This document shows, piece after piece, positions 1-64,000 of a stretch of DNA of 64,000 nt. The stretch comes from Thiotrichaceae bacterium. GTDB taxonomy: Bacteria; Pseudomonadota; Gammaproteobacteria; Beggiatoales; Beggiatoaceae. Under the pieces are notes generated by a model, which was not told the DNA's origin, made no database searches, and worked only from the letters and a program-made list of their open reading frames with translations. The translations under genes and the position numbers were made by a program. Position 1 is the stretch's first letter. Each line of letters starts with the position of its first letter. The stretch is taken from contig JAQTYU010000002.1 in the NCBI GenBank assembly GCA_028688145.1, positions 496,001 to 560,000 on the forward strand, read 5' to 3'.

Positions 1-1
1 G

Positions 2-682
2 GAATGCTTGCAAACTTTGGAAGCGATGCCTGAAGTACGTCTCGTCATTCTGCGAGCAGAGGGCAATAGTTTTTCTGCGGGCGCAGATTTGAATTGGATG
101 CAGCGCATGGCGAAATATTCCGAGGCGGAAAATTTCAAAGATGCGATGAACTTAGCGGAACTGATGAAAACCCTAAATTTCCTCAAAAAGCCGACGTTGG
201 CAATGGTGCAAGGCGCGGCATTTGGGGGTGGTGTGGGTTTGGTGGCGTGTTGTGATGTGGTCGTCGCCACGGAAAATGCGAGTTTTTGTTTGTCAGAAGT
301 GAAGCTCGGTTTAATTCCTGCGGTGATTTCACCTTATGTGATTGCAGCCATTGGTGAGCGGGCGGCACGACGTTATTTTCTCACAGCAGAGCGGTTTGAT
401 GTGTACGCGGCGCAACGTTTGGGGCTGGTGCATGAAGTGGTGTCCGATGCGGCGGCATTGCAGGCGAAAACGGATGAGTTAATTAAGATTTTGCTGCAAA
501 ATAGTCCAAATGCGGTGGTGGCGGCAAAAGATTTAATTTATGCAGTCAGCGCGGCGAAAATTGACGAGGCACTGATTGCTGAAACGGCGCGGCGCATTGC
601 ACAAATGCGGGCTTCTGAACAAGGTAAACAGGGTTTAAGCGCGTTTTTAGAAAAGCGTAAACCTGATTGGGTTGTGGCGTAA
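2..682 (+). CDS. Enoyl-CoA hydratase/isomerase family protein, 5' truncated by window edge
   Basis: Crotonase-fold enzyme, probably a methylglutaconyl-CoA hydratase of leucine/isovalerate breakdown or a related enoyl-CoA hydratase. The frame is open to the first base of the window, so the true start lies upstream; a TTG at position 8 is only the first possible in-window start. About 226 residues are visible against roughly 260 for the family, so some 35 N-terminal residues are missing. Seen motifs: F-S-A-G-A-D-L (oxyanion-hole loop that follows strand 2) and G-A-A-F-G-G-G-V-G-L (second oxyanion-hole glycines), then the S-E-V-K-L-G-L-I-P-A-V-I-S-P-Y-V segment, which matches methylglutaconyl-CoA hydratases better than generic hydratases. 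The family is certain; the exact substrate is inferred because no other leucine-degradation genes are in view. Confidence 0.85.
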   Translation, partial: ECLQTLEAMPEVRLVILRAEGNSFSAGADLNWMQRMAKYSEAENFKDAMNLAELMKTLNFLKKPTLAMVQGAAFGGGVGLVACCDVVVATENASFCLSEVKLGLIPAVISPYVIAAIGERAARRYFLTAERFDVYAAQRLGLVHEVVSDAAALQAKTDELIKILLQNSPNAVVAAKDLIYAVSAAKIDEALIAETARRIAQMRASEQGKQGLSAFLEKRKPDWVVA

Positions 683-693
683 GTTATATTTTG

Positions 694-732
694 GAAACAG
701 CGTTATTTCTTAATGGGAGATGACGCTGTTTC
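694..732 (+). terminator. Stem-loop downstream of enoyl-CoA hydratase gene
   Basis: Ten-base perfect inverted repeat (GAAACAGCGT at 694-703, ACGCTGTTTC at 723-732) starting 12 bases after the stop codon. The loop is long at 19 bases and the T-run after it is poor, so termination is plausible but not certain. Confidence 0.45.
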
Positions 733-776
733 TTGCGAAAAACTGATCGTAATCAAATTAAATACCGCCATTTTTT

Positions 777-953
777 ATGTCGCCTCATATTTCATACAAA
801 CACGATAGTTTGGTTAAATTTGAAAGCGATTTCAGTATTGCTCCTCGTTCGCGCTTGCAATTAATCGATGGCTAAATGTTGTCGTGGTATGGCAGTCGTG
901 CGATTCAGGGAATGCCGTATTTACAGGATGTTGTGTTTAAACTGAGTTCGTAA
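777..953 (+). pseudogene. Possible coding remnant with in-frame stop
   Basis: Two short frames in the same phase, 777-875 and 876-953, are separated by a single TAA at 873-875 that is followed directly by ATG. Each encodes protein-like sequence (first part with S-P-H-I-S-Y-K-H-D-S-L-V-K-F, second with W-Y-G-S-R-A-I-Q-G-M-P-Y-L-Q-D). I do not recognise the family. It may be the decayed end of a gene, or chance. No good ribosome binding site precedes it. The rest of the 683-1134 gap holds only hairpins and repeats. Confidence 0.3.
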
Positions 954-1004
954 AAATTAACTGCGCCCCTAAGTCTCCTGAAGGGTGTTTTAAAATAGTT
1001 AGTT

Positions 1005-1092
1005 GTAGCCCGTATGGAGCGTAGCGGAATGCGGGAATTCGGAGCTAAGAACTTCAATCCCCCCGCATTCCGCTTCGCTCCATACGGGCTAC
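1005..1092. repeat. Dispersed palindromic repeat, 31-base arms
   Basis: Left arm 1005-1035 and right arm 1062-1092 are reverse complements with one mismatch, around a 26-base loop. A single-arm copy of the same sequence lies at 59479-59507. Just upstream (about 959-995) is a copy of another dispersed unit containing AACTGCGCCCC, seen again near 5925, 18977, 39169 and 48208. It ends 42 bases before the SDR gene, so it may form structure in that gene's leader. Confidence 0.8.
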
Positions 1093-1134
1093 TTTAAAAA
1101 CCTTCCCACAAATCAGCAAGATGAGGCCTTCAAA

Positions 1135-1893
1135 ATGAGCAATAAAATTGCAATTGTAACGGGTGGCAGTCGTGGATTGGGCAAAAATACAGCCCTGCAT
1201 CTTGCAGGCAAAGGCATTGACGTGATTTTGACCTATCACAGCAAACAAGCCGAAGCAGATGCCGTGGTTGCTGAAATTGAGAGCAAGGGGCAAAAAGCTG
1301 TCGCTTTGGCGTTAGATATTGGAAACAGCCAAAGTTTTGATAATTTTGTGCAACAAGTCGCAGCCGCACTTAAGCAAACTTGGAATCAAACGCAGTTTCA
1401 ATATTTGGTAAATAATGCAGGCATTGGAATTAATGCCTCATTTGCCGAAACCAGCGAACAACAATTTGACCAACTGGTGAATATTCATCTGAAAGGCCCA
1501 TTTTTCCTGAGCCAGAAATTATTGCCACTGCTGGCTGACAACGGGCGCATTATCAACGTTTCCACAGGCTTAACCCGTTTTGCGTTACCCGGTTATGCAG
1601 CCTATGCCACGATGAAAGGCGGCATTGAAACCCTGACCAAGTACATGGCAAAAGAGTTAGGCGTGCGCGGCATTGCGGTGAATGTGGTCGCACCGGGCGC
1701 AATTGAAACCGATTTTGGCGGCGGCGCAGTACGAGATAATGCACAGATTAATCAATTTGTTGCCTCACAAACTGCCTTGGGGCGTGTCGGTGTGCCTGAC
1801 GATATTGGCGGTGTCATTGCCGCCCTGCTTTCAGAAGATAATCGTTGGGTGAATGCGCAACGCATCGAAGCCTCTGGCGGCATGTTTATTTAA
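1135..1893 (+). CDS. SDR family NAD(P)-dependent oxidoreductase (FabG-like)
   Basis: Classical short-chain dehydrogenase/reductase of 252 residues, the usual length. The N-terminal Rossmann motif T-G-G-S-R-G-L-G (residues 9-16) binds the dinucleotide, N-N-A-G follows near residue 93, the catalytic serine lies in I-N-V-S-T-G, and the Y-x-x-x-K pair is in Y-A-T-M-K near residue 160. The C-terminal G-R-V-G-x-P-x-D-I-G-G and S-G-G motifs are those of FabG-type reductases that act on keto or hydroxy compounds. The substrate cannot be told. It is monocistronic here, preceded by a palindromic repeat, with GAGG about 10 bases before the ATG. Confidence 0.88.
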   Translation: MSNKIAIVTGGSRGLGKNTALHLAGKGIDVILTYHSKQAEADAVVAEIESKGQKAVALALDIGNSQSFDNFVQQVAAALKQTWNQTQFQYLVNNAGIGINASFAETSEQQFDQLVNIHLKGPFFLSQKLLPLLADNGRIINVSTGLTRFALPGYAAYATMKGGIETLTKYMAKELGVRGIAVNVVAPGAIETDFGGGAVRDNAQINQFVASQTALGRVGVPDDIGGVIAALLSEDNRWVNAQRIEASGGMFI

Positions 1894-1946
1894 TCCTGAC
1901 ATATTCACCCTAACGCTTTTTGAACCCCAGTATGAGACCTGTTTAA

Positions 1947-2138
1947 ATGACTGACAGCAATCACAATGATATTCCCTCACCTTGCATCGGCGTGTGCAGC
2001 ATTAATTCAGATAATGATTTATGCAGCGGTTGTTATCGCACGATGGACGAAATCAACGCATGGTACAACTCAACGCCTGAAGAAAAACAAGCCGTTTTAG
2101 CAAGGATTGAACAACGTTTGCGCGAGTTATTTTCGTAA
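1947..2138 (+). CDS. DUF1289 domain-containing small protein
   Basis: A 63-residue protein matching the DUF1289 family: an N-terminal P-C-I-G-V-C, then C-S-G-C-Y-R-T, then an E-I-x-x-W helix. The four cysteines (C-x4-C and C-x2-C) look like a metal-binding knuckle; the function of the family is not established. The C-terminal third is an acidic/basic helix ending in E-Q-R-L-R-E-L-F. It lies 53 bases after the SDR gene on the same strand and may be cotranscribed with it; a hairpin follows its stop. Confidence 0.85.
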   Translation: MTDSNHNDIPSPCIGVCSINSDNDLCSGCYRTMDEINAWYNSTPEEKQAVLARIEQRLRELFS

Positions 2139-2149
2139 TCCAGCCTTTT

Positions 2150-2193
2150 CAGAGCTGATCCCTATGACCCTCGGTCAGCTCTGATTCTTTCTA
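2150..2193 (+). terminator. Rho-independent terminator after DUF1289 gene
   Basis: Inverted repeat CAGAGCTGA (2150-2158) and TCAGCTCTG (2175-2183) followed by a T-rich stretch (ATTCTTTCTAT). Confidence 0.6.
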
Positions 2194-2310
2194 TAATTCC
2201 CCCATATTTTTCCAATTATCTGATAAACCCCTATCTTTCCTAGCGTCATATTCAAAAACCTTGTGAGATTGATGTACACTACTCAGCAAACTTTCTATGA
2301 GTATTCTACG

Positions 2311-4365
2311 ATGAAACAAATCTCCAAATTACTGTGGCTGGCGGGATTACTCCCCCTCGGCGCACAGGCAGGCGTGGTGGGCACAGGCACAGCGGCAAGC
2401 TGCACCGAAACGGCATTTAATACCGTATTAGCCGCCGCAAAAACGGGCGAAGTCATTGGTTTTCGATGTGGCAGTACCGCTGTCACTATTCCGATTACCA
2501 CGGAAAAATTTATCACCGTCAGCGGTATCACCCTCGATGGCTATGGCAAAGTTACCCTCGATGGCAAGGGCAAATCCCGCATTTTAAGAACCGATACGGG
2601 CTATGCTTTACAAAGCACGGGCGGCTTCAAATTCACCCTGAAAAACATCAATCTGAACAATGGCTTTACCACGGATCAGGGCGGTGCTTTTCAAGTCGGG
2701 TATTGGAATAATTTAGTGATCGACAACGTCACTTTCCAAAACAACAAAGCCACCCGCGACAGCAAAACTTGTGACGGCGGCGGCGCGTTATTTATTGGGG
2801 CGGGCAGTCGCGCCGCGATTAGCAACAGCCGTTTTATTGGTAATGCTGCGAATAATGGTGGCGCAATTAATAACTTACGCACTGATTTGACCGTAAGCGA
2901 CAGCGTGTTTACCAATAATAAAGCGATTCATAGCAATGCGATTAACAAACTTGCAGACTGTGGTGGCGGCGGCGCGATTTATATCGACGGCGCGAAAAAG
3001 GAAAGTGAAGGCGGCGGCGGGGCTGGCGCGTTGAAAATTCTGCGTTCCAAGTTCAACAATAACACCACCAATCACTTAGGCGGCGCGTTGTTTAGCTTTA
3101 TTCACGGTTCTACCACGATTGAAGTCAATGGCTGCTCTTTCAGCGGCAACGTGGCGAAATACTGGGTTGACCCTGCCGACAGCACGCATAAATTGGGTGG
3201 CAGCGCGGGAGCGATTTATCACCAACGCAATGACGGTTCACCCGAAACTGCAACCGCCACCGCATTGATGTATTTGAAAAACTCGACCATTATCAACAAC
3301 CGCGCCGAAGGTGAATTAGGCGGCGGGGTGCGCGTACAATCGCCCGCACAAATCGTCAACAGCACGTTCACAGGCAATTCTGTGGAAAACGTCACCATTC
3401 CCGCAACCGATGTGAATAATTGGAAACGCGGACACGGCGGCGCATTAGTCGCAGGGACAGGCACGACAATCATTAATTCCACCATTGCCAAAAATAAGGC
3501 AGCGGCTTGGGGCGGCGCAATCAGTGGGCAAAGCGTGACTTTGAAAAACACCATCATCGCCAATAACACGGGCAGTTCAGGCTGGAAAATTCAGCAAAAC
3601 TGCACCGCGAATATGATCGATGGCGGCAATAATATTCAATTTCCTGCGCGGCTCACCAGCAATGGTAATGATTATGAATGTATCAAAGGGCAAGCCGTGG
3701 TTGATCCTTTGCTCGGCTTGTTGGCAGATAATGGCGGTTTAACCCAGACGATGGCATTATTAAGCGGCAGTCCTGCGATTAATAAAGGCGGTTCTAGCAA
3801 TTGTCCCACCACCGACCAACGCAGTGCACTGCGTGTGCTCAATTGTGATATTGGCGCATTTGAAGTTTCCAGCAGTACGCCGCCTGTCGCCAGCACCGTG
3901 CCTGCCGCTGCCATCACTAAAACGGGTAGCAGCAGCACCACTACCGCCGCCTTTAAGGGCACGGTGGTGAATAACAGCACGGACAAAGTCGGCAACACGG
4001 TTTCACAACAGGATGCAGTGACGATTTCGAGCACGGTCGCGGTTGATAAAACCCACGTCGGACAGCCTGCAAGCATTGTTTTATTAGCGGCTTACACCCC
4101 AAACACCCGCGCGGCGCGTCCTGAATGGTTTACCCGCAGTGGCAGTGATTGGCAAAGTTTAGGCACGAATTTCACCGCCGATCAGGTCAATCAATTGGAA
4201 GTTGCAGACAATCGCGATGCTTTGGATGAATCTGAAGAAATCAATATTTTCAGTGGCGGATTACAAGGTTTGCCTGGCAAATTGGAAGTGTATGCCGCGT
4301 ATAAATTGGCGGATGAAACTTTAGTTTTCAATCTGCAACCAATTAATATCAATATTGCGCCTTAA
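2311..4365 (+). CDS. Exported right-handed beta-helix protein with choice-of-anchor Q type C-terminal region
   Basis: Large secreted or surface protein, 684 residues from the chosen ATG at 2311, which begins a Sec signal peptide (M-K-Q-I-S-K-L-L-W-L-A-G-L-L-P-L-G-A-Q-A). The frame is open back to 2263, but that extension gives no sensible leader. The first part has a polymorphic-outer-membrane-protein/CSLREA-like opening (I-T-L-D-G-x-G-K-V-T-L-D-G), followed by many G-G-A-I and G-G-A-L loops with S-x-F-x-x-N-x-A repeats, the signature of a parallel beta helix. Around residues 500-530 comes S-P-A-I-N-K-G-G, D-Q-R and C-D-I-G-A-F-E, as in choice-of-anchor Q domains. The tail (residues 540-684) is Ser/Thr rich then beta-rich. 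It may be an adhesin or a polysaccharide-active protein; no catalytic site is recognisable. Confidence 0.8.
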   Translation: MKQISKLLWLAGLLPLGAQAGVVGTGTAASCTETAFNTVLAAAKTGEVIGFRCGSTAVTIPITTEKFITVSGITLDGYGKVTLDGKGKSRILRTDTGYALQSTGGFKFTLKNINLNNGFTTDQGGAFQVGYWNNLVIDNVTFQNNKATRDSKTCDGGGALFIGAGSRAAISNSRFIGNAANNGGAINNLRTDLTVSDSVFTNNKAIHSNAINKLADCGGGGAIYIDGAKKESEGGGGAGALKILRSKFNNNTTNHLGGALFSFIHGSTTIEVNGCSFSGNVAKYWVDPADSTHKLGGSAGAIYHQRNDGSPETATATALMYLKNSTIINNRAEGELGGGVRVQSPAQIVNSTFTGNSVENVTIPATDVNNWKRGHGGALVAGTGTTIINSTIAKNKAAAWGGAISGQSVTLKNTIIANNTGSSGWKIQQNCTANMIDGGNNIQFPARLTSNGNDYECIKGQAVVDPLLGLLADNGGLTQTMALLSGSPAINKGGSSNCPTTDQRSALRVLNCDIGAFEVSSSTPPVASTVPAAAITKTGSSSTTTAAFKGTVVNNSTDKVGNTVSQQDAVTISSTVAVDKTHVGQPASIVLLAAYTPNTRAARPEWFTRSGSDWQSLGTNFTADQVNQLEVADNRDALDESEEINIFSGGLQGLPGKLEVYAAYKLADETLVFNLQPININIAP

Positions 4366-4390
4366 CGCAGATTCGTTTTAAGCTTGTGAA

Positions 4391-4430
4391 AAAGCCCCAT
4401 CGTTGCGAAAGCGCGATGGGGCTTTTATTT
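4391..4430. terminator. Strong rho-independent terminator, probably bidirectional
   Basis: Stem of about 12 pairs (AAAGCCCCATCG / CGATGGGGCTTT) followed by T-runs on both strands. It sits between the converging beta-helix gene (+) and the V-type ATPase subunit gene (-). Confidence 0.9.
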
Positions 4431-4448
4431 GTGGATGCCGTAGATTTA

Positions 4449-5840
4449 CTACGCCGCTACTGCACTATCATGCTGATAATACTTAGCAATATCCGCTTCA
4501 CTGACCCGCGTCAACGCATCTTCGGGCAGGATTGATAATAATTCCCACGCTAAATCCAGCGTTTCCAAAATCGTGCGATCCGTACTTTCTCCTTGCCCAA
4601 TAAAACGTTTTTCAAAAGCTTCGGCAAACTTCAGATAACGCCGATCATTTTCTGCCAATTCTTCCGCGCCAATAATCGAAGCCAAATTTCGCACTTCCAA
4701 AGCACGCGTATAAGCGGCATAAAGTTGATTAGTGACACGCGCATGATCTTCGCGGGTGAAATCTTTGCCAATACCATCTTTCATCAAGCGCGACAAGGAC
4801 GGCGGCACATTCACTGGTGGATAAATCCCTTGATTGTGCAATTCACGGCTCAGCACAATTTGCCCTTCAGTAATGTAGCCGGTTAAATCAGGAATCGGGT
4901 GGGTAATATCATCGCTGGGCATACTGACCACGGGCACCATGGTGATTGAACCATGTCGATTTTTAATTCGCCCCGCGCGTTCGTAAATTTCTGCCAAATC
5001 GGAATACAAATAACCGGGATAACCTTTGCGGGCGGGCACATCGCCTTTAGCAGTCGCAACTTCGCGCAGAGCTTCCGCGTAATGGGTCATGTCGGTGATA
5101 ACGACGAGTACATGTCGATCCAATTCAAACGCCAAATATTCCGCAGCAGTCAGCGCAGTGCGCGGTAAAATTAAGCGTTCCATCGGCGGATCGTCTGCCA
5201 AATTGATAAACATCACCACATTATTTAACACACCGCTGCTTTCAAATTCTTCCTGAAAAAAACGCGCATCGGCATAAGAAACCCCCATTGCCGCAAACAC
5301 CACCGCAAATTGGGATTCTTGCCCCGGTAATTTGGCTTGGCGCACGATTTGGGCAGCGAGCCGATTGTGTGGCAAACCCGAACCTGAAAAAATCGGTAAT
5401 TTTTGCCCACGCACTAAAGAATTTAGCCCGTCAATGCTGGAAATTCCCGTTTGAATAAATTCGCTGGGATAGGCGCGTGCCGCAGGATTCACCGAAGAAC
5501 CGTTCACATTGCGTTTGAGGCTGGAAATCAGCGGCGGACGATTATCGCGGGCTTGCCCTACGCCGTTGAAAACACGCCCTAAAATATCGGGGGACAATGG
5601 TAATTCAAAGGGTTCTTCTAAAAAACGCACCCAAGTGCTTTCTAAATCTAAATCTTGCGTACCTTCAAAAACTTGAACTAAAACCACTTCTTGACTGGTG
5701 CTAATAACCTGCCCGTTGCGGGTGCGTCCTTGATAATCACGCACTTGCACGCGGTCTCCGAGCGCGATATTGGGCACGCCCCGCAAAAATAGCAGTGCGT
5801 CGCGGGCGGCGGATGCCATACGATATTCAATTGCTTTCAT
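4449..5840 (-). CDS. V/A-type ATP synthase subunit B (non-catalytic), isolated gene
   Basis: Regulatory, non-catalytic B subunit of an A/V-type rotary ATPase, 463 residues, full length for the family. Seen: N-terminal beta barrel with G-x-x-V-Q-V-R-D-Y; the I-Q-T-G-I-S-S-I-D-G-L-N-S-L-V-R-G-Q-K-L-P-I-F-S segment with a degenerate P-loop (S-G-S-G-L-P, as expected for subunit B); the conserved F-A-A-M-G-V; the M-T-x-Y-A-E-A-L-R-E motif; G-Y-P-G-Y-L-Y-S-D-L-A; and P-x-x-D-I-T-H-P-I-P-D-L-T-G-Y-I-T-E-G-Q. These operons normally hold subunits I, K, E, C, F, A, B and D together, but no other subunit lies on either side: a terminator follows and an unrelated small gene lies 128 bases upstream. The rest may be elsewhere, or this may be an orphan. 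Confidence 0.95.
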   Translation of the reverse strand: MKAIEYRMASAARDALLFLRGVPNIALGDRVQVRDYQGRTRNGQVISTSQEVVLVQVFEGTQDLDLESTWVRFLEEPFELPLSPDILGRVFNGVGQARDNRPPLISSLKRNVNGSSVNPAARAYPSEFIQTGISSIDGLNSLVRGQKLPIFSGSGLPHNRLAAQIVRQAKLPGQESQFAVVFAAMGVSYADARFFQEEFESSGVLNNVVMFINLADDPPMERLILPRTALTAAEYLAFELDRHVLVVITDMTHYAEALREVATAKGDVPARKGYPGYLYSDLAEIYERAGRIKNRHGSITMVPVVSMPSDDITHPIPDLTGYITEGQIVLSRELHNQGIYPPVNVPPSLSRLMKDGIGKDFTREDHARVTNQLYAAYTRALEVRNLASIIGAEELAENDRRYLKFAEAFEKRFIGQGESTDRTILETLDLAWELLSILPEDALTRVSEADIAKYYQHDSAVAA

Positions 5841-5879
5841 CGAGATTCCTGCCAGTGAATGTTTTCATAAAATTTGCTT

Positions 5880-5962
5880 AGAAATGCTCCCCTTTTGGAA
5901 AAGAGGCTGGGGGATTTTAAAAATTTAACTGCGCCCCCAACCCCCTGAAGAGTGCTAAAAAC
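5880..5962. repeat. Dispersed repeat unit (AACTGCGCCCC family)
   Basis: The segment between the ATPase gene and the next gene contains CCCCTTTTGGAAAAG, GGGGGATTTTAAA and AACTGCGCCCCCAACCCCCT, diverged versions of units that are better preserved at 18975-19200 and 48208-48330. It probably folds into hairpins in RNA. Confidence 0.6.
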
Positions 5963-5968
5963 ACAGAT

Positions 5969-6391
5969 TTAATCTTTTAAATTCTCTTCTGGGGATTTAG
6001 GGACACAGTTAAATTTTTTGGCTTCTGCTGCGGCTTGCCTGAGTTGATTAAGTTGTTCTTCACTTAATCCAGAGGTGGGTACTATTACGTGTGAGTAAAC
6101 GTAAACCATTTGTAGCTCTCTGCCTACATGTTCCAACATTTCAAAAAATTGCTCATCGGGCATTCTGGAATTATGGTCACACGCTATTGCCAGCTGAAAG
6201 CCCAGAGCGCGGTGCATGAACTCATTATATCTTCTAAGTTTTTCAGGATTCTCAAGCTGATTTGTGCCCACTTGGTAAGTATCTCTGGCATCGATAGTAG
6301 CGGAATGTAAGAGCCTACTTAACCACGTCAGCTTTTCCAGTTGAGACATTTTTGAGAACTCAGCTAAGGCGAGCGTGCAAAGTGTGTTCAT
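5969..6391 (-). CDS. Hypothetical protein, all-helical, 140 residues
   Basis: No family recognised. The predicted product looks soluble and mostly helical, with an N-terminal segment L-A-E-F-S-K-M-S-Q-L-E-K-L-T-W-L-S-R-L-L and a C-terminal L-S-E-E-Q-L-N-Q-L-R-Q-A-A-A-E-A-K-K helix. The first ATG (6391) has AAAGG about 9 bases upstream and is preferred over the internal methionine at residue 15. It is on the same strand as the ATPase B gene, 128 bases upstream of it, but a repeat lies between, so cotranscription is doubtful. Codon usage resembles its neighbours, which supports a real gene. Confidence 0.6.
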   Translation of the reverse strand: MNTLCTLALAEFSKMSQLEKLTWLSRLLHSATIDARDTYQVGTNQLENPEKLRRYNEFMHRALGFQLAIACDHNSRMPDEQFFEMLEHVGRELQMVYVYSHVIVPTSGLSEEQLNQLRQAAAEAKKFNCVPKSPEENLKD

Positions 6392-6438
6392 ACGATAAGC
6401 CTTTAATACTACGAATTAATCAAGCTGAGATTTTTTTT

Positions 6439-6491
6439 CTCGTTCCCACGCTCCCGCGTGGGAATGCCTACCTCGTCGCTCCAGCGGCGAG
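6439..6491. repeat. Two-hairpin dispersed repeat, copy A
   Basis: First hairpin CGTTCCCACGC / GCGTGGGAATG, then a second short hairpin CTCGTCGCT / AGCGGCGAG. The same layout with different but still paired stem bases occurs at 51389-51439, 53838-53887 and, inverted, 53987-54036. Confidence 0.8.
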
Positions 6492-6514
6492 TTTCTTCCA
6501 AAAGAAAAAGCTCA

Positions 6515-7240
6515 TTAATGCCGCAACTTCTCCAAAGATTCGCTCCAATGCGTGAGGAAAAATTTCTTTTCGGAGGTCAATAAATAGTCTTCTTGTCCTA
6601 AAATCGGGCGCAACGTGGTAGACATTTGCAATAAGGTGACGATAAATACAATCAACCAAAACTTTATAAACGAACTGTCTTGGCTATCCATCGCTTCCAG
6701 CCCTTGCGCCAAATAGCGCACGCCAAAATACAAGCTTCCAAAACCCAGCAATAAATGAATCGCGCCCATAAATTCTAAGGTTTGAATCGAGAAAGTGAAC
6801 ACGAAAGCAATCGGGGCAAAACCCAGCAATAAAATTGCGGTCAATGCCAAAGCACTGCTGAGTAAGGTAGCAATTTGTGCGGGACGTAAATCCGCACCAC
6901 TCAACGCCGCCAAAATGTATAAACTGGGATAACAAAGCAAAGCAGAAATCGTTGCGCCCACAATAATTTTAATCGGCACTGCCACCCATTGCACCCCGCC
7001 TGTGAAACTGCCCATAATCACGCCATAAATTGCCAAGCCGATAAATGTCAGCAAAATCAATTTAATATTGTAATGCAGTAAGGGCTGTTCGCTGCGGATG
7101 TGTTCAAAAAACTGCTGTGGCGTTTTGAGCAGCAAATCCACCAAGTGCATCATGCGGATGTTGTCGGGAAGTTGCACTTTCGGCAGGGTGAAATTTTCCT
7201 CCGATAAAGGTGGGAATGTGCTCGAATCATCATTATTCAT
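6515..7240 (-). CDS. Multi-pass membrane protein, paralogue of the next gene upstream
   Basis: A 241-residue integral membrane protein with a hydrophilic N-terminal 60 residues and about five or six transmembrane helices (first at L-I-L-L-T-F-I-G-L-A-I-Y-G-V-I-M-G, later ones at A-L-A-L-T-A-I-L-L-L-G-F-A-P and F-W-L-I-V-F-I-V-T-L-L). Topology resembles Yip1-type proteins, but I cannot confirm that family. It shares with the neighbouring 7233-7940 protein the pattern Y-G-x-x-x-G-S-x-x-G-G-x-Q in the first helix pair and L-R-P-x-x-G near the C terminus, so the two arose by duplication. AGGAA lies before the ATG at 7240, which overlaps the upstream gene by 8 bases: translational coupling and perhaps a heteromeric complex. 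Confidence 0.7.
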   Translation of the reverse strand: MNNDDSSTFPPLSEENFTLPKVQLPDNIRMMHLVDLLLKTPQQFFEHIRSEQPLLHYNIKLILLTFIGLAIYGVIMGSFTGGVQWVAVPIKIIVGATISALLCYPSLYILAALSGADLRPAQIATLLSSALALTAILLLGFAPIAFVFTFSIQTLEFMGAIHLLLGFGSLYFGVRYLAQGLEAMDSQDSSFIKFWLIVFIVTLLQMSTTLRPILGQEDYLLTSEKKFFLTHWSESLEKLRH

Positions 7241-7940
7241 GGTTTTTATTTCCTATACGGTTGACCACTATATAAAAGATAGCTTCGTAAAAACTGCCAT
7301 CAAACGGATTGGCGCGTAAGAATTTGACTTCTAAACGTGGCGTTCCGAAAAATGGGCGTAAGTTCCAAGAAATTTGCGCGCCTAAAAATAAATTGACCGC
7401 AAGCCATGCGGTAAGAATTTGTTTTGCTTGAATTTGACTCTTACAAACATGGGCTAATAAACGGTATAACTGGCTATTGGCAATCACGCCTGCAAACATA
7501 ATTAGCGCGACATTGAGCAGAATATAAAAATCATAGCCTAAAACTTGCCCTCGGCTGCCCAAACCAGGCAAATGCAGCACAATAAATCCTGCCACGGGCG
7601 CGAAAGCCCCGAGAATCACTGCTAGCAGTGCGAAACTCATTAATACTGCTAATAAACTTTGTCGAAAGCTAATCGGTGCACCCAACAGTTGCGCCAACAT
7701 ACTGTTAATCAGGGCATTACCCAGCGCGGTGAGGCAAAGTAGCAATGGGAATTTAATTGCAACATACAAACTTTGCAATCCCCCGCGCCAACTGCCCAAA
7801 GCCGCCCCATACATCGCGCCCCCAACACAAATCAGTATTAAACTCAGGCGTAAATAACGGCTGTCTTTTTCATCAAGCCATACTGCTAAAGTTGCAGCAT
7901 TGGCGCGACACAATTGACGAATGGCTAATTCCCAGTGCAT
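7233..7940 (-). CDS. Multi-pass membrane protein, first of a paralogous pair
   Basis: Membrane protein of 235 residues with about six hydrophobic segments. The ATG at 7940 is chosen because AGAAGG stands 8 bases upstream of it; a longer frame starting with TTG at 7976 lacks a good binding site. Seen features: Y-G-A-A-L-G-S-W-R-G-G-L-Q after the first helix, the A-P-V-A-G-F-I segment, and a C-terminal L-R-P-F-F-G followed by a soluble tail. The same landmarks occur in the downstream gene, which it overlaps by 8 bases. Function unknown; a two-component membrane complex is an inference from the overlap. Confidence 0.7.
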   Translation of the reverse strand: MHWELAIRQLCRANAATLAVWLDEKDSRYLRLSLILICVGGAMYGAALGSWRGGLQSLYVAIKFPLLLCLTALGNALINSMLAQLLGAPISFRQSLLAVLMSFALLAVILGAFAPVAGFIVLHLPGLGSRGQVLGYDFYILLNVALIMFAGVIANSQLYRLLAHVCKSQIQAKQILTAWLAVNLFLGAQISWNLRPFFGTPRLEVKFLRANPFDGSFYEAIFYIVVNRIGNKNHE

Positions 7941-8260
7941 TTTTAACACCTTCTTTAGGGTAAAAAATTCTTTCAATGTCTCTGCTTACTTCGATAACAA
8001 GCTAAACACCGCTTGCAAATTCAGCGAAATCCCTAAATTTTCTTTTTGGAGAGATTAAAAATAATGCCTGTTACGACTCTATGAATTACATTGTTACACA
8101 ATTATACAGTAAGGTTTTTATTATCAAACGCAGTTTCCCCTAATTTTTCTACCCCAAAATACCCAGTAATACCATATTGTCTTTTCAGGGAATCCGCTAC
8201 AATACCGCCTATAAATCACAATATTATTGCCAATCAATAAACGCTACTTAGGCTGTGATG

Positions 8261-10756
8261 ATGTCTCTCAAATGGTTTGCAAAACTTCCCCTGCGCTGGG
8301 TATTACTGATTCCTTTTGTCGTGCAAATTGTCGCGGCAGTGGGATTGGTAGGCTTTCTTTCATGGCGCAATGGCGAAGAGGCTGTGAATGATATTTCACG
8401 GCAATTGCGGCATGAAATCACCGCTCGCATCGCCCAAAATGTACATCACTATCTCGAACTTCCCCACAAAATCAACCAGCATAATGCCAACAGTATGCAG
8501 GATGGGAACTTAGATTTTCATGATCCAATGGTGCTGTACCATTATTTTTTTAAGCAGTTAAAAGTTTTTACTGGTTTATTCGCCCTTGGATTTGCCTATC
8601 AAGCCGATGGTAGTTTTGTCAGTGTTGGGCGCATGAACGAACGCCAAGTAATTATGGCAGCCTTCGCTAATGAAAATACCCATCACGAATTACGCACCTA
8701 TGATGTCGATACACAAGGCAACTTAGGACGTATTAACAGTACCACTGCGCATTATGATGCGCGGGAACGTACTTGGTATAAAACCTTAGTCTCCAGCGAA
8801 AGTCCACGCTGGAGCAAAATTTATCCGCACTTTGTCTATAACACTTTGCAAATTTCCGCAGTGCAACCCGTGTATAAAAGCAATGGCAGCTTATTGGGCA
8901 GCATGGTGGTATTTCTGCGCCTGAAAGAACTCAGTGATTTTCTGCAAAGCATGAAAGTGGGTAAAAAAGGACAAACTTTCATTATGGAGCGCACGGGCAA
9001 TCTGGTGGCAACCGCGAACCAAGAAGTTTTATTTCATGGCAACAGTGATGAAAGCAGCCGTCTACACGCCTCAGATAGCAATAATGTGATGATAAAAGGC
9101 GCATTTCATTACTTAAAAAATCAATTTGGGGAAAACTTAGAAAACCTAAAAACCACGCAACAGCTCGATTTTAGCTATCAAAACACGGATTACTTTTTAC
9201 AAGTTTTGCCCTATCAAGATGAACGCGGTTTGGATTGGTTAATCACCGCCGTTATCCCAAAATCTGACTTAATGTCCTACATCGATAGCAACACTCGTTT
9301 AACTTTATTTTTATGTATTATCGCATTATGCGTCGCCTTGATAATTAGTTTTGGAATTTCACAATGGATAGTGCATCCGATTTTAGAACTGAACAACGCA
9401 GCTAAAAATCTCGCCACAGGACAATGGCAACAAGTCATCAATTTGCCCGCGCAACGCAATGACGAACTAGGACAACTCGCACAAACTTTTCAGCAAATGG
9501 CAGCAGAATTAGAAAAATTATTCAAAGTGATTGCCGCTGATGAAGCAAAAACTCGCCAGTTTTTAGAAGCGATTCCCGTGGGCATTTTTATTGTCACTGA
9601 AAAAGGACATCCTTATTATGCCAACCAAACTGCGCAGCAAATTTTGGGGCATGGCATTATTCCAAACTCTAAACTCCATGATTTTTCAAGTTTATATAAT
9701 GCTTATTTAACAGATACTAACCAATTTTATCCCTTGGAACGGCAACCCATTGTTCGCGCTCTGCGCGGAGAACACAGCCGTATCGATGATATGGAATTGC
9801 ACTTAGTTGAAGGACAAGTCACACCGCTTGAAGTGTGGGGCGCACCCGTGTTTGATACACAAACTCAAATTTGCTATGCGGTGGCAGCTTTTCAAGATAT
9901 TTCAGCTCGAAAACAGGCAGAAGCGGATCGGCTGCGTTTGGTTGAAGAGCGCGAAGCCAAAAATATTGCCTTGCGTTTTAGTGAAGAAATTTCCTCTAAA
10001 AATAAAGAGCTAATTCAAGTCAACTTAGAAAAAAATGAATTTTTAGGTATTGCCGCCCACGACCTGAAAAATCCCCTGTCCGCCATTGCAGGTTTAGCCG
10101 AAGTTATGCTGCTGGCAGAACAGCCCAATCCTGCTGAAATTCGTGAATATGCAACCATCATTAAAGAAAGCTCGGAACGCATGTTTTTACTGATTACTAA
10201 TCTTTTAGATGTGAATGCGATAGAATCGGGTAATTTAAAATTATCTTTACAAGCTATTGATATTATTATTTTATTAAGTAATTTAATAAATGATTATCAA
10301 ACACGGGCAATTTCAAAAAACATCTACTTGCATTTTAATGCAGAAGTGCAAGCTTGCTGGATTTACAGCGATAAAAATACGTTTTTACAAATCATGGATA
10401 ATTTACTTTCTAATGCGGTTAAATATTCACCGTTTGGAAAATCCATTTTTATCAGCGTCAGTATTTCAGAAAGCTGGATTCGTTGCACGGTGCGCGATGA
10501 GGGGCAGGGCATCAGCGAACCCGATCAACAAAAATTGTTCGGCAAATTTACCCGTTTAACCGCCAAGCCCACAGGCGGTGAACATTCCACAGGCTTAGGC
10601 TTATTCATTGTCAAAAAGTTAGTTAATGCTTTGCAAGCTCGGGTGTGGTGCGAAAGTGAGTTAGGCATGGGCACAACTTTCACCGTCGAATTTCCCAAAT
10701 CTCACGCTGAACCAAGCGAACCCTTGCCTGTTGATTGTGGCATACAGCAAATTTAA
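8261..10756 (+). CDS. Membrane sensor histidine kinase: Cache-HAMP-PAS-HisKA-HATPase
   Basis: Sensor kinase of 831 residues. Order: N-terminal transmembrane helix (residues about 11-31), long periplasmic double-Cache-type domain (about 35-345), second helix (about 348-370), HAMP with P-I-L-E-L-N-N-A-A, PAS domain starting near residue 430, coiled coil, then HisKA with the phosphoacceptor His near residue 600 in A-A-H-D-L-K-N-P-L-S, N-box D-N-L-L-S-N-A-V-K-Y, G1 D-E-G-Q-G-I and G2 G-L-G-L-F-I-V-K-K. Three starts are stacked (GTG 8255, ATG 8258, ATG 8261); 8261 fits best with TAGG 8 bases upstream and with the alignment to its paralogue at 29218-32007. No response regulator is adjacent, so it may signal to a distant partner. 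The periplasmic domain probably binds a small ligand. Confidence 0.92.
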   Translation: MSLKWFAKLPLRWVLLIPFVVQIVAAVGLVGFLSWRNGEEAVNDISRQLRHEITARIAQNVHHYLELPHKINQHNANSMQDGNLDFHDPMVLYHYFFKQLKVFTGLFALGFAYQADGSFVSVGRMNERQVIMAAFANENTHHELRTYDVDTQGNLGRINSTTAHYDARERTWYKTLVSSESPRWSKIYPHFVYNTLQISAVQPVYKSNGSLLGSMVVFLRLKELSDFLQSMKVGKKGQTFIMERTGNLVATANQEVLFHGNSDESSRLHASDSNNVMIKGAFHYLKNQFGENLENLKTTQQLDFSYQNTDYFLQVLPYQDERGLDWLITAVIPKSDLMSYIDSNTRLTLFLCIIALCVALIISFGISQWIVHPILELNNAAKNLATGQWQQVINLPAQRNDELGQLAQTFQQMAAELEKLFKVIAADEAKTRQFLEAIPVGIFIVTEKGHPYYANQTAQQILGHGIIPNSKLHDFSSLYNAYLTDTNQFYPLERQPIVRALRGEHSRIDDMELHLVEGQVTPLEVWGAPVFDTQTQICYAVAAFQDISARKQAEADRLRLVEEREAKNIALRFSEEISSKNKELIQVNLEKNEFLGIAAHDLKNPLSAIAGLAEVMLLAEQPNPAEIREYATIIKESSERMFLLITNLLDVNAIESGNLKLSLQAIDIIILLSNLINDYQTRAISKNIYLHFNAEVQACWIYSDKNTFLQIMDNLLSNAVKYSPFGKSIFISVSISESWIRCTVRDEGQGISEPDQQKLFGKFTRLTAKPTGGEHSTGLGLFIVKKLVNALQARVWCESELGMGTTFTVEFPKSHAEPSEPLPVDCGIQQI

Positions 10757-10890
10757 TTCCCTATACTGAAAACCGTCATCACACTGTGCTAAAGTCTCAC
10801 TGCGCCTTCATTCTCTAAAAAGCTGAGGAGCGCATTCAGGTTTAATTCTAAATTGTAGTTACTAACACATTAAAAACTAAGGAATAACTT

Positions 10891-11421
10891 ATGTCGCAAT
10901 GGTATATGTTGACACTGGTGGGAAAAGATCAGCTCGGTATTGTCGCCAAAGTCACCACCGCACTGTATAAAGGCGGCTGCAATTTGGGCGAAGCGTCGAT
11001 GTTACGTTTGGGCGGTAATTTTACCATCATGTTGATGGTGAGTTATGAAGGTGATAACAAGCAACTTTATGATTTATTAAAAGAAGTGGTGCGGGAATTA
11101 AATCTACACCTGCATATTGATGTGATTGAAGGACATTTACATCAACACCGCGATCCTGAAGTGCGGATTACGGTGCATGGTGCAGACCGAGCGGGCATTG
11201 TGGCGCAAGTGACCAGCGTATTAACCGAGGCGGGTTTGAATATTTTAGATTTAGAATCAGATGTCGGCGGTAATACCAATAATCCATTTTATATCATGCA
11301 CATTGAAGGGATTGCCACCCAAGGAATTGCCCAATTATCGCAAGCTTTACAGCAATTGCTGGCAACCCAACATCCTGATTTAAAAGTACAACTCGAACCT
11401 ATTGAAACTTTGGTGATGTAA
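10891..11421 (+). CDS. Two-ACT-domain regulatory protein, GcvR-like
   Basis: A 176-residue protein made of two ACT domains: first at residues 5-80 (V-G-K-D-Q-L-G-I-V-A-K-V-T), second at 90-170 (H-G-A-D-R-A-G-I-V-A-Q-V-T-S-V-L). This layout is that of the glycine cleavage transcriptional repressor GcvR and related proteins, which modulate GcvA by protein contact rather than binding DNA themselves; whether this one regulates the glycine cleavage system is not shown here. The stop overlaps the def start in a TAATG, so the two are translationally coupled. AAGGAATAAC precedes the ATG. Confidence 0.82.
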   Translation: MSQWYMLTLVGKDQLGIVAKVTTALYKGGCNLGEASMLRLGGNFTIMLMVSYEGDNKQLYDLLKEVVRELNLHLHIDVIEGHLHQHRDPEVRITVHGADRAGIVAQVTSVLTEAGLNILDLESDVGGNTNNPFYIMHIEGIATQGIAQLSQALQQLLATQHPDLKVQLEPIETLVM

Positions 11422-11969
11422 TGAGTTTGCTCGAAATTTTGACTTATCCCGATCCCCGTTTAAAAACTATTTCTGCTCCCGTCACCGAATTCGATGCCAA
11501 ATTACAGGCATTTTTAATCGATTTGGAAAACACTATGCGTGCAGGACCTGGCGGTGTGGGTATTGCTGCTCCCCAAGTGGGATGTTTTCAACGCATTGTT
11601 TTATTAGATGTTTCCAGCAAGCCTAAAATCAAACATCATGGTAATTTGGTGCTGATTAATCCTGAAATTACCCAATGGGAAGGCTTTGAAATTGGGCGCG
11701 AAGGCTGCATGTCTGTTCCTGATTACACAGGGAATGTGATTCGTGCACAATATTTGCACTTAATGGCTCAAGATCAGCACGGCATACAACATGAATATGA
11801 CATGGAAGGCTTTGAAGCCCGTGCGATACAACATGAACTCGATCATTTGGACGGCTTACTATTTATTGATCGTTTGGTGAGCCGTCGTCATGATTTATTC
11901 CGCCGCAAGGTTTATGTTTCAATCCAGACCCAACCTCATCTGTCGAGTGAGAAAGCCATCGACAGATAG
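11421..11969 (+). CDS. def: Peptide deformylase
   Basis: Removes the N-formyl group from nascent proteins at the ribosome exit. All three catalytic motifs are present: G-V-G-I-A-A-P-Q-V-G (motif 1), E-G-C-M-S-V-P (motif 2, metal-binding Cys) and H-E-L-D-H-L-D-G (motif 3, H-E-x-x-H). Length of 182 residues is slightly above the E. coli enzyme, with a C-terminal tail of low conservation after residue 160. The start overlaps the GcvR-like gene by one base. In many gammaproteobacteria def is next to fmt and rsmB; that is not the case here, so this may be a second deformylase copy. Confidence 0.93.
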   Translation: MSLLEILTYPDPRLKTISAPVTEFDAKLQAFLIDLENTMRAGPGGVGIAAPQVGCFQRIVLLDVSSKPKIKHHGNLVLINPEITQWEGFEIGREGCMSVPDYTGNVIRAQYLHLMAQDQHGIQHEYDMEGFEARAIQHELDHLDGLLFIDRLVSRRHDLFRRKVYVSIQTQPHLSSEKAIDR

Positions 11970-12091
11970 AGGTTAATGGCTTGCCTCTCCGTAAACGAAG
12001 AGCTTACCAAAAATAATAACATGCTAACGCGTGTTGGCACGATTGAACTATTACCCTGAAGGGCGAGGTTTCGGATCATAAAGGAAATTGG

Positions 12092-12784
12092 ATGAATGTA
12101 TGGGGTGGCTTAGGATTTTTATGTATTTTAGCGATAATTTATGGTTTACGTGCTTGTGCGCGGGCTAATTACACCGATTGGGGGCACACTTGGCTCAATT
12201 ATTTGGACGGTTTAAACCGTCTTTTGTGCCAAAAATATCACCGTTTGCGCTACACCGCCTTAAGTTTGCCGAAGACTGGTGCGGCGATTGTGGTTGCCAA
12301 CCATGTTTCAGGGCTTGACCCCTTTTTATTAGTGGCGGCAACCCGTCGCCCGCTGCGTTTCCTCATCGCCAAGGAAATTTATGATATTAAATTCGTGAAT
12401 TTCCTGTTTCGTGCTTTGGGCTGCATTCCTGTGGATCGCACAGGTCGCCCCGAAAATGCATTGCGGGCTGCGATGCGGGCTTTGCAAATGGGGGAAGTGA
12501 TCGCGCTGTTTCCCCAAGGCGGGATTGTCACCCCCAGTGAATTGCCGCATAAATTAAAACGAGGCAGTTTGTGGTTGGCACATCAGACTCAAACCCCTGT
12601 TTATCCTGTTTATATTTCTGGGGTAAAAGGGGTTGGTGAGGTGGTTCAGGGAATAATCCAACGCAGTGACGCACGTTTAGTCACTTATCCTTGCTGTAAT
12701 TACAATATGGAAGCGGAAAGTTTGGAGGAGTTGCAGCGGATTTTAGAAGGTTTGGTGGTGACAGAGCCGCCGAATTTGCCTTGA
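12092..12784 (+). CDS. 1-acyl-sn-glycerol-3-phosphate acyltransferase family protein (PlsC-like)
   Basis: Membrane-associated acyltransferase that would esterify lysophosphatidic acid or a related lipid. After an N-terminal hydrophobic helix (residues 5-20), block I N-H-V-S-G-L-D-P (H-x4-D) is at about residue 70, and block II with G-C-I-P-V-D-R near 110. Block III reads F-P-Q-G-G rather than the usual F-P-E-G-T, so the glutamate that helps bind glycerol phosphate is a glutamine. That may mean a different acceptor. Length 230 is typical. AAAGGAAATTGG precedes the ATG. Upstream 11970-12091 shows no gene. Confidence 0.83.
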   Translation: MNVWGGLGFLCILAIIYGLRACARANYTDWGHTWLNYLDGLNRLLCQKYHRLRYTALSLPKTGAAIVVANHVSGLDPFLLVAATRRPLRFLIAKEIYDIKFVNFLFRALGCIPVDRTGRPENALRAAMRALQMGEVIALFPQGGIVTPSELPHKLKRGSLWLAHQTQTPVYPVYISGVKGVGEVVQGIIQRSDARLVTYPCCNYNMEAESLEELQRILEGLVVTEPPNLP

Positions 12785-12841
12785 GTGGAAAAAGCAGCCT
12801 TGTACTCCACTTATACAAAAACTCGGTTAATTATTGATAAT

Positions 12842-12931
12842 AACAATGAGGATTTCGAGTTACACTGTGACCATCAGAGACTTCGTATCTTACAAATCGG
12901 AAAGCTCTTGAATAATTTAAACCTCATTGTT
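12842..12931 (+). repeat. Inverted repeat framing the yajL leader
   Basis: Perfect 10-base arms AACAATGAGG (12842-12851) and CCTCATTGTT (12922-12931) enclose about 70 bases directly upstream of the yajL-like gene, the right arm ending 15 bases before the ATG. It may be a leader stem that affects access to the ribosome binding site (GGAAGGA), but this is only inferred from position. Confidence 0.45.
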
Positions 12932-12945
12932 GGAAGGAAAAAATA

Positions 12946-13494
12946 ATGCCCCGTGTTTTAGTTCCTTTAGCGCAAGGCTGTGAAGAGTTAGAAGCCGTCA
13001 CCATCATCGATTTATTACGACGCGCTCAGATTGAAGTAGTCACAGCGAGTTTAGATGAAAAAACTGTGCTGGCAAGTCGTGGCGTGGTGTTGATTGCAGA
13101 TTGCAGTTTAGACAAAGTGCTTGATGAAGAATTCGATATGATTGTGTTGCCAGGTGGTGGCGCGGGCGCGGAAAATTTAAATAATGATCTGCGTATTCAT
13201 CAATTGCTTAAAAAATTGCACGCGGCGGGAAAATATACTGCTGCTATTTGTGCCGCCCCCAAAGTGTTGGCGACGGCAGGTTTATTGGATAATAAGCAAG
13301 CAACCAGTTACCCCGGCGTGTTGACGGAAATGCAGTTGCCGACATTACATTTCATTGACGCGCCTATTGTTCGCGATGATAAGGTGATTACTTCGCGTGG
13401 ACCAGGTACCGCCATGGATTTTTCCCTGAGTTTAATTGAAATTTTAGTCGGGAAGGCAATACGGGATAAAGTGGAAGCCGAATTGGTGCGTTGA
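12946..13494 (+). CDS. yajL: DJ-1/YajL family protein deglycase/chaperone
   Basis: DJ-1/PfpI superfamily protein of 182 residues. It opens with V-L-V-P-L-A-Q-G-C-E-E-L-E-A, whose glutamate is the conserved partner of the reactive cysteine, which is in A-A-I-C-A-A-P near residue 103. P-G-G-G-A-G-A-E-N-L and S-R-G-P-G-T-A-M-D-F are further family landmarks. YajL is linked to oxidative and carbonyl stress protection; deglycase activity is debated for the family. It stands alone, with a good AAGGA site. The assignment to the YajL branch rests on the overall pattern. Confidence 0.88.
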   Translation: MPRVLVPLAQGCEELEAVTIIDLLRRAQIEVVTASLDEKTVLASRGVVLIADCSLDKVLDEEFDMIVLPGGGAGAENLNNDLRIHQLLKKLHAAGKYTAAICAAPKVLATAGLLDNKQATSYPGVLTEMQLPTLHFIDAPIVRDDKVITSRGPGTAMDFSLSLIEILVGKAIRDKVEAELVR

Positions 13495-13662
13495 GTTTCC
13501 AGTTTTCTAACATAGTTTGCTAGTGCTAAAGTCGTAAGGTGTTGTCCGATTCAGGTTAAAACCCTTGCTTATTTGGCGTTGCCATTTTCTGAAATATGCT
13601 TCAGACATTCTTGCCCAGAGTTTGCTAAAATACCCCACTAATTTTTTAGCACAGCTTATTAA

Positions 13663-14340
13663 ATGACACTTCCCCCCGTAATTACCATTGATGGCCCCAG
13701 CGGCGTAGGCAAAGGCACGGTGATGTTACGCCTTGCCGCCCACCTCGGCTGGCACACCTTAGACAGTGGCGCGTTATACCGCGTGCTCGCCTGTGCCGCC
13801 CAAGCCCGTAAATTTTCACTCGACGACGAACCCGCTTTAGCTGAATTGGCTTTGAATTTAGACGTGCAATTTATTCCAGACACTGCCTCAGGCGAAACCC
13901 GCGTGATTCTCGACGGTGTAGAAGTCAGCAGCCAATTGCGCACCGAAACCACTGCCAAAGCTGCCTCGCAAGTTGCGGTTTTTCCAGCAGTTCGTACTGC
14001 CTTGTTGGCAAGACAACATGCTTTCCGCCAAGTTCCCGGTCTAATTGCCGACGGGCGCGATATGGGCACGGTGGTTTTTCCTGATGCCACTTTTAAAATA
14101 TTTATGACAGCCAGCGCAGAAGAACGTGCACAACGCCGTTATAAACAGTTGAAAGAAAAAGGAATAGATGCTAACATTGAAAGTCTTACTGCTGAGATTG
14201 CTCAACGCGATCAACGCGACAGTTCCCGCAGTGCCGCGCCCTTAAAAGCCGCGCCAGATGCCTTAGTGATTGATACCACAGGCATCTCGATTGAGCAGGT
14301 TGTCGCGCAGATATTGACAGCGATTTCAGCGCAGATTTAG
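13663..14340 (+). CDS. cmk: Cytidylate kinase
   Basis: Phosphorylates CMP and dCMP using ATP. The P-loop G-P-S-G-V-G-K-G-T is at residues 11-19, D-S-G-A-L-Y-R-V near 36 is the CMP-binding region, D-G-R-D-M-G-T-V-V-F-P near 128 is the family signature, and the lid R-A-Q-R-R-Y-K-Q-L and Q-R-D-x-R-D-S-S-R-S follow. Length 225 matches E. coli (227). It starts the conserved run cmk-rpsA-ihfB-lapA-lapB-pyrF, all on this strand. Confidence 0.97.
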   Translation: MTLPPVITIDGPSGVGKGTVMLRLAAHLGWHTLDSGALYRVLACAAQARKFSLDDEPALAELALNLDVQFIPDTASGETRVILDGVEVSSQLRTETTAKAASQVAVFPAVRTALLARQHAFRQVPGLIADGRDMGTVVFPDATFKIFMTASAEERAQRRYKQLKEKGIDANIESLTAEIAQRDQRDSSRSAAPLKAAPDALVIDTTGISIEQVVAQILTAISAQI

Positions 14341-14502
14341 AAATTGTAATAATTTGATTAATTTGGGGTATCCCGCTGTGGCAGTTTCACAGTTTTGGGA
14401 GAGATGTTTAACTAACCCGTGCCAATGTACGGTTTTAACTTAAGTAAGACTCACAAATAATATTCAAATCAGGATATTATGGTTAAGAGTCAGGGGTTCG
14501 TA

Positions 14503-16176
14503 ATGAGCGAAAGCTTTGCTGAATTGTTTGCACAGAGTGAAAGTCAAAAACAAATGCAACCAGGGAGCATCATCCTTGGTCGAGTCGTTGCCATTCGTGA
14601 CGACGTTGTCATTGTCAACGCAGGTTTAAAATCCGAAGGCGTGATTCCTATTAAGGAATTCTACAGCGAAGCCGGCGAATTAGAAATTGCAGTGGGCGAT
14701 GATGTTGAAGTTGCCTTAGATGCTGTCGAAGATGGTACGGGTGAAACACGTTTATCTCGTGAAAAAGCGAAACGTGCGGCTGCATGGACCATTCTGGAAC
14801 GTGCCTTTGAAAACACTGAAACCATTATCGGGATTATCACCGACAAGGTTAAGGGTGGTTTCACCGTCAACTTGAATGATATTCGTGCGTTCTTACCCGG
14901 CTCCTTAGTTGATGTGCGTCCTGTACGTGATACCAGCTATTTAGAAGGCAAGCCTTTAGAATTCAAGGTGATCAAGTTAGATCGCCGTCGTAACAACGTG
15001 GTGGTTTCTCGCCGCGCTGTGGTCGAAAAAGAAAACAGTCAAGAACGTGAAAGCTTACTTAACAACCTCCAAGAAGGCATGGTTGTGCGCGGCGTGGTTA
15101 AAAACCTCACCGATTACGGCGCATTCGTGGACTTGGGCGGTGTCGATGGTCTGTTACATATCACTGATATGGCTTGGAAGCGCGTCAAGCATCCTAGCGA
15201 AGTCGTGAATGTTGGCGACGAAATCGAAGTGAAGGTTCTGAAGTTCGACCGTGATCGTACCCGTGTTTCTTTAGGTCTGAAGCAATTGGGCGAAGATCCT
15301 TGGGTCGATATTGCACGTCGTTACCCCGTCAATACCCGTTTAGAAGGTCGTGTCACCAATTTAGCGGATTACGGCTGCTTCGTTGAAATCGAAGAAGGCG
15401 TAGAAGGCTTGGTTCACGTTTCTGAAATGGATTGGACGAATAAGAACGTGCATCCTTCTAAGATCGTGCAAGTGGGCGACGAAGTTGAAGTCATGGTGTT
15501 GGACATCGACGAAGAACGCCGCCGTATTTCCTTAGGCATCAAGCAATGCAAAGTTAATCCCTGGGATGATTTTGCAACCACCCATAACAAGAACGATAAA
15601 GTTGTGGGCACGATCAAGTCCATCACTGACTTCGGTATCTTCGTGGGCTTAGATGGCGGGATTGATGGCTTAGTGCATTTATCTGATATTTCTTGGAATG
15701 TGACGGGCGAAGAAGCGGTTCACAACTACAAGAAAGGCGATGAAATCGAAGCCGTGGTGTTAGCGGTTGATCCTGAACGTGAACGTATTTCCTTAGGCAT
15801 CAAGCAATTAGAAAAAGACCCGTTCTCCCACTTTGTGGCTGAGAATGTCAAGGGTTGTACCGTGAAAGGTATCGTGCGTGAAGTCGATGCGAAAGGCGCA
15901 GTCATTGATTTAGGTGATGGCGTTGAAGGTTACTTGCGTGCTGGCGAATTAACCCGTGAACGTGTAGAAGATGCACGCTCCGTGTTAAAAGAAGGCGAAG
16001 AATTAGAAGCGAAGTTCATTGGTGTGGATCGCAAGAAACGCGTGATCTCCCTCTCTCTCAAAGCCAAAGAAAGCGAAGAAGAAGAGAACACCATTCAAGA
16101 ATACAATCGTTCACAGCCTTCAATGGGCACGACGCTTGGCGACTTGATCAAAGAACAGTTAGAAAACAAAGAATAA
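14503..16176 (+). CDS. rpsA: 30S ribosomal protein S1
   Basis: RNA-binding ribosomal protein that helps recruit mRNA to the 30S subunit. Six S1 repeats are visible, the later ones with the G-x-V-x-x-x-x-D-Y/F-G-x-F-V pattern (for example T-D-Y-G-A-F-V-D-L and T-D-F-G-I-F-V-G-L) and R-I-S-L-G-I-K-Q ends. The start at 14503 gives M-S-E-S-F-A-E-L-F and 557 residues, the same length as E. coli S1, with AGGGG six bases upstream; an ATG at 14479 would add eight atypical residues. The roughly 160-base leader after cmk is A/T rich with short stems, consistent with but not proof of the autoregulation known for S1. Confidence 0.98.
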
Positions 16177-16187
16177 CTGTTGGTTGA

Positions 16188-16228
16188 TTCCAATAACGCC
16201 TTGTATCAGAACAGGGCGTTATTTGGAA
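16188..16228 (+). terminator. Stem-loop after rpsA
   Basis: Arms TTCCAATAACGCC and GGCGTTATTTGGAA pair with one bulged base around a 13-base loop. No strong T-run follows, so it may act as an attenuator or processing/stability element between rpsA and ihfB. Confidence 0.6.
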
Positions 16229-16262
16229 TAGTTAGCGTTTGACTTAATCACGGATAGCGACA

Positions 16263-16559
16263 ATGACAAAATCTGAACTGATCGAAGCGATTGCACTCAA
16301 ACAAACTCAATTGACGCAGAAAGATATTGATTCGGCAGTCAAAACGCTGTTAGAACATATGGCGCATTCTCTGTCAAATGGAGAACGCATTGAGATTCGT
16401 GGGTTTGGGAGTTTTTCGCTGCACCACCGTCCACCTCGTACGGGACGTAATCCCAAAACTGGGGATGCAGTGAAGTTACCTGAAAAATATGTCCCCCATT
16501 TTAAACCCGGCAAAGAATTACGTGACCGCGTCAATGGGACGGGTAACGGTTCTAAGTAA
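16263..16559 (+). CDS. ihfB: Integration host factor subunit beta
   Basis: DNA-bending protein of the HU/IHF family, which pairs with Ihf[11 protein letters not shown] at the start, [21 protein letters not shown] in the DNA-binding arm with its intercalating proline, then [13 protein letters not shown]. These and the position directly after rpsA identify the beta subunit rather than HU. Length 98, E. coli 94. Confidence 0.96.
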
Positions 16560-16625
16560 TCAGCCCGTTAGGCAGTTGTATTCTACGGTTATCGCCTATT
16601 CTAATTAGCGTGCACCCTGTTTACA

Positions 16626-16666
16626 TGAGGGCGGGGAGACAACTTGTTTCCCCGGCATTGCCCTCA
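16626..16666 (+). other. Long two-layer stem-loop between ihfB and lapA
   Basis: Outer stem TGAGGGC / GCCCTCA and inner stem GGGGAGACAA / TTGTTTCCCC (one G-T wobble) make a strong hairpin. No T-run follows, so it may be a terminator needing a factor, or an RNA structure. The rest of the 240-base gap shows nothing else. Confidence 0.55.
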
Positions 16667-16799
16667 CCCGCTTTCGATTTCTGCCCTTTCAAATGACTTT
16701 TCCCAGAGTTTCAGCTCCCACAAGCTTTCCTTTTCACCTATCTGCCCCCAGAATCTGCTATAGTTGCCGCCTATAGATGCAGGTTATTGAGGAGGCGAG

Positions 16800-17099
16800 A
16801 TGCTCCGTATCATCGCTTGGACGTTCTGCTTAGGCATTTTTTGTGCAACCGTGGCTTTGAGTATTCCTAATGTGCAAAGCGTCACATTGCAGTATTATCT
16901 AGGGAGTGTTCAACTACCCTTGGCAGTTTTATTAGTATGTACCTTGGGAATAGGCATGATCTTAGGGATTGGTTTCAATCTGCTTTGGGTGTGGAATTTA
17001 TACCGAAAATATACAAGCTTAAGCAAACGTCATCAGCAGTTGCAACGTGAATTTGACCGTGCACTGGGACGACCTGCTCAGGATACCTTGCCACAATGA
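16800..17099 (+). CDS. lapA: Lipopolysaccharide assembly protein LapA
   Basis: Small inner-membrane protein of 99 residues with two transmembrane helices (residues about 4-20 and 40-65) and a short coiled-coil tail (K-R-H-Q-Q-L-Q-R-E-F-D). It belongs to the DUF1049/LapA family, works with LapB to tune LpxC proteolysis and LPS synthesis in enterobacteria, and has the expected position upstream of lapB. GGAGG stands 6 bases before the ATG. The stop overlaps the lapB start in ATGA. Confidence 0.92.
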   Translation: MLRIIAWTFCLGIFCATVALSIPNVQSVTLQYYLGSVQLPLAVLLVCTLGIGMILGIGFNLLWVWNLYRKYTSLSKRHQQLQREFDRALGRPAQDTLPQ

Positions 17100-18259
17100 G
17101 TGAATTATTATGGCTGTTACTCCCTGTCGCTGCCGCCTCAGGGTGGTTTGCTGCACAGCGGAGTTTCCAAAAGGCAGCACATTCTGTTTCTAAACTTTCT
17201 TCCGATTATCTCAAAGGCTTAAATTATCTGCTCAATGAGCAGCCTGATAAAGCCATTGATGTGTTAATAGAATTAATTTCTGTAGACACCGAAACCGTAG
17301 AAACGCATTTGGCGTTAGGGGCTTTATTTCGGCGGCGCGGTGAAGTACAACGTGCGATTCGGATTCATCAAAGTTTACTCGAACATCCCTCCGTCACCAG
17401 TGCACAACGCAGTTTAGCCCTGCTTGAATTGGGGCAAGATTATCGGCGGGCGGGTTTATTAGATCGTGCAGAAGATGTGTTTACCGAATTATTAAGCGTC
17501 GAACAATATCGCGAATATGCGTATCAGCAATTGCTCGATGTCTATCAACAGGAACATGATTGGGATAAAGCCATTGCCACCGCTCAAGATTTAGCCAAAG
17601 TCTCGGGGCAATCTTTGAATCCTGTGATTGCGCATTATTACTGCCAACAGGCAGATACTTTTCGCGAACAAGGACAGCGTGAAGCCGCATTACATACTTT
17701 GCAGCAAGCTTTAAGTATTGATGCGCGTTGTGTGCGTGCCAGTTTGTTGGAAGGGCAATTGGCATTAAGCACAGGAGATACTTGTCTTGCCATTCAGGCT
17801 TTTAAACGGGTCGAACAGCAAGATACGGATTACTTATCAGAAATTATTGAACCTTTACAAACTTGTTATCGAAATTTAGGACAGCAAGCTGAATTTATTG
17901 CTTATTTACATCATATTTTAGAGAATTACGGCGGCATTGTGCCCTTGGTGGTGTTGACCAAACTCATCAAACAAGAGCAAGGCGAACCCGCCGCCGCTGC
18001 TTTTTTATCACAACATCTTTTAAAACGCTCCTCGCTCAAAGGCTTAGATTATTTATTAGAACTTGCCCTTGCCGAGGCGCAAAGTTTAACGCCGCAACAT
18101 TTACAACTCCTCAAAACCATGACCAGCCGTTTATTGAAAGATAAAGCGGTTTATCAATGCCGTGAATGCGGCTTTATGGGCAAAAGTCTGCATTGGCAAT
18201 GCCCCAGTTGTAAACAGTGGAACACGCTCAAACCGATTCAAGGGATCGACGGTGAATAA
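17096..18259 (+). CDS. lapB: Lipopolysaccharide assembly protein LapB (YciM)
   Basis: Membrane-anchored TPR protein of 387 residues (E. coli 389) that couples LPS synthesis to FtsH-mediated LpxC turnover. One N-terminal helix, then about nine TPR motifs between residues 35 and 340 (for example [12 protein letters not shown] and [12 protein letters not shown]), and a C-terminal rubredoxin-like zinc ribbon with C-R-E-C and C-P-S-C. It overlaps lapA by four bases and pyrF by eight, so the three genes are translationally linked. Confidence 0.96.
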
Positions 18260-18956
18260 TACGCTTTCTCCAATTATCATAGCTTTAGACTTTTCCAAAC
18301 CTCAACAAGCCTTAGAATTTGCCCAACAATTGGGCACACACCGTTGTCGAGTCAAAGTGGGTAAAGAATTATTTACCCGCAGTGGCGCGAATTTGGTAGA
18401 AACTTTGGTCGAACAAGGTTTTGAAGTGTTTTTGGATTTAAAATTTCATGACATTCCCAACACCGTTGCCCACGCTTGCGCAGCGGCGGCAGAACTTGGG
18501 GTGTGGATGATTGATGTGCACGCCTTTGGTGGGCGCGATATGTTGCTTGCGGCTCGGGAGGCGATTGAAAAATTTTCACCGCGTCCGCTGTTAATTGCAG
18601 TGAGCATTTTGACCAGCTTGAACGAAAATGATTTATTTGCCTTAGGTTTGCACGGCACATTGCAAGATAATGTGTTGCGTTTGGCGCGTTTGACCCATGC
18701 CAGCGGTTTGGATGGTTTGGTGTGTTCGCCTCATGAAATCGCGCCGATTCGTGCGGCATTGGGGCAAGAATTACAATTGGTTACACCCGGGATTCGTCCC
18801 AACCTCAGCGTACAAGACGACCAAAAACGCACCATGACTCCAACGCAAGCCGTGGCTTTGGGGGCAAATTATTTGGTGATTGGTCGACCGATTACCCAAG
18901 CCGCTGATCCGTTGCAGGCTTTAATTGATATTGAAGCTTCGCTGATTTCTGCCTAA
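18252..18956 (+). CDS. pyrF: Orotidine 5'-phosphate decarboxylase
   Basis: Last step of UMP synthesis. The catalytic array D-L-K-F-H-D (D-x-K-x-x-D) lies near residue 62, I-A-L-D-F near the N terminus, K-V-G-K-E-L-F binds the substrate phosphate side, and V-T-P-G-I-R-P and V-I-G-R-P-I-T are the phosphate-gripper segments. The GTG at 18252 gives 234 residues and directly precedes the conserved [12 protein letters not shown]; the frame runs upstream inside lapB but that part is not family-like. The eight-base overlap with lapB explains the GTG. Confidence 0.95.
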
Positions 18957-18974
18957 AGTTAAGCTTACATTAAA

Positions 18975-19200
18975 ACTTAACTGCGCCCCTAAATCCCCTA
19001 AAGGGGAATTTAAACATTAGGTTGTGCTAAATAGCATCCCCCTTTGAAAAAGGGGGATTGAGGGGGATTTAAGATCGTGGAAACTGTGAAGATTTTTAAA
19101 TCCCCCCTGCTCCCTTTTTCAAAGGGGGAGAAAAGATAAATATTATTATCTATTTAGCACTGTGTTTAGCCCCCTTTAGGGGGTTGGGGGCTTAAGTCTC
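18975..19200. repeat. Nested palindromic repeat cluster
   Basis: Layered inverted repeats. The inner part, 19037-19130, pairs CCCCCTTTGAAAAAGGGGG plus GGGGGATTTA with TAAATCCCCCC plus CCCTTTTTCAAAGGGGG, and is nearly identical to 53117-53210. An outer pair GTGCTAAATAG / CTATTTAGCAC and a still outer CCCCTAAAGGGG-type unit (with AACTGCGCCCC) surround it. It fills the pyrF-pstS gap and looks like one palindromic element inserted into another. Confidence 0.85.
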
Positions 19201-19222
19201 ATTTCAAACAGGATGGAAAATA

Positions 19223-19993
19223 ATGCGTATCAGCAAGCTTGCAGGATGGATGACGAGTTGTTTAAGCATGGGTGTCGCTGTTGCAGGCACGATTAATTAT
19301 GAAGGCTCTTCCACAATTGGAAAATATGTGAGCAGTGCGGGCACGGTTTACACCACCTCCAAATTCAATATGAATGTCGTTCCTGAAAGCACGGGTGGGG
19401 AACAATGTGCGATGCGGGGTACTTGCGATTTGGGCGGTGTTGCGCGGGTTGTTGCGCCTGATGTGTTGAGCAAGGGCGTGGTCGCGACTTTAATCGCCTA
19501 TGATGCAATCGCCGCAATTGTGCACAATGATAATCCTGTCAAAGAATTAAGCAGTGCGCAATTGAAAGATATTTTCTCAGGGAAAATTAAGAATTGGTCT
19601 GAAGTGGGCGGTGCGGATTTGCCGATTAAACCCTTCGTAGTGAAAGAAGCTTCGGCAACCCGTGAAGTGTTTGCAAAAGCGATTTTAGGCGACACTCCGT
19701 ATCAAAATGTGGAAGTGGCAACCCCTGATGCGACGATGGTGCCGCGTGTTGCGAAGGAAAAAGGCGGTATTGGACAAATTAGCCTGTCTTTTTTAATTGG
19801 GCAAACCCAAGTTAAACCGCTGATTGTGAATGGACAAAATCCCGTTGTGGATAATCCAAATTATCCCATCAAACGCCCCTTGTATTTCACCACCAAAGGC
19901 GAGCCTAAGGGTGAAGTGAAAGCTTTCTTAGATTGGACACTCGCTCCAGCAGGACAGGCTGTGATTAAGCAGAGTTTTATCGGAGCGAAGTAG
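19223..19993 (+). CDS. PstS-like phosphate ABC transporter substrate-binding protein
   Basis: Exported binding protein of 256 residues with a signal peptide ending near A-V-A-G (residue 22). Seen PstS-family landmarks: Y-E-G-S-S-T-I-G-K-Y (first phosphate loop), V-V-P-E-S-T-G-G-E-Q (second loop), the L-K-D-I-F-S-G-K-I-K-N-W-S-E-V-G-G motif, S-A-T-R-E-V-F and G-G-I-G-Q-I-S. It is shorter than classical PstS (about 320), as in the smaller PBP-like members. No pstC, pstA or pstB is in the window, so it may be a scavenging or sensory protein. AGGATGG sits before the ATG. Confidence 0.83.
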   Translation: MRISKLAGWMTSCLSMGVAVAGTINYEGSSTIGKYVSSAGTVYTTSKFNMNVVPESTGGEQCAMRGTCDLGGVARVVAPDVLSKGVVATLIAYDAIAAIVHNDNPVKELSSAQLKDIFSGKIKNWSEVGGADLPIKPFVVKEASATREVFAKAILGDTPYQNVEVATPDATMVPRVAKEKGGIGQISLSFLIGQTQVKPLIVNGQNPVVDNPNYPIKRPLYFTTKGEPKGEVKAFLDWTLAPAGQAVIKQSFIGAK

Positions 19994-20014
19994 GGGTTTA
20001 AACCGCGAAATGCA

Positions 20015-20048
20015 AAGGACTGGCAATCTTTCAAGGACTGCCAGTCCT
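20015..20048. terminator. Hairpin between converging genes (GGACTGGCA repeat, copy 1)
   Basis: Arms GGACTGGCA (20017-20025) and TGCCAGTCC (20039-20047) lie in the 66-base gap between the ends of the pstS-like and ygfZ genes. A second copy is at 35252-35284, also between converging genes, so it probably serves as a bidirectional terminator. Confidence 0.65.
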
Positions 20049-20059
20049 GAATTAGGTTT

Positions 20060-21067
20060 TTACTGCGTCACTACCGTATAAGGCAGCGGCAAACATTCTA
20101 CCGCCGTGCCGTCACTGAGTTTTAAATTCGTGGCTTCTGCATGACTGAGTTGCAATACTGCCAAACCCAGCGCGTAGCCTGCGGGATGTAATTGCACATT
20201 CACCACTTTCCCAACACTTTGCGTGTCTTCAGGCACGAGAATATTTTCCCCCAGCGCGGGCAATTGCGTGCTTGCGAATTTCACCAAGAATAAACGCCGC
20301 TTTAACGCGCCTAAATATTGAGTGCGTGCAATAATTTCTTGCCCCGCATAACAGCCCTTTTTGAAACTCATGCCTTCCAAAACTTCCCAGTTCAACATTT
20401 GCGGGATAAATTCGTCGCTGAGTTCAGGCTTAATTTGCGGAATGCCTGATAAAATATCCAATAATTCCCACGCGCTGCTAGCACTGGGAATAAATTGTTG
20501 TGCAACTGCTTGTAACCACAGCTTTTTCAACAATTCTACTTTGCCATAAACCAAATAGCGCAAGGGCGATTCATGCGTACACAGCACTTGCCATTCTTCC
20601 GTGCTGCTATAACTTAAGGTTTGTGCAGTAATTTCTGAACCCAGCACGGTTTGCAATAATGCGGCACTGCCTTCACCCATCACGCCGAGCAGGGCGCAAT
20701 CTTCCGCAAGGCTAAATTTCACATCGGCACGCAACACAAACATCCGTAAACGTTTTAACAGCGTTTCTACGGCATCCTGCGGCAGAATTAAACTGTAACC
20801 TTCAGACGTTTTCGCCAAATAAAAGCTGCTTAAAACTCGCCCTTTAGCACTGCACCACGCGCTGCGCTGTGCTTTGCTGGCAGTGAGTTGTTTCACATCG
20901 TTGGTGAATTGACCTTGTAGGAATTTTTCGGCATCTGCGCCACTGACACTAATCACGGCAAGATTCGATAAGTCGGTCATCAGATTGCCTGTTAAGGCGG
21001 CTTCATTCAAAGTTTGGGGAACATTTGTTCCCTGAGAGGCTAAAAACTCAATCCATGCACTGTTCAT
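20060..21067 (-). CDS. ygfZ: Folate-binding tRNA-modifying protein YgfZ/IbaG-type Fe-S helper
   Basis: GcvT-fold, folate-dependent protein that supports Fe-S enzymes such as MiaB. The diagnostic K-G-C-Y-A-G-Q-E-I-I-A-R-T motif is near residue 238, and G-Q-F-T-N-D-V near residue 51. Length of 335 residues matches the family (E. coli 326). It reads toward the pstS-like gene, with a hairpin between. A second minus-strand gene of unknown function lies 95 bases upstream. Confidence 0.93.
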   Translation of the reverse strand: MNSAWIEFLASQGTNVPQTLNEAALTGNLMTDLSNLAVISVSGADAEKFLQGQFTNDVKQLTASKAQRSAWCSAKGRVLSSFYLAKTSEGYSLILPQDAVETLLKRLRMFVLRADVKFSLAEDCALLGVMGEGSAALLQTVLGSEITAQTLSYSSTEEWQVLCTHESPLRYLVYGKVELLKKLWLQAVAQQFIPSASSAWELLDILSGIPQIKPELSDEFIPQMLNWEVLEGMSFKKGCYAGQEIIARTQYLGALKRRLFLVKFASTQLPALGENILVPEDTQSVGKVVNVQLHPAGYALGLAVLQLSHAEATNLKLSDGTAVECLPLPYTVVTQ

Positions 21068-21162
21068 TGCTATCCCATTTTAAGAAGTGAAAATAATCTA
21101 TGTGGTCGTATGGTAGCAAGTCGTGGTGTTTTAATAATTTTAAAAGTCGTAAAAATCTAAAC

Positions 21163-22155
21163 TTATTGGGTTGCAAGCTTTAAACGCTGGGCGATTTTGC
21201 TAAACAAACCCATTTTTTCAGGCTCTACGGGGGTAGACGCATGTTGTGTGCTGCTCTTATTCGGATTAATTAATACCAATCCCATGATAAAGACCGCATT
21301 GTAAAAACCAATCACTGTCGCTAACGGTAATTTGGTGCGTTCTGCGAGTTGTTTCAAACTCATCGCTTGGGCTGCCATCAAAGAGGCAATTTTCATGTGT
21401 TCGGGGTCAAAATCCAAGCGCGATAAGTTAGGCCAAGCTTTCAAGCGCACTGGTACATCGAGCGAATGTAAAGGAATGATTTGCCCTTGAGAACCATACA
21501 GCGCGGCACTCCATAACAAATTCTTAAGCGGCATAATAAGTTGCCCTTTTGCTAAGACTTCAAAATCCGAGGCTGAAAGTTTGGTGCTTTTTATATCAGT
21601 TAAACTATGCGTAATTTTCCGCAACACATCCCGAGAGGAAGAAGTCGCGACAATGCCTTGTTCTGCATGAACAAATAAAGGCGAATAAGGATGACAAAAG
21701 ATTTGTAAGACTTGCTTTTCTTCCATCGCTTTTAATAAGAGGAAAAATAGCACGTTTTGCGGATCAAATTTTTTGACGGGCGCATTTACATCAGCCTTAA
21801 CTTCAGGCTCAGCTTTCTTTTTTGGCGCATTGTCTAAATGAATATCATATAAGACATCTTTTAAAGTTTGCACCCGCATCGGCTTACGCAAGATTAAATT
21901 GCGGTTATCGTTTAAAGCATCTGAAGATAACAACAGCAGGGTGTGGGCGCGAGAAGGATTAAATTGTTGATAAAATTGCTTGCCAGGCTCGCTGTCAACA
22001 TCGACCACCAACACATTGCCTGAGGTGTCCCCCTGTGCTAACAAATCTACTTGTACGGACATTTTTTCCAGCAAGCCCGTGGCAACCTTAAGCACTGAAT
22101 AATCAATAGTGTTCAGTTCCACGCAAGAAATACTGAGATTAGCTTGACTAGACAT
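21163..22155 (-). CDS. Hypothetical protein with degenerate receiver-like N-terminus and putative winged-helix C-terminus
   Basis: No named family recognised. Residues 1-110 look like a receiver fold without the full active site: V-L-V-V-D-V-D-S-E where the acidic strand end would be, L-L-L-L-S-S at strand 4 and L-R-K-P-M-R-V-Q-T-L retaining the conserved K-P. A charged linker (K-K-K-A-E-P-E-V-K-A) follows. Residues 250-305 (A-M-S-L-K-Q-L-A-E-R-T-K-L-P-L-A-T-V-I) read like a winged helix, and a short amphipathic helix G-L-F-S-K-I-A-Q-R-L-K closes the protein. A cytoplasmic signalling or scaffold role is a guess. The 242 bases upstream are A/T rich with no gene. Confidence 0.65.
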   Translation of the reverse strand: MSSQANLSISCVELNTIDYSVLKVATGLLEKMSVQVDLLAQGDTSGNVLVVDVDSEPGKQFYQQFNPSRAHTLLLLSSDALNDNRNLILRKPMRVQTLKDVLYDIHLDNAPKKKAEPEVKADVNAPVKKFDPQNVLFFLLLKAMEEKQVLQIFCHPYSPLFVHAEQGIVATSSSRDVLRKITHSLTDIKSTKLSASDFEVLAKGQLIMPLKNLLWSAALYGSQGQIIPLHSLDVPVRLKAWPNLSRLDFDPEHMKIASLMAAQAMSLKQLAERTKLPLATVIGFYNAVFIMGLVLINPNKSSTQHASTPVEPEKMGLFSKIAQRLKLATQ

Positions 22156-22397
22156 TGTAATGTTCCTGATGTTTTTAATAACAACTTGTTGCTACTATAC
22201 TTTGCAAATGCTGCTGAAAGAAGAGGTCATACCAGTAAGCAATTGATATATATAAATATTAGTGAATAGACACACGAATTCCTACTTAAAATATAAACTT
22301 AATTATTAAAAGACAAGCAATATTTATACCATTGGTTTTACCGAATATTGGGCGAAATTCTAAACGATAATTTTGAAAACTGACAGTATTCTCAGCA

Positions 22398-23645
22398 CTA
22401 AATTAAACCTTCAAAAGGTTCTACCCAAACAACATCGCCTACAGCGACTTCCCTGCATTCTACAGGTAATACAATGAAACAGTTTGCCTGACTGACAGAG
22501 CTTAACATGTTTGCAGCTTGTTTCCCTGTACTCCGAACGCTGAGCTTACCTTGTTCATCGGGAACTAATATACCCCGTTGAAATTCCACACGACCCTGTA
22601 GCTTTTTCAGCGGTGACAGGCAAGGCACTTGAAAACGCAAGGCTTGAACTTTTTGTTGTCCTTGCAGATAGCGCAAGGCAGGTTGTACAAATTGATAGAA
22701 CGTGCTGATCATCGAGACAGGATTGCCCGATAAACCGAAAAATACCACTTTTTGAATCTTTCCAAAAGTGAGGGGTCGCCCGGGTTTCATCGCGATTTTC
22801 CAGAAATGAATTTGCCCGATTTTACGCAGCACCGTGGTGACAAAATCCGCATCACCCACCGACACACCGCCTGAGGTGATAATGGCATCACAATCTCGCG
22901 CCGCGTGTGAAAACGCATTTTCTACAGCCACGGGGTCATCGGGGATAATACCCATGTCTAAACCATCCATATTTAGACGACTCAGCAAGCCCGCTAGGCT
23001 ATAACGATTGCTGTCATAAATTTGACTTGGTTTCGGCACTTCTCCCAAAGCGCATAATTCATCACCTGTGGAGAAATAGGCTACCCGTAAACGCCGTTTT
23101 ACCGCAACTTCAGTAATGCCCAAAGATGCCAGTAAACCAAGGTCGGCTGGTAATAAACGCTTGCCCGCTCTGAGAATGATTTGCCCTGCTTTGACATCAT
23201 CCCCCACCTTGATCACAAACTGTCCCAAAGTGCAGGCGGTGGTGAGCTGAATAGACTCGCCGTCAGTTTGCACATATTCTTGCATTACGACTGTATCCGC
23301 GCCTTCAGGTAACATCGCACCTGTGAAAATACGCAAACATTCATCCAAATGAATTACTTGAGCATAAGGTTTCCCTGCAAAGGCAGTGCCCACGACCCGT
23401 AAGCGGGGAGCGGCGGCATCGCAGTGACGTAAGGCATAACCATCCATCGCAGAATTGGGAAAGGCAGGCACATTAATCGGTGAGCAGACATCTTGGGCTA
23501 AAACCTGCCCCAATGCACTGCGGAGAGCGACTTGTACACTCTCTGTTATTGGGATTAAATCACTTTCGATACGCCGTAACGCCTCAGCAACAGAAATAGA
23601 TTCGTTATCGTAGTCATCCATGCAAGAATTTTGGGAACTCGTCAT
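22398..23645 (-). CDS. moeA: Molybdopterin molybdenumtransferase MoeA
   Basis: Inserts molybdate into adenylylated molybdopterin, the last step of molybdenum cofactor synthesis. Family landmarks: F-P-N-S-A-M-D-G-Y-A-L near residue 63, G-x-x-x-P-x-G-A-D-T-V-V near 115, V-A-Y-F-S-T-G-D-E-L near 193, D-S-N-R-Y-S-L, T-S-G-G-V-S-V-G-D-A-D near 259, M-K-P-G-R-P-L-T-F-G and G-L-S-G-N-P-V-S near 305. Length 415 (E. coli 411). Start is uncertain between ATG 23645 and the internal ATG at 23621; neither has a clear binding site. No other cofactor gene is adjacent. Confidence 0.95.
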   Translation of the reverse strand: MTSSQNSCMDDYDNESISVAEALRRIESDLIPITESVQVALRSALGQVLAQDVCSPINVPAFPNSAMDGYALRHCDAAAPRLRVVGTAFAGKPYAQVIHLDECLRIFTGAMLPEGADTVVMQEYVQTDGESIQLTTACTLGQFVIKVGDDVKAGQIILRAGKRLLPADLGLLASLGITEVAVKRRLRVAYFSTGDELCALGEVPKPSQIYDSNRYSLAGLLSRLNMDGLDMGIIPDDPVAVENAFSHAARDCDAIITSGGVSVGDADFVTTVLRKIGQIHFWKIAMKPGRPLTFGKIQKVVFFGLSGNPVSMISTFYQFVQPALRYLQGQQKVQALRFQVPCLSPLKKLQGRVEFQRGILVPDEQGKLSVRSTGKQAANMLSSVSQANCFIVLPVECREVAVGDVVWVEPFEGLI

Positions 23646-23862
23646 ATTTTCAAAGTATCGCGAAACGAGTGAATATCGGGGGTATAAGCATTATTTAGAA
23701 TAATCCATAATTTTCAAGATAACAGCGCAATCTAACACATCACATTCTGTTGCACATTAACTTTAAGTTAATTTAAGGCGTTATTTTGCTAAAACACATT
23801 ATTCTGAAATAGTCCTTGTCTTTTTATGTGAGGATAAAACTAACTTGATAAGAGGTTTTCAG

Positions 23863-23900
23863 AAAGAAAAACCTCGCTCTAATCAATTCAGAGCGAGGCT
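23863..23900 (-). terminator. Rho-independent terminator for the exported-protein gene
   Basis: Perfect stem CCTCGCTCT / AGAGCGAGG, with TTTTTC following on the minus strand, 14 bases after the stop of the 23914-24609 gene. The remaining moeA-side gap (23646-23860) is A/T rich without a gene. Confidence 0.88.
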
Positions 23901-23913
23901 TAAAATCTTGAGT

Positions 23914-24609
23914 TTAACGCAAATTAACCAGTAACAGATTTGCTTGAGGAATACAGCCTTTACCCGCCATCCACACTACTTGGTGTGACTTGCTGGGTAA
24001 ACTGTCAGGCAATTGATATAACACCAATTTTTTAAAAGTCGAATGTCCGCGTAAACTGCTTAATTCTAAAGTGTAGGTATCGCCATAGACCACAGGCATA
24101 TTGCTAGGCCATTCAATCGTAGACTTATTCGCAGGCCACACCACTTGGGCTTGTTGCCCTGTGGGTTTGTGCTTAATTTGCAAAGTGCTTGCGGTTTTAC
24201 TTTCACTGTCGGGTCGCCACAAAGTGACATGCTCATTGGCTGCCACGCAGTAAAAACGCTTATTGTTGCTAATATCCACCAACCACACATCTTGCGGAAT
24301 ATCATGCCCACGGGTAATGGGTTGCGCGGTATTAATCAAGCTTGCCAAGGTATCAACCAAGCCGACGGTGGCAGCTTTGCCACTATTGTCTTGTAAACTC
24401 CCTTCATAGGCATTTTTGAATGTTTGAACCTGCCCACTGGAAAATACCACCGTCATTTCCTTGCCCGCAGGCAAGTTGACTGCAGTGTGACTATCCAATA
24501 ATGTACCTTTCGGATATTCCACGCTATTGGATCGAACCACTACAACATCTGCTGCTTGTGCCATACTCACAAGACAGAGACTCATCGCCACTACTGTAAA
24601 ACGCCACAT
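23914..24609 (-). CDS. Hypothetical exported protein, 231 residues
   Basis: Secreted, probably periplasmic protein of unknown family. ATG 24609 is chosen because GAGGTGA precedes it by about 5 bases and it begins a Sec signal peptide (W-R-F-T-V-V-A-M-S-L-C-L-V-S-M-A-Q-A-A). The mature part starts V-V-V-V-R-S-N-S-V-E-Y-P-K-G and L-P-A-G-K-E-M-T-V-V-F-S-S-G, similar in rhythm to FecR-type surface domains, then beta-rich sequence with two or three cysteines. A well-formed terminator follows. It is divergent from the HTH-ATPase gene at 24752, sharing a 142-base control region. Confidence 0.65.
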   Translation of the reverse strand: MWRFTVVAMSLCLVSMAQAADVVVVRSNSVEYPKGTLLDSHTAVNLPAGKEMTVVFSSGQVQTFKNAYEGSLQDNSGKAATVGLVDTLASLINTAQPITRGHDIPQDVWLVDISNNKRFYCVAANEHVTLWRPDSESKTASTLQIKHKPTGQQAQVVWPANKSTIEWPSNMPVVYGDTYTLELSSLRGHSTFKKLVLYQLPDSLPSKSHQVVWMAGKGCIPQANLLLVNLR

Positions 24610-24751
24610 AAAAATCACCTCTAACAACGTCGCCATTGGCTCGCGTAATAATGCTATCTAATGTGTTAAGTTTAGCAAAATTTAAGCATGAATGAGGGAT
24701 TTTAGGGTACACTATTTGTGATAACTCCTTATCTGGTATGCGCCAAATTAG

Positions 24752-25933
24752 ATGATCTCAAAATCCTCTTCCAAGACCCGAACCAAGCAAATTGCTATGC
24801 ACTCATTCGCAGAGCTGCTCAGCAGTCACTTGAGAACTCAGTTTCTCAACGAGCTAGAATTGGCCCAGCAAATTAACGTGCGCCGTGCCACGGTGTCGCG
24901 CTGGTTGAGTGGTGAAGTTCATCGACCGCGTCAACGAGAGGATGTTTTGCGATGTGCCGAGTTTTTGGAACTTTCACCACCTCAGCGTGATGAATTATTG
25001 ATTGCGGCAGGGTTCAACCCTGAGCGTGTGGCTTCGTCAATCTCATCGAGTCTACCCTTGTCAATCCGTCTGCCAAACCTAGATTCTTTTGAACATAGCC
25101 CCTTTATTATTGGGCCGCCCATCACTGAACCGCGCCAATTTTTTGGGCGGGAGTATCTGCTGAAACGTATTTTCAGTTTATGGAAAGGTACACCGTTTCA
25201 ACATGCCGCGATTATTGGGGCAAAACGCAGTGGTAAAACTTCGTTGCTGCATTATGTGCGGCGCATTGTCGATACTCCAAGCAGTGAATTACGTCCTCAT
25301 CAACGCAATGATTGGTTGTTGCCGGGCTATCAGTGGGTGTTTATCGATTTCCAAGACCCGCGAATGCACCGTGTCGAAACTTTATTGCGCCATATTTTGC
25401 TCGAATTGGATTTACCGATTCCTGAGCCTTGTGATTTGATTAGCTTTGCTGAAATTATTAATCAATACGTGGAAATTCCCACGCTGTTTTTATTTGATGA
25501 GATTGGTGCGGCATTCGAGTCTGAAGAATTGTATGAACCTTTATGGTGGACGCTGCGCTCTTTGGGCAGCAATCACAACAGCAAGGCAAAAATTGGATTT
25601 TTGATTGCCTCGCATCAAAGTCCTGACCGCTTGATTGACCATTATGGGGACAAGCCTTCACCATTTTTGAATATTTTCGGACACAGCTTTGAATTGGGCG
25701 CGTTGACGCAAGAGGAAAGTTTGGAGCTTATTGGCAGTTCGCCAATTCCATTTTCAGAAAGTGACGTTGGCTGGATGCTGGAACAAAGTCAAGGCTGGCC
25801 CTCTTTGCTACAAATTCTGTGTCATACACGGCTGACAGCGTTGGAAGAAGGGCGCAAGGATGCCAGTTGGCAAAAAGAAGCTGTGAGACGAATGCACCCG
25901 TATTTATATTTGTTGGATGATCAGCCACGATAA
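24752..25933 (+). CDS. XRE-type HTH domain fused to AAA/STAND-like ATPase
   Basis: A 393-residue fusion. Residues 22-75 form a helix-turn-helix (Q-Q-I-N-V-R-R-A-T-V-S-R-W-L-S-G-E) of the lambda-repressor type; residues 125-390 form a P-loop ATPase with an R-x-F-F-G-R-E lead-in, Walker A G-A-K-R-S-G-K-T at 156-163 and Walker B L-F-L-F-D-E at 245-250, plus a sensor-like I-A-S-H-Q-S segment. This ORC/STAND-like core resembles signal-sensing ATPases, in which ligand or nucleotide state would change the HTH activity. Alternative start: ATG at 24797. No repeats or effector domain follow, so it may be a regulator by itself. Substrates and targets are unknown. Confidence 0.78.
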   Translation: MISKSSSKTRTKQIAMHSFAELLSSHLRTQFLNELELAQQINVRRATVSRWLSGEVHRPRQREDVLRCAEFLELSPPQRDELLIAAGFNPERVASSISSSLPLSIRLPNLDSFEHSPFIIGPPITEPRQFFGREYLLKRIFSLWKGTPFQHAAIIGAKRSGKTSLLHYVRRIVDTPSSELRPHQRNDWLLPGYQWVFIDFQDPRMHRVETLLRHILLELDLPIPEPCDLISFAEIINQYVEIPTLFLFDEIGAAFESEELYEPLWWTLRSLGSNHNSKAKIGFLIASHQSPDRLIDHYGDKPSPFLNIFGHSFELGALTQEESLELIGSSPIPFSESDVGWMLEQSQGWPSLLQILCHTRLTALEEGRKDASWQKEAVRRMHPYLYLLDDQPR

Positions 25934-25983
25934 ATTTTAAAGCTGCCCCCAACCCCATTATTAACGGGGGCTAGAGACATATA

Positions 25984-26139
25984 TTATTTGAATATGGCCA
26001 GAAAATATTTGTTAATTTTATTCCAATAGCTTATTCCAAACTCAGGTAAGTATTCCCCTTGCGCAAAAATCCGCAAGAACTCACGGTGATCCAAGCTCAT
26101 TTTATAGGCATATTGAATCACCGTATTGTCCGCAATCAC
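25984..26139 (-). CDS. Small protein, 51 residues, translationally coupled to the DUF6976 gene
   Basis: A short frame not long enough for usual ORF cut-offs. Its GTG start (26137-26139) overlaps the TGA stop of the upstream gene in a GTGA, a classic coupling arrangement. The product has strong protein character: D-N-T-V-I-Q-Y-A-Y-K-M-S-L-D-H-R-E-F-L-R, then F-A-Q-G-E-Y-L-P-E-F-G-I-S-Y-W, and a hydrophobic basic end K-Y-F-L-A-I-F-K. No family is recognised. It could be a partner subunit of the FIST-like protein, or alternatively the end of that protein displaced by a frameshift. Confidence 0.55.
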   Translation of the reverse strand: MIADNTVIQYAYKMSLDHREFLRIFAQGEYLPEFGISYWNKINKYFLAIFK

Positions 26140-27110
26140 ACCCGTTTAATTTCGAGATACACCAAGGTTTGATTCAACAATTGATAGGCAACCTCGCCAA
26201 AAGTCATAGGTCCTACAATTGCGCCCGTTTTCTTGCCTTCCAATTCTGAATACAGATAATTCAAAATACAGTTACAGGCAAAAATTGGCTCGACTCCTTC
26301 GGGAAAAGCTCTTTGAAAAGCACTGACATAATCCTCTACAGGGGCTGCAATTTTATATGCGGTATGTGCAAACACAGGCGCGTACAGATTCACTGTGCGA
26401 TTTTCGATGTCAATGCCTTGAAAACTCACATTCACCATTGCCCCACAATAATCTGCGACGAGGGGATATTTAATATCGACCTTTTTTTCCAACAGATATT
26501 GGGCAAAATTATGTGACTTCCCATTCACAAGGCAATTGCTAATGCTAAAGCCTTCTTCTTCAAAGTAAATTTCATCCCCCTCACCTTGCTCGAACAGGTT
26601 AAAAATATTAATCAGCGCGACTTGATCCTGTGGCAAACTGACATGCATCACGACTGCCGCTTGTTCAGTCATTTCTGTGGTTTGCCCATTGAATACTTTC
26701 GGGCTGATTTCGCCCACTTGATCTAAATGCACACCTGCAATCCAGCCAATAATCGGCTTGAAAAAAATATTCGGATAACTCGGCGCATTTTGAGCGTAAG
26801 CAACGTGTGCTGCACTGGTCGCGGGGATAATAATCACAGAAAAACCGTTTTCAGGCGCGTCTTCTGGAATTTGTTCTAATTCAGTTTCAGTGTAATGGTG
26901 AATCTTAGTAACGCGGACATCTTTCGGGAGTGGATGTGCAAATAGTAGTTGTGTATTACATTGCCCCCCTGTCTCGCTCATAAAATAGGGAATTGTGCCG
27001 CCAATCCATGTTCCTTGTGGCAATTGCTTGAGCAAGGATTCATCGCCCGCGAGCAGCAGCACTTCCCCCGCTTGAATACGTTGGGTAGCTTGTTCAACAG
27101 TGATTAACAT
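26136..27110 (-). CDS. DUF6976 / FIST-like sensory protein
   Basis: Cytoplasmic protein of 324 residues, probably a signal sensor. The N half has A-G-E-V-L-L-L-A-G-D-E-S and W-I-G-G-T-I-P-Y-F-M, the C-terminal end has F-A-C-N-C-I-L-N-Y-L-Y and I-V-G-P-M-T-F-G-E-V-A-Y-Q-L-L-N-Q-T-L-V-Y-L, which recalls the C-terminal FIST domain (a Cys in an F-x-C strand, then G-F/M-x-x-G-E). DUF6976 is my best match; the FIST relation is inferred. ATG 27110 lies 10 bases after AAGGAG; an ATG at 27119 is too close to that site. It is followed, with a 4-base overlap, by the small ORF at 25984-26139. Confidence 0.65.
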   Translation of the reverse strand: MLITVEQATQRIQAGEVLLLAGDESLLKQLPQGTWIGGTIPYFMSETGGQCNTQLLFAHPLPKDVRVTKIHHYTETELEQIPEDAPENGFSVIIIPATSAAHVAYAQNAPSYPNIFFKPIIGWIAGVHLDQVGEISPKVFNGQTTEMTEQAAVVMHVSLPQDQVALINIFNLFEQGEGDEIYFEEEGFSISNCLVNGKSHNFAQYLLEKKVDIKYPLVADYCGAMVNVSFQGIDIENRTVNLYAPVFAHTAYKIAAPVEDYVSAFQRAFPEGVEPIFACNCILNYLYSELEGKKTGAIVGPMTFGEVAYQLLNQTLVYLEIKRV

Positions 27111-27182
27111 TAGGCTCATGCTCCTTTATGAAATGAAAGCCACTACAAACTGCTAAGCATGTTTGTAGTTAAAATGCGGGGG

Positions 27183-27479
27183 TTAATGGGATAACCCAAA
27201 AATTGCGTTAATGTCTTGTTGTAACACACGCTCATAGCGTGCAAAAAAATCATGAATTTCACTCACACACCGCTGAATATTTTCGGGGGAACTATCGCGT
27301 TGTACCGAGCGGATGACCCGTGCAAGCATCATGCTGGCAGGAACCGCCTGACAGCGATAGCCACATTGTCCTGTGACTAACTCAATCCAGATAGTATGGT
27401 TTTTTGTGGGTAGCATATTGTTTACCATTTGAGAGTAGCAGACACATAAATTACTGCATTTGCAGTGTATCAAGTTCAT
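27183..27479 (-). CDS. Hypothetical small protein, cysteine-rich N-terminal part
   Basis: Up to 98 residues, no family recognised. The C-terminal half is helical (D-F-F-A-R-Y-E-R-V-L-Q-Q-D-I-N-A-I-F-G). The first 25 residues of the longest frame contain four cysteines, but the start could be the methionine at 27428 or 27416; no ribosome binding site is convincing for any. It lies 73 bases upstream of the DUF6976 gene on the same strand and may belong to the same transcript. Confidence 0.5.
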   Translation of the reverse strand: MNLIHCKCSNLCVCYSQMVNNMLPTKNHTIWIELVTGQCGYRCQAVPASMMLARVIRSVQRDSSPENIQRCVSEIHDFFARYERVLQQDINAIFGLSH

Positions 27480-27753
27480 TGAAATAGTTACGAAAACTAT
27501 ATAAAAATATCAAATAATTTTCTAAACGCTTCATCGTAAACTGCCAAAATCATAATTGTTTTTAGAACTGTGACTGATATAAATTTGCAACAGTCAGGCA
27601 CAGTGCGATCTCGCACAAGTCTAAGCTTGCCAATTTTTTCACGTCGAATGCAATTATCATTTTTTGATATTTGAAAGCCTTAAGTATTTTCGTTTGATAA
27701 CCGACACCTAGTTTTTGGGAATACGATAATGATTTCTATTATTTTATATAATT

Positions 27754-27882
27754 TAGGAGTTACGCAGTTAATTTAATAACATATTAATTTAAAACAATTT
27801 ATTAATATTAAGCGCAGGGTGTATAGCGGCTACGCCTTGTACACCCTACGAACTGCTTACAATTTCAACTGCGTAATTCCTA
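27754..27882. mobile_element. MITE, 129 bp, with 16-base terminal inverted repeats and 5-bp target duplication
   Basis: Ends TAGGAGTTACGCAGTT (27754-27769) and AACTGCGTAATTCCTA (27867-27882) are inverted repeats with one mismatch. TAATT stands directly outside both ends (27749-27753 and 27883-27887), a target-site duplication. The inside has an AGGGTGTA / TACACCCT hairpin and no reading frame. It must have been moved by a transposase encoded elsewhere. Confidence 0.85.
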
Positions 27883-27980
27883 TAATTAATAAAGATTATA
27901 TGAAAGAAAGATATACGCAGGCTACGAGATAGCAATCCTCCTCTGGTGCAGTCAAATTTTAATCTAATAAAAATAGAATT

Positions 27981-28016
27981 GCAGCGACAAATCTCTTGGT
28001 CGCTGCTTATTTTTTC
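27981..28016. terminator. Hairpin with T-run, likely end of the kinase operon
   Basis: Stem GCAGCGAC / GTCGCTGC with a 10-base loop. On the plus strand TTATTTTTTC follows; on the minus strand AATTCTATTTTT follows, so it could terminate the kinase gene ending at 28076 (about 70 bases away). Confidence 0.7.
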
Positions 28017-28075
28017 ATAAATCCATCGCGAAGGATGTTTGGGGAATAAGAATGGTGAGACGAGGGCAAAGCTGT

Positions 28076-29221
28076 TTATTGCTTAACTTCTGGAATAGCA
28101 GGCAGGGTAAAATAAAAACAGCTCCCCTGTCCTATACTGCTTTCCACACCCGCATGTCCCCCCAACTTCTCAATGATTTGTTGCACGATCGAAAGCCCCA
28201 AACCATGACCCTCTATTTCTCCCAGTTGTTCATTATGTAAGCGACTGAAAGGAATAAACAGTTGTTGTTGGGCTTCGGCTGCGATTCCATTACCGTGGTC
28301 ACGCACCCAAAAACGCACATAACCATCTCTTTGTACTTCGCTTCCAATTTCTAAGTGAGGTTTCGCGCCGCCATATTTCAAACCATTGCTGATGTAGTTA
28401 CTCCAAATTTCTTCTATCCAAGGTGCATAACCCATCGCGGCTTGCCAGCTTTCAGGGAAACTGACCGTACCTTTAGTTTCTTCTAATGAATAACGTAAAC
28501 GCTCATTTAAGACTTGTTCTACAATGGTTTGCATCGTGGTTATAGGTTCACGCGGAATATTTTTTGATTTTGAAACTCCTGCCAATAGCAATAAGGCATT
28601 AATAATATTATTCATGCGCTTGCCTGTCTGCAAAATCACGTTAACTAATTCACAATTCTCACCATTCATCGCAGTCTTATCATCTTGACAATGCTCAAGC
28701 ATCATTTCACTGTAATTAACGATTAAATTCAGTGGATTTTTCAAATCATGCGCCACAGTGCGGGCGAACGCGTCTGCTTCAGCATTGCGCTTTTCTAGCT
28801 CTTCGCCACGGTGTTGTAATTCTTGTTGCAAACGACGAATGTTAAGATGGGTATGAATGCGAGCTAAGACTTCTTCTTGTTGAATCGGCTTAGTAATATA
28901 ATCCGCTGCACCCACGGCAAAGCCGCGCACTTTATCCACGGTGTCGGTCAGTGCGGTCATGAAAATTACGGGTACATCGGCGGTTTTCACATTGGCTTTC
29001 AAACGGGTACAGGTCTCAAAACCATCAATGCCTGGCATCATTACATCTAGCAAAATTAGCTCAGGTTTAACCAACTCTGCTTTTTTCAACGCGCGTAAGC
29101 CATCTTGGGCAACCAGCACTTTAAATCCATTATCTGTCAGAAAATCAAACAGTACGCTGATGTTTGCGGGTAAGTCATCTACCAGTAAAATGGTATTGCT
29201 GTAGGGGCTTAGGGCATTCAT
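28076..29221 (-). CDS. Receiver-histidine kinase hybrid (REC-HisKA-HATPase)
   Basis: Cytoplasmic two-component protein of 381 residues. Receiver at residues 10-125 with phosphoacceptor Asp59 in L-L-D-V-M-M-P-G, acidic pair V-D-D-L and K111 in K-P-I; short coiled coil; HisKA with His158 in V-A-H-D-L-K-N-P-L-N; HATPase with E-E-I-W-S-N-Y-I-S-N-G-L-K-Y, D-H-G-N-G-I and G-L-G-L-S-I-V-Q-Q. The start overlaps the end of the upstream hybrid kinase by four bases (ATGA), so the two are cotranscribed and probably form one relay: the membrane kinase would phosphorylate this receiver, which then controls its own kinase module. Confidence 0.93.
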   Translation of the reverse strand: MNALSPYSNTILLVDDLPANISVLFDFLTDNGFKVLVAQDGLRALKKAELVKPELILLDVMMPGIDGFETCTRLKANVKTADVPVIFMTALTDTVDKVRGFAVGAADYITKPIQQEEVLARIHTHLNIRRLQQELQHRGEELEKRNAEADAFARTVAHDLKNPLNLIVNYSEMMLEHCQDDKTAMNGENCELVNVILQTGKRMNNIINALLLLAGVSKSKNIPREPITTMQTIVEQVLNERLRYSLEETKGTVSFPESWQAAMGYAPWIEEIWSNYISNGLKYGGAKPHLEIGSEVQRDGYVRFWVRDHGNGIAAEAQQQLFIPFSRLHNEQLGEIEGHGLGLSIVQQIIEKLGGHAGVESSIGQGSCFYFTLPAIPEVKQ

Positions 29222-32007
29222 TCGGAATCACTCAACTGGTTTTTAATAAAATCACAAAGACCTTCTTCATCAAACGAAGAGGCAAGGCTACGAATACGAT
29301 CGGCAAAGGCTGCAATTTGCGGCTGAACTTTTTGTAAGCCATCAATGCGTTTACGAATTTCTGCAATATCTCCTGCCTCTGCCATATTATATAGGGTATG
29401 CAGTTCTTGTGACGAGGGCAGTGCATCTCCTTGCAGCAGCGCATCATGGTCTGCACCCGAGGCGAGAGGGGCTTGTACAAAATCCTTGGCGGCATAGACC
29501 CAAGTAAATTTCAAAAAATTTTGCAGACTTTGCAACAAAGTATCGGCTTGGATTGGTTTTGCTAAAAAGGCATTACAACCTGCATCAATGCTGTCTTGTT
29601 GATGCAAATCAAATACGCTGGCAGACACTGCAATAATCGGCAAGTGTTGATGCTCGGTTTCATTACGAACTTTACGTGTGAATTCAAAACCATCTAACAC
29701 AGGCATCACTAAATCGGTCAAGACTAAATCGGGCACATTTTGCGCCAACAGTTCCAAAGCTTCCGCGCCATTGCAGGCTTCAGTAATTTCAAAACCCAAG
29801 GGTGAAAGTAGATTGGATAATACGGAACGATTTTCCCACTTATCATCAATCACCATGATTTTTAAACGTTTGCCTGAGTAACCTGTGATAATCGGCTGAT
29901 TATTTTCCACTTTAGCTTGCACTGGAGTATCCACCGCAGGCAACTCAATGGTGATTTTGAAACAACTGCCGTGCCCTAATTGGCTGGTGACGCTTAACTG
30001 TCCACCCATCATTTCGATCAAGCGTTTCGTAATCGCTAAACCTAAACCTGTGCCTTCAGCGCGTTGTTTATGGTCGCCCACTTGTTGGAACGGCAAGAAA
30101 ATCCGTTCAATATCTTCTTCTGCAATCCCAACCCCCGTATCTTCTACGATAAAGCTTGCAATCCCTTGTTCATAAGACACACGCAAGCTCACGCCCCCAG
30201 AAAGGGTGAATTTGACCGCATTGCCCAATAAATTAATCAACACTTGACGTAAGCGTTTCTCATCAATGCGTACTGCGATGGGCAAGGGTGTCACTGGCTC
30301 ATAAATAAAGGCAATATTTTTTTGCTTGGCACGCATTTCAAATAAATTGGTGATCATTTCGATGAACGCCCCAAAATGGAAATCACTGGGTTGTAATTCC
30401 ACCTTGCCTGCTTCAATCCGTGAAACATCCAAAATATCATTAATCAGGGTTAGCAAATATTCGCCGCTGGATTGAATAATTTGTACGCCTTCTTGTTGTT
30501 TTTGGGTTAAATCTTTGGGGCGCGCCAAAATCTGGGCATAACCCAAAATCCCATTCAAAGGGGTGCGTAATTCATGGCTCATGGTTGCTAAGAAAACGCT
30601 TTTTGCACGGTTTGCGCCTTCGGCTGCTTCTTTTTCGGTTGCCAATTCGTGGGTTCGTTTGGCAACTTCATCTTCTAAGTTGGCATTGATTTCTTGTAAG
30701 GCAGTTTGACTGGCGGTGAGTTCTGCAAAGGTCTGTTGTAGCTGTTTTGCCATACTGGTGAAAGATTGCGCCAGTTGTCCGACCTCGTCTTGACGCTGAG
30801 TTTCAGAAATGTCAGCACTGTCCCATTTGCCCTGTGCGAGCATTTTTGCGGCACTGTTTAAATGTAGGATCGGAGCACTAATCCAGCTCGCAGTGACAAT
30901 GCCCACACCCACTGCCAGCAATAAGGCAATCAAGGATAAGATCAAAGTGGTTTGCATGTTTTGCTCGATTGATCCCATAAATTCGCTTTGTGGAATCACC
31001 ACCCCAATTAACCAATCAATCCCTTTGCCATCTCGCAACGGCGTTACTTGTAAATATTGGCGTTGATTACCAAAGTCAAAATCGAGTTGTTGCTGTTTAT
31101 CAACTTTATTTAAGTTACCAAAGCGTTCGTGTAAATGTTGGGCGGCAGCACGGATCAGCTGAGATTCTGAGTTTATCGCGGCAATACGAACCACATCTTC
31201 ACTTTTCGTACCGTGGGCAATGAAAGGAGAGCGTCCATCAGAACTACCGACTAATAATCCTGAATGCTCAATAACAAATACCCGTCCTGTGCGACTGACT
31301 TTTAGGCTTTCTAAAAATTGACTGATATTGCGAAGGCTGAGTAAGGAAACTGCTGCGCCTGTAATCTGTTGTTGTGCATCAAATAAGGCAAGCCCTGTCA
31401 GAATCCCGAGTCGATTATCGTCAGTTTTACCAGGAATAGGTTGAATATCCGTCCAAATGGCTTTTCTGTCACGTAAGGCTTGTTGATACCAGCCGCGTTT
31501 CCGTGGGTCATAACCGGGGGTTTTACCCAGTTCTTCGATAGGTTTTAAGGCTTCATCCAACCGAGAGTGGACAAAAATATTTTTTGTTTCTGCATTTGAA
31601 ACATCGCCATAAAGATGTTTATAGCCATTTTCAAGCAGATAACCATAGCCGACATATTCACCCAAGGTTTGATTTCCAAAACCAATACCGCTGATGCTGT
31701 CGAAAGTTTCTAAGCTGGTTAATACCGCAGGTGCTACTTTATTGATTTGAGTGACATCAATATTTTCGCGTTGAATTGTTTTTAATAATAATTGATTAGA
31801 ACGGTGCGGAGATGCCAAGAAAGAGGATAAATATTCTCGGATTCTCTCGGTAATTTCGTGTTGTAACTGGACTGCCATGTCGTCAACGGCATCACGGCTG
31901 GTGGTAAATGTTAAATAGCCTGTTACCCCAACGGCTAAGAAGAGTTGCAATACAAAAGGAACAATCAAAATGACCCGTAAAGGGAGGCGGCTTAGGAATG
32001 CAAACAT
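29218..32007 (-). CDS. Membrane hybrid histidine kinase: Cache-HAMP-HisKA-HATPase-REC
   Basis: 929 residues. Transmembrane helix at about 11-31, periplasmic double-Cache-like domain to about 350, second helix, HAMP (P-I-L-H-L-N-S-A-A), coiled coil, HisKA with His478 in M-S-H-E-L-R-T-P-L-N, N-box L-L-G-N-A-V-K-F, G1 D-T-G-V-G-I, G2 G-L-G-L-A-I-T-K-R, receiver with Asp765 in L-T-D-L-V-M-P, then a helical C-terminal tail (L-P-S-S-Q-E-L-H-T-L-Y) common to such kinases. The first 100 residues resemble the kinase at 8261-10756 closely (L-P-L-R-x-x-L-x-x-P-F-V-x-Q), so the sensors are paralogous. The 458 bases upstream hold only a small inverted repeat. Confidence 0.95.
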   Translation of the reverse strand: MFAFLSRLPLRVILIVPFVLQLFLAVGVTGYLTFTTSRDAVDDMAVQLQHEITERIREYLSSFLASPHRSNQLLLKTIQRENIDVTQINKVAPAVLTSLETFDSISGIGFGNQTLGEYVGYGYLLENGYKHLYGDVSNAETKNIFVHSRLDEALKPIEELGKTPGYDPRKRGWYQQALRDRKAIWTDIQPIPGKTDDNRLGILTGLALFDAQQQITGAAVSLLSLRNISQFLESLKVSRTGRVFVIEHSGLLVGSSDGRSPFIAHGTKSEDVVRIAAINSESQLIRAAAQHLHERFGNLNKVDKQQQLDFDFGNQRQYLQVTPLRDGKGIDWLIGVVIPQSEFMGSIEQNMQTTLILSLIALLLAVGVGIVTASWISAPILHLNSAAKMLAQGKWDSADISETQRQDEVGQLAQSFTSMAKQLQQTFAELTASQTALQEINANLEDEVAKRTHELATEKEAAEGANRAKSVFLATMSHELRTPLNGILGYAQILARPKDLTQKQQEGVQIIQSSGEYLLTLINDILDVSRIEAGKVELQPSDFHFGAFIEMITNLFEMRAKQKNIAFIYEPVTPLPIAVRIDEKRLRQVLINLLGNAVKFTLSGGVSLRVSYEQGIASFIVEDTGVGIAEEDIERIFLPFQQVGDHKQRAEGTGLGLAITKRLIEMMGGQLSVTSQLGHGSCFKITIELPAVDTPVQAKVENNQPIITGYSGKRLKIMVIDDKWENRSVLSNLLSPLGFEITEACNGAEALELLAQNVPDLVLTDLVMPVLDGFEFTRKVRNETEHQHLPIIAVSASVFDLHQQDSIDAGCNAFLAKPIQADTLLQSLQNFLKFTWVYAAKDFVQAPLASGADHDALLQGDALPSSQELHTLYNMAEAGDIAEIRKRIDGLQKVQPQIAAFADRIRSLASSFDEEGLCDFIKNQLSDSE

Positions 32008-32328
32008 AGCACTGTCCTTATATAACGTCAGGGTAAGGGAATTTATGCGGGTGTATTAATTATTATTATGACGATCTAGGATTTACTATATAAGAATCAT
32101 GCAATCGCTACATGATTAATTATATCTTGAATTGTACAGAACTGCATTGTTGGATTTCTCACTATCCAGACTATGCACGCGCTCATGTTTTAGGCATTTT
32201 TCATTCCATGACTTCATGCTAGAAATCAAGGTTATTTTTAAAGATAGCTTATAATTAAGCTTATAAGAGGATATTTTCAATTTTTACTTTACTTAATTGT
32301 CAAGGGACGAATATGATTTTGTCACAGC

Positions 32329-32355
32329 GTCAACTTCAAATGACAAGAAGTTGAC
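32329..32355. promoter_or_regulatory. Palindrome in the kinase/small-protein intergenic region
   Basis: GTCAACTTC and GAAGTTGAC (9-base perfect arms, 9-base spacer) lie between the divergent hybrid-kinase gene and the gene at 32466. It could be an operator or a hairpin. The rest of 32008-32465 is A/T rich and shows no gene. Confidence 0.35.
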
Positions 32356-32465
32356 TATCGGTAAAACAAAATACCTTGAAAACCTGTAAAAAATGACTTT
32401 CTGGTAGATTTCACAAGCTTCGGATATAACAACTGATTCTCTATACCTGAGATGAGAAATACTCG

Positions 32466-32819
32466 ATGTCAATAAATGATAATGAAGTTGAACAAGATGC
32501 ACTTTTAATATTAATGTGTGAAAAATTATTAGTGCTTGAGAAAGCCTTGATTCTGTCCACAGAGGCAGATGTAAGATTTAAATTAAAACATGATATTCAA
32601 GCATTAAAACAAGATATTGCTGAACGACGGATAATCTTGAAAAATTCATGCTTCACAACATCAGAAACATTGAAGACTAAATATAAGCCTGATAATGTGT
32701 CACAATCCCACATTACTTATTGGATATGGTCTATTCCCATGGTTATAGGTTGTGGACTGTTAATTTTTAACTTAGGAATAAAGAACACAGCTCCATCACT
32801 GCTCCATCACTTGAAATAA
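32466..32819 (+). CDS. Small coiled-coil protein with C-terminal membrane helix
   Basis: 117 residues. Residues 10-58 form an antiparallel helical hairpin with the rhythm M-C-E-K-L-L-V-L-E-K-A-L ... A-D-V-R-F-K-L-K-H-D-I-Q-A-L. This resembles the short effector-associated domains found next to TIR, caspase and NTPase proteins in filamentous bacteria; the match is by eye and uncertain. Residues 85-105 are a transmembrane helix (I-W-S-I-P-M-V-I-G-C-G-L-L-I-F). The natural C terminus may be lost: the stop is followed in the same frame by an IS982 transposase fragment, so an insertion may have truncated the gene. Confidence 0.5.
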   Translation: MSINDNEVEQDALLILMCEKLLVLEKALILSTEADVRFKLKHDIQALKQDIAERRIILKNSCFTTSETLKTKYKPDNVSQSHITYWIWSIPMVIGCGLLIFNLGIKNTAPSLLHHLK

Positions 32820-32927
32820 GAACACCAACTCCGAATCGGTAAAGTGTTTGGGGATAGGGGCTATATCTCCAAAAAGCTGGCTGAGTTACTCGCTTTAGAT
32901 GATGTAGAATTGATTACAACTTTATAG
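32820..32927 (+). pseudogene. IS982-family transposase C-terminal fragment
   Basis: Thirty-five codons plus stop encode K-V-F-G-D-R-G-Y-I-S-K-K-L-A-E-L-L and V-E-L-I-T-T-L, matching the conserved G-D-K/R-G-Y-I-S region and following strand of IS982 transposases. Everything before and after is missing. It is in frame with the preceding small gene. No terminal inverted repeats were found. The rest of the gap to 33174 holds a CCCCGATTCTCCC/CTCCAAGGGG repeat relic and no gene. Confidence 0.75.
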
Positions 32928-33174
32928 TTTATGTGTTTATTTTGAATTTTAAATACCCCGATTCTCCCTTTCTCCAAGGGGAATGCTAAACCCGCATTTA
33001 GCCTTATTGTACGTCTAAGTTAATGCTTATGAGCTGGGTATGAATCCCTACATTATTTCCCGCATCTTGACACAACCGCTTTACAAATTCTTATCTATCA
33101 TGCGATTATCCTAGTCTCGAATTCGTCATAAATATTGTGTTTGAATCTTGTAAGTCATAACAGAGGAGGAGGGA

Positions 33175-34086
33175 ATGGAAAAACGCAGAATCTTGCATAT
33201 ATTCACGCCTGAAAAACATGCCAGCCCGTTTGAAGTGAATATGGCAGTGGATGCGGGGTATGATGTCGTTGTCCCTTATACTCAAGTCGCACTCAATGAC
33301 ATCACAGCATTAATCCAAGATGCGATTTTCTCACGCCGAGTTGAAGACAGTCGGTATACGGGAATTTTCATTGGGGGCAAAGATGTTGCCGTTGCGCAGC
33401 AAATGCTTTCCCAAGCCAAACAAGCGATGTATCACCCTTTTGCCGTCTCCCTACTTGCTGACCCCAGCGAAGCTTTTTCCACCGCCGCTGCCATCATTGC
33501 TTTAGTGATGCAGCAATTGGAAAAATCTTCTCAAAACCTATCACAACAAAAAGTGGTGATTTTTGGTAGCACCAGTGCTTTAGGAATCAGCACCGCCTTA
33601 CTTGCCGCCAAACAACAAGCTAATGTTACCGTGGTTAGTCATCGCAGCTATGAAACCGCACAAACCATTGCCGATGCTTACAGCGCACGTTATCGTTTAA
33701 AAAATCTCATGGGCGCAGATGGCAGCACCGTAGAAACACGGTTGCGAGCTTTGGAGAATGCGATTGTGGTGATTAATGCCGCCAAAACGGGCACACTGGT
33801 TTTAAAACGTGATGAACTGACGACTGCACAATATTTACGGGTTGCAGTCGATACCAATGCCATTCCTCCCGCAGGCATTGCAGGCATTACTTTGAAAGAT
33901 AATGCCCAATTATTAGGCATTGCTAATGATTATGCGGTCAGTTTTGGCGCAGTGCCGATTCGAGAACTGAAGTATAAGATTCAACACCAACTGTTTCAAC
34001 AAATGCTTAGCACCGAGCAATCGGTGTGCCTTGATTTTCATAACGCCTTTGAAATCGCCTGTCGTTTATTAGGAGTTCAGCCATGA
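33175..34086 (+). CDS. mtdB: NAD(P)-dependent methylene-tetrahydromethanopterin dehydrogenase (MtdB-like)
   Basis: Oxidises methylene-H4MPT (or methylene-H4F) to the methenyl form in C1 metabolism. The 303-residue length and pattern match MtdA/MtdB: an N-terminal H-I-F-T-P-E-K-H-A-S-P-F-E-V-N-M-A-V-D-A-G-Y-D region, T-Y-linked catalytic lobe, and a Rossmann domain with V-I-F-G-S-T-S-A-L-G-I-S-T-A near residue 130. GGAGGAGGG stands just before the ATG. It overlaps the ATP-grasp gene by four bases. The H4MPT pathway is known from methylotrophs and from some Beggiatoa-type bacteria; cofactor preference cannot be read here. Confidence 0.85.
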   Translation: MEKRRILHIFTPEKHASPFEVNMAVDAGYDVVVPYTQVALNDITALIQDAIFSRRVEDSRYTGIFIGGKDVAVAQQMLSQAKQAMYHPFAVSLLADPSEAFSTAAAIIALVMQQLEKSSQNLSQQKVVIFGSTSALGISTALLAAKQQANVTVVSHRSYETAQTIADAYSARYRLKNLMGADGSTVETRLRALENAIVVINAAKTGTLVLKRDELTTAQYLRVAVDTNAIPPAGIAGITLKDNAQLLGIANDYAVSFGAVPIRELKYKIQHQLFQQMLSTEQSVCLDFHNAFEIACRLLGVQP

Positions 34087-35234
34087 AACCCGCACTCCAT
34101 GACGTATTAAAAACGCCATTATTAGTCGTCGCCCTCTCAGGACGCGCCCTTGCCTGCGCCGCCCATAAATTGGGTGTTCCCGTGTATGTTTTGGATTTAT
34201 TCAATGACACCGACACTCAAGCCTGCGCCATTGCCAGCCAGCGTGTCGCCTCCAAGGAGTCTGTGTTTGACCCCGAAGCCTTGCTCGCAGCCGCACAAGC
34301 TTTGTGTCCCGCAAATACACCGCTGGTTTACGGCGCGGGCTTTGAATCTAATCCGCAACTGTTGGCGCAATTGGCGGAGGGGCGCGAATTATTGGGCAAT
34401 TCCCCCGCACTGATTGAGCAATTGAAAGACCCCGCTTATTTTTTCCCCTTGCTTAAAAGCCTGAAAATTCCTCACCCCGAAACCCGTTTAAGCCAACCTG
34501 AATTCAATGAAGAATGGTTAATTAAGCAAATTGGTGGCGCGGGCGGGCAACATGTGCAAACCTTGCAGGAACACCAAGCCAATAGCAGCGCGGGGGCAAT
34601 TTATTATCAAAAGCGTTTGGCGGGTAATCCGCATTCGATGGTGTTTTTGGCGAATGGCGAACAGGCGTATATCATTGGTTATAATGAACAATGGCACGAT
34701 GAAGAGTTTAGTTTTACCACACAAACCCCGTTTTTATACAAGGGCGCGATGAGTGTTGCAGACATGCCGTTGCAGGAAGGTTTGCAAGAGGCGGTCAATG
34801 CGATTGTTGCCGCGACAGGATTACGCGGGCTGTGTAGCATGGATATGATGTTGAATGCGAGCGGGTTTCATATTTTGGAAATCAATCCGCGCCCCACCGC
34901 GAGTTTTGAATTGCATCAATTGCAAGGGAATTTATTTTATTGGCATTTGCAAGCCTGTCATGGGGTGTTGCCTGAAACTTTGCCGCATCCGAAAAATCAA
35001 CGTGCGCATTCTATTTTGTATGCGGGCAATGATGTGGAAATTCCAGATAATTTACAATGGCCTGCATGGACTGCGGATCATCCCGCGCCACATCGGCAAA
35101 TTCGGGCGGGCGACCCGATTTGTACGATTTTTGCGCAAGGCGGGCGCAGTTTACAAAAGGTGCAACAACGCGAGCAGCGTTTGTTGTTTATGCTGAATCC
35201 GAATCCTGATAAACAGGAACGGTATTTTAAGTAA
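34083..35234 (+). CDS. ATP-grasp protein linked to tetrahydromethanopterin metabolism
   Basis: 383-residue ATP-grasp ligase. It starts with a pre-ATP-grasp Rossmann-like domain (L-L-V-V-A-L-S-G-R-A-L-A-C-A-A), then an ATP-grasp core with W-L-I-K-Q-I-G-G-A-G-G-Q-H-V, Y-Y-Q-K-R-L-A-G and the metal-binding E-I-N-P-R-P-T-A-S-F-E near residue 272. The ATGA overlap with mtdB matches the gene clusters for H4MPT-linked C1 transfer, where an ATP-grasp gene of this type (orf5 in methylotroph clusters) is thought to act in cofactor synthesis. That role is an inference from context. Confidence 0.82.
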   Translation: MKPALHDVLKTPLLVVALSGRALACAAHKLGVPVYVLDLFNDTDTQACAIASQRVASKESVFDPEALLAAAQALCPANTPLVYGAGFESNPQLLAQLAEGRELLGNSPALIEQLKDPAYFFPLLKSLKIPHPETRLSQPEFNEEWLIKQIGGAGGQHVQTLQEHQANSSAGAIYYQKRLAGNPHSMVFLANGEQAYIIGYNEQWHDEEFSFTTQTPFLYKGAMSVADMPLQEGLQEAVNAIVAATGLRGLCSMDMMLNASGFHILEINPRPTASFELHQLQGNLFYWHLQACHGVLPETLPHPKNQRAHSILYAGNDVEIPDNLQWPAWTADHPAPHRQIRAGDPICTIFAQGGRSLQKVQQREQRLLFMLNPNPDKQERYFK

Positions 35235-35251
35235 ATCTTGGGGATGGATTC

Positions 35252-35284
35252 AGGACTGGCAGTCCTCAAAGGACTGCCAGTCCT
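35252..35284. terminator. Hairpin between converging genes (GGACTGGCA repeat, copy 2)
   Basis: AGGACTGGCAGTCCT-type arm and its complement lie between the end of the ATP-grasp gene and the end of the minus-strand gene at 35292. Same unit as 20015-20048. Confidence 0.65.
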
Positions 35285-35291
35285 TGAATTA

Positions 35292-35804
35292 TTAGCGTGG
35301 ATAAAAAGTTTCTCTAAACTCTATGGAGAAACTATTATCGGGTACATTTGGATAGCGACTGTCATAAAATCGCTTTTTAAGTGCTGCATACCCGCCTGAA
35401 AGTTCTTCAAATTCTGCCATGAACTCCGCTTCACCACCAATGATAACATCCTCACCTTCAAGGATGATACCGCCCCATTTCTCAGAACTTCCAAAAAAGT
35501 ACATGCCAGAATAAGAAAAGGCAGCTTTTTCACAAATCGAGTTCTCGAACTCCTCCCAAGTACAATCAGTTTCCCATTCTGAAACCCATGATCCATCTGC
35601 GGTATAAAACGTAGTCAAACAGTATTTAATCGAAGCATCTTGCGTAAATTGGTCAATACACATTTTAAGTAACTTAAAATCTGGCTCCTCTAAGCAACCG
35701 CCACAATCAACGACATGCGCTGTCCAACCCGCCTTCAAAAATGGAAATTTCGGGAGCAGGTTTTCAGAAAACAAATTTTGTTCAATATAATCTTTCAAAG
35801 ACAT
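35292..35804 (-). CDS. Hypothetical soluble protein, 170 residues
   Basis: No family recognised. ATG 35804 is preferred because AGGGGG stands 5 bases upstream; the longer frame from 35840 overlaps the end of the CDF gene. The product is acidic and aromatic-rich, with paired cysteines in V-V-D-C-G-G-C-L-E-E, a W-V-S-E-W-E-T-D-C-T-W segment and W-G-G-I-I-L-E-G-E-D. The end is S-I-E-F-R-E-T-F-Y-P-R. Size and composition resemble immunity-type or SMI1/KNR4-like proteins, but the match is too weak to call. It follows the CDF gene by 14 bases on the same strand. Confidence 0.6.
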   Translation of the reverse strand: MSLKDYIEQNLFSENLLPKFPFLKAGWTAHVVDCGGCLEEPDFKLLKMCIDQFTQDASIKYCLTTFYTADGSWVSEWETDCTWEEFENSICEKAAFSYSGMYFFGSSEKWGGIILEGEDVIIGGEAEFMAEFEELSGGYAALKKRFYDSRYPNVPDNSFSIEFRETFYPR

Positions 35805-35818
35805 ACTGCCCCCTGATT

Positions 35819-36715
35819 TCATGATGTAACAAATTGACAATGTTCACTACGATATTCCACTTCCATCGTCACATGTGCAATCTGTTGTTGCTGCAAATAT
35901 TCACGAACCTGCTGTTTTAACGCGCTAATTTGTGCCGTAGAACTCGCATCCGCCACCACCAAATGTAAAGACAAAATATGTTCATTGCCGTCCATCGTCC
36001 ACAAACGCACATCATGAATTTCTAAACATTCGGGAAACTGTTGCCGCAAACCTTGAACTAATTCATCAGGTTGCACACTGCGCGGAATCGCTTGCAAGAA
36101 AATCCGTGCCGTCGCCCACAAGTTTTTCAGCGCGTTACTCGCAATATACGCCGCAATACCGATAGAAAGTAAGGGGTCTAAAATCGGCACATCCACAAAC
36201 AGCATCACCACGCCCACCACCAACACCGCCACCCAACCCAACACATCTTCTAAAAAATGCAGGCTAATGACTTGTTCATTGTGACTGTGCCCTTGACGCA
36301 AGCGCAGCATCGCGACTAAATTCACCGCCACGCCAAATACTGCCAAAGCTAACATGCCTTGCACATTGATGGTCTCGGGATGCCACAAACGCGGCAACGC
36401 ATGAATAATAATAAACAGCGAACCCAGCAATAACATCACACTGTTTAACAATGCACTGAGCAAAGAAAAGCGTTTATAGCCGTATGGAAATTGCGGGTCG
36501 CGTTTGCGCTCGCTGACATTTTCCAAATACCACGCACTGCCCAACATTAAACTGTCGCCAAAATCGTGCAAAGCATCCGACATAATCGCCATGCTATTGG
36601 TCATCATGCCGCCCACCAATTCCAACAAGGCAAAACCTAAATTCAGGAAAAACGCGAGTTTAATATTGTCGGTGGAATGTGCGTGATGATGTCCACAATC
36701 ATGAGGTTCAGACAT
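35819..36715 (-). CDS. Cation diffusion facilitator (zinc/cobalt/cadmium efflux)
   Basis: Inner-membrane proton-coupled metal exporter of 298 residues. N-terminal His-rich stretch (C-G-H-H-H-A-H-S), six transmembrane helices, metal-site motif H-D-F-G-D preceded by S-D-A-L (D-x-x-x-D in helix II region), the second site D-P-L-L-S-I in helix V, and a cytoplasmic C-terminal domain from about residue 205 with H-D-V-R-L-W-T-M-D-G-N. The histidine and aspartate residues at the helix II site suggest zinc, as in ZitB/CzcD. It begins 10 bases after the lipoprotein gene of the MCE operon ends, so read-through is likely. Confidence 0.92.
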   Translation of the reverse strand: MSEPHDCGHHHAHSTDNIKLAFFLNLGFALLELVGGMMTNSMAIMSDALHDFGDSLMLGSAWYLENVSERKRDPQFPYGYKRFSLLSALLNSVMLLLGSLFIIIHALPRLWHPETINVQGMLALAVFGVAVNLVAMLRLRQGHSHNEQVISLHFLEDVLGWVAVLVVGVVMLFVDVPILDPLLSIGIAAYIASNALKNLWATARIFLQAIPRSVQPDELVQGLRQQFPECLEIHDVRLWTMDGNEHILSLHLVVADASSTAQISALKQQVREYLQQQQIAHVTMEVEYRSEHCQFVTS

Positions 36716-36724
36716 AAGTTTTTT

Positions 36725-37333
36725 TTAACCGTAAATTGCTTTTTTGACAAAGGCTTGAAATGCAGGTAGCCATTTGATAATTGCTTGATTGGTGGCGGCA
36801 ACATAACCTTGGGCATCCTCACTGGATGAAATTTCGTTGAGGTCAAAAACCTGCGTTGCCAGAATATTTCTTTCCACTAAATGAAACACTTGCACCCGTA
36901 ACACTAAATGCACACGGCTTGCCTGTGGTGGAATAAATTCTTGTTGCAAGCGCAAAATTTCAGTGTCTACACGAATCTCGCCCGATAAATTAGACGTACT
37001 CGCCGAAAGCACCGCTTGATATTGTCCGCTGGCTTCCAAACTACGCACTAACAGCGGCAACAACATGTGCGCGGGCGTGTCCACCCATTGGCTTTTGGTA
37101 TAACGTTCCAATTGCATCGGATGACGAATATAAGTCATGCCCTGACTGTCAAACCCTGCCACCGCTTGCGGCATTGCCACTTGTACAATTTTTGTGGAGC
37201 TGTGCGGGTTGCTCGTGGGAAAACTCGGTAAATCAAAAACATACTGTGCCATCGGCGTATCTTCGCTGGGCACTAAACTACACGCACTTAAACCCAAACT
37301 ACTGATAATGAAAAATGTTTTTAAAACGCGCAT
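36725..37333 (-). CDS. ABC-type transport auxiliary lipoprotein (PqiC/LetC-like)
   Basis: Outer-membrane lipoprotein partner of an MCE lipid-transport system, 202 residues. ATG 37333 lies one base after the upstream stop, with GGAG six bases before it. The signal peptide ends in the lipobox L-G-L-S-A-C-S. The mature protein has Y-V-F-D-L-P, V-V-Q-V-A-M-P-like strands and Y-T/M-R-H-P-M-Q-L-E-R-Y-T-K-S-Q-W, the usual features of the DUF330/ABC-auxiliary family. Operon order is ABC - MCE - lipoprotein. Confidence 0.87.
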   Translation of the reverse strand: MRVLKTFFIISSLGLSACSLVPSEDTPMAQYVFDLPSFPTSNPHSSTKIVQVAMPQAVAGFDSQGMTYIRHPMQLERYTKSQWVDTPAHMLLPLLVRSLEASGQYQAVLSASTSNLSGEIRVDTEILRLQQEFIPPQASRVHLVLRVQVFHLVERNILATQVFDLNEISSSEDAQGYVAATNQAIIKWLPAFQAFVKKAIYG

Positions 37334-37334
37334 T

Positions 37335-38354
37335 TTATTCTCCGGGAGCTGGATTTGATTTGGGTTTACCCAACAATAACATGTTCGGTTTTTGCTCCAA
37401 ACTACGGCTAAATCGTTGCAAACTTTCCAATAAATCATGAAGTTCACGCAAGGATGCGGTCATTTCTGGCAAGGCTTGACGGCTAAATTGGTCCACATTG
37501 TGCCGACTACTATTCACCGAACTGCTCAAACCCTTGCTGATTTGCGCCATCGCTTGCGTGGTTTGTTTAATATCTTGGCGGGTGTCACTGATTAAACTAC
37601 TGGCTTGCTGGGTGGTTTGCTCGACGTTTTCTAAAGTTTTTTCCAATTTTGCCAAGAGATTAGGCAAGCGTGCACTGGCGGCGGCGGTGTTTTCTAAAGT
37701 TTTGTCCAACGCAACTAGACTGTGTTCAATATCATCTTTGTGGGCAGCGATATTGTGCAAAATCGCTTCGATATATTCCAAAATGCGCACGCCACGTAGC
37801 TGATTTTCTTCAGATAATAATTTACGGGCCACCCCAGAAACGCCATTTAAATTTTTCAGTAATTCATCGCCCAAGCCTGAAATGCTTTCAAAGTCTTTCA
37901 TTACTTTGGAAAACGCGGTGTCGAGACGCACTAATAACGAAGGTTTTGCTATTAATTCAGGATAATGTTGTCCTGCTTTTATTTCTGGGGCGGGCGCGTC
38001 CACTGAACCGCCGCTGAGTTCAATATAAGCCAATCCCGTTAAGCCTTGCGTGGCGAGCGTTGCCATCGTGTCGCGCTTAACGGGCGTGTTGCTTTCAATA
38101 TCTAACAACACCCAAACTTCGCTGGGGCGCGTGGGGTCTAAGCCTATATCTTTCACTTCCCCGACTTCCACCCCGCGATATTTCACCAAGGCTTTGCGAT
38201 TTAAACCTGAAACCGATTCTTTGATATACACCTGATAAGAATGATAAACCCGTCGATCAGTGGCGGCGGTCATCCACAATATTGTGGCAAGCATGGCAAC
38301 ACTTAAAATAATCACCACTAAACCGACAAATGCATAATTTACTTTGCTGTCCAT
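37335..38354 (-). CDS. MlaD/MCE family lipid-transport protein
   Basis: Periplasmic, membrane-anchored lipid-binding protein, 339 residues from ATG 38354 (AGGAGT upstream; the longer frame from 38408 is inside the ABC gene). One N-terminal helix (A-F-V-G-L-V-V-I-I-L-S-V-A-M-L), one MCE domain at about 40-125 with V-S-G-L-N-R-K-A-L-V-K-Y-R-G-V-E-V-G-E-V, then a long helical region (130-300) rich in Q and T that would form a periplasmic stalk. It overlaps the ABC gene by 16 bases. Confidence 0.9.
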   Translation of the reverse strand: MDSKVNYAFVGLVVIILSVAMLATILWMTAATDRRVYHSYQVYIKESVSGLNRKALVKYRGVEVGEVKDIGLDPTRPSEVWVLLDIESNTPVKRDTMATLATQGLTGLAYIELSGGSVDAPAPEIKAGQHYPELIAKPSLLVRLDTAFSKVMKDFESISGLGDELLKNLNGVSGVARKLLSEENQLRGVRILEYIEAILHNIAAHKDDIEHSLVALDKTLENTAAASARLPNLLAKLEKTLENVEQTTQQASSLISDTRQDIKQTTQAMAQISKGLSSSVNSSRHNVDQFSRQALPEMTASLRELHDLLESLQRFSRSLEQKPNMLLLGKPKSNPAPGE

Positions 38355-39115
38355 GTTGACTCCTGTGCAGCACGTCCGCGTGCGCCATGAAAATAAGCTT
38401 GTAACCAAGGATGATTGATATTGACCAATTCATGAATCGGTTTAGCGGCAATGACTTTTTTATCTGCCAACACCGCAATGCGATCGGTCACTTTCCACAA
38501 TGAATCCAAGTCATGCGTCACCATCACAATGGTTAATCCTAATAATTTTTTAAGTTGCAAAATTAATTCATCTAACGCGCCCGCGCCGATAGGGTCTAAA
38601 CCTGCGGTGGGTTCGTCTAAAAATAAGATTTCTGGATCAAGTGCAAGGGCGCGGGCAAGCGCGGCGCGTTTCACCATGCCGCCGCTGAGCTGTGAAGGAT
38701 GATTAACTCCTGCATAAGGCGGCAAACCTACAATCGCAATTTTATACGCCACAATTTCATCAATCATGCGCTGACTGAGATCAGTGTGTTCTTTGAGCGG
38801 CACAGCAATATTTTCTGCCACCGTCAACGAGCTGAATAATGCGCCATGTTGAAACATCACCCCACAACGTTGCCGCAGCCAAATCGCTTGGGTTTCACTC
38901 AGCTCTAAAATTTCCTGTCCAAACACGCGAATCGAGCCTGATTTAGGCTTTTCGAGCAAAATAATTTCACGCAGCAAGGTGGTTTTCCCCGTGCCGCTGC
39001 CCCCAATCAACGCAATGATTTCGCCCTTTTGGATCGTTAGATTCAGGGCTTCGTGAATAATTAAACTCCCGAATTGGGTATATAGCTGATTAATTTCGAT
39101 AATTGCAGATGACAT
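38339..39115 (-). CDS. ABC transporter ATP-binding protein, MlaF/MKL family
   Basis: ATPase of an MCE-type lipid transporter, about 259 residues. Walker A G-G-S-G-T-G-K-T-T, Q-loop, signature L-S-G-G-M-V-K-R-A-A-L-A-R, Walker B I-L-F-L-D-E-P-T-A-G-L-D-P and switch H in V-T-H-D-L-D-S. ATG 39115 is preferred over 39127. In such operons an MlaE-type permease gene normally precedes the ATPase gene; here only 280 non-coding bases lie upstream, so the permease must be elsewhere or lost. Confidence 0.93.
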   Translation of the reverse strand: MSSAIIEINQLYTQFGSLIIHEALNLTIQKGEIIALIGGSGTGKTTLLREIILLEKPKSGSIRVFGQEILELSETQAIWLRQRCGVMFQHGALFSSLTVAENIAVPLKEHTDLSQRMIDEIVAYKIAIVGLPPYAGVNHPSQLSGGMVKRAALARALALDPEILFLDEPTAGLDPIGAGALDELILQLKKLLGLTIVMVTHDLDSLWKVTDRIAVLADKKVIAAKPIHELVNINHPWLQAYFHGARGRAAQESTWTAK

Positions 39116-39268
39116 GGTCGATAACATTTGGATAAGAACTTATTCATTATAAACACATTGGCTGCTAACTGCGCCCCCCACTCCCTAAAGCGTTGGCATT
39201 AAATTAGGAATTGAGCTTGAGGTGATGAAAGGAAAATATCTTAAATGAAGCTGAGTTCGGAATAAGGA

Positions 39269-39337
39269 GGGTAAGCTGTATAACATCTTCAAAATATATA
39301 AAATTTCTATACTTTATAGTTCTCAATAAGCTTACCC
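39269..39337. repeat. Inverted repeat GGGTAAGCT / AGCTTACCC
   Basis: Perfect nine-base arms 51 bases apart in the gap between the YhaO-like and ABC genes. A copy of the AACTGCGCCCC unit lies at about 39169-39185. No gene is seen in 39116-39395. Confidence 0.4.
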
Positions 39338-39395
39338 ACAATGACTCTAACATGACCGTTTTGTGAACTAGGTGAATTATGCTTCAGACAAATGC

Positions 39396-40631
39396 TCAAG
39401 CCGACAACCGTCCTAACAATAATTCTTCCACCTGCGGCAACAAGGCTTTAATGGTTTCAGGGCTTTCTGGGTCGAAACCTTCCTCACGAGTCCGCAATTC
39501 GCTGGGCAATGCTTGTTTTAATCCCTTGAACTCTTCACCCAACTTTTGCAATTCTGCCGCGTTGTCTGGCAAGGCGCGTAAAATTTCAAACAATTCGGTT
39601 AAAGGACCATCCAGCGGTAAATTGTCACGCAGCGGCTGGGTTTTGAGCTGGATTTTTTCCACCCACGCTTTTCCAAAACTTGCATTATTAATCGTGGCGC
39701 GTAAATCATTGCTCCATTGTTCAAACTGGCTGTGTAATTCCGAATGCAAGCTACTGCGTCCCGTTACCACCAAACGCACTGCCAAAGGACGTTCTTCCGC
39801 TTGTTGCAAGGCTTGAGTCACGGCAACATCGGCTTGATCTAATAACTCATCGATTTGCTGCAATTCACAGGCATCTAATTCTAAAACTTCCCAGCGCAAC
39901 ACATCGACTTCGCAGGCACGAAGGCTGATTTCCTTGCCTTGTACTTCGACCAAAGTACAACTTTTTGCCCCCGTTTCCCGTGCATGTCGCCCCTGTAAAT
40001 TGCCCGCAAACACCACATAAGGCTGTTCATTCAAGACTTCACGCTTGTGCACATGCCCCAAAGCCCAATAATCATAGCCGTGCATTAACAAACCCGACAA
40101 AGTACAAGGCGCGTAAGTTTGATGCCCTTCGCGCCCATTTAACGAGGTGTGCAACACCCCAATATTAAATAAACCCGCCAAGGCGGGCGGATACGCTTCA
40201 CTCAAATCTTCAGTGACCGCGCGCCCCGCAAAACTTTGTCCATGCAATGCCACACCTAAAGCATCAATCACAAAGGTTTCAGGCTGTTGCGCACTGAAAA
40301 CATGCACATTGTCAGGCAGGCGTAATTGTTTGGTCATTAAATTTTCAGCATCGTGATTGCCGCGTAACAAATACACCGCAATGCCCGCTTGATTAAGGCG
40401 ATTCATTTGCTGATTAAAAAATAAACCCGTGTTGTAATCTTTCCAATCCATATCATATAAATCGCCCGCCAAAATCATGAAATCGACGGCTTCTTCACAA
40501 GCTAAATCGATTAGATTAACAAACGCACGGCGGGTTGCACTTTGCATTTGTTCAACGGGTGCGCCTTCATAACGGGCAAGCCCACGCAAAGGGCTGTCTA
40601 AATGAATGTCGGCTGCGTGAATGAATTTCAT
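39396..40631 (-). CDS. Metallophosphoesterase, YhaO/SbcD-type DNA repair exonuclease
   Basis: 411-residue calcineurin-like nuclease. All five metal motifs are present: D-I-H (A-A-D-I-H-L-D), G-D-L-Y-D, G-N-H-D-A-E, H-T-S-L-N-G and G-H-V-H-K-R. The N-terminal half matches YhaO family exonucleases; the C-terminal 180 residues are helical and would bind a YhaN/SbcC-like ATPase. Such genes usually precede an ATPase partner, but here the ABC transporter gene of the MCE operon follows after 280 bases, so no partner is adjacent. Confidence 0.85.
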   Translation of the reverse strand: MKFIHAADIHLDSPLRGLARYEGAPVEQMQSATRRAFVNLIDLACEEAVDFMILAGDLYDMDWKDYNTGLFFNQQMNRLNQAGIAVYLLRGNHDAENLMTKQLRLPDNVHVFSAQQPETFVIDALGVALHGQSFAGRAVTEDLSEAYPPALAGLFNIGVLHTSLNGREGHQTYAPCTLSGLLMHGYDYWALGHVHKREVLNEQPYVVFAGNLQGRHARETGAKSCTLVEVQGKEISLRACEVDVLRWEVLELDACELQQIDELLDQADVAVTQALQQAEERPLAVRLVVTGRSSLHSELHSQFEQWSNDLRATINNASFGKAWVEKIQLKTQPLRDNLPLDGPLTELFEILRALPDNAAELQKLGEEFKGLKQALPSELRTREEGFDPESPETIKALLPQVEELLLGRLSA

Positions 40632-40665
40632 GTTTTTTCCTTAATAATTTAAACCTTAACTGAAG

Positions 40666-40766
40666 TCTGAACCACAATTAACATGATTAACACAATTATC
40701 ACAATGAAATATCCACGCTTGTTTTTAATTGTGTTAATTCTATTAATTGTGTGAATTGTGGTTCAG
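40666..40766. repeat. Short copy of TCTGAACCACAATT inverted repeat
   Basis: Ends TCTGAACCACAATTA and AATTGTGGTTCAG are inverted; inside are repeated AATTGTGTTAATT-like words. The same ends bound the long inverted repeat at 53784-54079. It lies between the gabD and YhaO-like genes. Confidence 0.75.
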
Positions 40767-40784
40767 TTTTTCAAAACTTAAAAC

Positions 40785-42230
40785 CTACAAACCACCCATA
40801 CATAAATACTTAATTTCTAAGAAATCATCAAGCCCATATTTTGAACCTTCGCGCCCAAAACCTGACTCTTTGATGCCGCCAAAGGGCGCGACTTCGGTCG
40901 AAATAATTCCTTCATTAATCCCCACAATGCCATATTCCAAGGCTTCCGCGACGCGCCACACGCGACCCAAATCGCGGCTGTAAAAATATGACGCTAATCC
41001 GAATTCAGTATCATTGGCGAGCGTAATCGCTTCGGCTTCGCTGTGAAAACGGAACAAGGGCGCAACCGGGCCAAAAGTTTCTTCGCGCGCAATCCGCATA
41101 TTCGGGGTGACATCGCCCAAAATTGTGGGCTGGTAAAATGTGCCGCCCAAAGCGTGAACTGCGCCGCCACATAATAATTTCGCGCCCTTGCTGAGTGCGT
41201 CTTGAACGTGGCTTTCGACTTTTTGCAAAGCCGCCGCATTGATTAAAGGGCCTTGCTGCACGCCCGCTTCTAAACCTTGTCCGACTTTGAGTTTTAACAC
41301 AGCGGCGGTGAGTTTTTCTGCAAATGCGTCGTAAATACTGTCTTGCACCAACAAACGATTGGCGCACACGCAAGTTTGTCCCGTGTTGCGATATTTGGAC
41401 GCGAGCACGCCTGCGACCGCTTGGTCTAAATCGGCATCGTCAAACACGATAAATGGCGCGTTACCGCCTAATTCTAAAGATAATTTTTTAACCGTGCTGG
41501 CGCATTGTTGCATCAATAATTTGCCGACGGCGGTCGAACCCGTGAACGATAATTTACGCACCAAGGGGTTGCGCGTCAGTTCTGCGCCAATCGGTTTGGG
41601 GTCGCCAGTGACGATATTAATCACGCCTTTCGGAAAACCTGCGCGTTCTGCCAATTCTGCCAATGCCAGCGCGGAGAAGGGCGTACTTTCTGCGGGTTTA
41701 ATCACCACGGTGCAACCCACGGCAAGCGCGGGGGCGCATTTGCGGGTAATCATCGCGTTGGGAAAATTCCACGGCGTGATGGCGGCAACCACGCCAATCG
41801 GTTGTTTTAACACTAAAATCCGTCGCCCGCCCATCGGTTCGGGAATGATGTCGCCATAAACCCGTTTGGCTTCTTCGGCAAACCATTCAATAAATGACGC
41901 GCCATAAATCACTTCGCCTTTCGATTCTGCCAAAGGTTTGCCTTGTTCGAGCGTCATCATTACCGCTAAATCTTCTTGATTCTCAAGAATTAAATTAAAC
42001 CAGTTACGCAAAATCGCGGCGCGTTCTTTGGCAGTTTTGCTACGCCATGCGGGCAGTGCATTATTGGCGGCGGTGATGGCGGCGGCAGTTTCATGCTCCC
42101 CTAAATTCGGTACTGTGCCCAATAATTGATGATCGGCGGGATTAAATACTTCGATGGTTTGCGCGCTGCTAATCCATTCACCATTAATGTAGGCGGTTTG
42201 GCGAAATAAGCGCGGGTCATTTAATTGCAT
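40785..42230 (-). CDS. gabD: Succinate-semialdehyde dehydrogenase (NADP+)
   Basis: Aldehyde dehydrogenase of 481 residues oxidising succinic semialdehyde to succinate. P-W-N-F-P near residue 150, the catalytic Glu in L-E-L-G-G-N-A-P and catalytic Cys in G-Q-T-C-V-C-A-N-R near 288 match the GabD group, in which the Cys is followed by a second cysteine two residues later. G-I-N-E-G-I and F-G-G-I-K-E-S-G-F-G-R-E-G-S are the C-terminal landmarks. No gabT or transporter is nearby, so the pathway (GABA or other) is not shown. Confidence 0.92.
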   Translation of the reverse strand: MQLNDPRLFRQTAYINGEWISSAQTIEVFNPADHQLLGTVPNLGEHETAAAITAANNALPAWRSKTAKERAAILRNWFNLILENQEDLAVMMTLEQGKPLAESKGEVIYGASFIEWFAEEAKRVYGDIIPEPMGGRRILVLKQPIGVVAAITPWNFPNAMITRKCAPALAVGCTVVIKPAESTPFSALALAELAERAGFPKGVINIVTGDPKPIGAELTRNPLVRKLSFTGSTAVGKLLMQQCASTVKKLSLELGGNAPFIVFDDADLDQAVAGVLASKYRNTGQTCVCANRLLVQDSIYDAFAEKLTAAVLKLKVGQGLEAGVQQGPLINAAALQKVESHVQDALSKGAKLLCGGAVHALGGTFYQPTILGDVTPNMRIAREETFGPVAPLFRFHSEAEAITLANDTEFGLASYFYSRDLGRVWRVAEALEYGIVGINEGIISTEVAPFGGIKESGFGREGSKYGLDDFLEIKYLCMGGL

Positions 42231-42289
42231 AGTTGTGCCTCCTGAAGTCGGTGATGTGCTTAAGCATAAGATATTTTTTAGATTATAAA

Positions 42290-42405
42290 TGTCTGAATCA
42301 GGATTTACAGGATTATCCGAATTGAGCAGGATTAGCCCCCGATAATAAACGAAGCTGAAGTTTAATTCTGAAAATCCTTTAATCCTGTGAATCCTGATTC
42401 AGACA
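42290..42405. repeat. Dispersed inverted repeat TGTCTGAATCAGGATT
   Basis: The ends TGTCTGAATCAGGATT (42290-42305) and AATCCTGATTCAGACA (42390-42405) are perfectly inverted; next to them TACAGGATTA pairs with TAATCCTGTG. Only this copy is in the window. It stands between the eno terminator and the start of gabD. Confidence 0.8.
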
Positions 42406-42416
42406 ATAACGCATGA

Positions 42417-42457
42417 AAAAGCCCTGTCAGCTTTCAACACTGACAGGGCTTTTTATT
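42417..42457 (-). terminator. Rho-independent terminator of eno
   Basis: Stem AGCCCTGTCA / TGACAGGGCT with T-runs on both strands, 18 bases after the eno stop. Confidence 0.9.
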
Positions 42458-42474
42458 TCGCTCAAGCTTAGCTT

Positions 42475-43797
<1,323 letters not shown>

Positions 43798-43837
43798 TTA
43801 GGCGAAATTTCTGAATGTTTTCAGAAGTTTTAATATA

Positions 43838-45262
43838 TTAAGGGAAACTATTTTTGTAAATATGTCTAGAAAAGTGAAACAAAAAACGCTTTTCGTTCAT
43901 TTTCCAATCATCAATTCCATAACTGTTAGTTTCTTTAAACTCATACGTGGTATTAAAACTGGCAGTATGGTTTGTTATTGATATAGGACCGAAGTTAGTT
44001 TCCATTTTAGGCAGCGTTAGCCAATATATTTGATATAAGCCTACGTTATAATTGTAGCTACCTTTGTTTTGTTGGAAGGTATTTAACAGCTCATTAAAAC
44101 TGCTATGTTCTTTTAATTCTTTTAGGCTTCTGCTTTTTAATTTATCTAATAAATTCTTTTGCACTTCTGAATACGTTGCAGCTAAAGGTATTTCTCGAGC
44201 AGACAATAAACGTTCCATTTCATCCTTTTCAATTGGATCGAAAAGAGAAAATAAAGCCCATTCATAACGTTGAACGTCATCAGGAAGCTTAAACATACAG
44301 CGCATTGCTGTGATGAATAAAAAAGCAACATCTTGTTCGGTAAAATTATCGGTTAACACATTATGTGCCATCCAGTTTCTCAGATTTTTCATAATCCAAC
44401 CGAAAGAGGATAAGCATGTGTTCTGTCTATCTGACAGAGGAAGATAATTAGAATTCGCGTTAGTTTCCCATTCATGGGCTAAAGTGCGAAGAAATAATTT
44501 ATAGGTACGTGTCTTAGAAACAGGTTCTGTGGCTGGGAAAAACTTTTCAAGTGTTTCTAAATAATCTAATAGACTAACTTTTAGTTCATTATCTGTCGGT
44601 TTCTTATCTAGGAAGTTTTTGAATTGAATAGAGGCTATTGAACTTGTATTAATACACTTACGAATAAATTGGCAGCCGCTAATAATGCCACGTCTTAGTT
44701 GTAAATAAGGCGTTTTTTCCTTACTGGATAGCCAATTACGCAAGCCTTTAAAACCTTCCGCACTTTCCTCATCTTCCGTGGATATTTTTTCAAAAGAAAC
44801 AGGGGATTCTGGCATTAAAATAGCGTTGCATTGTTCGCGAAAGTTATCCAGCGTATTCTTTTCACCTGTTAATATGCAAATATTATCTTTTGGAAAACCT
44901 TGCAATATTAAATAATTATATATCCATAAACCACCGCGTTTATGGTCATAATTTGTATCTGATTCATCGAGATTTTTTTCCAAATCAACGCCTTCACTCA
45001 GATTCAAATCTAGTAAGATAACATCGATATTTTGTAGTGAGTTATCATTTAAAAAATCTTTAAAATCAAAATAATGTCTACACAGTGTTATTTCATGAAA
45101 ATCATGAGCATCTGAAGCTAAGTTATTTAGCTTACTCGGTTCTTTTTTCAAATTATGGGTGCGCCCTAGGCTTAACTGACTAATGAGATTTTTAAAAATA
45201 CTGCGCACTGCTTTTTCCGGTTTTAATGATCCCCCAAAGTCTTCTACCCATAATACATTCAT
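43838..45262 (-). CDS. Receiver-like protein with putative HEPN ribonuclease domain
   Basis: 474 residues. Residues 1-150 are a receiver-like domain with a large insert: V-E-D at the first strand end, probable phosphoacceptor Asp85 in V-I-L-L-D-L-N-L-S-E-G, then I-L-T-G-E-K with Thr132 and Lys135. The middle (180-290) is helical. At 295-300 is R-N-W-M-A-H, which fits the R-N-x3-H motif of HEPN ribonucleases and is set between two hydrophobic helices (S-S-F-G-W-I-M-K-N-L before, V-A-F-L-F-I-T-A-M-R-C-M after). The C-terminal 120 residues are unassigned. It overlaps the Sel1-kinase gene by four bases. I infer a response regulator whose output is RNA cleavage. The HEPN call rests on one motif and helix pattern, not a profile search. 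It is A/T richer than its neighbours. Confidence 0.72.
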   Translation of the reverse strand: MNVLWVEDFGGSLKPEKAVRSIFKNLISQLSLGRTHNLKKEPSKLNNLASDAHDFHEITLCRHYFDFKDFLNDNSLQNIDVILLDLNLSEGVDLEKNLDESDTNYDHKRGGLWIYNYLILQGFPKDNICILTGEKNTLDNFREQCNAILMPESPVSFEKISTEDEESAEGFKGLRNWLSSKEKTPYLQLRRGIISGCQFIRKCINTSSIASIQFKNFLDKKPTDNELKVSLLDYLETLEKFFPATEPVSKTRTYKLFLRTLAHEWETNANSNYLPLSDRQNTCLSSFGWIMKNLRNWMAHNVLTDNFTEQDVAFLFITAMRCMFKLPDDVQRYEWALFSLFDPIEKDEMERLLSAREIPLAATYSEVQKNLLDKLKSRSLKELKEHSSFNELLNTFQQNKGSYNYNVGLYQIYWLTLPKMETNFGPISITNHTASFNTTYEFKETNSYGIDDWKMNEKRFLFHFSRHIYKNSFP

Positions 45263-47241
45263 GCGAAATTATCCTTGTGTAATGTCACTGTGACAGTGAA
45301 GTAATTGTCTTGTTCGTCAAACCTTAGTTCTGACTGTTTTAATAAGTCGAGTAAGCGTTTGATAAAAAGTAATCCGTTTTTGCTGCCTGCCTCAGCATAA
45401 CGATTTTCTGCTACATAGTTATTTTTACAGGAGAAATGGTAAAAATCTCCCTCTGTTTTCCATTGAACATCAATCGGTTTATCTTGTGCGTAACGAATGC
45501 TGTTGTAAATCAGTTCTGAAAAAATTGCAAAGAGTAAAGTATAACGCTTGCCGTTTTCTCGAAAGCGGATGGCATCTTGTTCAAGATGAAACTCGAAAAT
45601 ATTAAAGTTGTTTTCGACCCACGTCAAACAATGCTGAGGAGTTTTCACTGTAGACAGCACAATTTCCCTCATAAATTTTTGTCGCAAGCTGTCACAAGCT
45701 TCATCTGACAGTGTGGGGAAAAATTTGCTTAGGTAATCGTTGGATAATTCAAACAGCAAACGGTTTAAAGTTTGTTTGACTGAAAAAGCTAACACCGCAT
45801 GAATACTGGCTGAACCCGTATTATCCTGTTCCCAACTTTTTTGAAACTCTCGGGGATCGGTGGCATATTGCTTAAAGGTTTGTATTAAAATATGAATAGT
45901 TGAAAACGTAGCGGATAAGGACTGCATTTGATAAACCGCTTCAAATTTTCGCGGGTCAGTCTCATAATCTTCTGTGCCTAATAATTCAATGACATGTTTT
46001 ACACTGTCACTGACAGTCCCTAAACTATTGTTTAATGTATGTGTTAAAAACGAAAGCATTTCCTTATCTGCGGCTTCTTTGGCTTTTACACGTTCCAATT
46101 CAATTAACTCATCCGCCGCTACTTTACGAATCACGCGGGTAACCATTTCTTGATTTTCTTCATTAACGCTCTGAAGCGTTAATAAAAAGCTAGAATCAAC
46201 CTCTTTATCTTCCGTAATGTCGTGCAAATATTCTATTGCTTTTGCAATATCATTGTTGTTTTTGTAAATACTGGATAGTGCATATTGTGCTAATATAACA
46301 ATAGCTTGCTCTTCCAAAACATCTTTTTTTGCAACTATCTGTTCATAACAATGAATGGCTTCATCATCATTTTGGGTTACGCCTTTTCCATCACTGTAGC
46401 AACCCCCTAAAGCATACTGAGCCCGAGCATAACCCTGTTCATCTGCTTTTTTAAACCAATTGAAAGCTTTATCATCATTTTGAGTTACGCCTTTTCCATC
46501 ACGGTAGCAAACCCCTAAATTATACTGAGCTTGATCATCACCCTGTTGTGCGGCTTCTTTAAACCACTTGAAAGCTTCTTCATAATTTTGTGCTATGCCT
46601 TCTCCATTAAGGTAGCAAATCCCTAAATTAAGCTGAGCTAGAGCATCATCCTGTTGTGCGGCTTCTTTAAGCCACTTGAAAGCTTCTTCATAATTTTGTG
46701 CTATGCCTTCTCCATCACGGTAGCAAACCCCTAAAGTAAGCTGAGCTTGAGCATCACCCTGTTGTGCAGCTTCTTTAAACCACTTGAAAGCTTTTTCAAA
46801 CCACTTGAAAGCTTCTTCATAATTTTGGGCTATGCCTTCTCCATTACGGTAGCAAAATCCTAAAGCAAGCTGAGCTTGAGCATCACCCTGTTGTGCGGCT
46901 TCTTTAAACCACTTGAAAGCTTCTTCATAATTTTGGGTTATGCCTTCTCCATTACGGTAGCAAATCCCTAAATTAAACTGAGCTTGAGCATCACCCTGCT
47001 CTGCAGCTTTTTTAAACCATTTAAACGCCTCTTTATGATTTTGGGTTACACCTTTGCCTTCAGTGTAGCAAACTCCTAAATTAAACTGAGCTTGAGGATC
47101 TTTGCGTTTAGCACGCTTTAGAAATTGCTTAAACATCCTGCTTGCATCTTGCTCGGCTTTTGAAACCTCATCAGCAGTAGGATACAAACCTTCTGGAATC
47201 AAACAATTGCTTGGTTTTATATAGGAGTCTTTTTTGTTCAT
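45259..47241 (-). CDS. Sel1-repeat histidine kinase
   Basis: 660 residues. Seven clear 36-residue Sel1 repeats (about 50-305), each like A-Q-F-N-L-G-V-C-Y-x-x-G-x-G, then an eighth diverged one, a coiled coil, a HisKA-like helix with His401 in F-L-T-H-T-L-N-N-S-L-G, a long helical insert and an HATPase-type domain with F-S-E-L-I-Y-N-S-I-R-Y-A (N-box) and S-K-N-G-L-L-F-I-K-R-L-L (G2-like). The G1 motif is hard to see. No transmembrane segment, so cytosolic. ATG 47241 replaces a TTG at 47250. ATGA overlap with the receiver-HEPN gene downstream makes a cognate pair. Sel1 repeats usually bind protein, so the input is probably a protein partner. Confidence 0.82.
   Translation of the reverse strand: MNKKDSYIKPSNCLIPEGLYPTADEVSKAEQDASRMFKQFLKRAKRKDPQAQFNLGVCYTEGKGVTQNHKEAFKWFKKAAEQGDAQAQFNLGICYRNGEGITQNYEEAFKWFKEAAQQGDAQAQLALGFCYRNGEGIAQNYEEAFKWFEKAFKWFKEAAQQGDAQAQLTLGVCYRDGEGIAQNYEEAFKWLKEAAQQDDALAQLNLGICYLNGEGIAQNYEEAFKWFKEAAQQGDDQAQYNLGVCYRDGKGVTQNDDKAFNWFKKADEQGYARAQYALGGCYSDGKGVTQNDDEAIHCYEQIVAKKDVLEEQAIVILAQYALSSIYKNNNDIAKAIEYLHDITEDKEVDSSFLLTLQSVNEENQEMVTRVIRKVAADELIELERVKAKEAADKEMLSFLTHTLNNSLGTVSDSVKHVIELLGTEDYETDPRKFEAVYQMQSLSATFSTIHILIQTFKQYATDPREFQKSWEQDNTGSASIHAVLAFSVKQTLNRLLFELSNDYLSKFFPTLSDEACDSLRQKFMREIVLSTVKTPQHCLTWVENNFNIFEFHLEQDAIRFRENGKRYTLLFAIFSELIYNSIRYAQDKPIDVQWKTEGDFYHFSCKNNYVAENRYAEAGSKNGLLFIKRLLDLLKQSELRFDEQDNYFTVTVTLHKDNFA
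46771..46812. repeat. 21-bp tandem duplication inside the third Sel1 repeat
   Basis: Two adjacent 21-base units encode A-F-K-W-F-E-K and A-F-K-W-F-K-E, giving one repeat an extra heptad. The whole repeat block (about 46330-47100) is made of near-identical 108-bp units, a sign of recent expansion. Confidence 0.8.
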
Positions 47242-47301
47242 AAGTAGCAACCGCAGAATCTAACACAAGAAAACCCTAAGCCTTATTCCGTAGAACAAAG
47301 A

Positions 47302-48141
47302 TTAAGCATTAATACTCTCTTCCAAAAAATCAGTGCGTTTCACGCAACTGTCTAATTCTTTCAGCAGGGTCAACAAGGCTTCAATTTTTCCCAAGGGAAT
47401 TGAATTTGCGCCATCACTCAAGGCTTGTTCAGGATTGGGATGGGTTTCCATGAAAATACCTGAAATCCCCGCAGCAACGGCAGCGCGGGCTAACACGGGC
47501 ACAAATTCACGTTGTCCGCCTGAAGATGTGCCTTGCCCCCCCGGTAATTGTACTGAATGCGTGGCATCATAAACCACGGGGCAACCCGTTTCACGCATCA
47601 CCGCCAAAGAACGCATGTCCGAAACCAGATTATTATACCCAAACATTGCGCCGCGTTCGCAGACCATAATTTGCTCATTGCCCACAGCACGCGCTTTAGC
47701 CACCACGTTTTGCATATCCCACGGGGCTAAAAACTGTCCTTTTTTGATATTGACAGGCAAACCTTGCCGCGCCACGTCTTGAATAAAATTGGTTTGGCGG
47801 CATAAAAATGCAGGGGTTTGCAACACGTCAACCACGCTGGCAACTTCGTTTAAAGGCGTGTCTTCATGCACATCGGTGAGCACGGGCACGCCGATTTGTT
47901 CACGCACTTTTGCAAGAATCTTTAAACCTTGTTCCACGCCAAAGCCGCGAAAACTTTGGTGCGAAGAGCGGTTGGCTTTATCAAAAGAAGATTTATAAAT
48001 AAAGGGAATCTGCAAACGGTCGGTGATTTCTTTCAAATAGCCTGCGGTGTCGAGGGCGAGCTGCTCGGATTCAATCACGCAAGTGCCCGCAATCAAAAAT
48101 AAGGGGCGATTTAAGCCCGCTTCAAAATGGCATAATTTCAC
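47302..48141 (-). CDS. kdsA: 3-deoxy-8-phosphooctulonate (KDO-8-P) synthase
   Basis: Condenses arabinose 5-phosphate and phosphoenolpyruvate for lipopolysaccharide KDO. Landmarks: [73 protein letters not shown] 48141 is chosen (AGGA about 10 bases upstream); a TTG at 48147 would be too close to that site. About 279 residues, normal for the family. The I-E-S form of the first motif and the C-R-Q-T signature place it in the C-x-H-D-E or metal-variant class only by inference. Confidence 0.95.
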
Positions 48142-48207
48142 GCACAATATCCTGTAGTGATATTTTTTTAAAACAAGCCTTTGAATTCCCTGAAGGGGAA
48201 TTTCTTA

Positions 48208-48330
48208 ATTCAACTGCGCCCCCACCCCTCTAAAGGGGGCTAAAGACTTTAAACAAGCCCCTAAATCCCCTAAAGGGGACTTAAAAGCAAAAATCTTTAA
48301 TGTTTAGCCCCCTTTAGGGGGTGGGGGCTT
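48208..48330. repeat. Inverted AACTGCGCCCC / CCCCCTTTAGGGGG repeat
   Basis: GCCCCCACCCCTCTAAAGGG with GGCTAAA pairs with TTTAGCC and CCCTTTAGGGGGTGGGGGC across about 60 bases; a smaller CCCCTAAAGGGG hairpin lies inside. It separates argB and kdsA. Confidence 0.8.
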
Positions 48331-48344
48331 CTTTAATCTTTAAA

Positions 48345-49253
<909 letters not shown>

Positions 49254-49310
49254 TCATCAGGGTGATTAGAAACTACTAACATTATCGCATTAAAACCGAG
49301 CGTTTGTCTT

Positions 49311-50264
49311 ATGGACATTATTCACTTTATACCCAATCACAACCCACAACGGGTTCATACCGTCAGCAGCATTCGCAGCGATGATTTTCTCTGGTTCGAT
49401 TTCGAGCGTGCCGAAGCGAAAGACTGGGTGCAAACCGTCAATGAAATCATTGGCTGTGAAATTCACGAACACCATATCAATGACAGTTTAAACGACGCGC
49501 ATCCGCCGTATTTTGACAGTTTGAACCCTTACGAAATGCTGATTGTGCAAAGCCTAGGCAATCATGACTGGCACAGCATGGAAACGCATCCCTTGGCGTT
49601 TTTCCTGTTTGACCGTTTTCTGGTGACGATTCACACCGCGCCCCACGACCCGCTAAATCAGTTCAAAGTCCACTTATTATCAGGGGGTAAGATGCCCGCA
49701 ATGCACACGGAACGTCTGCTGCATTTATTACTGAATCTAGTGATTAATCAGTTTTTAGAATTACGCGCCCCCCTTTCTGAACAATTCGACAATTGGCGGG
49801 TCAAATTATTACGCCGCAATTTCCGCGAGTGGAAACAATTATTAAATCAACAACGGCAACTGCGTCGGCTCGAATTTGTTTGTGAACAGCAAATGGACGC
49901 GCTGACCACATGGCGCGAAGAAACCCAGTTCAATTTTGATGATCATACGGCGGTGCGTTTCAATGATTTAAATGAGCATTTGCAGCGCGTATTGCGCCAT
50001 GTGCACAGCTTGCAAAAAGAAATTGAGTTTCTTGTACAATTGCAATTCTCAGTTTCCTCGGATTATACCAATAATGTCATGCGGATACTGACGATTTTCT
50101 CGGTGATTTTCCTACCTTTAAATCTGATTGCAGGCATTTTCGGGATGAATTTCGAGCACATGCCGTTTTTACATAATTCAGACGGCGTGCTAATGACTTT
50201 GGGTGGAATGCTGAGCTTGTCCGCTTTGTTATTATTTTTGTTTAAACTCAACCGTTGGTTATAG
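49311..50264 (+). CDS. CorA-like magnesium/zinc transporter
   Basis: Pentameric divalent-cation channel/transporter, 317 residues. Large cytoplasmic N-terminal domain with helix-rich stalk (R-R-N-F-R-E-W-K-Q-L-L), two C-terminal transmembrane helices and the signature G-I-F-G-M-N near residue 287 (Y/F-G-M-N in CorA). The E-H-M-P loop between the helices fits the family. The DNA start at 49311 lies 66 bases from the divergent argB start. Metal specificity (Mg, Co or Zn) cannot be told. Confidence 0.92.
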   Translation: MDIIHFIPNHNPQRVHTVSSIRSDDFLWFDFERAEAKDWVQTVNEIIGCEIHEHHINDSLNDAHPPYFDSLNPYEMLIVQSLGNHDWHSMETHPLAFFLFDRFLVTIHTAPHDPLNQFKVHLLSGGKMPAMHTERLLHLLLNLVINQFLELRAPLSEQFDNWRVKLLRRNFREWKQLLNQQRQLRRLEFVCEQQMDALTTWREETQFNFDDHTAVRFNDLNEHLQRVLRHVHSLQKEIEFLVQLQFSVSSDYTNNVMRILTIFSVIFLPLNLIAGIFGMNFEHMPFLHNSDGVLMTLGGMLSLSALLLFLFKLNRWL

Positions 50265-50266
50265 AC

Positions 50267-51256
50267 ATGGAAGAAATTCAACGGGTTGCGGTGATTGTTT
50301 TGAATTGGCAAGGCGTGACGGACACTTTAGCCTGTTTAGAAAGTTTACTCGCCCTCGATTATCCCAATAAAACGCTGATTGTCTGTGATAATGACTCTCA
50401 AGATGATTCTATTCAACAAATTAGCGCGTGGGCGGCGACGCATTTTCCCGAAACTGCACGCGCCACACACTTGAATTTGCCTTATGAATTGTCAGACACG
50501 CCTTTAGATTTTGTGCTGCTGAAAACGCCGCGTAATTTGGGTTTTGCGGGCGGCATGAACGTGGCAATGCGTTATGTGCAGGCCTGCAGCAATTATCAAG
50601 CAGTGTGGTTATTGAATAATGACACTCAAATTGTGCCCAACGCGCTGACTGCTTTGGTGCATTGTGCCAATCGTCGCCCCGAAGTGGGATTGTGGGGCAG
50701 CACTTTGTTGGAATTGGACGCGCCTGAACAGGTGCAAGCGGCGGGCGGTTGTCGTTATCAGCCGTATTTGACCCGAACGCAGAGTGTGGGCAAGGGCGAA
50801 TCTTTGGTGAAAGTGATGGAATATCCTGAAGATTTGCGGCTGGATTATATCAGCGGCGCAGCCTTGTTTATTCCGACGCGAGTTTTATACAAAGTCGGTT
50901 TTCTGAATGAAGAATATTTCTTATTTTACGAAGAGTTAGATTACACCCAACGTTTGAAACAAGCGGGGCTGCAAATTGCGTGGTGTAAAGCGAGTTGGGT
51001 TTATCATCAGGGCAGTGCCACCGTGGGCAATGTCAAAGCGGGCAATAAATCGAAATTGCAACGCGCGAATTATTATGAAAATTTGAGCACGTTAAAATAC
51101 AGTGCGAATTTTTACCCGCGCAGTTTATGGCTGATTGCAATCATGCGCTTTGGTTTGAAAGCGGTGGCGGTGTGTGCACGCGGTGATTTTTTCCTGTTAA
51201 AACCTTTGTGGCAGGCGTATCGGGATTTTTGGCAACTATTTAAGACAAAAACTTAA
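50267..51256 (+). CDS. Glycosyltransferase family 2 protein
   Basis: GT-A fold transferase of 330 residues, resembling rhamnosyl- or other cell-wall sugar transferases. Start V-A-V-I-V-L-N-W-Q-G-V-T-D-T-L-A-C-L-E-S, nucleotide pocket V-C-D-N-D-S-Q-D-D, G-F-A-G-G-M-N near residue 90, N-N-D-T-Q (in place of D-x-D) near 118, and Y-F-L-F-Y-E-E-L-D acceptor-site motif near 222. ATG 50267 begins two bases after the corA stop, so the genes are probably cotranscribed. The sugar and acceptor are unknown. Confidence 0.88.
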   Translation: MEEIQRVAVIVLNWQGVTDTLACLESLLALDYPNKTLIVCDNDSQDDSIQQISAWAATHFPETARATHLNLPYELSDTPLDFVLLKTPRNLGFAGGMNVAMRYVQACSNYQAVWLLNNDTQIVPNALTALVHCANRRPEVGLWGSTLLELDAPEQVQAAGGCRYQPYLTRTQSVGKGESLVKVMEYPEDLRLDYISGAALFIPTRVLYKVGFLNEEYFLFYEELDYTQRLKQAGLQIAWCKASWVYHQGSATVGNVKAGNKSKLQRANYYENLSTLKYSANFYPRSLWLIAIMRFGLKAVAVCARGDFFLLKPLWQAYRDFWQLFKTKT

Positions 51257-51270
51257 TGAAGGCATATTCA

Positions 51271-51390
51271 ATGAAGCATATAAAGCTCTGGAGTTTAGTG
51301 TTGATAAGCTGTTGTATTTCTACGGCAACGATAGCAGAAGATGCTCGCCAATGGGTGAAACTTCCCGAACCCTTGCGGGAACACATTTCT
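51271..51390 (+). pseudogene. Exported-protein gene cut short by a dispersed repeat
   Basis: An ATG starts a convincing signal peptide (M-K-H-I-K-L-W-S-L-V-L-I-S-C-C-I-S-T-A-T) and a mature start E-D-A-R-Q-W-V-K-L-P-E-P-L-R-E-H. After residue 40 the frame enters the CGTTCCCACG two-hairpin repeat and a CGAGACGCG hairpin, where the product stops looking like protein. The rest of the gene appears to be replaced. A similar start occurs in small exported proteins of gammaproteobacteria, family not identified. Confidence 0.6.
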
Positions 51391-51439
51391 CGTTCCCACG
51401 CGCCTGCGTGGGAATGCCGTCGAGACGCGCTGCGTCTCG
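51389..51439. repeat. Two-hairpin dispersed repeat, copy B
   Basis: CGTTCCCACGCG / GCGTGGGAATG hairpin followed by CGAGACGC / GCGTCTCG. Same layout as 6439-6491. Confidence 0.8.
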
Positions 51440-51499
51440 GGGTATCGAGGGCGTGGCATTTTATCCCACGATTATTCTGTGTGATGGATTGGGGTTTGT

Positions 51500-51524
51500 G
51501 TTGGGTTGCCGTTGGCAACCCAAC
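51500..51524. repeat. Short hairpin GTTGGGTTGCC / GGCAACCCAAC
   Basis: Perfect 11-base arms with a 3-base loop, just before the end of the caspase gene. It may serve as terminator for either direction, but no T-run is seen. Confidence 0.6.
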
Positions 51525-51532
51525 CTACGGAG

Positions 51533-53089
51533 CTAAGCCCTTGGGATAGGAAAAACAACACGGAAACCGTAGCTGAAGCCCCTATTTGAGCTGTTGGGAC
51601 GATAGGCAGAACGACAACTATTTATATCGTTGCCCCAAGAACCACCGCGCAACAGGCGAAAACTCCCTCCACTGGCACATTTGGCATCCTTTCCATCCGT
51701 GTAATATCCTTTCTCACTACACGTCCATTCCCATACATTTCCCGCCATATCATACAAGCCAAAATCATTCGGCAACTTTTGACCTACCGCATGAGTCTGG
51801 CTACCTGAATTCGCACCATACCAAGCATATTCCCCCAAACGACTTTCATCATTTCCAAAATGCCACTTTGTCGTTGAACCAGCTCGTGCTGCATATTCCC
51901 ATTCTGCTTCTGTCGGCAAACGATATGCTTTCCCTGTCTTTTTACCTAACCATGCCGTATACGCTTCTGCATCTTTCCAATGCACACAACTCACGGGATG
52001 ATTATCGGCGGGCGTAAATCCTTTGGGATTCATTAAGCTATTACACTCATATTCACCAACATTTGCACCTGTGTAACCCGTTTCCTGCATGAACGCTTTA
52101 AATTGTCTCACTGTCACTTCATACTTACTCATGTAAAATGAATACATTTTCCACGCATGGACGGGCTTTTCATCACTCTCCCCATCAGTCGACCCCATCT
52201 CAAACGTTCCCGCTGGAATCAACACCATTTCAGGCTCATACGCTTGACGAGACGGTTTTAGCGCAGGTTCTGGAGCGGGAGGTGCAGGCTCTGCCACAAG
52301 AGCTTGCTGCACCACACCCCCACAGCCTGCAAAACAAAAACGCACCGGCGACATTTCCACCAATGGGACTTGTTGATTTCCAACAGTATCCGCCATCGTC
52401 AAACCCACTTCATTAAAAAATTCAGAAATATTTCGGCTGGTCAAACTGCGGTTTTTCAAACCTTCCACCAAATACTGCGTATAAAAACTATTCCGTTGAT
52501 TCTTACTGCCCAAGGCTTTTTTCAAAGGCTGGGTTGCATAATTCATGATAAAACGTTCATATTTACCCAAACTCACCAAACCTTCCTCAAAAGTCCCCTT
52601 ATGTTCTTCCAGAAAACCCGAAGGCACATTGCGGCACGCATCCAAAATCATCACATTAATGCCCTGTGCATTCTTGCTCCGCAAACTCCGAACCACAAAA
52701 CTCGCATCAAGCGACTCTTCTTCTAAAGCGTCCCGCGTTCTCACCATCTCCTGAAAACTGCCCACTAAAAAATTCGTGTCGTGTGCATTCGGATCTTTGC
52801 CACTAAAACCATGCCCAGAAAAATAAAATAAAGCCACATCACCATTTTGCAAACCACTGGCGAAATTCTGCACCGCATTACTCATGCTGCGTTTATTTTT
52901 ATCAGTTAATACCGTGACTTTAAAGCCTAAATTTTCCAAAGCCGCCGCCACATCCGTCGCGTCATTCACAGGATTACTTAACGCCCACTTCTCAGGATAA
53001 TCCCCATTTCCAATCACCAACGCCTGCTTTTGCAAAGCCTGTGCAGGCAAAGCAAAAATCATTAAAAAATACAATAAATATAGATACAT
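51533..53089 (-). CDS. Secreted caspase-like protease fused to a SUMF1/FGE domain
   Basis: 518 residues. Signal peptide (Y-L-Y-L-L-Y-F-L-M-I-F-A-L-P-A-Q-A), then a caspase-like (peptidase C14) domain at about 20-255: A-L-V-I-G-N-G-D-Y, catalytic His93 in F-Y-F-S-G-H-G and Cys152 in I-L-D-A-C-R-N. A proline-rich linker (A-E-P-A-P-P-A-P-E-P-A) leads to a formylglycine-generating-enzyme-like domain at about 285-515: M-V-L-I-P-A-G-T-F-E-M-G, P-V-S-C-V-H-W, Y-R-L-P-T-E-A-E-W-E-Y-A-A-R-A-G, G-N-V-W-E-W and G-G-S-W-x-N. The SUMF1 fold is a C-type-lectin-like one and may bind rather than catalyse. Export to the periplasm is unusual for bacterial caspases, most of which are cytosolic. It lies downstream of ompA-like gene, 132 bases away. 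Confidence 0.9.
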   Translation of the reverse strand: MYLYLLYFLMIFALPAQALQKQALVIGNGDYPEKWALSNPVNDATDVAAALENLGFKVTVLTDKNKRSMSNAVQNFASGLQNGDVALFYFSGHGFSGKDPNAHDTNFLVGSFQEMVRTRDALEEESLDASFVVRSLRSKNAQGINVMILDACRNVPSGFLEEHKGTFEEGLVSLGKYERFIMNYATQPLKKALGSKNQRNSFYTQYLVEGLKNRSLTSRNISEFFNEVGLTMADTVGNQQVPLVEMSPVRFCFAGCGGVVQQALVAEPAPPAPEPALKPSRQAYEPEMVLIPAGTFEMGSTDGESDEKPVHAWKMYSFYMSKYEVTVRQFKAFMQETGYTGANVGEYECNSLMNPKGFTPADNHPVSCVHWKDAEAYTAWLGKKTGKAYRLPTEAEWEYAARAGSTTKWHFGNDESRLGEYAWYGANSGSQTHAVGQKLPNDFGLYDMAGNVWEWTCSEKGYYTDGKDAKCASGGSFRLLRGGSWGNDINSCRSAYRPNSSNRGFSYGFRVVFPIPRA

Positions 53090-53116
53090 GCTGGTTTCCT
53101 TTTTAAAATCTTTACC

Positions 53117-53210
53117 TCCCCCTTTGAAAAAGGGGGATTGAGGGGGATTTAAGATCGTGGGAACTTTCGAGATTTTTAAATCCCCCCAGCCCCCTTTTTC
53201 AAAGGGGGGA
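53117..53210. repeat. 94-bp palindromic element, second copy
   Basis: Nearly identical to 19037-19130, including GATTGAGGGGGATTTAAGAT in the centre. It fills the gap between ompA-like and caspase genes. Confidence 0.88.
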
Positions 53211-53221
53211 GTAAGAAAAAC

Positions 53222-53764
53222 TCACTTCAAACGCACAAACTCCACCCGCCGATTCAAAGCTTGCCCCACTTCCGTTTCATTAGTCGCCGCAGGATTTTCT
53301 TTTCCATAACCCTTGATTAGTAAACGAGTCTGCTCAACCCCGTGAGCACTCACCAAAAATTCCCGCACTGCCTGCGCCCGCCGCAAAGACAAACCTAAAT
53401 TATAGCCTTTAGTGCCCTTAAAATCCGTGTGTCCTGCAATCAATATCACCGCTTCTTTTAAATCACTCTTCAAAGCTGCCGCATATTCTCGCAACAAAGG
53501 ATAAGAATCTGCCTCAATCCTGTCCGAATCAAAAGCAAAATGAATCAACGCCCCCACTTTAGGCAAATCCGCAGGCAAATCATTAATAATGGCATCAAAA
53601 CCCTTATCATCACCTGACAAACTTTTGTCCTCAAGTTGCTCATCAAACACAGCTTGTTTAGGCTTAGTTAAAGCCTCACTGATTTGCATGGCTGTTTGGG
53701 GAATTATTAAATCAGCCGCATTTGCTTGCGCTATCCACATCAAAAATAAACAAAATCGCCACAT
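53222..53764 (-). CDS. OmpA-family C-terminal domain protein
   Basis: Exported, peptidoglycan-binding protein of 180 residues. ATG 53764 has GGAGG 6 bases upstream and starts a signal peptide (W-R-F-C-L-F-L-M-W-I-A-Q-A-N-A-A). An acidic linker (residues 20-75) precedes an OmpA-like domain at about 80-180: I-H-F-A-F-D-S-D, A-G-H-T-D-F-K-G near 115 with the peptidoglycan-binding Asp, L-S-L-R-R-A-Q-A-V-R-E-F-L and N-R-R-V-E-F. It is probably the anchor of the caspase-SUMF1 gene product downstream. A 94-bp palindrome separates the two. Confidence 0.9.
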   Translation of the reverse strand: MWRFCLFLMWIAQANAADLIIPQTAMQISEALTKPKQAVFDEQLEDKSLSGDDKGFDAIINDLPADLPKVGALIHFAFDSDRIEADSYPLLREYAAALKSDLKEAVILIAGHTDFKGTKGYNLGLSLRRAQAVREFLVSAHGVEQTRLLIKGYGKENPAATNETEVGQALNRRVEFVRLK

Positions 53765-53783
53765 GTTTGCCTCCTTTTTTATA

Positions 53784-54079
53784 TCTGAACCACAATTCAC
53801 ACAATTACCTTAATTACCAAAATTAAAAAATATTTTTCTCGTTCCCAAACTCTGTTTGGGAATGCCTGTCAGTCAAGCTCCGCTTGACAATACAGTACAG
53901 TTATCTTGCCCTCACATTTGGAAATGAGAAAATACTAAGTGTATTATCGCGTCATCTATTAAAGATGTTTCAGGCTTTCCGAGTCGTCAAGCAGAGCTTG
54001 ACATGCACGCATTCCCAAACAGAGTTTGGGAACGAGAAATATTTTTTAATTTTGGTAATTGTGTGAATTGCGGTTCAGA
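53784..54079. repeat. Long inverted repeat, about 75-base arms, containing two inverted hairpin copies
   Basis: Left arm 53784-53867 runs TCTGAACCACAATTCACA, then AATTACC and AAAATTAAAAAATATTT, then the CGTTCCCAAAC hairpin; the right arm 54006-54079 is its reverse complement with a few changes and a 9-base insertion on the left. Copies C (53838-53887) and D (53987-54036) of the two-hairpin repeat are part of it. It fills the divergent promoter region between ompA-like and DUF4384 genes and could extrude as a cruciform. No reading frame inside is credible. Confidence 0.88.
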
Positions 54080-54157
54080 CAAACTTCTTTAAAATCCCAA
54101 GAAAATACAGCTATAATAAATCCACCACGACTTGAAATACAATTGAGAAAATCACCG

Positions 54158-55135
54158 ATGAAACTTATTATCAAAACCAGTCTCTTAGTCACCGCTGTAT
54201 TGCTCAGTGCACCCCCAGCAATGGCAAATCCCTTAGCCACCACTGCCATCACTTTTGCCATAGACATGTTCAAAAAATACGTCGTTGATGTTGCTGGAAA
54301 AGTCACCAAAGATTACATTAACCCAAAAAATCCCTCACAAGACGCGCTGACTCAACATCAACAACAAATTGCAGAACTCAACAAAAAATTTGACGAATTA
54401 CAAAAACAAACCGCAACCACGCCCCAATTAGAAAACGCAGTCAAAAAACTGTCTGAAACCTTGGTGCAAATGCAAAGCGAAATGAATCAAAAACTTGAGC
54501 AACGTCAAGCCAATGCAGAAAAACACCTCGCAAACATTCAGCAAGCCCAGCAAAAAATAGAAGCCGCCACCACCGAAACCCCGATAAAATTCCCGATGAG
54601 CTACCAATTTCGTTCCGCCCAAGACAGCACAGGACAATTTCAAGCCCTCACGGAAAATGCCGTGCTGCATTCTGGCGACACCTACAAAGTGATTTTTACG
54701 CCCAACGAAAACCTGTATGTTTATATTTTCCAACAAGATGCCAGCAACCAAGTGCAACGCCTTTTTCCCATGGAAGAATACAAAGGCATTCGCTTAAACA
54801 ATCACAACCCCGTCGAAAAAGGTAGACAATACGTGTTGCCCACAAAAGAAAAATCCTTTCGCCTTGATAAAACCACAGGCACAGAAAAGATTTACTTTAT
54901 GGCTTCACGCTACAAAGATGCTGTTTTAGAGAATTTACCGCAAATAATGCACTTACCAAAAGCTGCCAGCATTGTGGCTGCTTTGCAAAATAAAGGCTTT
55001 GATGACATCGTCAGCGACGACAAAGTACACACTTTACAGTGGCAAGAGAATAATCAAAACATGTCCGCAGACTTGAACACACGCTTACAAAGTTGTAGCG
55101 GGTGTTTGAATGTTTTGACTTTTGAACACCAATAA
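54158..55135 (+). CDS. Exported coiled-coil protein with DUF4384 domain
   Basis: 325 residues from ATG 54158 (signal peptide I-I-K-T-S-L-L-V-T-A-V-L-L-S-A-P-P-A-M-A); the longer frame runs into the inverted repeat. Residues 25-60 have a possible membrane-associated helix, 65-165 form a coiled coil rich in Q and K, and about 175-320 match DUF4384: F-R-S-A-Q-D-S, L-H-S-G-D-T-Y-K-V-I-F, Y-V-Y-I-F-Q-Q-D and R-L-F-P. DUF4384 often appears fused to bacterial caspases, which fits its place opposite the caspase-SUMF1 gene; here it is separate and divergently transcribed. Two cysteines near the end (C-S-G-C) may form a disulfide. Confidence 0.85.
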   Translation: MKLIIKTSLLVTAVLLSAPPAMANPLATTAITFAIDMFKKYVVDVAGKVTKDYINPKNPSQDALTQHQQQIAELNKKFDELQKQTATTPQLENAVKKLSETLVQMQSEMNQKLEQRQANAEKHLANIQQAQQKIEAATTETPIKFPMSYQFRSAQDSTGQFQALTENAVLHSGDTYKVIFTPNENLYVYIFQQDASNQVQRLFPMEEYKGIRLNNHNPVEKGRQYVLPTKEKSFRLDKTTGTEKIYFMASRYKDAVLENLPQIMHLPKAASIVAALQNKGFDDIVSDDKVHTLQWQENNQNMSADLNTRLQSCSGCLNVLTFEHQ

Positions 55136-55143
55136 TAAAAAAA

Positions 55144-55181
55144 TAAGACCTGCTAGGTTTTCAAAACCTAGCAGGTCTTAA
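55144..55181. terminator. Bidirectional terminator
   Basis: Perfect stem AAGACCTGCTAGGTTTT / AAAACCTAGCAGGTCTT with a 1-2 base loop, between the converging DUF4384 and radA genes. Confidence 0.85.
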
Positions 55182-55195
55182 ATCAATAGCTAATC

Positions 55196-56572
55196 TTAAA
55201 TACTGTGCAACGCATCCACCAAACGCAATACCGGCACAATTTCTAAATCGCCCATCGGCTCGCGCGGCGCATTGGCTTTAGGCACGATGGCGCGTTTAAA
55301 ACCATGTTTTGCCGCCTCCCGCAAACGTTCTAGCCCATTGGGCACGGGACGAATTTCCCCCGCCAGCCCGACTTCCCCAAACACCACCAATTCCCGAGGC
55401 AAGGGCGCATTTCGCAAACTGGACAAAATTGCGAGTAATACCGCCAAATCTGCCCCTGTTTCATTCACGCGCACACCGCCGACCACATTAATAAATACGT
55501 CTTGATCATAAGTGACCACGCCGCCATGTCGATGCAACACCGCCAATAACATCGCCAAGCGATTTTGGTCTAAACCCACCGTCACCCGCCGCGAATTCGG
55601 GCTGTGCGATTCATCGACTAAAGCTTGCATTTCCACCAACATCGGGCGACTGCCTTCGCGAGTCACCATAATCACACTGCCTGCGACTTCTTCCTCGTGG
55701 CGCGATAAAAATATGGCAGAAGGATTATTCACTTCACGCAACCCACGGTCGGTCATGGTGAACACGCCCAATTCGTTCACTGCCCCGAAACGATTTTTAA
55801 ACGCCCGCAACACCCGAAAACGGCTGCTACTGTCACCTTCAAAATACAGCACGGTGTCAACCATGTGTTCCAAAACTCGAGGCCCTGCTAGCGAACCATC
55901 TTTGGTCACATGTCCGACGAGAAAAATAGCGGTATTGGTTTGTTTGGAAAAGCGCACCAATTGAGCCGCACTTTCACGCACTTGGGCGACAGAACCGGGC
56001 GCGGATTGCAAACTCTCGGTGTACACGCTTTGAATCGAGTCGATGACAATCACACGCGGCTTTTCTTTTTGCGCAGTTTGTAAAATGCGTTCAATCTGGG
56101 TTTCGGTGAGCAATTTCACCTTGTGCACGTCCAGCCCCAAGCGATGGGCGCGTAAACTCACTTGTTGTGGCGATTCTTCCCCCGTCACATACAAGGGATT
56201 TTGTTCGCTCTGGTGACTCATCGCAGAGAGGGTTTGAATTAATAAAGTCGATTTCCCAATCCCCGGATCACCGCCAATCAGCACTACCGAACCTGAAACT
56301 AAGCCGCCTCCAAGCACACGATCCAATTCGCTTAAACCGCTTAAACTGCGACTTTCTTCACGGGCTTCGACGGCATCGAGTAAACAAACCCCAGCTTGTA
56401 CCCCTGCATAATTGGTAAAGCGTGCGGCATTGCGCAGCGTGCTCGAAGGCGGTTCGGCAATGCCTTCCACTAAACTATTCCATTCGCCACAATCGGGACA
56501 CTGTCCCATCCATTTTGGCGACATTGCCCCACATTTTTGGCAGTTATAAACCGTTTTACTTTTGCTTGCCAT
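55196..56572 (-). CDS. radA: DNA repair protein RadA
   Basis: RecA-like branch-migration helicase for recombination. 458 residues (E. coli 460). Zinc knuckle C-Q-K-C and C-P-D-C at the start, Walker A G-G-D-P-G-I-G-K-S-T-L near 93, the RadA-specific K-N-R-F-G near 258 and a C-terminal Lon-like domain with G-E-V-G-L-A-G-E-I-R-P-V. Its start lies 3 bases after the stop of the DUF4389 gene, so both are in one transcript. Confidence 0.97.
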   Translation of the reverse strand: MASKSKTVYNCQKCGAMSPKWMGQCPDCGEWNSLVEGIAEPPSSTLRNAARFTNYAGVQAGVCLLDAVEAREESRSLSGLSELDRVLGGGLVSGSVVLIGGDPGIGKSTLLIQTLSAMSHQSEQNPLYVTGEESPQQVSLRAHRLGLDVHKVKLLTETQIERILQTAQKEKPRVIVIDSIQSVYTESLQSAPGSVAQVRESAAQLVRFSKQTNTAIFLVGHVTKDGSLAGPRVLEHMVDTVLYFEGDSSSRFRVLRAFKNRFGAVNELGVFTMTDRGLREVNNPSAIFLSRHEEEVAGSVIMVTREGSRPMLVEMQALVDESHSPNSRRVTVGLDQNRLAMLLAVLHRHGGVVTYDQDVFINVVGGVRVNETGADLAVLLAILSSLRNAPLPRELVVFGEVGLAGEIRPVPNGLERLREAAKHGFKRAIVPKANAPREPMGDLEIVPVLRLVDALHSI

Positions 56573-56575
56573 GAT

Positions 56576-56845
56576 TTAATCACGCGGCCAATCGCTGAAA
56601 GGAAAAGGTTTTTCGTCGGTGTTATAAGTCAAATAACTCACCACATCATACACATAAATGCTGAGACTGCGCCCAAATTGCAGCAATTGCTCGTTCAAAT
56701 TTCCCGTGCTGAGCACCGTACCAAATTGAATCGCCACCACCGCCAACACCAAATAAATCCCAACATAATAAAAAAACAACACAAACATCAACATGGTGAT
56801 GCCGCGTGCCCAAACCTGCCCAAAATTGAAAATATTTTTTAACAT
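56576..56845 (-). CDS. DUF4389 domain membrane protein
   Basis: Small 89-residue inner-membrane protein with one clear helix pair (M-L-M-F-V-L-F-F-Y-Y-V-G-I-Y-L-V-L-A-V-V) and a soluble end matching DUF4389: Q-F-G-R-S-L-S-I-Y-V-Y-D-V-V-S-Y-L-T-Y-N-T-D-E-K-P-F-P-F. Function of the family unknown. It is upstream of and nearly adjacent to radA. Confidence 0.75.
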   Translation of the reverse strand: MLKNIFNFGQVWARGITMLMFVLFFYYVGIYLVLAVVAIQFGTVLSTGNLNEQLLQFGRSLSIYVYDVVSYLTYNTDEKPFPFSDWPRD

Positions 56846-57181
56846 TGCTTTTAAACGTCCTAAAGAATGGCGAATACCCTATGCACACTGCCTGAGATAA
56901 ATTCCAGTCTACACCAAATATTGCAACACTGTTATGGCTCGCTTATTGCTTAAATAATGCAAGGATAATAATATTTTTATTAGACAAAGTCTAAAGTGTC
57001 TTAATAAATAATATTAATTTAATTCAATATGTTAAAAATGATTATTGTTATAAATAACTGTATTATTGAAAATATTCATTTGTTTATTGTATATTACGCA
57101 ACCTGCGCTAGTATTATTAGAACTTTTCATAGATTTTATCAGCAATATTAATTTGTATATCAGTATATTGAGGTATTCATC
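56846..57181. other. Gene-free A/T-rich leader region of the PocR cluster
   Basis: About 335 bases, very A/T rich (repeated ATTATT, AATAAT and TTATT words), between the divergent DUF4389 gene and the first PocR gene. It probably holds the PocR promoter; no certain -35/-10 pair or operator was found. No reading frame is supported. Confidence 0.5.
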
Positions 57182-57874
57182 ATGAGCGACACAATCAATA
57201 TTCCCACAGTGTCAGAAATTGCTACATTTGTTCCCTTAGAAATTACTGATTTCCTCAGTATTTCAGGCTTACAAGCTGTACAAGACGATTTCGCTCGCAG
57301 AGTTGGGGTTGCCTCGATCATGACCTATCCCAATGGTCTTCCCATCACCAAACCCAGTAATTTTTCCCGTTTATGTCAGCTTATTCGTAAAACTAAAAAA
57401 GGCGAAGCAAATTGTATTAATTCTGACAAGATTATTGGGAGTTCTACCCGCGATGGGGCAACCATTCAGCCCTGTAAAAGTGGCGGCTTGTGGGATTCTG
57501 GTGTGCGTATTCATATCGGGCAAATGCATATTGCAAGTTGGCTCATTGGGCAAGTGATGAATGCTGAACAAGCCACCAAAATCGATAAAATGATGTATTA
57601 CGCGCGTGATATTGGGGTAAATATCGATGATTTTAGTGCGGCGATTGCCCAAGTCACGGTGATGGACGAAGACAAATTCACTGCAATCAGTAACGCCTTG
57701 TTTGTGTTTGCCAAACAATTGGGGCATTTTGCAGAACACCTTGTCGCAGACAACAGTGGGTTATACAGAACGGAGTTGGGCAACATCATTGCTAAACAAC
57801 CCAATATCTCAGTTTTATATGAGGTTTGGGACAGAATGATTGAAGATTATCATCATGGAAAACTGAGTGTTTAG
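57182..57874 (+). CDS. Stand-alone PocR-domain sensor protein 1
   Basis: 230 residues, all of it a PocR-type ligand-binding domain. The hallmark cysteines are present: A-N-C-I-N-S-D near residue 80 and I-Q-P-C-K-S-G-G-L-W-D-S-G near 100, then H-I-G-Q and W-L-I-G-Q-V-M-N near 115-125. The C-terminal part is helical. PocR was first seen in the regulator of propanediol use, where it senses small organic molecules, usually fused to kinases, HTH or diguanylate cyclase domains; here no output domain exists. GAGGT precedes the ATG. First of three tandem paralogues on this strand. Confidence 0.85.
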   Translation: MSDTINIPTVSEIATFVPLEITDFLSISGLQAVQDDFARRVGVASIMTYPNGLPITKPSNFSRLCQLIRKTKKGEANCINSDKIIGSSTRDGATIQPCKSGGLWDSGVRIHIGQMHIASWLIGQVMNAEQATKIDKMMYYARDIGVNIDDFSAAIAQVTVMDEDKFTAISNALFVFAKQLGHFAEHLVADNSGLYRTELGNIIAKQPNISVLYEVWDRMIEDYHHGKLSV

Positions 57875-57954
57875 CAGATTTTGTAGTATGCTAAAAATAA
57901 ACAGAAGTGATTAATTGATAACTACAAAGTATAGTGAGTGTTAAGGAGAGAGCG

Positions 57955-58641
57955 ATGAGTGCCATTATTGAGATTATTCCCGCCACTGATTTCAACCAAG
58001 CCGAACCCGTTACCCAATTTTTCAAGGTCTCAGGATTGCAGACTTTGCAAGATGATTTTTGTCGTAAAACGGGGGTCGCTTCCCTCATGATGTATCCCAA
58101 TGGCATTCCTATCACCAAACCCAGTCGATTTTCTCGTTTATGTCAGCTGATCCGCAAAACCCCAAAAGGGGGTGTCAACTGCACCAACTCCGACAGAATT
58201 ATTGGGAGTTCTGCCCGTCATGGTGCAACGATTCAGCCCTGTAAAAGCGGTGGTTTGTGGGATTCAGGCGCACGCATTCATGTGGGGCAAACGTATGTGG
58301 CAAACTGGTTAATTGGACAAGTGATGAATGAAGAACAAGCTACCAAAATCGATAAGATGATGAATTATGCCTATGAGATTGGCGCAGACATCGATGACTT
58401 CAGTGCGGCAATTGCCCAAGTCACGGTAATGGATGAAGACAAATTCACTGCATTGAGTGATGCCTTGTTTATATTTGCCAAGCAGTTGGGGCGTTTCGCA
58501 GAACAAAAGACGGCTGACAACTTTACTGAATGCAAAACAGAGTTGAGCAATATCATTGCTAAACAATCAAATATCTCCGTGTTGTATGAGGTTTGGGATA
58601 AAATGATTGATGATTATCAACAAGGAAAACTAAAGAATTAG
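57955..58641 (+). CDS. Stand-alone PocR-domain sensor protein 2
   Basis: 228 residues from ATG 57955, which has AAGGAG 6-7 bases upstream; the frame extends to 57934 without support. It keeps V-N-C-T-N-S-D, I-Q-P-C-K-S-G-G-L-W-D-S-G and D-D-F-S-A-A-I-A-Q-V-T-V-M-D-E-D-K-F-T-A identical or nearly so to its neighbours. The first 45 residues and the last 30 vary most. Separated from gene 1 by 80 bases, no terminator between, so one transcript is likely. Confidence 0.85.
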   Translation: MSAIIEIIPATDFNQAEPVTQFFKVSGLQTLQDDFCRKTGVASLMMYPNGIPITKPSRFSRLCQLIRKTPKGGVNCTNSDRIIGSSARHGATIQPCKSGGLWDSGARIHVGQTYVANWLIGQVMNEEQATKIDKMMNYAYEIGADIDDFSAAIAQVTVMDEDKFTALSDALFIFAKQLGRFAEQKTADNFTECKTELSNIIAKQSNISVLYEVWDKMIDDYQQGKLKN

Positions 58642-58705
58642 CGATGCCTTGTGATATAGGTAGAGACAGGATTTATAACAACAAGAACGTTGTAAGGAGA
58701 ATACA

Positions 58706-59395
58706 ATGAGTGCCACGATTATTAAAATTGTTCCCGCTGCCGATTTTGATCAACATGAACCTATCACCCAGTTTTTTAAAGTTGCAGGCTTACAGACTTT
58801 ACAAGATTATTTTTGTCAAAAAACAGGGGTTGCTTCCCTGATTATGTATCCTAAAGGGATTGCGATTACCAAACCCAGTAATTTTTCGCGGCTGTGCCAA
58901 TTGATTCGCAAAACTGAAAAAGGTTTAGTGAATTGCACAAAATCAGATGTGATTATTGGCAATTCCATGATTGCAGGCGCAACGATTCAGCCCTGTAAAA
59001 GTGGTGGTTTGTGGGATTCTGGTGTGAGAATTCATATTGGGCAAATACACATTGCCAACTGGTTGATTGGGCAAGTCATGAATGAAGAACAAGCCACTAA
59101 AATTGACAAGATGATGTATTACGCCCGCGAAATTGAGGCGAATATCGATGATTTCAGCGCGGCAATTGCACAAGTGACCGTCATGGATGAAGACAAATTC
59201 ACCGCATTTAGTAACGCGCTTTACATTTTCGCACTGCAACTGGGACACTTTGCCGAACATGGTGAATCAGATCATTTAGCCATAAACTACATGAAACTGA
59301 AAGAAATCATTGACAAACAACCCAACACCAAGGTTTTGTATGAGGTGTGGGATCGTATGGTGGCGGAGTTTGAACAAGGTAACTTATGTGCTTAG
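58706..59395 (+). CDS. Stand-alone PocR-domain sensor protein 3
   Basis: 229 residues with the same architecture: V-N-C-T-K-S-D, I-Q-P-C-K-S-G-G-L-W-D-S-G-V-R-I-H, W-L-I-G-Q-V-M-N-E-E-Q-A-T-K. AAGGAG lies upstream of the ATG. Differences from copies 1 and 2 cluster at N-S-M-I-A-G-A-T, before the second cysteine, and in the last helices, which may change ligand or partner choice. After it come a repeat-rich gap and the end of the amidase gene. Confidence 0.85.
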   Translation: MSATIIKIVPAADFDQHEPITQFFKVAGLQTLQDYFCQKTGVASLIMYPKGIAITKPSNFSRLCQLIRKTEKGLVNCTKSDVIIGNSMIAGATIQPCKSGGLWDSGVRIHIGQIHIANWLIGQVMNEEQATKIDKMMYYAREIEANIDDFSAAIAQVTVMDEDKFTAFSNALYIFALQLGHFAEHGESDHLAINYMKLKEIIDKQPNTKVLYEVWDRMVAEFEQGNLCA

Positions 59396-59478
59396 TTTGA
59401 CTGGGTCCACGCCCTAGACATCAAACCCAGTATTTAGCCCTTTTTCAGGGGGAGAGGCGTGCTTAAGCTTTAAATTCC

Positions 59479-59507
59479 CCCGCATTCCGCTACGCTCCAT
59501 ACAGGCT
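59479..59507. repeat. Single arm of the CCCGCATTCCGC repeat
   Basis: Matches the right arm at 1062-1092 with a few changes. Other short stems (CCCTTTTTCAGGGG) lie at about 59440. The gap 59396-59554 holds nothing else. Confidence 0.6.
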
Positions 59508-59554
59508 ATGCCCTTAGGCTTAAGTTTTCAGTGGAGCGTGGTAAATTTTTCAAA

Positions 59555-60850
59555 CTAGCGTTTTGCCAACAAGCCCGCCGCAGGATATTTATTAAAATAT
59601 TGCTGAATGCCTTGGAAAATTGCCGCCGCCATGCGTTGCCGTGCTTGGGGATTGTTCAATTTCTGCTCTTCCACAGGATTTGAAATAAACGCAGTTTCCA
59701 CCAAAACTGAGGGAATATCAGGTGAGCGCAACACCATAAATCCCGCCTGTTGTACCCGTGCATAGTGCATACTGCCGATTTTACTCAAAGAACTCAACAC
59801 ACTTTGCGCCAAATGCGCACTGGCTTCCAGCGTGCCCGACTGCGATAAATCCAATAACACCGAAGCCAGCAATTCATCTTTATCATTCAAACTCACACCG
59901 CCAATCAAATCCGCCGCATTTTCCTTTTCTGCCAACCAATGCGCCGCCTCACTGCTCGCACCGCGCTGCGAGAGCATATAAACTGAAGAACCGTGTGAAC
60001 CTGAAGTTTTTTCCGCGTCCGCATCCGCATGAATTGAAACGAATAAATCCGCTTGATGTTGTCGTGCTAAATCAATGCGTTTCCGTAAACTGAGAAAATA
60101 ATCTCCGTCTCGAATCAACACCGCCCGCATTCCGGGTTGCGCACTGATCATTTGCGCCAATTCTTTTGCCAAGGGGAGCACCACATCTTTTTCTTTCGTG
60201 CCATAGCGTCCTGAAGCTCCGGGATCAATACCGCCGTGTCCTGCATCCACCGCAATGATGATTTCACGCCCATTGTTTGGGGTGGTAGATTCGGCAACTT
60301 TCATGCTTTCGACCGCAATTTCACTGCGAGGTGCAGCTTTTGGAGCAGGCGCGGGAGTTGGTACAGGTTTACTTGCAGGGACTGCGGGAGTCACAGGTGC
60401 AACAGGCGTAGGTGCAGTTTGTACTGGTGCGGGCGTTGCAGGAGTTGCAGGCGCAGGTGAATTTGCTGAAAACACATCGACAATTAATTGATATGCGCCG
60501 CCCGCCGTGCTAGGTTTGGCTAAATAGCTTTTGGTGCGCACATTCATTTTTAAATCAAATACGAATCGCCAATCATTGCCACCACGCGGCGCCGTGCGAA
60601 CTTCTTTAAATAAGCTATGATCGCTAGCAACTTCGGTGATGTTGCCCTGCAATTCCACATTTTTCAGATCGACCACCAAACGCTGTGGTGAATCCAAAGT
60701 GAAAATATTGTGGGCGGCAGGTGCACTGAGTTCAAAAATCACCCGACTTTGTTCGGCACTGACTTTGGTCACATGAACATTAATAATTTGGGCCGCAAAA
60801 CTTGGACACGCAAGCCCGAATAAGGCAATCGCTAGCCAGATGTTTTTCAT
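59555..60850 (-). CDS. amiC: N-acetylmuramoyl-L-alanine amidase, AmiC type
   Basis: Periplasmic zinc amidase that splits septal peptidoglycan during division. 431 residues from ATG 60850, which begins a Sec signal peptide (M-K-N-I-W-L-A-I-A-L-F-G-L-A-C-P-S-F-A-A); the frame upstream is not protein-like. AMIN domain at about 22-125 (V-T-K-V-S-A-E-Q-S-R-V-I-F-E-L, R-L-V-V-D-L-K-N), a proline/alanine linker at about 128-170 and an Amidase_3 domain from 195: D-A-G-H-G-G-I-D-P-G-A-S-G, F-V-S-I-H-A-D-A and V-L-V-E-T-A-F-I-S-N-P hold the zinc ligands and catalytic Glu. The gene is usually next to mutL; not here. Confidence 0.93.
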   Translation of the reverse strand: MKNIWLAIALFGLACPSFAAQIINVHVTKVSAEQSRVIFELSAPAAHNIFTLDSPQRLVVDLKNVELQGNITEVASDHSLFKEVRTAPRGGNDWRFVFDLKMNVRTKSYLAKPSTAGGAYQLIVDVFSANSPAPATPATPAPVQTAPTPVAPVTPAVPASKPVPTPAPAPKAAPRSEIAVESMKVAESTTPNNGREIIIAVDAGHGGIDPGASGRYGTKEKDVVLPLAKELAQMISAQPGMRAVLIRDGDYFLSLRKRIDLARQHQADLFVSIHADADAEKTSGSHGSSVYMLSQRGASSEAAHWLAEKENAADLIGGVSLNDKDELLASVLLDLSQSGTLEASAHLAQSVLSSLSKIGSMHYARVQQAGFMVLRSPDIPSVLVETAFISNPVEEQKLNNPQARQRMAAAIFQGIQQYFNKYPAAGLLAKR

Positions 60851-60999
60851 AAATTTATTCACAACTAACACCATATTTTTGTGTAAATTTATAGGGTATC
60901 GAGTTGTACTATAAAATGCAAGACAGTGATTTTTCACGTTATCATTCCGTGTTTAAAGTTTATTATGCCAACCGCCCGTGGGCGAATTAAGGAGTGAAT

Positions 61000-61686
61000 A
61001 TGAGTTCTCTTAAAAAAATAGGATTGCTATTGTGCACGCTGGGCTTGCTCAGTGCTTGTGGTGATGAACCTCCGCCGCCTAAAGTTGTGCCGAAAACGGT
61101 GCAAGCTCCCCCGCCGCCCAATGTGATGGAAACCATCAAGGCGCGTGGAAAATTGCTGGTTGGGGTGAAGCGTGTGCAAACCATGCTGAATACCCTTAAC
61201 GCACGTCAAGAAATTGTTGGTCTGGAAGCGGATTTAGCAAAATTATTCACCGACAGTTTTTTGAGCAATAAAAACAAGGTTGACCTTAAATTAGTGTTGC
61301 CTCAAGCCATGTCCAATATGTTACTCGGGCGCACGGTGGATTTCCTGATTGCCAGTTTAACCCGTCAAGAACTCGATGAGTTAAAAGGAATGCAGGTGAT
61401 TCCTTTGCCCAGCAACATGCGCGAAGTTTCTGAAGAATCCGATGCCGCATTGAATTATGTAATTTTAGTGCGCCCCGAAGATCAAGCTTTAATCGAACAA
61501 TTAAACAAGTTTGTTTCCCGTATTCGAGATTCGGGAGAATACGCCAAACTTTATGACTTATGGGTAATTAAACCCAAAGCCCGCGAAGCGGCAACGATTT
61601 CCAACGAACGCGCTGAACAACCTACGACACAAGAGCCTGTACAAGAAGGTGTCGTGTTGCCGCGTCCTGAACGCAGCAATAATTAA
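61000..61686 (+). CDS. Periplasmic solute-binding-like lipoprotein (family 3)
   Basis: 228 residues. ATG 61000 follows AAGGAG. Lipoprotein signal with the lipobox L-L-S-A-C-G-D, a proline-rich linker (P-P-P-P-K-V-V-P ... P-P-P-P-N-V), then an SBP_bac_3-like core: I-K-A-R-G-K-L-L-V-G-V, I-V-G-L-E-A-D-L-A-K-L-F, then L-V-L-P-Q-A-M-S-N-M-L-L-G-R-T-V-D-F-L-I-A. It ends with D-S-G-E-Y-A-K-L-Y-D-L-W, also typical. It is shorter than a full binding protein (central part condensed), so it may have lost transport function. A P-T-T-Q-E-P-V-Q-E tail follows. No permease or ATPase is adjacent. Confidence 0.72.
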   Translation: MSSLKKIGLLLCTLGLLSACGDEPPPPKVVPKTVQAPPPPNVMETIKARGKLLVGVKRVQTMLNTLNARQEIVGLEADLAKLFTDSFLSNKNKVDLKLVLPQAMSNMLLGRTVDFLIASLTRQELDELKGMQVIPLPSNMREVSEESDAALNYVILVRPEDQALIEQLNKFVSRIRDSGEYAKLYDLWVIKPKAREAATISNERAEQPTTQEPVQEGVVLPRPERSNN

Positions 61687-61693
61687 GTCACAC

Positions 61694-61728
61694 ACTGTAC
61701 GTTCTTTTTTAAACCAAGAGCGTACAGT
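61694..61728 (+). other. Hairpin between solute-binding and CHAT genes
   Basis: ACTGTACGTTC and GAGCGTACAGT pair with one G-T wobble around a 13-base loop starting with TTTTTT. It lies between the stop of the lipoprotein gene and the chosen start of the CHAT gene, so may be an intergenic attenuator. Confidence 0.55.
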
Positions 61729-61744
61729 CTCCTCCCAGCTTAAC

Positions 61745-63289
61745 GTGTTTACGCCTGACATTTCACAACTTTCACTGCCCGCTGAATTGGATGCCGCTTT
61801 AGCACAAACCAATCCGCAGGCTTATGGTGAATTGCTGTGGCAAAGTTTAGAAAATATTGGCTACCACTTGCCTAATGCGAATTCACATTTACAGATTTGT
61901 AGCGACGATCCCAAGATTCAGCACTTGGCTTGGGAAACACTCGCCCATCCACAACACGGCTATTTAGCGCACAGTTTAAATTTAAATATCAGCCGTGCAC
62001 TTCCAAAAACCGCCACAACTTTCAAACCCGCTCGAAACTCGCCTGTACAAATTTTATTATTTAATACACAGGTTAAACAACGACTTGGCTTAGAGCAGGA
62101 ACAACAAGCCTTACAGCACTTATTTGCAGCTTATCCCGCCACCGTGCGCTTTGTGGTCAATTACGACGGGCGTTTTTCAAAGTTTTGTGAACTGTTGCAG
62201 CAACAAACTTGGGATTTGGTGATTTTTAGCGGACATGCCTTAGCCGCTACAAGTCCTTGTTTACTCTTTGAAAGTGAGCATCAGCCTTTTGAAGCCGTTT
62301 CCACAACCCAACTACAAAACTTATTTAAACAAGCTTCTGTACAGTGTTTAATTTTAGCCGCCTGCCAATCTGCTCATGCTAGCAATTCACAACCCAGTTT
62401 AACCCAAACCCTAGCAGCAAGTGTGCCGCATGTGATTGGAATGCGGGAAAGTATTTTAGATCGGGCAAGTCAGGTTTTTGTGGAAAACTTTTGTGCGGAA
62501 ATTGTGCGCGGGGCAAATATTGGCGATGCGGTACAACAAGCGCGTTTGGCGATGCAGCATTTATTAACGCAAGGGGTAGTGTGGCGCGATAAATATCATC
62601 GTCCCTGTGCTGTGCCGAATGCGATGCAGTGGAGTTTCCCTGTGTTGTACAGCGACAATCCGCAAACCCGACTGCTGGAAAAATCTGACCTTATAATAGA
62701 AACTACGCCGCCTGCTCTATTTATCGGTCGTCGCCGTGAATTGCGAGAATTGCACGCACTGTTAGCCCAACAACAGGTAATTATTTTGGAAGGGGGCGCG
62801 GGCATGGGAAAAACTGCGCTGTTACAACAATTGTGGCGTGATTTGCACTCGGCACAACAGCAAAGTTTTGTGCTGAATAATTTACAACAAATTTCAAAAC
62901 TTACTGAAATAAAAAAGAAAGTGCTCTGTGTAATTGAAGCGGAGCACTGTGTGGATAGCGTAGATAAATTATGGGCGGCGTTAAACACGCTGCATAATCC
63001 AGAACTTTCCCTGATGATTAGCACCAGAAATCATAAGAAAATCAATGCGGAATTCTTTCCATGTTATCGCCTAACTGCACCCAGTTTTGAGGATTTTGTC
63101 AGTTATGGCGAAAGCTTGGGGCTGTATTATTCTACGGTGCAATATCGCCTGTTATATCAAACGACAGGCGGTAATTTCAATCTATTCAAACTATTACAAA
63201 CACAAACTTTACCCACTGATCGGGCGAGCTTCTTAAAACAATTGGCCGTAGTACGGCGTTATTTACAAGCCTTACAGCGTGATTCGTAA
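61745..63289 (+). CDS. CHAT-domain protease fused to a P-loop NTPase
   Basis: 515 residues from GTG 61745; the frame is open to 61649 but that start overlaps the lipoprotein gene and the hairpin. An N-terminal segment (1-95) is followed by a CHAT domain, a caspase-like cysteine protease fold, with His164 in V-I-F-S-G-H-A and Cys207 in L-I-L-A-A-C-Q-S-A, the expected spacing. From about 330: I-G-R-R-R-E-L-R-E-L-H, Walker A G-G-A-G-M-G-K-T, Walker B-like L-C-V-I-E-A-E; the C-terminal 100 residues are helical and the NTPase looks short (no repeats). CHAT-STAND proteins act as guarded proteases in bacterial immunity or death pathways in some cases; that role here is inferred only. It is convergent with the receiver gene, 7 bases apart. 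Confidence 0.85.
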   Translation: MFTPDISQLSLPAELDAALAQTNPQAYGELLWQSLENIGYHLPNANSHLQICSDDPKIQHLAWETLAHPQHGYLAHSLNLNISRALPKTATTFKPARNSPVQILLFNTQVKQRLGLEQEQQALQHLFAAYPATVRFVVNYDGRFSKFCELLQQQTWDLVIFSGHALAATSPCLLFESEHQPFEAVSTTQLQNLFKQASVQCLILAACQSAHASNSQPSLTQTLAASVPHVIGMRESILDRASQVFVENFCAEIVRGANIGDAVQQARLAMQHLLTQGVVWRDKYHRPCAVPNAMQWSFPVLYSDNPQTRLLEKSDLIIETTPPALFIGRRRELRELHALLAQQQVIILEGGAGMGKTALLQQLWRDLHSAQQQSFVLNNLQQISKLTEIKKKVLCVIEAEHCVDSVDKLWAALNTLHNPELSLMISTRNHKKINAEFFPCYRLTAPSFEDFVSYGESLGLYYSTVQYRLLYQTTGGNFNLFKLLQTQTLPTDRASFLKQLAVVRRYLQALQRDS

Positions 63290-63296
63290 ACACTGT

Positions 63297-64000
63297 TTAC
63301 TGGCGAGCTTGGGGCAATAAACGAATTTTTTTGATATACGACATGATGCGACTGGAAACTTTCGCATTTGCAATCACAGGGGCAATAGCCACAGCATCTA
63401 CTTGATAACGCTTTAATAATTGAGGCGTTTCTTTCATAGCACGATAATGTTGTACGGCGGCTTGCACACTTTTGGTTAATAAACCATCGTGGATAGGTTT
63501 GGGCAAGAAACGATAAACTTGTCCGTGATTGATGAGTTCAATCAAAATTTTCGTGTCTTGGAACGAGGTTAAAACCAAGGTCAACATTTGCGGATTGTAT
63601 TGTTTTAACAGCTTAATCACCCCGCTCACTTCTTCCGCACCGACCCGCACTTCAGAAATCACAATTGCAATCGGCTGCGATTCCAAAACTTCAAAGGCAC
63701 GATCTAAACTGCTGGCATGATGTAAATGGTGCTCTTTGCCCAATACATTACATAAGGTTTGCTGGGTTTGCAGGTCGTCGTCGATTAATAAGAAATGCAA
63801 AGCATCACGGGCAACGCCGTCCGTTTTTGGGACTGGCTGGGTAAATTGTTCCAAACTGATAGCAATTTCAGCGGCTTTTGCAACGGTGTCTTTAATCTCG
63901 TCAGAATTCCAAGGCTTGTTGATGTAACGAAAAATTTCGCCTTCATTGACCGAATTGACCACGGCACTTAAATCAGAATAGCCCGTAAGTAATAAACGCA
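63297..64000 (-). CDS. Tandem-receiver response regulator, 5' part beyond window
   Basis: The frame is open to the window end, so the N terminus is missing. From the right edge: the end of a first receiver (L-L-L-T-G-Y-S-D-L-S-A-V, G-E-I-F-R-Y-I-N-K-P-W), a linker and a second receiver with L-L-I-D-D-D, V-L-T-S-F-Q-D and F-L-P-K-P-I. In the second receiver the phosphoacceptor position reads I-V-I-S-E-V-R-V-G, with glutamate instead of aspartate, so it may mimic the phosphorylated state or not be phosphorylated. The C-terminal 55 residues contain no recognised output domain. The family resembles the RpfG/PatA-type multi-receiver proteins of filamentous bacteria. Confidence 0.8.
   Translation of the reverse strand, partial: RLLLTGYSDLSAVVNSVNEGEIFRYINKPWNSDEIKDTVAKAAEIAISLEQFTQPVPKTDGVARDALHFLLIDDDLQTQQTLCNVLGKEHHLHHASSLDRAFEVLESQPIAIVISEVRVGAEEVSGVIKLLKQYNPQMLTLVLTSFQDTKILIELINHGQVYRFLPKPIHDGLLTKSVQAAVQHYRAMKETPQLLKRYQVDAVAIAPVIANAKVSSRIMSYIKKIRLLPQARQ

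Follow-up and report, generated by a model that had tools for sequence, protein, structure and literature searches.

A gene pair between kdsA and eno

Within the window, i.e., the whole 64,000-nt stretch of DNA that was analyzed, two overlapping genes on the minus strand lie between kdsA and eno, with all four genes on one strand. The locus is composed as follows, with the basis of each assignment in brackets:

47302-48147, kdsA, upstream neighbor of the pair
45259-47241, minus strand, Sel1-repeat sensor histidine kinase, 660 aa from ATG (open reading frame; Pfam Sel1; H, N, and G boxes)
43838-45262, minus strand, predicted receiver-HEPN response regulator, 474 aa (open reading frame; family of 65 distinct homologues)
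42475-43764, eno, downstream neighbor of the pair
43765-47301, no strand assigned, accessory insert between kdsA and eno (GC content; kdsA-eno spacing in relatives)

The initial annotation described an ATGA overlap between the two genes, and this was borne out: TCAT on the forward strand (ATGA on the coding strand) occupies positions 45259-45262, where the stop codon TGA of the kinase gene and the start codon ATG of the second gene overlap, and both open reading frames were recovered with the limits listed. As read from the sequence, the pair is an operon. An alternative TTG start is possible for the kinase gene at 47250.

The insert has a GC content of approximately 34-42%, compared to 43-51% in its flanks, and the pair is present in a single copy in the genome. 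In 14 of the relatives examined, kdsA and eno are separated by only 16-287 nt and the pair is absent; the two genes are therefore most simply explained as a two-gene cargo acquired at a site unoccupied in other genomes.

Conservation of the kinase and its receiver partner

We collected 65 distinct homologues of the second protein after removal of duplicates and aligned them with the window protein (n = 66). The family was detected in 20 of 116 relatives, counting the window's own genome, as well as in 30 of 201 Methylococcales genomes, four of 369 genomes drawn class-wide, two cyanobacteria-labelled assemblies, and the plasmid pUP202 of Methylomonas sp. Its presence is patchy and divergent copies coexist within several genomes. 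The pair recurs in sulfur-oxidizing and methane-eating bacteria.

A search for co-occurrence of both genes in other genomes, proposed as a check in the initial annotation, gave a clear result. In 59 of the 63 loci with room to look for one (94%), the receiver protein is either fused to a kinase of this kind or has one encoded directly upstream on the same strand, most commonly with a spacing of -4 nt. One natural fusion of 797 aa (L037) combines the HEPN-like core in a single chain with a sensor, a kinase, and a receiver region that is shortened. This coupling provides indirect support for phosphotransfer between the partners. Among the four exceptions, two (L039 and L040) carry the substitutions R295K and D8S and have no recognized kinase; since R295, D8, and the kinase are all gone, both would fit decayed systems, as expected if catalysis and phosphorylation were lost together.

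The following features of the kinase and receiver bear on the proposed relay:

46342-47097, minus strand, Sel1 sensor repeats, approximately residues 49-300, seven full repeats (Pfam; direct reading; tandem DNA repeat)
46039-46041, minus strand, codon of the predicted phospho-acceptor His401 (invariant, 62/62)
45279-45624, minus strand, HATPase region with N-box N580 and G-box G623, limits approximate (each invariant, 66/66; weak HATPase_c matches)
44768-45262, minus strand, receiver domain, residues 1-165, (beta-alpha)5 topology (AlphaFold2 model; Foldseek)
45008-45010, minus strand, codon of the predicted phospho-acceptor Asp85 (65/66; end of beta-3)
44786-44788, minus strand, codon of receiver Lys159 (66/66; just after beta-5)

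The seven Sel1 repeats reported for the kinase were confirmed, with Pfam Sel1 matching eight stretches (E = 1.8e-80) that by eye comprise seven full repeats and one degenerate, TPR-like repeat. At the DNA level the array consists of similar 108-nt tandem units, and one repeat contains an internal duplication of 7 aa; the sensor has therefore probably been extended recently. The claimed phospho-acceptor, His401 in T-H-T-L-N-N-S-L, is real and conserved in all 62 partner kinases in which it was scored, and so is the claimed N-box, where N580 is found in 66/66 kinases. The G-box residue G623 is likewise invariant (66/66 partner kinases). Matches to HATPase_c are weak in the window kinase and in other partner kinases. 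The H, N, and G boxes of a two-component kinase are complete. Neither gene of the pair had a PADLOC family match of weight.

For the receiver, we built a full-length AlphaFold2 model of the 474-aa protein with 30 family members, which was confident (pLDDT 82.9, pTM 0.88). Residues 1-165 alternate strands and helices as in a receiver and form a complete fold; D85 and T132 terminate strands 3 and 4, respectively, and K159 immediately follows strand 5. The top Foldseek matches of the full model in the PDB were the response regulators FixJ and StyR, though weak (E 0.06-0.16). The receiver-like start had been recognized by Asp85, Thr132, and Lys135; the first two residues stand (D85 65/66, T or S132 66/66), but Lys135 is rejected as the receiver lysine, being present in 5/66 sequences compared to 66/66 for K159. 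Together with the acidic pair (E7 63/66, D8 62/66), the family hence conserves the acidic residues, aspartate, threonine or serine switch, and lysine of a receiver within a modelled (beta-alpha)5 fold.

On the basis of these residues, a phosphorelay between the kinase and the receiver protein is very likely. The receiver might instead be a ligand-responsive switch that operates without phosphorylation, as already proposed for receivers lacking histidine kinases in the Cam2 (PMC11229360) and VMAP-type (PMC8195603) conflict systems; a Foldseek search of viral models, which returned only weak receiver matches or noise, gave one weak match to a viral 'cyclic-phosphate processing receiver' that would suit such a switch. 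However, the canonical catalytic residues are all retained, and in 94% of loci the receiver gene adjoins that of a matching kinase whose H, N, and G boxes are intact, so that we consider a phosphorylation-free switch very improbable.

The helical output domain

The remainder of the second protein divides into two parts, the first of which carries the motif of interest:

44225-44761, minus strand, helical HEPN-like core, residues 168-346 (separate AlphaFold2 model; profile comparisons)
44363-44380, minus strand, R295-N296-W-M-A-H300 motif, predicted RNase active site (conserved in the family)
43841-44224, minus strand, C-terminal extension, residues 347-474, helices and a beta hairpin (model; no Pfam match)

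The hallmarks of HEPN domains are an R-x4-6-H motif, usually RN-x3-H, and metal-independent RNase activity. Such an RN-x3-H motif had been noted in the window protein, and it proved to be real and virtually invariant across the family (R295 64/66, N296 63/66, H300 66/66). Conservation of the motif and of the receiver and kinase residues is far beyond chance. The separate AlphaFold2 model of the 179-residue core (pLDDT 90.3) consists of long helices only and forms an all-helical bundle that bears the R-x4-6-H motif. This agrees with the earlier description of a motif flanked by helices, but its position requires correction: rather than lying between two helices, it sits at the end of helix 282-300, before helix 309-323.

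Sequence and structure searches gave no direct assignment of this domain. The second protein had no significant match in Pfam, NCBIfam, or PADLOC, and its family is unnamed; a different known output domain, which would have argued against HEPN, did not appear. No Pfam HEPN family scored above its cut-off in any homologue, a scan with consensus sequences for greater sensitivity was likewise without HEPN match, and the sole Pfam match of the window core, to the HEPN family Abi_2 at its motif end, was insignificant (E 0.12). Foldseek searches of the PDB found nothing significant for the 179-residue core, in a run without a positive control, and no significant match of the full model to any solved HEPN protein. 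Searching PDB sequences by hmmsearch with both profiles of the family yielded nothing relevant.

These results leave room for a different helical domain, e.g., one that binds nucleic acid or protein, in which RN-x3-H has a structural role; the motif does lie in a tryptophan-rich helix (K-x2-RNW-x2-H) among other strongly conserved residues. Comparison with a second, divergent subfamily (L107 and relatives), each member of which has its own kinase upstream, argues against this. It retains mainly the receiver residues (the acidic pair, D85, and K159), an LRRG sequence, and RN-x3-H, such that R, N, and H are kept across two subfamilies despite an altered helix preceding the motif. The motif of L107, a distant member, is MRNRTAHG, and RNRTAHG is a common form of the HEPN motif. 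Moreover, the motif arginine is lost together with the kinase in the apparently decayed members.

Profile-profile alignments also place the motif on those of HEPN families. The profile of both subfamilies aligned end-to-end with HEPN_Swt1, placing the motif in register, and scored 23.9, compared to 17.3 for the highest of 40 shuffles; the profile of subfamily 2 aligned with HEPN_RiboL-PSP, again in register (score 24.9; shuffle maximum 17.1). In calibration, none of eight unrelated control profiles exceeded 20.0, while accepted HEPN pairs scored 22-37; the scores obtained hence fall at the weak end of the accepted HEPN range, and the second HEPN score, 20.7, lies near the control value of 20.0, which came from the kinase C-terminus. 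Subfamily 1 alone did not rise above shuffles against HEPN_Swt1, with 29 of 150 shuffles reaching its score. An alignment with Abi_2 exceeded most shuffles, but was not counted as the motif was not in register. Taken with the motif and the modelled helices, the alignments to two accepted HEPN families make it likely that the output is a HEPN domain, and a non-HEPN helical domain correspondingly unlikely.

Predicted function and relation to known systems

The sensors of the partner kinases vary, with Sel1 repeats in most and TPR in some; DtcA, of the Detocs system, also carries TPR sensor repeats. An N6 DNA-methylase domain takes the place of these repeats in two kinases, those of Crenothrix (L057) and of a Pseudanabaena assembly (L067), and shares a single open frame with the kinase part; in L067 it is followed by a type I specificity domain. 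The motif of active N6-methylases is usually NPPF (NPPY). As SLPF takes its place in L067, this methylase domain, seen in one metagenome assembly, may bind DNA without methylating it.

The neighbors of the family differ between loci. A search for defense-island neighbors had been suggested, and it succeeded at related loci, which have PADLOC-rich flanks, but not at the window locus, where the flanks hold housekeeping genes only. Flanks of family loci matched 121 PADLOC families in 129 genes compared to 23 in 94 control genes, in a comparison that counts redundant families rather than genes and whose controls are arbitrary regions, largely of the same genomes, that include a CRISPR gene. The matches in flanks include Septu PtuA, MADS components, and AriA of PARIS. 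Downstream of the pair, Methylococcales loci often have a toxin-like gene with a PIN domain and a conserved gene (approximately 560 aa) with a NUDIX match.

Considering the patchy spread, empty sites, plasmid copy, defense-rich flanks, and methylase sensors together, defense appears the somewhat favored biological role. The phosphorelay and HEPN RNase could also be real and yet serve a housekeeping regulator of stress or growth, e.g., by arresting translation during starvation or envelope stress. The position of the window locus between kdsA and eno, without defense neighbors, would fit such a regulator; so would the use of Sel1 repeats, which are general protein-interaction modules, and the absence of the family from the IMG/VR viral contigs searched. 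This is harder to reconcile with the patchy presence, empty sites, plasmid copy, and several divergent paralogues per genome, or with sensors that are swapped, including for DNA-methylase domains, and flanks that exceed controls in PADLOC families; we regard a housekeeping regulator as rather unlikely.

We favor, with a probability of roughly 0.6, a two-component system with a HEPN RNase output that is enzymatic rather than transcriptional in nature and serves as an emergency or anti-virus switch. In the proposed mechanism, the Sel1/TPR solenoid of a cytoplasmic kinase would sense a protein or other ligand, upon which the kinase would autophosphorylate at His401 and pass the phosphate to Asp85 in the receiver of its partner. 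Through its switch (T132, K159), the receiver would then free or dimerize the HEPN-like domain, phosphorylation being predicted to activate rather than repress it, and the R295/H300 pair would cleave RNA, such that the cell is arrested or the invader blocked. It is fairly likely that an RNase is switched by the relay. A broader and more tentative proposal, which we hold doubtful, is that the pair represents an undescribed phosphorelay immune family in which a single kinase-receiver-HEPN relay is driven by swappable sensors (Sel1/TPR, or in two lineages a type I restriction methylase, in one of them with its specificity domain); where the sensor is a methylase, DNA without the self mark would trigger RNA cleavage.

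The arrangement is genuine and conserved widely, and as far as searched it is undescribed. The initial annotation knew of no described system of this kind, and a text search of the open literature for receiver-HEPN proteins likewise found no description, though a HEPN variant of DtcC may already be described in the primary Detocs literature. No receiver-HEPN fusion was found in the accessible parts of the HEPN survey (PMC3710099).

Detocs, the nearest working model, is an anti-phage system whose three genes encode a kinase, a receiver that acts as a buffer, and a response regulator bearing a PNP effector that cleaves ATP (PMC11249213; PMC11728103). Both place a kinase gene beside a response regulator acting through an enzymatic effector. 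However, the present pair is flanked directly by kdsA and eno without a stand-alone DtcB receiver, and has a helical RN-x3-H domain instead of a PNP match, which sets it apart from Detocs as described. Because the buffer gene and PNP domain are absent, we do not file the pair as Detocs, though by analogy it may work like it.

Other systems share single elements. The sampled HEPN families nearest to the core, HEPN_Swt1 (PF18731), HEPN_RiboL-PSP (PF18735), and Abi_2 (PF07751), are likewise all-helical with R-N-x3-H, whereas the core lies below every Pfam cut-off and is joined to an N-terminal receiver. AbiU2 is a HEPN Abi protein in an operon with a Sel1-repeat protein (PMC3710099), but the accessible parts of that survey mention no kinase or receiver for it, and the pair has no AbiU2 match. 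PorX couples a receiver to a hydrolase, a PglZ-type phosphodiesterase (PMC12839542), rather than a DNA-binding domain, as proposed here, but differs in output fold and biology. The receivers of Cam2 and VMAP/iSTAND2 also act in immunity, but without histidine kinases, whereas a kinase is a near-constant neighbor in this family.

If the favored reading is true, an RNase joins the small set of effectors switched by bacterial phosphorelay, two-component defense is broader than Detocs, and the naturally swapped sensors let one ask what such kinases detect. The 65 distinct members collected also define a protein family that is not covered by Pfam, NCBIfam, or PADLOC.

BREX-related loci offer a further parallel, a Schlafen RNase in fusion with a minimal histidine-kinase domain (PMC12839542), which also ties an RNase to kinase parts in a defense setting; it differs in RNase fold and domain order and has no separate receiver-HEPN partner. 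When relatives were searched for this receiver in combination with different effectors, all strong matches belonged to the receiver-HEPN family. The sole case found of another effector is distant (L041), where a TPR kinase is paired with a receiver-receiver-Schlafen protein.

Sensors of the kinases

In two loci from other genomes, the histidine kinase upstream of the receiver-HEPN gene, which encodes a receiver and a probable HEPN-like output domain, carries a DNA methylase as its sensor:

L057:5643-7979 (Crenothrix), N6 DNA methylase
L067:5636-7981 (Pseudanabaena assembly), N6 DNA methylase plus type I specificity domain; its methylase motif is degenerate and reads SLPF

In the window kinase, one Sel1 repeat contains a short internal duplication (46768-46819; FKWFEKA), which suggests that the sensor recently underwent slippage.

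Schlafen-type cousin

A TPR kinase adjoins a protein in which a related receiver at the N-terminus is accompanied by a second one, of canonical type, and by a Schlafen AlbA_2 domain:

L041:6419-9927, TPR kinase and receiver-receiver-Schlafen protein

This pair is a distant cousin of the kinase/receiver-HEPN pair, with a different RNase-type output.

Genomic neighbourhoods

In Methylococcales loci, two genes often come after the receiver-HEPN gene: one encodes a PIN-domain (VapC-like) protein, and the other, which is conserved and about 560 aa long, matches NUDIX weakly. These and similar loci show the arrangement:

L021:9195-11429
L058:9629-11754
L062:9640-11772

The kdsA-eno junction, where the pair lies in the window, may be a small insertion hotspot, since inspection by eye of four relatives (L075, L079, L084 and L086) revealed small, differing cargos: an apparent nuclease-like gene, a GNAT-like gene, an antitoxin and PIN-like pair, and a methyltransferase-like gene. 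Elsewhere in the window, by eye, 51533-53089 encodes a 518-aa apparent fusion of a caspase-like N-terminus with a formylglycine-generating-enzyme-like domain.
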